Shown piece by piece: positions 1-13,832 of a DNA stretch of 13,832 nt. The DNA comes from an uncultured Bacteroidales bacterium. Its GTDB lineage: Bacteria > Bacteroidota > Bacteroidia > Bacteroidales > UBA932. Location: NCBI GenBank assembly GCA_946408295.1, contig CAMJRT010000013.1, positions 1 to 13,832 on the forward strand, read 5' to 3'. Position numbers and translations under genes: made by a program. The notes under the pieces were generated by a model that searched no databases, was not told the origin of the DNA, and was given only the letters and a program-made list of their open reading frames with translations. Positions within the stretch are counted from its first letter, which is position 1. Each line of letters begins with the position of its first letter.

Positions 1-1
1 G

Positions 2-532
2 TATCACTTCTGGAAGCATTATCCCCGTGTTGCGGATGCTTCTAAACCGCAACAAAGGGAGTTCAGTGGGATTAACATTTTGCTTCAAGATGTAGCGAGT
101 GATGAGATGGTGCAACCCTATGGGCCGGATTACTATGCAACGCGTCCGCTTGAAAAGTCGCCGGACTACACCAGAGATTATCGCACAAACATTGATAATA
201 GCGCGACTCACCCCGAGTGGTATTTTTATGGTTCGGCTCTCTGGAGAAGAAGTTTTGATATGTGGAACGAACCCGTGCTGATGTTCCGTACGGACGCCGT
301 CTATGACCGGGGGACAGAGTATTCCACCAGGACATTAGGCGGGCACAATCTTACCCTGGTGGCAGAAATAGAAGAGTTTGTCAACTTTGCCAACGAAGAC
401 GAACTCGCTGATTCACAAACAACAGCATATGCCTATAAAACGGCAAATGGAAGGGATTGGGCCGGCGGCGAACTATATTTGGACGGCACCAAGTATACCA
501 TCCCGACCTGGCGTGAGGCTTGGAAAAAATAA
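2..532 (+). CDS. Partner lipoprotein family, C-terminal part (5' end outside window)
   Basis: The open frame starts at base 2 and gives the last 176 residues of a protein that begins outside the window. I do not recognise the family. It is a paralogue of the C-terminus of the next gene. Both contain the sequences (Y/H)FW-HYP, ILLQDVA, (D)MWNEPVLMFR and VYDRG-EYST in the same order, and both end in a short W-rich, basic tail. The DNA of the two copies shares a 20-nt identical run (257-276 and 2746-2765), so they look like a tandem duplication or have exchanged sequence. It lies 14 nt upstream of the next gene and is surely co-transcribed with it. By analogy with its paralogue it should be a lipoprotein, but its signal peptide is not visible here. 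Function unknown; I infer a partner of the MACPF proteins downstream from position only. Confidence 0.9.
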   Translation, partial: YHFWKHYPRVADASKPQQREFSGINILLQDVASDEMVQPYGPDYYATRPLEKSPDYTRDYRTNIDNSATHPEWYFYGSALWRRSFDMWNEPVLMFRTDAVYDRGTEYSTRTLGGHNLTLVAEIEEFVNFANEDELADSQTTAYAYKTANGRDWAGGELYLDGTKYTIPTWREAWKK

Positions 533-546
533 CAAACAATATCATT

Positions 547-3033
547 ATGAAAAAGACATTCTTTAGCATTACTTTGCTGGCTGCCGTGGCGATAGCCCTG
601 GGAGCCTGCCGGAAAGAGCCCGGCGCGGAAGAGCAGAACAACAAGCGGGAATCCGCCCCGCAAGAAGCAAGCGCGACCCAGTATTGGGACGTGGTGGGTC
701 AACTGGTCGCGGGGGCCGATATCACGGACGACTACAAGGGCAAGACTTTTGAGCCGGTGATTGGCGTCGAGGATCCGTCCGATCCGCAGGCACGCATCGT
801 AGCCACCAACTCCCGGGCGGCGGCAGCCAAAAGTTTTGCCGACTTGATTGGCGTAAACAACATTGACGAGAACACCGTCAGTTACTCCTGGAGCAACGAG
901 GAGGTGGGTAAACTCACCTATACGGCGGGAAGCAACACGGCGTGGGCCGAAGTGAAGGTGGAGATTCCGTCCGTCCCCCACCTGTCCAAAATCATCTACC
1001 GCTCGCCGGATCAGGGAGACACCAACGCCTCCTTCGAAGGCAGCGCCTACTATCGTTTTGGCGATGTCATCAGTCGTCCCATCGCGAACGGGCTGGAGGA
1101 ATACTGGGTATGCGTACGTCCGGCCTTCAGCCCGGAAGGGAAAGGGGAGACGCACTGGATGAGCATTGGTAATTTGCCGGACGATAATATCTGGACATAC
1201 ACGAGCAGTCACAACAAAGAATACGCGTTTCCTACCGGCCTGAAGACCAGCAAGGAACATATGCAGAACCTGGCGGAGATGCTCTATGCCCTGTGTTTCC
1301 CCGAAATGTGGATGATAAACGTTTCGCAATACAGCACCGTAGGATTTTTCGGCAGCCCCGGTGGTTTGCCCATCTTCCACGATTTCAGCAAAAACAATAT
1401 GGGGTATCACAATGCATTTTTCTGGAGTAATGTGGCTCATTACTGGCGTGAGAAGGGTATTGACCAACTGCTGTTCGGGCGCAGTCTGGATGCTATTGCC
1501 GGTGAGATAGAGGGCAACGGCCTTCACTTCCTCTACAAGGGCTATTCCTGGTGGACCCCGACATCCAATTATGCCACGGTGTATCAGGCCCGGTTCGTGA
1601 ATACGCCGGGAGGCGTGAACGCCAATATGCAGACAAAATCTCCTTACACGGACCAGAAAGTGCAGATGGTTTACAAGGACCAGCCGCAAAAAGATGTGGA
1701 GTTTGACGTGCGCAATGTACATTATGTGGTGAATATGCCTTTCTTTGGAGACCAGAGTCCCCGCTATATCCTCCGGTATGCCACAGGTGCCGAACTTTCC
1801 TCGACCGGCAGGTATTCCGATGTACACGAAGCCATTCCCGGTACAAAGGATGTTTACCGCTACTATAAGGATGTGTTGCCGGTGGAGGATTTGGTCAATC
1901 ACGAGCCGGAGATGACCGATACGAAAATTGTGAACAATCGCAATCAACAGAACATATCCAGTTTTGCCGGAATCGCCCACTACAAAGTGGGAAGTGTTTA
2001 TAAAGATGAAACGGACAAACTGTGGTTTGTGGTGAATATGGCGGGTGCCAATCACACCTTAAGCAATGCGTGTGAACTCGCACCATTCACGGAACTGGTC
2101 TCCTTCAGCGGACTGACCCGTATGCAGCAGACCGAATATATAAGCGGCCTGCCTACCTTTGAAAAGGCTGTACGGGCCGTCACCTCTATGCACGGTATTC
2201 TTTTCAATGGTCTTTCGGAAGCATACCAGCCTGGGATAGCGATGAAAGACCTCCCCATTTCAGCCGCTGTGATACGATTCTTGTCAGAAAATGCCGGCGT
2301 GGACATCTCGCGCCTTTTCCAAGTCGTGAAGCCCTACAGCGATGTTCCGCGCAACTACACGCATATGACCGCTTTCGCCTACAGCAACCCGGAGGTCAAC
2401 CTGATCGGCCAGGCTGTGGGCCGGTATCTGTATCCGATCGACCTCAGCAACGAAAACCCGCCGCGCTACTTCTGGCAGCATTATCCCAGCAATCCCAGTG
2501 TGCTCAATCAGACCTACGACTCTTTTAGCAAGGATTACATTCTCCTTCAGGATGTGGCCGATGCGAACAAGGTGAAGATCTATGCCCCCGACCTGTACGC
2601 GACCAAGGGATTCCATCCGTCGCAGGCAACCCACGGGCGGACGGAGGATGCAAGGGAAATCCGTTCTCAAACGGAGCCTCAGGCGATGTACCCCGAAACC
2701 TATTTATACAACAAAGCGAAATGGAACGAATACAAGTATCTGACCGATATGTGGAACGAACCCGTACTGATGTTCCGAGTGGATGCCGTCTATGACCGGG
2801 GTGACGAATATTCCACCATTACGGAGAACGGTCACAGACTTACGCTGGTAAAGGAATTCCCCTATGACTACCGTTTCCCTGTCCAAGGAGATGAACTGAA
2901 AGAGACGAAAGCGACAATCATTGGCACTTTTTATGCCTACAAATCAAGCATCTGGATAGATCGGGAAAACATGCACAAGGACAACACGCCGAATTATTAT
3001 CCGGATTGGCAAAGCGTATGGAGCAGAAGATAA
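547..3033 (+). CDS. Large surface lipoprotein of unknown family, putative MACPF partner
   Basis: An 828-residue protein starting at the ATG at 547, chosen because it begins a classic lipoprotein signal: MKKT, a hydrophobic run, then lipobox LGAC with acceptor Cys21. A TTG 27 nt upstream stays in frame but would overlap the previous gene. After Cys21 the sequence is charged (RKEP, then AEEQ), compatible with a Bacteroidota surface-export signal. Residues about 60-165 (GKTFEP at 65-70, VEIP-VPHL-KIIYR at 138-152) form a domain shared with the 393-residue protein at 7267-8448. Residues about 640-828 (MWNEPVLMFR near 735, VYDRG near 748) match the partial gene at the left edge. The middle is aromatic-rich and repeats a WVCV/WFVV-type strand, perhaps two related beta domains. 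I see no catalytic motif. It is not a MACPF protein, as it lacks the GTH...GG signature. Its place just before a MACPF gene, 5 nt away, suggests an accessory or receptor-binding subunit. That is inference. Confidence 0.93.
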   Translation: MKKTFFSITLLAAVAIALGACRKEPGAEEQNNKRESAPQEASATQYWDVVGQLVAGADITDDYKGKTFEPVIGVEDPSDPQARIVATNSRAAAAKSFADLIGVNNIDENTVSYSWSNEEVGKLTYTAGSNTAWAEVKVEIPSVPHLSKIIYRSPDQGDTNASFEGSAYYRFGDVISRPIANGLEEYWVCVRPAFSPEGKGETHWMSIGNLPDDNIWTYTSSHNKEYAFPTGLKTSKEHMQNLAEMLYALCFPEMWMINVSQYSTVGFFGSPGGLPIFHDFSKNNMGYHNAFFWSNVAHYWREKGIDQLLFGRSLDAIAGEIEGNGLHFLYKGYSWWTPTSNYATVYQARFVNTPGGVNANMQTKSPYTDQKVQMVYKDQPQKDVEFDVRNVHYVVNMPFFGDQSPRYILRYATGAELSSTGRYSDVHEAIPGTKDVYRYYKDVLPVEDLVNHEPEMTDTKIVNNRNQQNISSFAGIAHYKVGSVYKDETDKLWFVVNMAGANHTLSNACELAPFTELVSFSGLTRMQQTEYISGLPTFEKAVRAVTSMHGILFNGLSEAYQPGIAMKDLPISAAVIRFLSENAGVDISRLFQVVKPYSDVPRNYTHMTAFAYSNPEVNLIGQAVGRYLYPIDLSNENPPRYFWQHYPSNPSVLNQTYDSFSKDYILLQDVADANKVKIYAPDLYATKGFHPSQATHGRTEDAREIRSQTEPQAMYPETYLYNKAKWNEYKYLTDMWNEPVLMFRVDAVYDRGDEYSTITENGHRLTLVKEFPYDYRFPVQGDELKETKATIIGTFYAYKSSIWIDRENMHKDNTPNYYPDWQSVWSRR

Positions 3034-3038
3034 AAAAT

Positions 3039-4796
3039 ATGACTATGAACCATTTGAAAACATTGCAGGCTGCTGCAGCCGTTATTCTGGCTGCAGCCGC
3101 CCTGTTCTCCTGCCAGAAAGGTACGGAGAACCCGGAAGACCAGGTAAGCACGGTGGCCATTGACGATAAGCTCAATACCCGTGGTGTCGAAACCGATATG
3201 CAGAGTGCCGTGATTGACGTTCCCGTCCGGTGCGACGGCCAGTGGCACGTCACCGTTTCCCAGGGGACCCCTCACTGGATGCGCATCGAAGGTTGGAACG
3301 TCGTGTATGACGGCGATGCCACCCTGACGCTCATCATTGACGAAAACCTCTCCAAAGTGGACCGAAGCGCTCAGCTCCGGATTACGAACAATGTGGGCGA
3401 ATTGGTACAGACCATCCCTGTCACCCAGTTCTACAACTACAATGGAGAGGCGCCCGACAACGGAAGCGGCCAGGCCTTTGCCGACAAAGGATTGGGTACC
3501 GCCATCGCCTACGACTATGCCCTGAACCTGAAGCAGATGGTCAATATGAATCCCAATGATTACCAGGCATCCAAGGTTCATCTGCTGAACAATGTGCTGA
3601 ATTTTGCCCGCATCGACGATTGGATGTCCCGGGGGATTATGCAGAAATCGACCTATGTAGAGGCCCCTATCCCGGTGTCCAATTTCCAGGCCATCCTCCT
3701 GGACAGTTGCCTGGTGCAGAACAAGACTCTGGAAGTTTCTTTGGACCTGAGCATAGAGTTTGGCCCGCTCTGCGTAAAAGGACACGGAAAGTACAATTCC
3801 ACCCGCGAGGAGTCGCGCGCCCACGTGGATTACTCCATCATCCGGCACGCACCTATGTACAATGTATACATCTCTCCCGCAGAACTTTCGGCCTTCGCAA
3901 GCGACGCCCGTTACAACAAGGTGGACTTCGATGCGGATGATGCGGCCTTCGCGATGGTTGATGAGACCATCCTGCGCTACCAACGCTACAATCAGCGCAC
4001 CAAGAAAACCAACCTCAACTACCGTGGCCTTACCGAAGACCAGGAGATTGAGGTGAGCAGTATGGAGGCCGCCATCAATCTCCGTTACGACCACGCCGGC
4101 GTCTATTCCACCGCCTTCAACGAGCGCTACAACGAACTCTATAATGCCATTGTCCGTCGCAAGCAGCAGGGTAAGGAAGTGAATATGTCTGAATTGGAGC
4201 CCATCCTGGGAGCGCTCGACAGCGAGTTCGGTCCGTTTATCATCGCCGGCGGAGACTACGGCGGTGCGATGTTCCTCCACTGCGCGATTGACACGATGAA
4301 GTTGGACGGTCACGCCAAGTTCGAGGGAAAAATTGCGGCGGAATTTGCCGGAATCGGCAATTTTGAAGGAAGTGTCGATTACTCGGAAGAAGGTTACAGC
4401 CTGCTTCGCGACTCCGACACGGACATCAAGATTCTGGGCGGCAGCGCCAATGAGACCGCCGACAAGATGATGGATTGCATCGCCAGCGGCAATGCGACAG
4501 ACCTGGGCAACTGGCAGCAGTTGCTGGTGGAATGGGTGCAGTCTATGTACTCCGGCAGCACTCCCGACAAACCGTTCGAAGGCAAGCCCAATGTGAGCAA
4601 GGCAGTCCCCATCTCCTTTACCATTACGCCCATCTGGACCTTCATCCGCGAGGCGGAAATCCAGCAAGTCGTAAAGGACTACTTTATGGAGGCCTACCGT
4701 TCACGCGGAATCGGCAACTACTTCGGCATTATGGAGGGCTCCGACAATCCGGGCGCCGAGAATTTTATGAACCTTTACAAGGGATACTGGGATTAA
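3039..4796 (+). CDS. BACON-like + MACPF domain lipoprotein, likely pore-forming subunit (MACPF-1)
   Basis: A 585-residue lipoprotein. ATG at 3039 or 3045 gives a good signal peptide with lipobox LFSC (Cys25 from 3039); an in-frame ATG at 3006 would overlap the previous gene by 28 nt and spoil the signal. Residues about 36-131 are BACON-like: beta-strands, a WHVTVSQG segment, an SAQLRI strand and a final VTQF. Residues about 152-540 form the MACPF core: start motif LGTAIAYDY, signature FGPFIIAGGDYGG at 397-409, a following GGS, and closing PIWTF around 533. The signature has the exact spacing of perforin (FGTHFI-x5-GG), but Thr-His is replaced by Pro-Phe. The two hairpin regions look membrane-competent, with strict polar/apolar alternation at about 230-241 (TLEVSLDLSIEF) and a Gly-rich strand at about 430-449. 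It lies 5 nt after the previous gene and 6 nt before the next, so it is an operon member. I infer an outer-surface pore former. Target (bacterial competitor or host cell) is unknown. Confidence 0.9.
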   Translation: MTMNHLKTLQAAAAVILAAAALFSCQKGTENPEDQVSTVAIDDKLNTRGVETDMQSAVIDVPVRCDGQWHVTVSQGTPHWMRIEGWNVVYDGDATLTLIIDENLSKVDRSAQLRITNNVGELVQTIPVTQFYNYNGEAPDNGSGQAFADKGLGTAIAYDYALNLKQMVNMNPNDYQASKVHLLNNVLNFARIDDWMSRGIMQKSTYVEAPIPVSNFQAILLDSCLVQNKTLEVSLDLSIEFGPLCVKGHGKYNSTREESRAHVDYSIIRHAPMYNVYISPAELSAFASDARYNKVDFDADDAAFAMVDETILRYQRYNQRTKKTNLNYRGLTEDQEIEVSSMEAAINLRYDHAGVYSTAFNERYNELYNAIVRRKQQGKEVNMSELEPILGALDSEFGPFIIAGGDYGGAMFLHCAIDTMKLDGHAKFEGKIAAEFAGIGNFEGSVDYSEEGYSLLRDSDTDIKILGGSANETADKMMDCIASGNATDLGNWQQLLVEWVQSMYSGSTPDKPFEGKPNVSKAVPISFTITPIWTFIREAEIQQVVKDYFMEAYRSRGIGNYFGIMEGSDNPGAENFMNLYKGYWD

Positions 4797-4802
4797 TCCG
4801 AT

Positions 4803-7265
4803 ATGCGGTCTCCGCATCATATCGCCCTGATAGGACTTCTTCTGGCGGCAGGCCTGGGTGTCTGCTGCCAAAAGGAGGTTCCTGCCGTAGATACAAACAA
4901 ACTGAAAGTTGTTTTCCTGGGTGGTTCTCCCGCCCGGGAAGACGGCGTTCCGGTCCTTCCCTTCCGGGCCAGTTATGAGTCCGTGAAAGTGGGGCTCAGC
5001 GGCACGGACGCCTCCACAGGAGAGATTTATATACAGAGCAATGCCTCCTGGCTTACGGTGTCGTCCGAGACCCTGGCGGCAGACGGTATGATGACCCTCA
5101 AGACCCGGACCAACCCGAGCGGACGGCGTCGGGAGGCCACCCTCACCTTTACAGATGCCGCCAATCCCTCGCGCAGGGCCGGACTGCGCCTGGTGCAGTT
5201 GTCCTCCAGCGACTCGGACGAAAATGCCGACGCCGCCCGCGAGCAACTGTATGTGGGGTATGGGTACGACATCTATAAGGCCCTGGAAAGTCCGATGGCG
5301 GTCCGCACGCGGATGCCCGTATTGGACTATCCTTATATGGTCCGGCACTTGAACCTGGCGGAGAAATACCAGTTGATACAAGACTGCCACCTGAGCCGTC
5401 TGGATGTCAACTATGTGAATGCCGCCAACATCCACGCATACGGCAGGGACCTGAGTTACCTGCAAACCGAAGACAAGAACAATATCTTTGAAGGCTGCAC
5501 GGACGACTGCAACACGCTTGTGAAATTGCTGCGTTCCTCCAGCGAAGACTTGGACCAGCACAACTACGGGCACGGCTCCCTGGAAAAGGCCGTTGCGTCG
5601 CGCATCATCGACCGGGCCGCCATCATCGACCTGAAGCGGGAGGGAAGAGTCCCCTACTCGGACGCCTTCTCCACGCGCCTGTTCGAATGCCGCCGCGCCG
5701 CCGGTGAAACCCGCCGGCAACTTATCGAGTCCGTGCTGACGGAGTTCGGCACGCACGTGATTCTGCAGGTGGACCTGGGCGGCCGCATAGACTATTCCTT
5801 CACGATGCGCAAATCGGCCACCTTCAACAGCAAGGAGGAAATAGAACAGGAAGTGGACTATACGCTGGGAAGGATTGCCGGCGTCGACCGTACGGGCAAG
5901 AACCAGGCGCCGTCCACCCCCAAGACTCCCGTAGTGACCTCGCAGGGAGAGGCCATCAACGCCATCGCGGTGCGCGGCGGCGGCGCGGCCCAGATAAGAG
6001 CGCTGGAACAGGAAATCGGTGAACTCTCTGCCAGCGGACAGATAGACCCGGCCCGTATCACGGACTGGCTGGCGTCCATCAATTACAGCGAGCATTTTCA
6101 GGGAGACCCTGCGCTGGACGTGATTCATTTCGAACTCATTCCCCTGTGGGACCTGGTGCCGGACGATGTCCGGCCGGACTTTATGAGCGTTACGTTTGCC
6201 CTCGGACAACGCTCGGACAATGTCCTTCCGGACAGTTTCACCGGAATGGATATCTACCCGATAGACCCGCAAGGCGCGGATAAAGCGCTCTTTACTTTCC
6301 CCGGGGAAGGAGAGGGCAGCCTGTGCCGCATCCTGTATATCGCGGGAGAGCCCGTATTGGAAGTGTGCTCCGAGTATGTACCCCGGATTCGCTCGGACAA
6401 GCGCGTCACCATCGCCTATCCCATCTACCGGCAGGGCATCCGGATGAACCAGGGCATTTTCCCGGGCGACGGCACGCATCGGCCGGCTTATGTGGCCTTC
6501 AGCGGAGGAGACTGCTTCGTGAACCCGTTCCCGGATTTGCCCCCGGACACCATACTGGACCGATTCTGGTATGTGAACGGCAATCTGATGCTGGAAAATC
6601 CCACCGACCTCCCTCCCCAGAGCCGCAAGGAACGGGAAGCGAGGGACGACCTGTTCTACTTCCTGGCACCCCGGGAAACATACAGCCATCCCATCGTGAA
6701 GGTGGGGGCCAATTTCTGGACACGGAAGGACATCGGACACCCGATGGGATTCAGCGAAAATCCCCATTCGGGGTATCTGTATTTTGACGAACTGGTGGAA
6801 GGGGGCGTCCTGTACACCCGCTCCGATTTCCAGGTCAACGACATCATTATGGAAGACAACGACTGGATCTGGGGGAGTGAGCGACGCTGGTATATGCCCA
6901 CCTCGGCAGAAGTGAAAGACCTGGAGTCCTTCCTGGGCTTCAACCCCAAAGCCCTGTTTCCGGGACAACTTTCCGGCTACGACGCCCGCTTCAACGGTTA
7001 TTGGGGCATCAGCGACGTGCTGAACGGTCGTTCCGCCTTCCCGGACCATCGAATGGACCTGCGGTACAAGGGGCAACTACACCTGTTTTCCGTGGTGGAC
7101 AACGGCGGTGACAATCCCCAACTCCTGATACTGGACAAGAATTATCGCCTGACCCGCTACGATGCATTGGGCGACTGGCACGAAGATTATTATCCCGTGC
7201 GTCCGGTACGCAGTTACAAGTATGAATATCCCAAACTGGAAATCATAAAAAAACACATAAACTAA
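4803..7265 (+). CDS. BACON-MACPF-FISUMP-like multidomain lipoprotein (MACPF-2)
   Basis: An 820-residue lipoprotein starting 6 nt after MACPF-1. The signal peptide ends in LGVC-C (Cys21). Residues about 28-132 form a BACON-type domain (NASWLTVSSE, RREATLTF, final RLVQ). Residues about 150-453 are the MACPF core: VGYGYD near 150-156, canonical FGTHVILQVDLGG at 315-327, a GGG turn, and closing ELIPLWDLV around 449. The FGTH...LGGRI stretch is very close to vertebrate perforin. A middle domain about 460-620 resembles the C-terminal part of MACPF-3 (AYPIY near 539). Residues about 630-810 look like a FISUMP domain (Fibrobacter succinogenes major paralogous domain): VKVGANFWTRKDI, RRWYMPTSAEVKDLESFLG around 694-712, GYDARFNGYWG, and final YYPVRPVR. 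FISUMP domains occur on Bacteroidota and Fibrobacterota surface proteins with unproven ligands. I infer that this subunit combines membrane attack with target recognition. The FISUMP call is by eye and is the less certain part. Confidence 0.92.
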   Translation: MRSPHHIALIGLLLAAGLGVCCQKEVPAVDTNKLKVVFLGGSPAREDGVPVLPFRASYESVKVGLSGTDASTGEIYIQSNASWLTVSSETLAADGMMTLKTRTNPSGRRREATLTFTDAANPSRRAGLRLVQLSSSDSDENADAAREQLYVGYGYDIYKALESPMAVRTRMPVLDYPYMVRHLNLAEKYQLIQDCHLSRLDVNYVNAANIHAYGRDLSYLQTEDKNNIFEGCTDDCNTLVKLLRSSSEDLDQHNYGHGSLEKAVASRIIDRAAIIDLKREGRVPYSDAFSTRLFECRRAAGETRRQLIESVLTEFGTHVILQVDLGGRIDYSFTMRKSATFNSKEEIEQEVDYTLGRIAGVDRTGKNQAPSTPKTPVVTSQGEAINAIAVRGGGAAQIRALEQEIGELSASGQIDPARITDWLASINYSEHFQGDPALDVIHFELIPLWDLVPDDVRPDFMSVTFALGQRSDNVLPDSFTGMDIYPIDPQGADKALFTFPGEGEGSLCRILYIAGEPVLEVCSEYVPRIRSDKRVTIAYPIYRQGIRMNQGIFPGDGTHRPAYVAFSGGDCFVNPFPDLPPDTILDRFWYVNGNLMLENPTDLPPQSRKEREARDDLFYFLAPRETYSHPIVKVGANFWTRKDIGHPMGFSENPHSGYLYFDELVEGGVLYTRSDFQVNDIIMEDNDWIWGSERRWYMPTSAEVKDLESFLGFNPKALFPGQLSGYDARFNGYWGISDVLNGRSAFPDHRMDLRYKGQLHLFSVVDNGGDNPQLLILDKNYRLTRYDALGDWHEDYYPVRPVRSYKYEYPKLEIIKKHIN

Positions 7266-7266
7266 G

Positions 7267-8448
7267 ATGAAAAGAGTGATAGTTTGCCTGATGGCCGCCG
7301 TGGTGCTGGTCGTGGTTGCAGGATGCCGGAAAAGCAATCTGCCGGACGGAGGGGAGGACGATTCCGCTCTTGAGCAGAAGGAACGCGAAGCCTTTGCTAT
7401 CCAGAATGTTTTGGAGGCGCTGACGGACGAGTCCTTTGACGAGGAAGAGGAGGCTGACTTTGTATTTGAAGGGAAGACCTTCGAGCCTACCATCGGAGAT
7501 GTCCGGGACGAGAGCGCTCCCTTCGAAAGAAGTGTGTTTGTGGAAGACGCTTCGCTGGCGGAACAGTACTTCCGAGCGCTGGTGGGCGACAACGGCTTCG
7601 TGTCGGAGACGGCGGACGGACTGGTCATCGACCTCACCCGGCTCAAACTGGGCAAGTTGACCTTCCACCGCGAAGGGGATGGGGACAACTCCGGGTATGT
7701 CCGGGTGGAGATTCCCTGCATCCCGCATCTTACCAAAATCATCTACCGTACGGAAGACCAGTGGGGAAGCAACAGTTTCAACTCTCCGTGCCGCCGGGGC
7801 GATGTGTACTTCGGCGAGGGCGTTTACTGGGTTTGCGTCAAAGAGAGCCGGAGTAAGATGAATCCCGGAACGCTGGTGAATATGGCCGCCGGCAAAGGCC
7901 GGCTGTACTATAACAGATGGAGTGAACTGTGGGATCCCAATCACGGCAGCGGTCACGACCTGAACTGCCGCGTCAACGACATCAGCGACTACCTGCTCCT
8001 CTGTTCGGACAGTAATATCTATGCCCGGAAAAAGAAAAAAATCGTGGAACAACTGCCCAATGAAGTTTTCCCTTTCGCCTGCTATTCCCAGGATGCCAAA
8101 AGTCAGTATTTCCAGAGCCTTGACCGGGATGGATTCGCTACGGAGAATTTTGACTACAGCCATTGGAGCGACTATTCCCCGGGCCGCTACAAAAAAGTCG
8201 TCATCGTCCTGGGCGCCAAGCACGGAAAATACAAACTCTTCAAAGGCAAAAAGCGCTATTGCCAGTATGTGCGCATTTCCCCGAAGTGCGTCAACAATGA
8301 CGGTTACTGCTTTGACGATAAGGGCTACTACGGAAACGGGGAAAAGGATAAACTCTATGATTTCCTGAACGAGAGTTTCGTGTACACGATGAACAGCGTA
8401 CATTTTACGGACAGGGTTCCCCAGGGCTTCACGCTCGTGAATCTTTAG
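7267..8448 (+). CDS. Short partner lipoprotein sharing the N-terminal domain of the 547-3033 protein
   Basis: A 393-residue protein whose ATG lies 1 nt after the MACPF-2 stop. The signal peptide ends in VAGC (Cys20), and an acidic stretch follows (GGEDD, later DEEEEAD), consistent with export to the cell surface. Residues about 66-165 match the 828-residue protein: GKTFEP at 69-74, an LGKLTFH strand, VEIPCIPHLTKIIYR at 147-161, then a WVCV strand. The large C-terminal half of the long paralogue is absent. Here the C-terminal 200 residues are different, lysine-, tyrosine- and aspartate-rich, with VVIVLGAKHGKYKLFKGKK as a basic segment. The reading frame is intact and packed against both neighbours, so this is a real short family member and not a decayed copy. 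Function unknown. The alternation of this family with MACPF genes suggests that it pairs with MACPF-3, whose gene starts 2 nt after its stop. Confidence 0.92.
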   Translation: MKRVIVCLMAAVVLVVVAGCRKSNLPDGGEDDSALEQKEREAFAIQNVLEALTDESFDEEEEADFVFEGKTFEPTIGDVRDESAPFERSVFVEDASLAEQYFRALVGDNGFVSETADGLVIDLTRLKLGKLTFHREGDGDNSGYVRVEIPCIPHLTKIIYRTEDQWGSNSFNSPCRRGDVYFGEGVYWVCVKESRSKMNPGTLVNMAAGKGRLYYNRWSELWDPNHGSGHDLNCRVNDISDYLLLCSDSNIYARKKKKIVEQLPNEVFPFACYSQDAKSQYFQSLDRDGFATENFDYSHWSDYSPGRYKKVVIVLGAKHGKYKLFKGKKRYCQYVRISPKCVNNDGYCFDDKGYYGNGEKDKLYDFLNESFVYTMNSVHFTDRVPQGFTLVNL

Positions 8449-8450
8449 TA

Positions 8451-10217
8451 GTGAAAACCTTCTTTCATCTTTTAACCCTTCTGGGTTTGACGGTCCTGCC
8501 GTGGGGCTGCCGGAGCCTGGCGTTGGAGATTCCCCCGGTTCCGGAGAAGGAGATCGCCCCTGAGTGGATGCCGGAAGGCGGCTACGAGTGGGTGAAGGCC
8601 GCCGATGTGGAGACCCGCGAACTGTTCCGCCGCAACTACGGACTGGGTTACTCCTACAATGCGGTACACGGGGACTATTGCAATTGGAAAGACATCCGCT
8701 GCCAGGTGCTCAACCGTTTTTACCTGCAGAACATGCAGGACGCCAGCGGTGAGAAACTCATCGTGGAGAGCACCGCCAAATATTCTTCCATCGCCTCCGA
8801 GTTCGACTATTCCTTCCGGGACTATGTGGCCAATGTGGCCGTCGAGACCAGGCAGAAGATAGATTTGGGACTGTATGAGAGCGAAAAGCGCAACAGGCAG
8901 TATTTCCTGGAGAACGGCGTTCAGGAGACGTTCTACTACACCTTGGACGAAAAAGAGATTTTGGTGGACAGTTATGTCAGTTACGCCAGCGTGCTTTCCC
9001 GTTATTCCCGGAACCCGAACGTGTTCACGGAAAGTTTCCGCAATGCGGTGGAACACCTGAGGCTTACCCCCGACGACAATGTGGCCGCGGTGGACTCGAT
9101 GCTGAACGTGTGGGGCACCCACGTCATCGTAAGCGCTTGCCTGGGGGGACGCCTGCGGGTGGACTTGATGAACAGCATCTGGCGCTACAATGACAAATCC
9201 AGCGAAGAAGCGTGGAGCAGCAAGGAATTTCTGCAGGCGGTGCAGGAAAAGCAGAAGAGCCGCGTGGAGGAAGAGTTTGTCTGGCTGAAAGACTGCCGCC
9301 TCAGGCTCCAGGCCTGGGGAGGTGACCAGAGTTATCTGACCGGTCTGCTGGGAGAGCACAAGCCGGACGGTTCGCGCACGTTTTCCCTGGATGGGATTTC
9401 GTCCTGGCGCACCTCCCTGGTTTTCGATGCGGCGGACGAACTGAATTCCAATGTCGAACTGGTCGATATGGAGGTGATTCCCATCTGGGAATTTGCCGCC
9501 GTGGTGGACCCGTGGCAGGCGATGCGCATCAAAGCCGCGGTCACCCAGGATGCCGCCCTGATGCAAAAGTTGCTGGGCGATGTCAATTTCTTCAATGTGA
9601 CCTTCCCCATCCGCTATCCTTCTGCCTCCTGCCAGTGGAGAAAGGACACGGGAACGTGGGAAACGTTTACCCGGACCGACACCGGGGACGCGCCGCAAGT
9701 GGTGAATGTCGAAAGCGGCGGCCGCTATATGGCTACCGTCTGCCACGAGAACATCGACGGGCACGACCTCTGGGTGTGCTATCCTGTTTATGAAGGGAAG
9801 GTGAACCTGGCCTGCGGACTGGGCGTGGAGAACAGCAGCGTATTCAAAGTGCGCTGGATTGGAGATACGCCTACGCTTATCTATCAGGAAGGGGTTACGG
9901 CGACCGATACCTTCTACATTACATCCGGCGGCGTGGGCGTAGAGCCCGTAGAGGATGTGGTTTACGCCCCGGGGCACGCCCTGCCCTATATCGAACTCAG
10001 CGGAGGCGTCCGGCCGGACGGCAGTTATTCCTCGCAGGCCTACCGCGTCTTCAAGGAGGCCGGACACTTTGTCCTGCCGGTGCAGGCATCCGTCCGTCCG
10101 GAAGACATCGCGGGCTGGAATGAGTACACGACCATCGCCGCCGACCGGTGGGTTTTCGCCCGCAACCCGGACTACACCTACCTCTACAACGCTAACGAGA
10201 TTCGGTTTATTCCGTAA
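8451..10217 (+). CDS. MACPF domain lipoprotein without BACON domain (MACPF-3)
   Basis: A 588-residue lipoprotein with a GTG start at 8451, only 2 nt after the previous stop. The start is supported by the signal peptide MKTFFHLLTL with lipobox PWGC (Cys20). The MACPF core follows almost at once: GLGYSYN at 64-70, canonical WGTHVIVSACLGG at 221-233, WGGD turn, and closing EVIPIWEF around 346. There is no room for a BACON domain. The segment after the signature, where the second membrane hairpin should lie, is very charged (EKQKSRVEEEF, WLKDCRLRL), unlike the Gly-rich strand of MACPF-1, so membrane insertion by this subunit is doubtful. Residues about 380-588 form a beta-rich C-terminal domain with a segment like MACPF-2 (CYPVY near 444). 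It is the last gene of the operon and is followed by a strong terminator. I infer a non-inserting or regulatory member of a hetero-oligomeric MACPF complex. An alternative is an independent toxin. Confidence 0.92.
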   Translation: MKTFFHLLTLLGLTVLPWGCRSLALEIPPVPEKEIAPEWMPEGGYEWVKAADVETRELFRRNYGLGYSYNAVHGDYCNWKDIRCQVLNRFYLQNMQDASGEKLIVESTAKYSSIASEFDYSFRDYVANVAVETRQKIDLGLYESEKRNRQYFLENGVQETFYYTLDEKEILVDSYVSYASVLSRYSRNPNVFTESFRNAVEHLRLTPDDNVAAVDSMLNVWGTHVIVSACLGGRLRVDLMNSIWRYNDKSSEEAWSSKEFLQAVQEKQKSRVEEEFVWLKDCRLRLQAWGGDQSYLTGLLGEHKPDGSRTFSLDGISSWRTSLVFDAADELNSNVELVDMEVIPIWEFAAVVDPWQAMRIKAAVTQDAALMQKLLGDVNFFNVTFPIRYPSASCQWRKDTGTWETFTRTDTGDAPQVVNVESGGRYMATVCHENIDGHDLWVCYPVYEGKVNLACGLGVENSSVFKVRWIGDTPTLIYQEGVTATDTFYITSGGVGVEPVEDVVYAPGHALPYIELSGGVRPDGSYSSQAYRVFKEAGHFVLPVQASVRPEDIAGWNEYTTIAADRWVFARNPDYTYLYNANEIRFIP

Positions 10218-10267
10218 ATTCTCACAAAAGGTGGCGAGCAAGCGCCTGCAAGACAGAATATTAACGG

Positions 10268-10301
10268 AAAATCGATTGTGTCAGAACACACAATCGATTT
10301 T
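10268..10301 (+). terminator. Rho-independent terminator of the MACPF operon
   Basis: A perfect 14-bp inverted repeat (AAAATCGATTGTGT and its complement ACACAATCGATTTT) with a 6-nt loop, CAGAAC, lies 51 nt after the MACPF-3 stop. The stem ends in a T run on the plus strand and an A run upstream, so it could terminate transcription from both sides. No other gene follows for 245 nt, which fits an operon end. Confidence 0.85.
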
Positions 10302-10404
10302 ATAGGATTACGCTATCAATCAGCGGATTGTCCGCCACCTTCACTATATTCCAAGCCCCAGACACACTGGATGGAACGCCACCTGGACATTTCAAATGTG
10401 TCTT

Positions 10405-10419
10405 TTGTAGCGGGAGTGG
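10405..10419. repeat. 15-nt direct repeat TTGTAGCGGGAGTGG, left copy
   Basis: Identical to 13606-13620. It corresponds to the acceptor-strand part and the T-stem end of the tRNA-like fragment. The pair brackets 3.2 kb holding hipBST, the ATPase and both 3'-tail elements. Confidence 0.65.
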
Positions 10420-10444
10420 GTCACGATCCCACGACCTCCGGATT
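10409..10444 (-). other. tRNA-like 3' fragment (possible attachment-site remnant)
   Basis: Read on the minus strand, this has the layout of a tRNA 3' half: ATAATCCGGAGGTC (3' side of an anticodon arm plus variable loop), a 5-bp T stem GTGGG/CCCAC around a 7-nt loop ATCGTGA, then an acceptor strand TCCCGCTA. It resembles elongator tRNA-Met or a similar class. The T loop departs from the usual TTCRANY, and no 5' half (acceptor strand or D arm) is present next to it. It is therefore a fragment and not a working tRNA. Such 3' fragments are commonly left by integration into tRNA genes. No integrase gene is in the window. Confidence 0.5.
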
Positions 10445-10463
10445 ATATCCCATCGGATATAAT
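10442..10463. repeat. Perfect 9-bp inverted repeat ATTATATCC/GGATATAAT
   Basis: The two 9-nt arms (10442-10450 and 10455-10463) are exact reverse complements around the loop CATC. The left arm overlaps the end of the tRNA-like fragment. There is no T run, so it is not an obvious terminator. It could be a recombinase or regulator binding site. The TATCC/GGATA halves resemble those of the E. coli HipB operator, but the spacing is 4 nt instead of 8. Confidence 0.5.
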
Positions 10464-10483
10464 TTTCCTCAATTTTACAAAAG

Positions 10484-10503
10484 TTACATTCGTTATGATG
10501 TAA
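10484..10503. promoter_or_regulatory. Candidate HipB operator O1 (TTACAT-N8-ATGTAA)
   Basis: A perfect 6-bp palindromic half-site pair separated by 8 nt. E. coli HipB recognises TATCC-N8-GGATA, so the spacing is the same while the half-site bases differ. It lies 17 nt upstream of the -7 box, about where the -33 contacts of the promoter would be, and 43 nt before the hipB ATG. That placement suits autorepression. The assignment is inferred from position and symmetry. Confidence 0.6.
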
Positions 10504-10519
10504 TTTGAAAAATTCTTCG

Positions 10520-10527
10520 TATATTTG
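10520..10527 (+). promoter_or_regulatory. hipBST promoter -7 box (TATATTTG)
   Basis: An exact match to the Bacteroidota -7 consensus TAnnTTTG, 19 nt before the hipB start codon. No good TTTG -33 box sits at the usual 19-21 nt spacing; a TTTG at 10504-10507 is too close. The would-be -33 region is covered by operator O1, and the -7 box overlaps operator O2, so HipB binding should block polymerase. Confidence 0.65.
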
Positions 10528-10544
10528 CATCCGAACGAATGTAA
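10525..10544. promoter_or_regulatory. Candidate HipB operator O2 (TTGCAT-N8-ATGTAA)
   Basis: A second copy of the O1 pattern with one mismatch in the left half and the same 8-nt spacer. It overlaps the end of the -7 box and stops 2 nt before the hipB ATG. Its centre is 41 bp from that of O1, close to four helical turns, so two repressor dimers could bind the same face of the DNA. The right half also forms an 11-bp inverted repeat with O1 (10484-10494 with 10534-10544). Confidence 0.55.
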
Positions 10545-10546
10545 TT

Positions 10547-10753
10547 ATGAATAGCAACATCATCTCTTCAACGTTGAAAACCCTCCGGAAGGAGCACGGT
10601 CTCACGCAAGTGGACTTAGCGATGAAGTCCGGCGTGGGCCTGAACTTCGTACGCGAATTGGAGCAGGGCAAGGCGACGGCCCGAATGGACAAAGTCGCCC
10701 AAGTGTTTGATTTGTTCGGCTATGAACTCGTCCCTCAAAAGAAAGTGAAATGA
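10547..10753 (+). CDS. hipB: Xre-family HipB-like antitoxin/repressor
   Basis: A 68-residue protein starting at ATG 10547; a longer frame from a TTG at 10505 would place the start inside the promoter and is rejected. It is almost entirely one Xre helix-turn-helix domain: LKTLRKEHGLTQVDLAMKSG with recognition-helix region VGLNFVRELEQGKATA, then MDKVAQVFDLFGYEL, typical of HipB. Its stop overlaps the start of the next gene by 4 nt (ATGA), a translational-coupling arrangement. In HipBA and HipBST systems this protein binds operators and the kinase complex and represses the operon. In HipBST it supports the neutralising role of HipS without being the main antitoxin. The upstream paired operators fit autoregulation. 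Confidence 0.88.
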   Translation: MNSNIISSTLKTLRKEHGLTQVDLAMKSGVGLNFVRELEQGKATARMDKVAQVFDLFGYELVPQKKVK

Positions 10754-11082
10754 GTAAGGCATTAATACAATACAAAGGGAATAATGCCGGCATCCTCGAA
10801 GAAACGGATGAAGGCTATGAGTTCCGGTATAATCAGGAGTATCTTTCAGATGCGGCGGCGAAGCCCGTCAGTCTGACACTTCCTTTGTCGGAGAAGCCCT
10901 ACAAGTCTTCGGTCTTATTCCCGTTCTTTGACGGCCTTATTCCGGAAGGCTGGTTGCTGGATGTAGCGCTAAGAAATACGGATATCAGTGAACTGGACCG
11001 GTTCTCCCTGCTTCTTCTCTGCTGCAAAGACTGCATCGGCGCAGTAAGTGTAATTCCCATAAACGATGACAGTGATGAGTAA
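10750..11082 (+). CDS. hipS: HipA N-terminal-domain protein, HipS-like antitoxin
   Basis: A 110-residue protein matching the N-terminal subdomain of HipA (Couple_hipA): VSLTLPLSEKPY, then FPFFDGLIPEGWLLD, then a DRFSLLLLCCKDCIGAVSVIP end. In classical HipA this piece is fused to the kinase; here it is a separate gene. That is the layout of the tripartite HipBST system of E. coli O127:H6, where HipS neutralises the kinase HipT. The gene overlaps hipB by 4 nt and the kinase gene by 8 nt, so all three are translationally coupled. By homology, HipS here should be the antitoxin. The stop codon lies in a different frame from the next gene, so this is a true split, though the two genes are nearly contiguous. 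Confidence 0.85.
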   Translation: MSKALIQYKGNNAGILEETDEGYEFRYNQEYLSDAAAKPVSLTLPLSEKPYKSSVLFPFFDGLIPEGWLLDVALRNTDISELDRFSLLLLCCKDCIGAVSVIPINDDSDE

Positions 11083-12001
11083 GTGTTTATATTGCTACAA
11101 GGAACTCGAAGCCGGAGAAGTCGATTTCCATAAATCCTGCTGCCGGAAGTTCTTCGGGACGGCCACGGCTCCTTCATTGGATTATACGCGTGCGCAGATG
11201 GACGGACTTGCCGCCCAGATTATCCAGTCGCAGACCACCCTGACCGGCGTCCAACCCAAACTGTCGCTGAATCTGGATAAGCATAAGGATTCCCAGAAAC
11301 TCACGATTGTGGGTCTTTGGGGTGATTTTATCTTCAAGCCGCAGACGGAACGCTTTGCAATGCTGCCCGAGAATGAAGATTTGACGATGCATCTGGCCGA
11401 GATAGCCAAGATAAAGGTCGTACCCCATACGCTCATCCGGATGAAAGATGGAAGCATCGGCTACCTGACCAAGCGGATTGACCGAAAAGCAGACGGAGAG
11501 AAGATTGCGATGGAAGATATGTGCCAACTTACCGAACGCCAGACCGAGCATAAGTATCGGAGTTCTTACGAGCAGGTGGGAAAGGCCATTCGGAAGTATT
11601 CTGCCAACGCACAGTTGGATATGGTTGATTTTCTGGAATGGGTGTATTTTTCCTGGCTTACCGGGAACAACGATATGCATCTGAAGAACTTTTCCTTGTA
11701 TTCTCCTGCCGGCGAGCCTGTCCTCACACCGGCCTACGACCTGTTGAATGCCGTATTGAGCAATCCTGCCGACGACGAGGAGTTGGCACTCAATCTCAAT
11801 GGGAAAAAGAAACGGATGAAGGATGTTGACTTCAAGGCCGCATATCGTACTTGTGGCGTTCCCGAAATCGTTTTCGACCGTTTGAAAAAGAAGTATGTGG
11901 CTCTCCTTCCCAAATTTGAGGAAGAGATTCATCTCTCGTTCCTCTCTGATGAACTCAAAGCTTCATATATTGAGTTGCTTCACCGCAGACTGGAAAAATA
12001 A
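11075..12001 (+). CDS. hipT: HipA C-terminal domain kinase, HipT-like toxin
   Basis: A 308-residue protein from the ATG at 11075; an ATG at 11066 adds three residues and remains possible. It opens with a small Cys/His cluster (C4-x2-C7 ... H19-x2-C22-C23) that could bind zinc. The Gly-rich loop is TLTGVQPKLS at 55-64, the segment that carries autophosphorylation sites in HipA and HipT (Ser-x-Ser in E. coli O127:H6 HipT). Both positions are threonine here. The ATP-binding lysine is likely K88 in FIFKP, the catalytic aspartate D200 in GNNDMHLKNFSL, and the metal-binding aspartate D222 in PAYDLLN, so the kinase appears intact. Known relatives phosphorylate aminoacyl-tRNA synthetases (HipA acts on GltX, HipT on TrpS) and stop growth. 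The target here cannot be told. A 74-nt repeat element begins at its stop codon. Confidence 0.9.
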   Translation: MSKCLYCYKELEAGEVDFHKSCCRKFFGTATAPSLDYTRAQMDGLAAQIIQSQTTLTGVQPKLSLNLDKHKDSQKLTIVGLWGDFIFKPQTERFAMLPENEDLTMHLAEIAKIKVVPHTLIRMKDGSIGYLTKRIDRKADGEKIAMEDMCQLTERQTEHKYRSSYEQVGKAIRKYSANAQLDMVDFLEWVYFSWLTGNNDMHLKNFSLYSPAGEPVLTPAYDLLNAVLSNPADDEELALNLNGKKKRMKDVDFKAAYRTCGVPEIVFDRLKKKYVALLPKFEEEIHLSFLSDELKASYIELLHRRLEK

Positions 12002-12073
12002 CAAAAAACCGCCGCTGTGCAAAGCGTCGGGGGCATATAGAGAGGTTTGTCCGGGAGACCGGGCGTAGCCGGT
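12000..12073 (+). repeat. Two-hairpin 3'-tail element, copy 1
   Basis: It begins at the hipT stop codon. Aligned by eye with copy 2 it has 5 substitutions and one 2-nt gap over 74 nt, about 90% identity. Visible structures are CCGCCGCT/AGCGTCGG (one mismatch, 6-nt loop) and ACCGG/CCGGT around GCGTAG. An A run precedes it but no T run follows, so it is not a clear rho-independent terminator on the plus strand. Confidence 0.8.
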
Positions 12074-12082
12074 ACACATATC

Positions 12083-12130
12083 GCGAAAAGGTGTATAACC
12101 ACCCTTGTGAAAAATTGCGAAAAGGTGTAT
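12083..12130 (+). repeat. 14-nt direct repeat GCGAAAAGGTGTAT upstream of the ATPase
   Basis: Two exact copies (12083-12096 and 12117-12130) lie 34 nt apart, start to start. The second runs into the -7 promoter box. The arrangement suggests a regulator site or a duplicated promoter; only the second copy is followed by ATTTG to complete the -7 consensus. Confidence 0.7.
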
Positions 12131-12135
12131 ATTTG
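12105..12135 (+). promoter_or_regulatory. Bacteroidota-type promoter of the ATPase gene
   Basis: TATATTTG at 12128-12135 is an exact TAnnTTTG -7 box. A CTTG (TTG at 12105-12107) lies 20 nt upstream, one mismatch from the TTTG -33 box at normal spacing. The start codon follows 29 nt after the -7 box. The ATPase is therefore probably transcribed separately from hipBST. Confidence 0.7.
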
Positions 12136-12164
12136 CACCATCCAAAATATTGGAAAAGGTGACT

Positions 12165-13514
12165 ATGAGACGAAAAATTTACGACAAGCTGCTTCAGTGG
12201 AAGCAAGAGAAAAACGGCACTACAGCCCTTCTGATTGAAGGTGCACGCCGAATTGGGAAGAGTTGGATTGCCGAGGAATTCGCACGCAATGAATACGAAT
12301 CCTATATTCTGATAGATTTCAGCAAAGCGCCTCTGCGGGTAAAAGATTGGTTCGATGAGTATTTGGAAGATATTGACACATTGCTCGAGAACATTCAGTT
12401 GCATTACAAGAAGCGCCTGACACCGCGTCGTTCCCTCATTATCTTTGACGAGGTTCAGAAATGCCCCCGTGCTCGCGAGGCCATCAAGTCTTTGGTACAA
12501 GACCATCGTTTCGACTATCTGGAAACCGGCTCCCTTATCTCCATCAAGAAAAATGTCGAGAATATCGTCATCCCTTCCGAGGAGGATGGTATCGATATGT
12601 ACCCGATGGATTTTGAAGAGTTCCTATGGGCTATGGGTAACGAGGTGCTGATGCCCTACATCCAGCGGCAATTTGAGAATAGCAAGCCGATGGGTGAGTT
12701 TCATCGCGAAGCAATGCATTATTTCCGTCAGTATCTCATCGTGGGCGGCATGCCCCAGGTGGTTGCGGAATATGCCACATCCCGGGACTTCAAGAAAGTG
12801 GATGCGATTAAGCGCCAGATACTGCGCTTATATAAAAATGACATCAAGAAATATGCAGGAGGGCTTACGGCCCGCGTATCGGCCATTTACGATTCCATCC
12901 CGGGCCAACTTCAAAAAAAAGAGAAGAAATTTGTCCTGGCCGCGCTAAAAGACGAGGCTCGGATGCGTGAATACGACAGTGCATTCTTTTGGCTGGAAGA
13001 TGCCAAACTTGCCAACATTTGCTACAATACTACAGCCCCCAACATCGGCCTGCAACTCAACGAAGACCGCACTGCCCTCAAGTGCTATTTCTGCGACACA
13101 GGCCTTCTCATCTCCCTGGCATTCAACGCCCGTGGTATTGTCTCCAACGAGATTTATCAGAAACTGATGTTCGATAAATTGGAGATTAACGAAGGTATGC
13201 TGGTCGAGAATATCGTAGCCCAGATGCTCAAGGCTGCCGGCAATGAACTCTTTTTCTATTTGAATGCGGACAAGGAGGATGCCGACAACCGGATGCAAAT
13301 AGACTTCCTCATCCCCAAAAAGGTCGTCACTTCCCGCCACAATATATCCCCAATCGAGGTCAAGAGCGGCACAAATTACACTCTCACATCTATCAACAAG
13401 TGCATAAAAAAGTTCGGACCATACTTATCCACCCCTTACATCCTGCACTCTAAAGATTTAGAAATCAAAGATGGAATAGTATATCTACCCCTCTATATGA
13501 CAGCCCTTCTATAA
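12165..13514 (+). CDS. AAA_14/DUF4143-type ATPase with PD-(D/E)xK-like C-terminus
   Basis: A 449-residue protein from ATG 12165 (TTG at 12150 and GTG at 12159 are weaker in-frame options). The N-terminal AAA_14 domain has Walker A GARRIGKS at 26-33 and Walker B RSLIIFDEVQ with D95-E96, followed by a sensor-like LETGSLIS. The middle and C-terminal part is DUF4143, with YFRQYLIVGGMPQVV, then FLIPKK containing D380 and PIEVKSG with E398 and K400. D...E-x-K resembles the active site of PD-(D/E)xK nucleases, although nuclease activity is unproven in this family. These ATPases are abundant and variably present in Bacteroidota and are often near defence or mobile genes; their cellular role is not settled. 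It has its own promoter, and the same 3'-tail repeat as hipT follows directly at its stop codon. Confidence 0.9.
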   Translation: MRRKIYDKLLQWKQEKNGTTALLIEGARRIGKSWIAEEFARNEYESYILIDFSKAPLRVKDWFDEYLEDIDTLLENIQLHYKKRLTPRRSLIIFDEVQKCPRAREAIKSLVQDHRFDYLETGSLISIKKNVENIVIPSEEDGIDMYPMDFEEFLWAMGNEVLMPYIQRQFENSKPMGEFHREAMHYFRQYLIVGGMPQVVAEYATSRDFKKVDAIKRQILRLYKNDIKKYAGGLTARVSAIYDSIPGQLQKKEKKFVLAALKDEARMREYDSAFFWLEDAKLANICYNTTAPNIGLQLNEDRTALKCYFCDTGLLISLAFNARGIVSNEIYQKLMFDKLEINEGMLVENIVAQMLKAAGNELFFYLNADKEDADNRMQIDFLIPKKVVTSRHNISPIEVKSGTNYTLTSINKCIKKFGPYLSTPYILHSKDLEIKDGIVYLPLYMTALL

Positions 13515-13586
13515 AACAAAAAACCGCCGCTGCGTAAAGCGTCGTGGGCATATAGAGGTTTGTCTAGGAGACCGGGCGTAGCCGGT
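13515..13586 (+). repeat. Two-hairpin 3'-tail element, copy 2
   Basis: The second copy of the element found after hipT, starting directly after the ATPase stop. Here the second hairpin is longer, with GACCGG/CCGGTC around GCGTAG. The first stem, CCGCCGCT/AGCGTCGT, is weaker than in copy 1. A minus-strand open frame coming from the right ends inside it (TAG at 13564-13566), so it may serve as a shared intergenic element for convergent genes. Confidence 0.8.
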
Positions 13587-13830
13587 CAAGACCTATTTCG
13601 TTGTATTGTAGCGGGAGTGGAACTATGTCGCTCGAACTCCGCTTGCAAAGGAAATGAAACTTCACGTACTTCCAATGCAGATTTTCTGTATCACGAATCT
13701 GCGACCAATATTTCAATGATGCTCCTAGGTCGCATATATGTTCGAAAACATCATAAAAACGACCCCAAAAATCTGAAATGTGGGTTTCATCGAGTTCGTC
13801 AAACGATGTTGTGGAGCACCCCCTGCCAGA
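13564..13830 (-). CDS. Possible partial protein gene, 5' end beyond right edge
   Basis: A minus-strand frame is open from the right edge for 88 codons to a TAG at 13564-13566. The predicted sequence is rich in aromatic and polar residues (DFWGRFYDVFEHICDLG, LKYWSQIRDTEN, LHWKYVKFHFLC), which looks like real protein. I recognise no family. Against it, the last 20 or so residues are encoded by the 15-nt tRNA-like repeat and by the 3'-tail element, so the true C-terminus may have been replaced or the frame may be chance. The gene would be convergent with the ATPase. Confidence 0.4.
   Translation of the reverse strand, partial: SGRGCSTTSFDELDETHISDFWGRFYDVFEHICDLGASLKYWSQIRDTENLHWKYVKFHFLCKRSSSDIVPLPLQYNEIGLDRLRPVS
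13606..13620. repeat. 15-nt direct repeat TTGTAGCGGGAGTGG, right copy
   Basis: Exact match to 10405-10419 in the same orientation. Flanking sequence shows only weak further similarity (a TTCGAG-like segment and CGGAG on the minus strand at the expected side), so it could be a decayed tRNA-derived attachment remnant or a chance match within a coding frame. Confidence 0.6.
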
Positions 13831-13832
13831 GA

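What the first reader, a model, noticed from the sequence alone, without database searches (positions are those of the whole stretch)
547..10217. Operon with three different MACPF lipoproteins interleaved with a partner family
Three adjacent genes carry a MACPF core with identical signature spacing (FGPF, FGTH and WGTH, each followed by x7-GG) and a closing P-(I/L)-W, yet they differ widely in domains around it. They are packed with gaps of 1-6 nt among three members of an unrelated lipoprotein family. Known Bacteroidales MACPF toxins (BSAPs) act as single genes with a target receptor. A multi-subunit, surface-anchored, hetero-oligomeric pore system would be new to me. It could attack competitors, act on host cells, or serve a non-lytic role.
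Basis: partly seen in the sequence, partly recalled or inferred. Interest (0 to 1): 0.88.

Follow-up and report, generated by a model that had tools for sequence, protein, structure and literature searches.

The report
Three-perforin gut bacterial operon with protease
Gut Bacteroidales, many of them from ruminant stomachs, keep three different perforin-like proteins together in one gene cluster with partner lipoproteins and, in most relatives, a legumain-like protease, which looks like a multi-part, possibly protease-triggered membrane-attack system that has not been tested.

Summary
Window 2-10217 is one co-directional run of six genes, A0(partial)-A1-M1-M2-A'-M3. M2 and M3 pass Pfam's MACPF cut-off; M1 does not, but its AlphaFold2 model is a BACON plus MACPF protein whose best PDB matches are MAC, pleurotolysin B and perforin-2 pores. 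The set is stable: in 24 loci found through M2, M1 is on the same contig in 22, M3 in 21, A-profile genes in 24; all 193 labelled genes point one way; M1/M2/M3 distances correlate at r 0.85-0.90. Y lies in the same run in 18 of 24 loci; C13 is in 23 of 24 carrier genomes, against 7 of 374 sampled Bacteroidales. In three of six compared pairs M1's MACPF core has been exchanged between otherwise similar operons. Best reading: a complement-like, multi-subunit, probably protease-activated MACPF system. Prior art (BT_3433-3442; two-component CDCLs, some in triplets) makes it a new variant, not a new kind. Surface display, complex, pore and target are untested.

The parts
2..532 (+). A0: C-terminal part of a partner-family (A) protein, cut by the window start
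   Evidence: A-profile 153 bits; 105 bits at A positions 704-833 with its first 45 residues removed; 44.8% identical to the A1 tail over 172 residues
547..3033 (+). A1: 828-aa partner lipoprotein; confident model with no PDB match found
   Evidence: no Pfam; pLDDT 89.7
3039..4796 (+). M1: lipoprotein, BACON (about 3150-3443) + MACPF (about 3462-4691); signature 4227-4265
   Evidence: alternative start ATG 3045
4803..7265 (+). M2: lipoprotein, BACON-like + MACPF (residues 277-455) + C-terminal region; signature 5745-5783
   Evidence: Pfam MACPF 46.3 bits; BACON 24.1 bits, just under its cut-off of 25; its profile hits perforin-1 (E 3.9e-4) and C8 beta (E 0.0089)
7267..8448 (+). A': 393-aa lipoprotein sharing the N-terminal A domain
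8451..10217 (+). M3: MACPF protein, GTG start, atypical lipobox, C-terminal region related to that of M2; signature 9111-9149
   Evidence: Pfam MACPF 24.7 bits; hhalign to M2 prob 98.2, E 5.4e-14
10268..10301 (+). 14-bp perfect hairpin just after M3, possible terminator of the unit
   Evidence: -16.9 kcal/mol, z -5.39; not listed by the consensus terminator scan

Best explanation
The locus encodes a multi-component MACPF attack system that works like the complement MAC. Shown: three different MACPF proteins (M1, M2, M3) are kept as one co-directional unit with A lipoproteins and, in most relatives, with X and Y, where Y is a type-1 periplasmic-binding (Venus-flytrap-type) domain fused to a legumain-like cysteine protease with intact His and Cys. 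Inferred: the lipoproteins reach the cell surface; A and M1 give binding or target specificity (they are the parts most often exchanged); Y, on sensing a ligand, cleaves one or more MACPF subunits (as a surface C11 protease does for the CDCL pairs); the three MACPFs then assemble into a mixed ring in which M1, whose two hairpin regions are modelled already extended, supplies membrane-spanning hairpins; the target is the outer membrane of neighbouring cells. X, A' or an A protein may protect the producer.
For: MACPF in all three. Gene order in 24 loci: 193 of 193 labelled genes on one strand, M1 in 21 of 24 as fetched (22 with L078), M3 in 21 of 24. M1-M2, M1-M3, M2-M3 distances correlate r 0.85, 0.90, 0.89, and X-Y 0.92. 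Full-length M1, M2 and M3 occur in the same 2 of 374 sampled genomes. C13: best profile hits are legumains, E 1.4e-39, with an mGluR-type binding-domain match ahead of it; His and Cys kept in 17 of 17 sequences that cover them; Y in the same run in 18 of 24 loci; C13 in 23 of 24 carrier genomes against 7 of 374 over 120 bits, 2 of the 7 being carriers. All 4 sampled genomes with clustered MACPFs have such a C13, against 3 of 370 others. Distant MACPF clusters beside Y: L045, L046, L055. Exchange in M1's MACPF core in 3 of 6 pairs and lower identity of A than M2 in 4 of the 5 pairs with a comparable whole A.
Against: No assay, no complex model. Fourteen fetched Y stretches have no MACPF (L047-L050, L052, L054, L056, L061, L062, L073-L077; L073 ends at a contig edge among A genes), so the protease may serve a wider lipoprotein system. 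M1-Y distances are loosely coupled (r 0.48). In the window no protease gene is present (HipBA follows M3); its upstream place is inferred from L053 and L034. One carrier genome (G376) has no C13. M1 is not more variable than M2 in 3 of 6 pairs. M2 and M3 TMH2 regions are more charged than M1's (0.26 and 0.34 against 0.21) and the alternation test is weak. The M1-M3 profile match alone is poor (prob 12). The window's five whole proteins carry at most one acidic residue at +2..+7 after the lipobox Cys, so the surface-export signal is weak here. Two 5-MACPF clusters (L063, L064) have no Y in the fetched stretch.
Confidence: 0.48

Rival explanations
1. An arsenal of three independent BSAP-like toxins, each with its own target, merely clustered; A proteins are immunity proteins or decoy receptors.
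For: M1, M2, M3 differ in flanking domains; BSAPs are described as acting alone, specificity lying in the C-terminal domain (PMC12853789, passages and section 9); M1 core, M3 C-terminal region (L020/L030) and A genes vary between close relatives.
Against: One of each kept in order in most of the 24 loci and matched divergence; an arsenal should gain and lose members singly. M1 is missing between A and M2 in L017, yet reappears on the same contig among A genes.
Confidence: 0.2
2. A non-lytic surface machine for uptake or adhesion, in which the MACPFs form a scaffold or large conduit and Y is a nutrient-sensing processing protease.
For: The authors of the B. thetaiotaomicron MACPF structure inferred a protein-transport or nutrient-uptake role from a similar cluster (PMC2954219, passages); periplasmic-binding fold in Y; charged TMH2 regions in M2 and M3; one MACPF-free X-Y locus (L056) has a GH115 glycosidase gene some 3 kb away on the other strand.
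Against: The units hold almost only A, M, X and Y genes, though transporters were not searched for specifically; M1 model in pore-like form; exchange of alleles fits conflict better than transport (inference).
Confidence: 0.22
3. Y is a transamidase or ligase, like GPI8 or plant asparaginyl ligases, that covalently joins the lipoproteins into a surface assembly rather than activating them by cleavage.
For: The Y profile also matches GPI transamidase (E 2.9e-35) and peptide asparaginyl ligases (E 1.5e-28); up to four labelled A genes stand upstream of M1.
Against: Closest matches are legumains (E 1.4e-39); no sorting motif was looked for.
Confidence: 0.1

Closest known systems
B. thetaiotaomicron BT_3433-BT_3442 cluster (Bth-MACPF, PDB 3KK7)
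   Different: Two paralogous MACPFs (33% identical), not three divergent families; predicted trefoil and porin genes; no protease is mentioned in the passages read
Bacteroidales secreted antimicrobial proteins (BSAPs)
   Same: Surface MACPF lipoproteins of Bacteroidales; BACON N-terminal domain in 35 of 214 representatives, 12 of them without a C-terminal domain, the architecture of M1 (PMC12853789 section 9)
   Different: Described as single toxins with one receptor; that survey drew on Pfam PF01823, which M1 does not hit
Two-component CDCL toxins of Bacteroidota
   Same: Multi-subunit, MAC-like, protease-activated, with an immunity lipoprotein gene in the operon; pairs and some triplets of adjacent genes (PMC11169675, passages)
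   Different: CDC-type (PF01289); the activating protease is of C11 type and not reported there as part of the operon, against a C13 in the run here
Complement membrane attack complex
   Same: Several different MACPF subunits; the best Foldseek matches of M1 are C5b8/C5b9 chains
   Different: Secreted, sequential assembly from C5b (recalled); membership not claimed
Legumain (peptidase C13)
   Same: Catalytic domain of Y, E 1.4e-39
   Different: Y carries a type-1 periplasmic-binding domain in front and a lipoprotein signal

Membership tests
MACPF superfamily (M2, M3) | Pfam PF01823 above cut-off | tested here: met
   M2 46.3 and M3 24.7 bits against 21.5
MACPF superfamily (M1) | Pfam PF01823 above cut-off | tested here: not met
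   no PF01823 hit at E up to 1
MACPF superfamily (M1) | MACPF fold | tested here: met
BSAP | Lipoprotein signal with surface-export (acidic) signal | tested here: inconclusive
   At least 2 acidic residues at +2..+7 in 16 of 25 M1, 24 of 32 M2, 20 of 26 M3 distinct proteins, a rough count as the pattern sometimes stopped at an earlier Cys; not in the window's own proteins; window M3 lipobox atypical
BSAP | Kills Bacteroidales with a matching receptor | not testable with these tools
   needs culture
CDCL two-component toxins | PF01289 domain | tested here: not met
   no PF01289 hit at E up to 1 in M1-M3
Complement-like hetero-oligomeric pore | Different MACPF subunits in one complex | not testable with these tools
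   only co-inheritance shown
Peptidase C13 (Y) | PF01650 with catalytic His and Cys | tested here: met
   128-156 bits against 22.8 in the eight Y proteins scanned; H in SGHGG and C in ETC[YF]SG in 17 of 17
BT_3433-3442-type cluster | Orthologous genes | not tested
   those sequences were not fetched

The most novel reading that the evidence does not exclude
A bacterial counterpart of the complement cascade: a fixed trio of different MACPF subunits that assemble into one mixed pore only after a dedicated, ligand-sensing legumain-type surface protease encoded in the same operon cleaves them, with an exchangeable A-M1 cassette that sets the target.
Probability: 0.27. Interest if true: 0.88.

Novelty: new variant of a known kind. 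Interest (0 to 1): 0.68.

Why it matters
BSAPs are described as single toxins, and the multi-component relative with known mechanism (CDCL) has two parts. A conserved three-MACPF unit coupled to its own sensor-protease would give a testable bacterial model of heteromeric MAC assembly and of proteolytic triggering, in Bacteroidales that come largely from ruminant stomachs. It also exposes a MACPF family (M1) that Pfam-based surveys miss, a confidently modelled protein family (A) with no PDB match found, and a legumain-type protease fused to a ligand-binding domain.

Tried and rejected

Counts of genome matches at E 1e-3 are larger than those quoted as strong: M2 19, M1 18, M3 6, C13 50 and MACPF 24 of 374. 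Of the 18 M1 genomes, the 16 others match only the N-terminal (BACON) end. The locus scan needs one of two short conserved peptides of M2, so distant relatives are missed.

Paper searches: MACPF with Bacteroidales, with Bacteroides/operon/lipoprotein, legumain/Bacteroidetes/C13 (67), MACPF/legumain, MACPF/rumen, Peptidase C13/Prevotella, legumain/Bacteroidales, MACPF/gene cluster/Bacteroidota/protease. No title or abstract start in these listings describes a three-MACPF operon or a MACPF-C13 pair; of the papers listed only five were opened, by passages or one section, and subscription papers and preprints are not held.

Full report
What is in the window. Reading frames on the + strand give A0 (2-532, open at the window start), A1 (547-3033), M1 (3039-4796), M2 (4803-7265), A' (7267-8448) and M3 (8451-10217), with gaps of 14, 5, 6, 1 and 2 nt. 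A1, M1, M2 and A' begin with a lipoprotein-type signal; M3 (GTG start) has an atypical lipobox that my pattern did not flag, and A0's start is not seen. The claimed MACPF signatures and P-x-W motifs are present in M1, M2 and M3. Pfam puts MACPF on M2 (46.3 bits) and M3 (24.7 bits; cut-off 21.5), and BACON on M1. A perfect 14-bp hairpin follows M3. Then come a HipB-like gene, a split HipA and an AAA_14/DUF4143 gene.

Neighbourhood. One scan of the species-genome collection with the M2 alignment gave 24 loci, which lie in 22 genomes (one search lists their handles). Labelled with profiles of A, M1, M2, M3, X and Y, all 193 labelled genes run in the direction of M2. A-profile genes are in 24 of 24, M1 in 21, M3 in 21, X in 17 and Y in 16 as fetched. 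With extended stretches, M1 is also on the L017 contig (L078, among A genes beyond Y), and Y also in the run on the L010 (L053) and L027 (L069) contigs: M1 22 of 24 and Y 18 of 24. In L028 a C13 domain lies on the same contig about 4 kb beyond the last A gene seen (G392:C87), not counted. Missing cases: L009 has a shortened M2 after unrelated genes; L023 and L029 end at contig edges, L012 after X; L026 is rearranged and lacks M1 and M3; L008 has Y-X-Y beside A genes on another contig (L073). The order is usually A(n)-M1-M2-A'-M3-X-Y; six loci have M1-M3-M2. In the window's nearest relatives the protease part is upstream: L053 plus L010, one contig, reads Y-X-Y-A-A-A-A-M1-M2-A'-M3 (the next gene, 52 nt on, has an AraC-type HTH), and L034 of G001 reads Y-X-Y-A-A.

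The protease. Y has a type-1 periplasmic-binding (ANF_receptor) domain and a Peptidase_C13 domain. Its profile hits legumains to E 1.4e-39 over 487-742 and metabotropic glutamate receptor 1 to E 3.4e-7 over 105-242. His in SGHGG and Cys in ETC[YF]SG are kept in 17 of 17 sequences that cover them. In 374 Bacteroidales-order genomes drawn by the tool, C13 above 120 bits occurs in 7, full-length M1, M2 and M3 in the same 2 and MACPF at E 1e-3 in 24. The four with clustered MACPFs (G001, G109, G291, G327) are all among the 7; the other three (G102, G256, G287) have no MACPF hit. Of 24 carrier genomes 23 have C13. Outside the main family, Y stands by two MACPFs in L045, three in L046, and two or three in L055 (one 21.3 bits in the protein scan, 23.4 in the genome search; one found only by the M1 profile); Y-X lies about 2.8 kb from one in L057, and in L068 Y-X-A precedes a weak MACPF match. 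But fourteen other Y stretches fetched show none (L047-L050, L052, L054, L056, L061, L062, L073-L077), so the X-Y module is not exclusive to MACPFs.

Evolution. Distances of M1, M2 and M3 across shared loci (21-23, the window included) correlate at r 0.85, 0.90 and 0.89; X-Y at 0.92; M1-Y at 0.48. Six operon pairs were compared. In three, M1 is much less alike than M2 (L015/L022 71.3 against 94.9%, L020/L030 62.0 against 92.3%, L011/L012 84.8 against 96.9%), mostly after the BACON part; in the other three (window/L010, L013/L014, L016/L019) it is not. Upstream A genes are less alike than M2 in window/L010, L011/L012, L016/L019 and L020/L030 and not in L013/L014; in L015/L022 the part of A at hand is 29% identical and may not be the same gene. 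In L020/L030 M3's C-terminal region and X differ too. Fourfold-site differences rise in the same blocks (L015/L022: 0.13-0.50 in the M1 core, mostly 0.35 or more, against 0.03-0.07 in its first 120 residues), which points to exchange of alleles rather than fast substitution alone (inference).

Mechanism. Shown: three co-inherited MACPF genes with A partners, and a linked sensor-protease in most relatives. Inferred: surface display, subunit assembly, protease triggering, attack on neighbour cells. The precedent for protease triggering and operon-borne protection is the CDCL work (PMC11169675, passages); the precedent for a multi-MACPF lipoprotein cluster is BT_3433-3442 (PMC2954219, passages), whose authors inferred transport or nutrient uptake. 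M1's hairpin regions contain alternating-hydrophobicity windows (p 0.002-0.0075, uncorrected), and M2 and M3 TMH2 regions are more charged: weakly, M1 would be the inserting subunit.

Habitat. Of the 24 record titles, ten name a ruminant or its stomach compartment, seven bear a RUG label (recalled: rumen uncultured genome) and seven say neither.

Verdict. Real, conserved and under-described; best filed as a new variant of clustered Bacteroidota MACPF systems, with the C13 link the most novel part.

Noticed in passing
window 10505-12001: HipB-like gene followed by a HipA split into an N-terminal (Couple_hipA, 110 aa) and a C-terminal (HipA_C) gene, the arrangement of three-gene HipBST systems (name recalled)
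   Followed up: partly
window 12150-13514: AAA_14/DUF4143 ATPase gene after the HipBA genes
   Followed up: no
window 10370-10450: Stretch that looks by eye like a tRNA 3' half on the minus strand, perhaps an old integration site; ARAGORN and Rfam list nothing
   Followed up: partly
L063 (G383 C64) and L064 (G387 C17): Clusters with PF01823 matches in five (G383 C64) and four listed (G387 C17) genes, plus a fifth M3-profile hit in the latter; no C13 hit on those contigs
   Followed up: partly
L052, L054, L074: Y beside a family of about 800-aa lipoproteins of unknown kind (A9, 33-34% identical) and a 313-335-aa lipoprotein: perhaps another effector set using the same protease
   Followed up: partly
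L045, L055, L057: MACPF proteins ending in a Fib_succ_major-like (FISUMP) domain, above its cut-off in one of the four that match; a possible binding domain
   Followed up: no
L026 (L067): Rearranged locus with M2 pieces, two X-Y pairs and no M1 or M3, in a genome (G392) with two further M1-M3-M2 loci (L065, L066)
   Followed up: no
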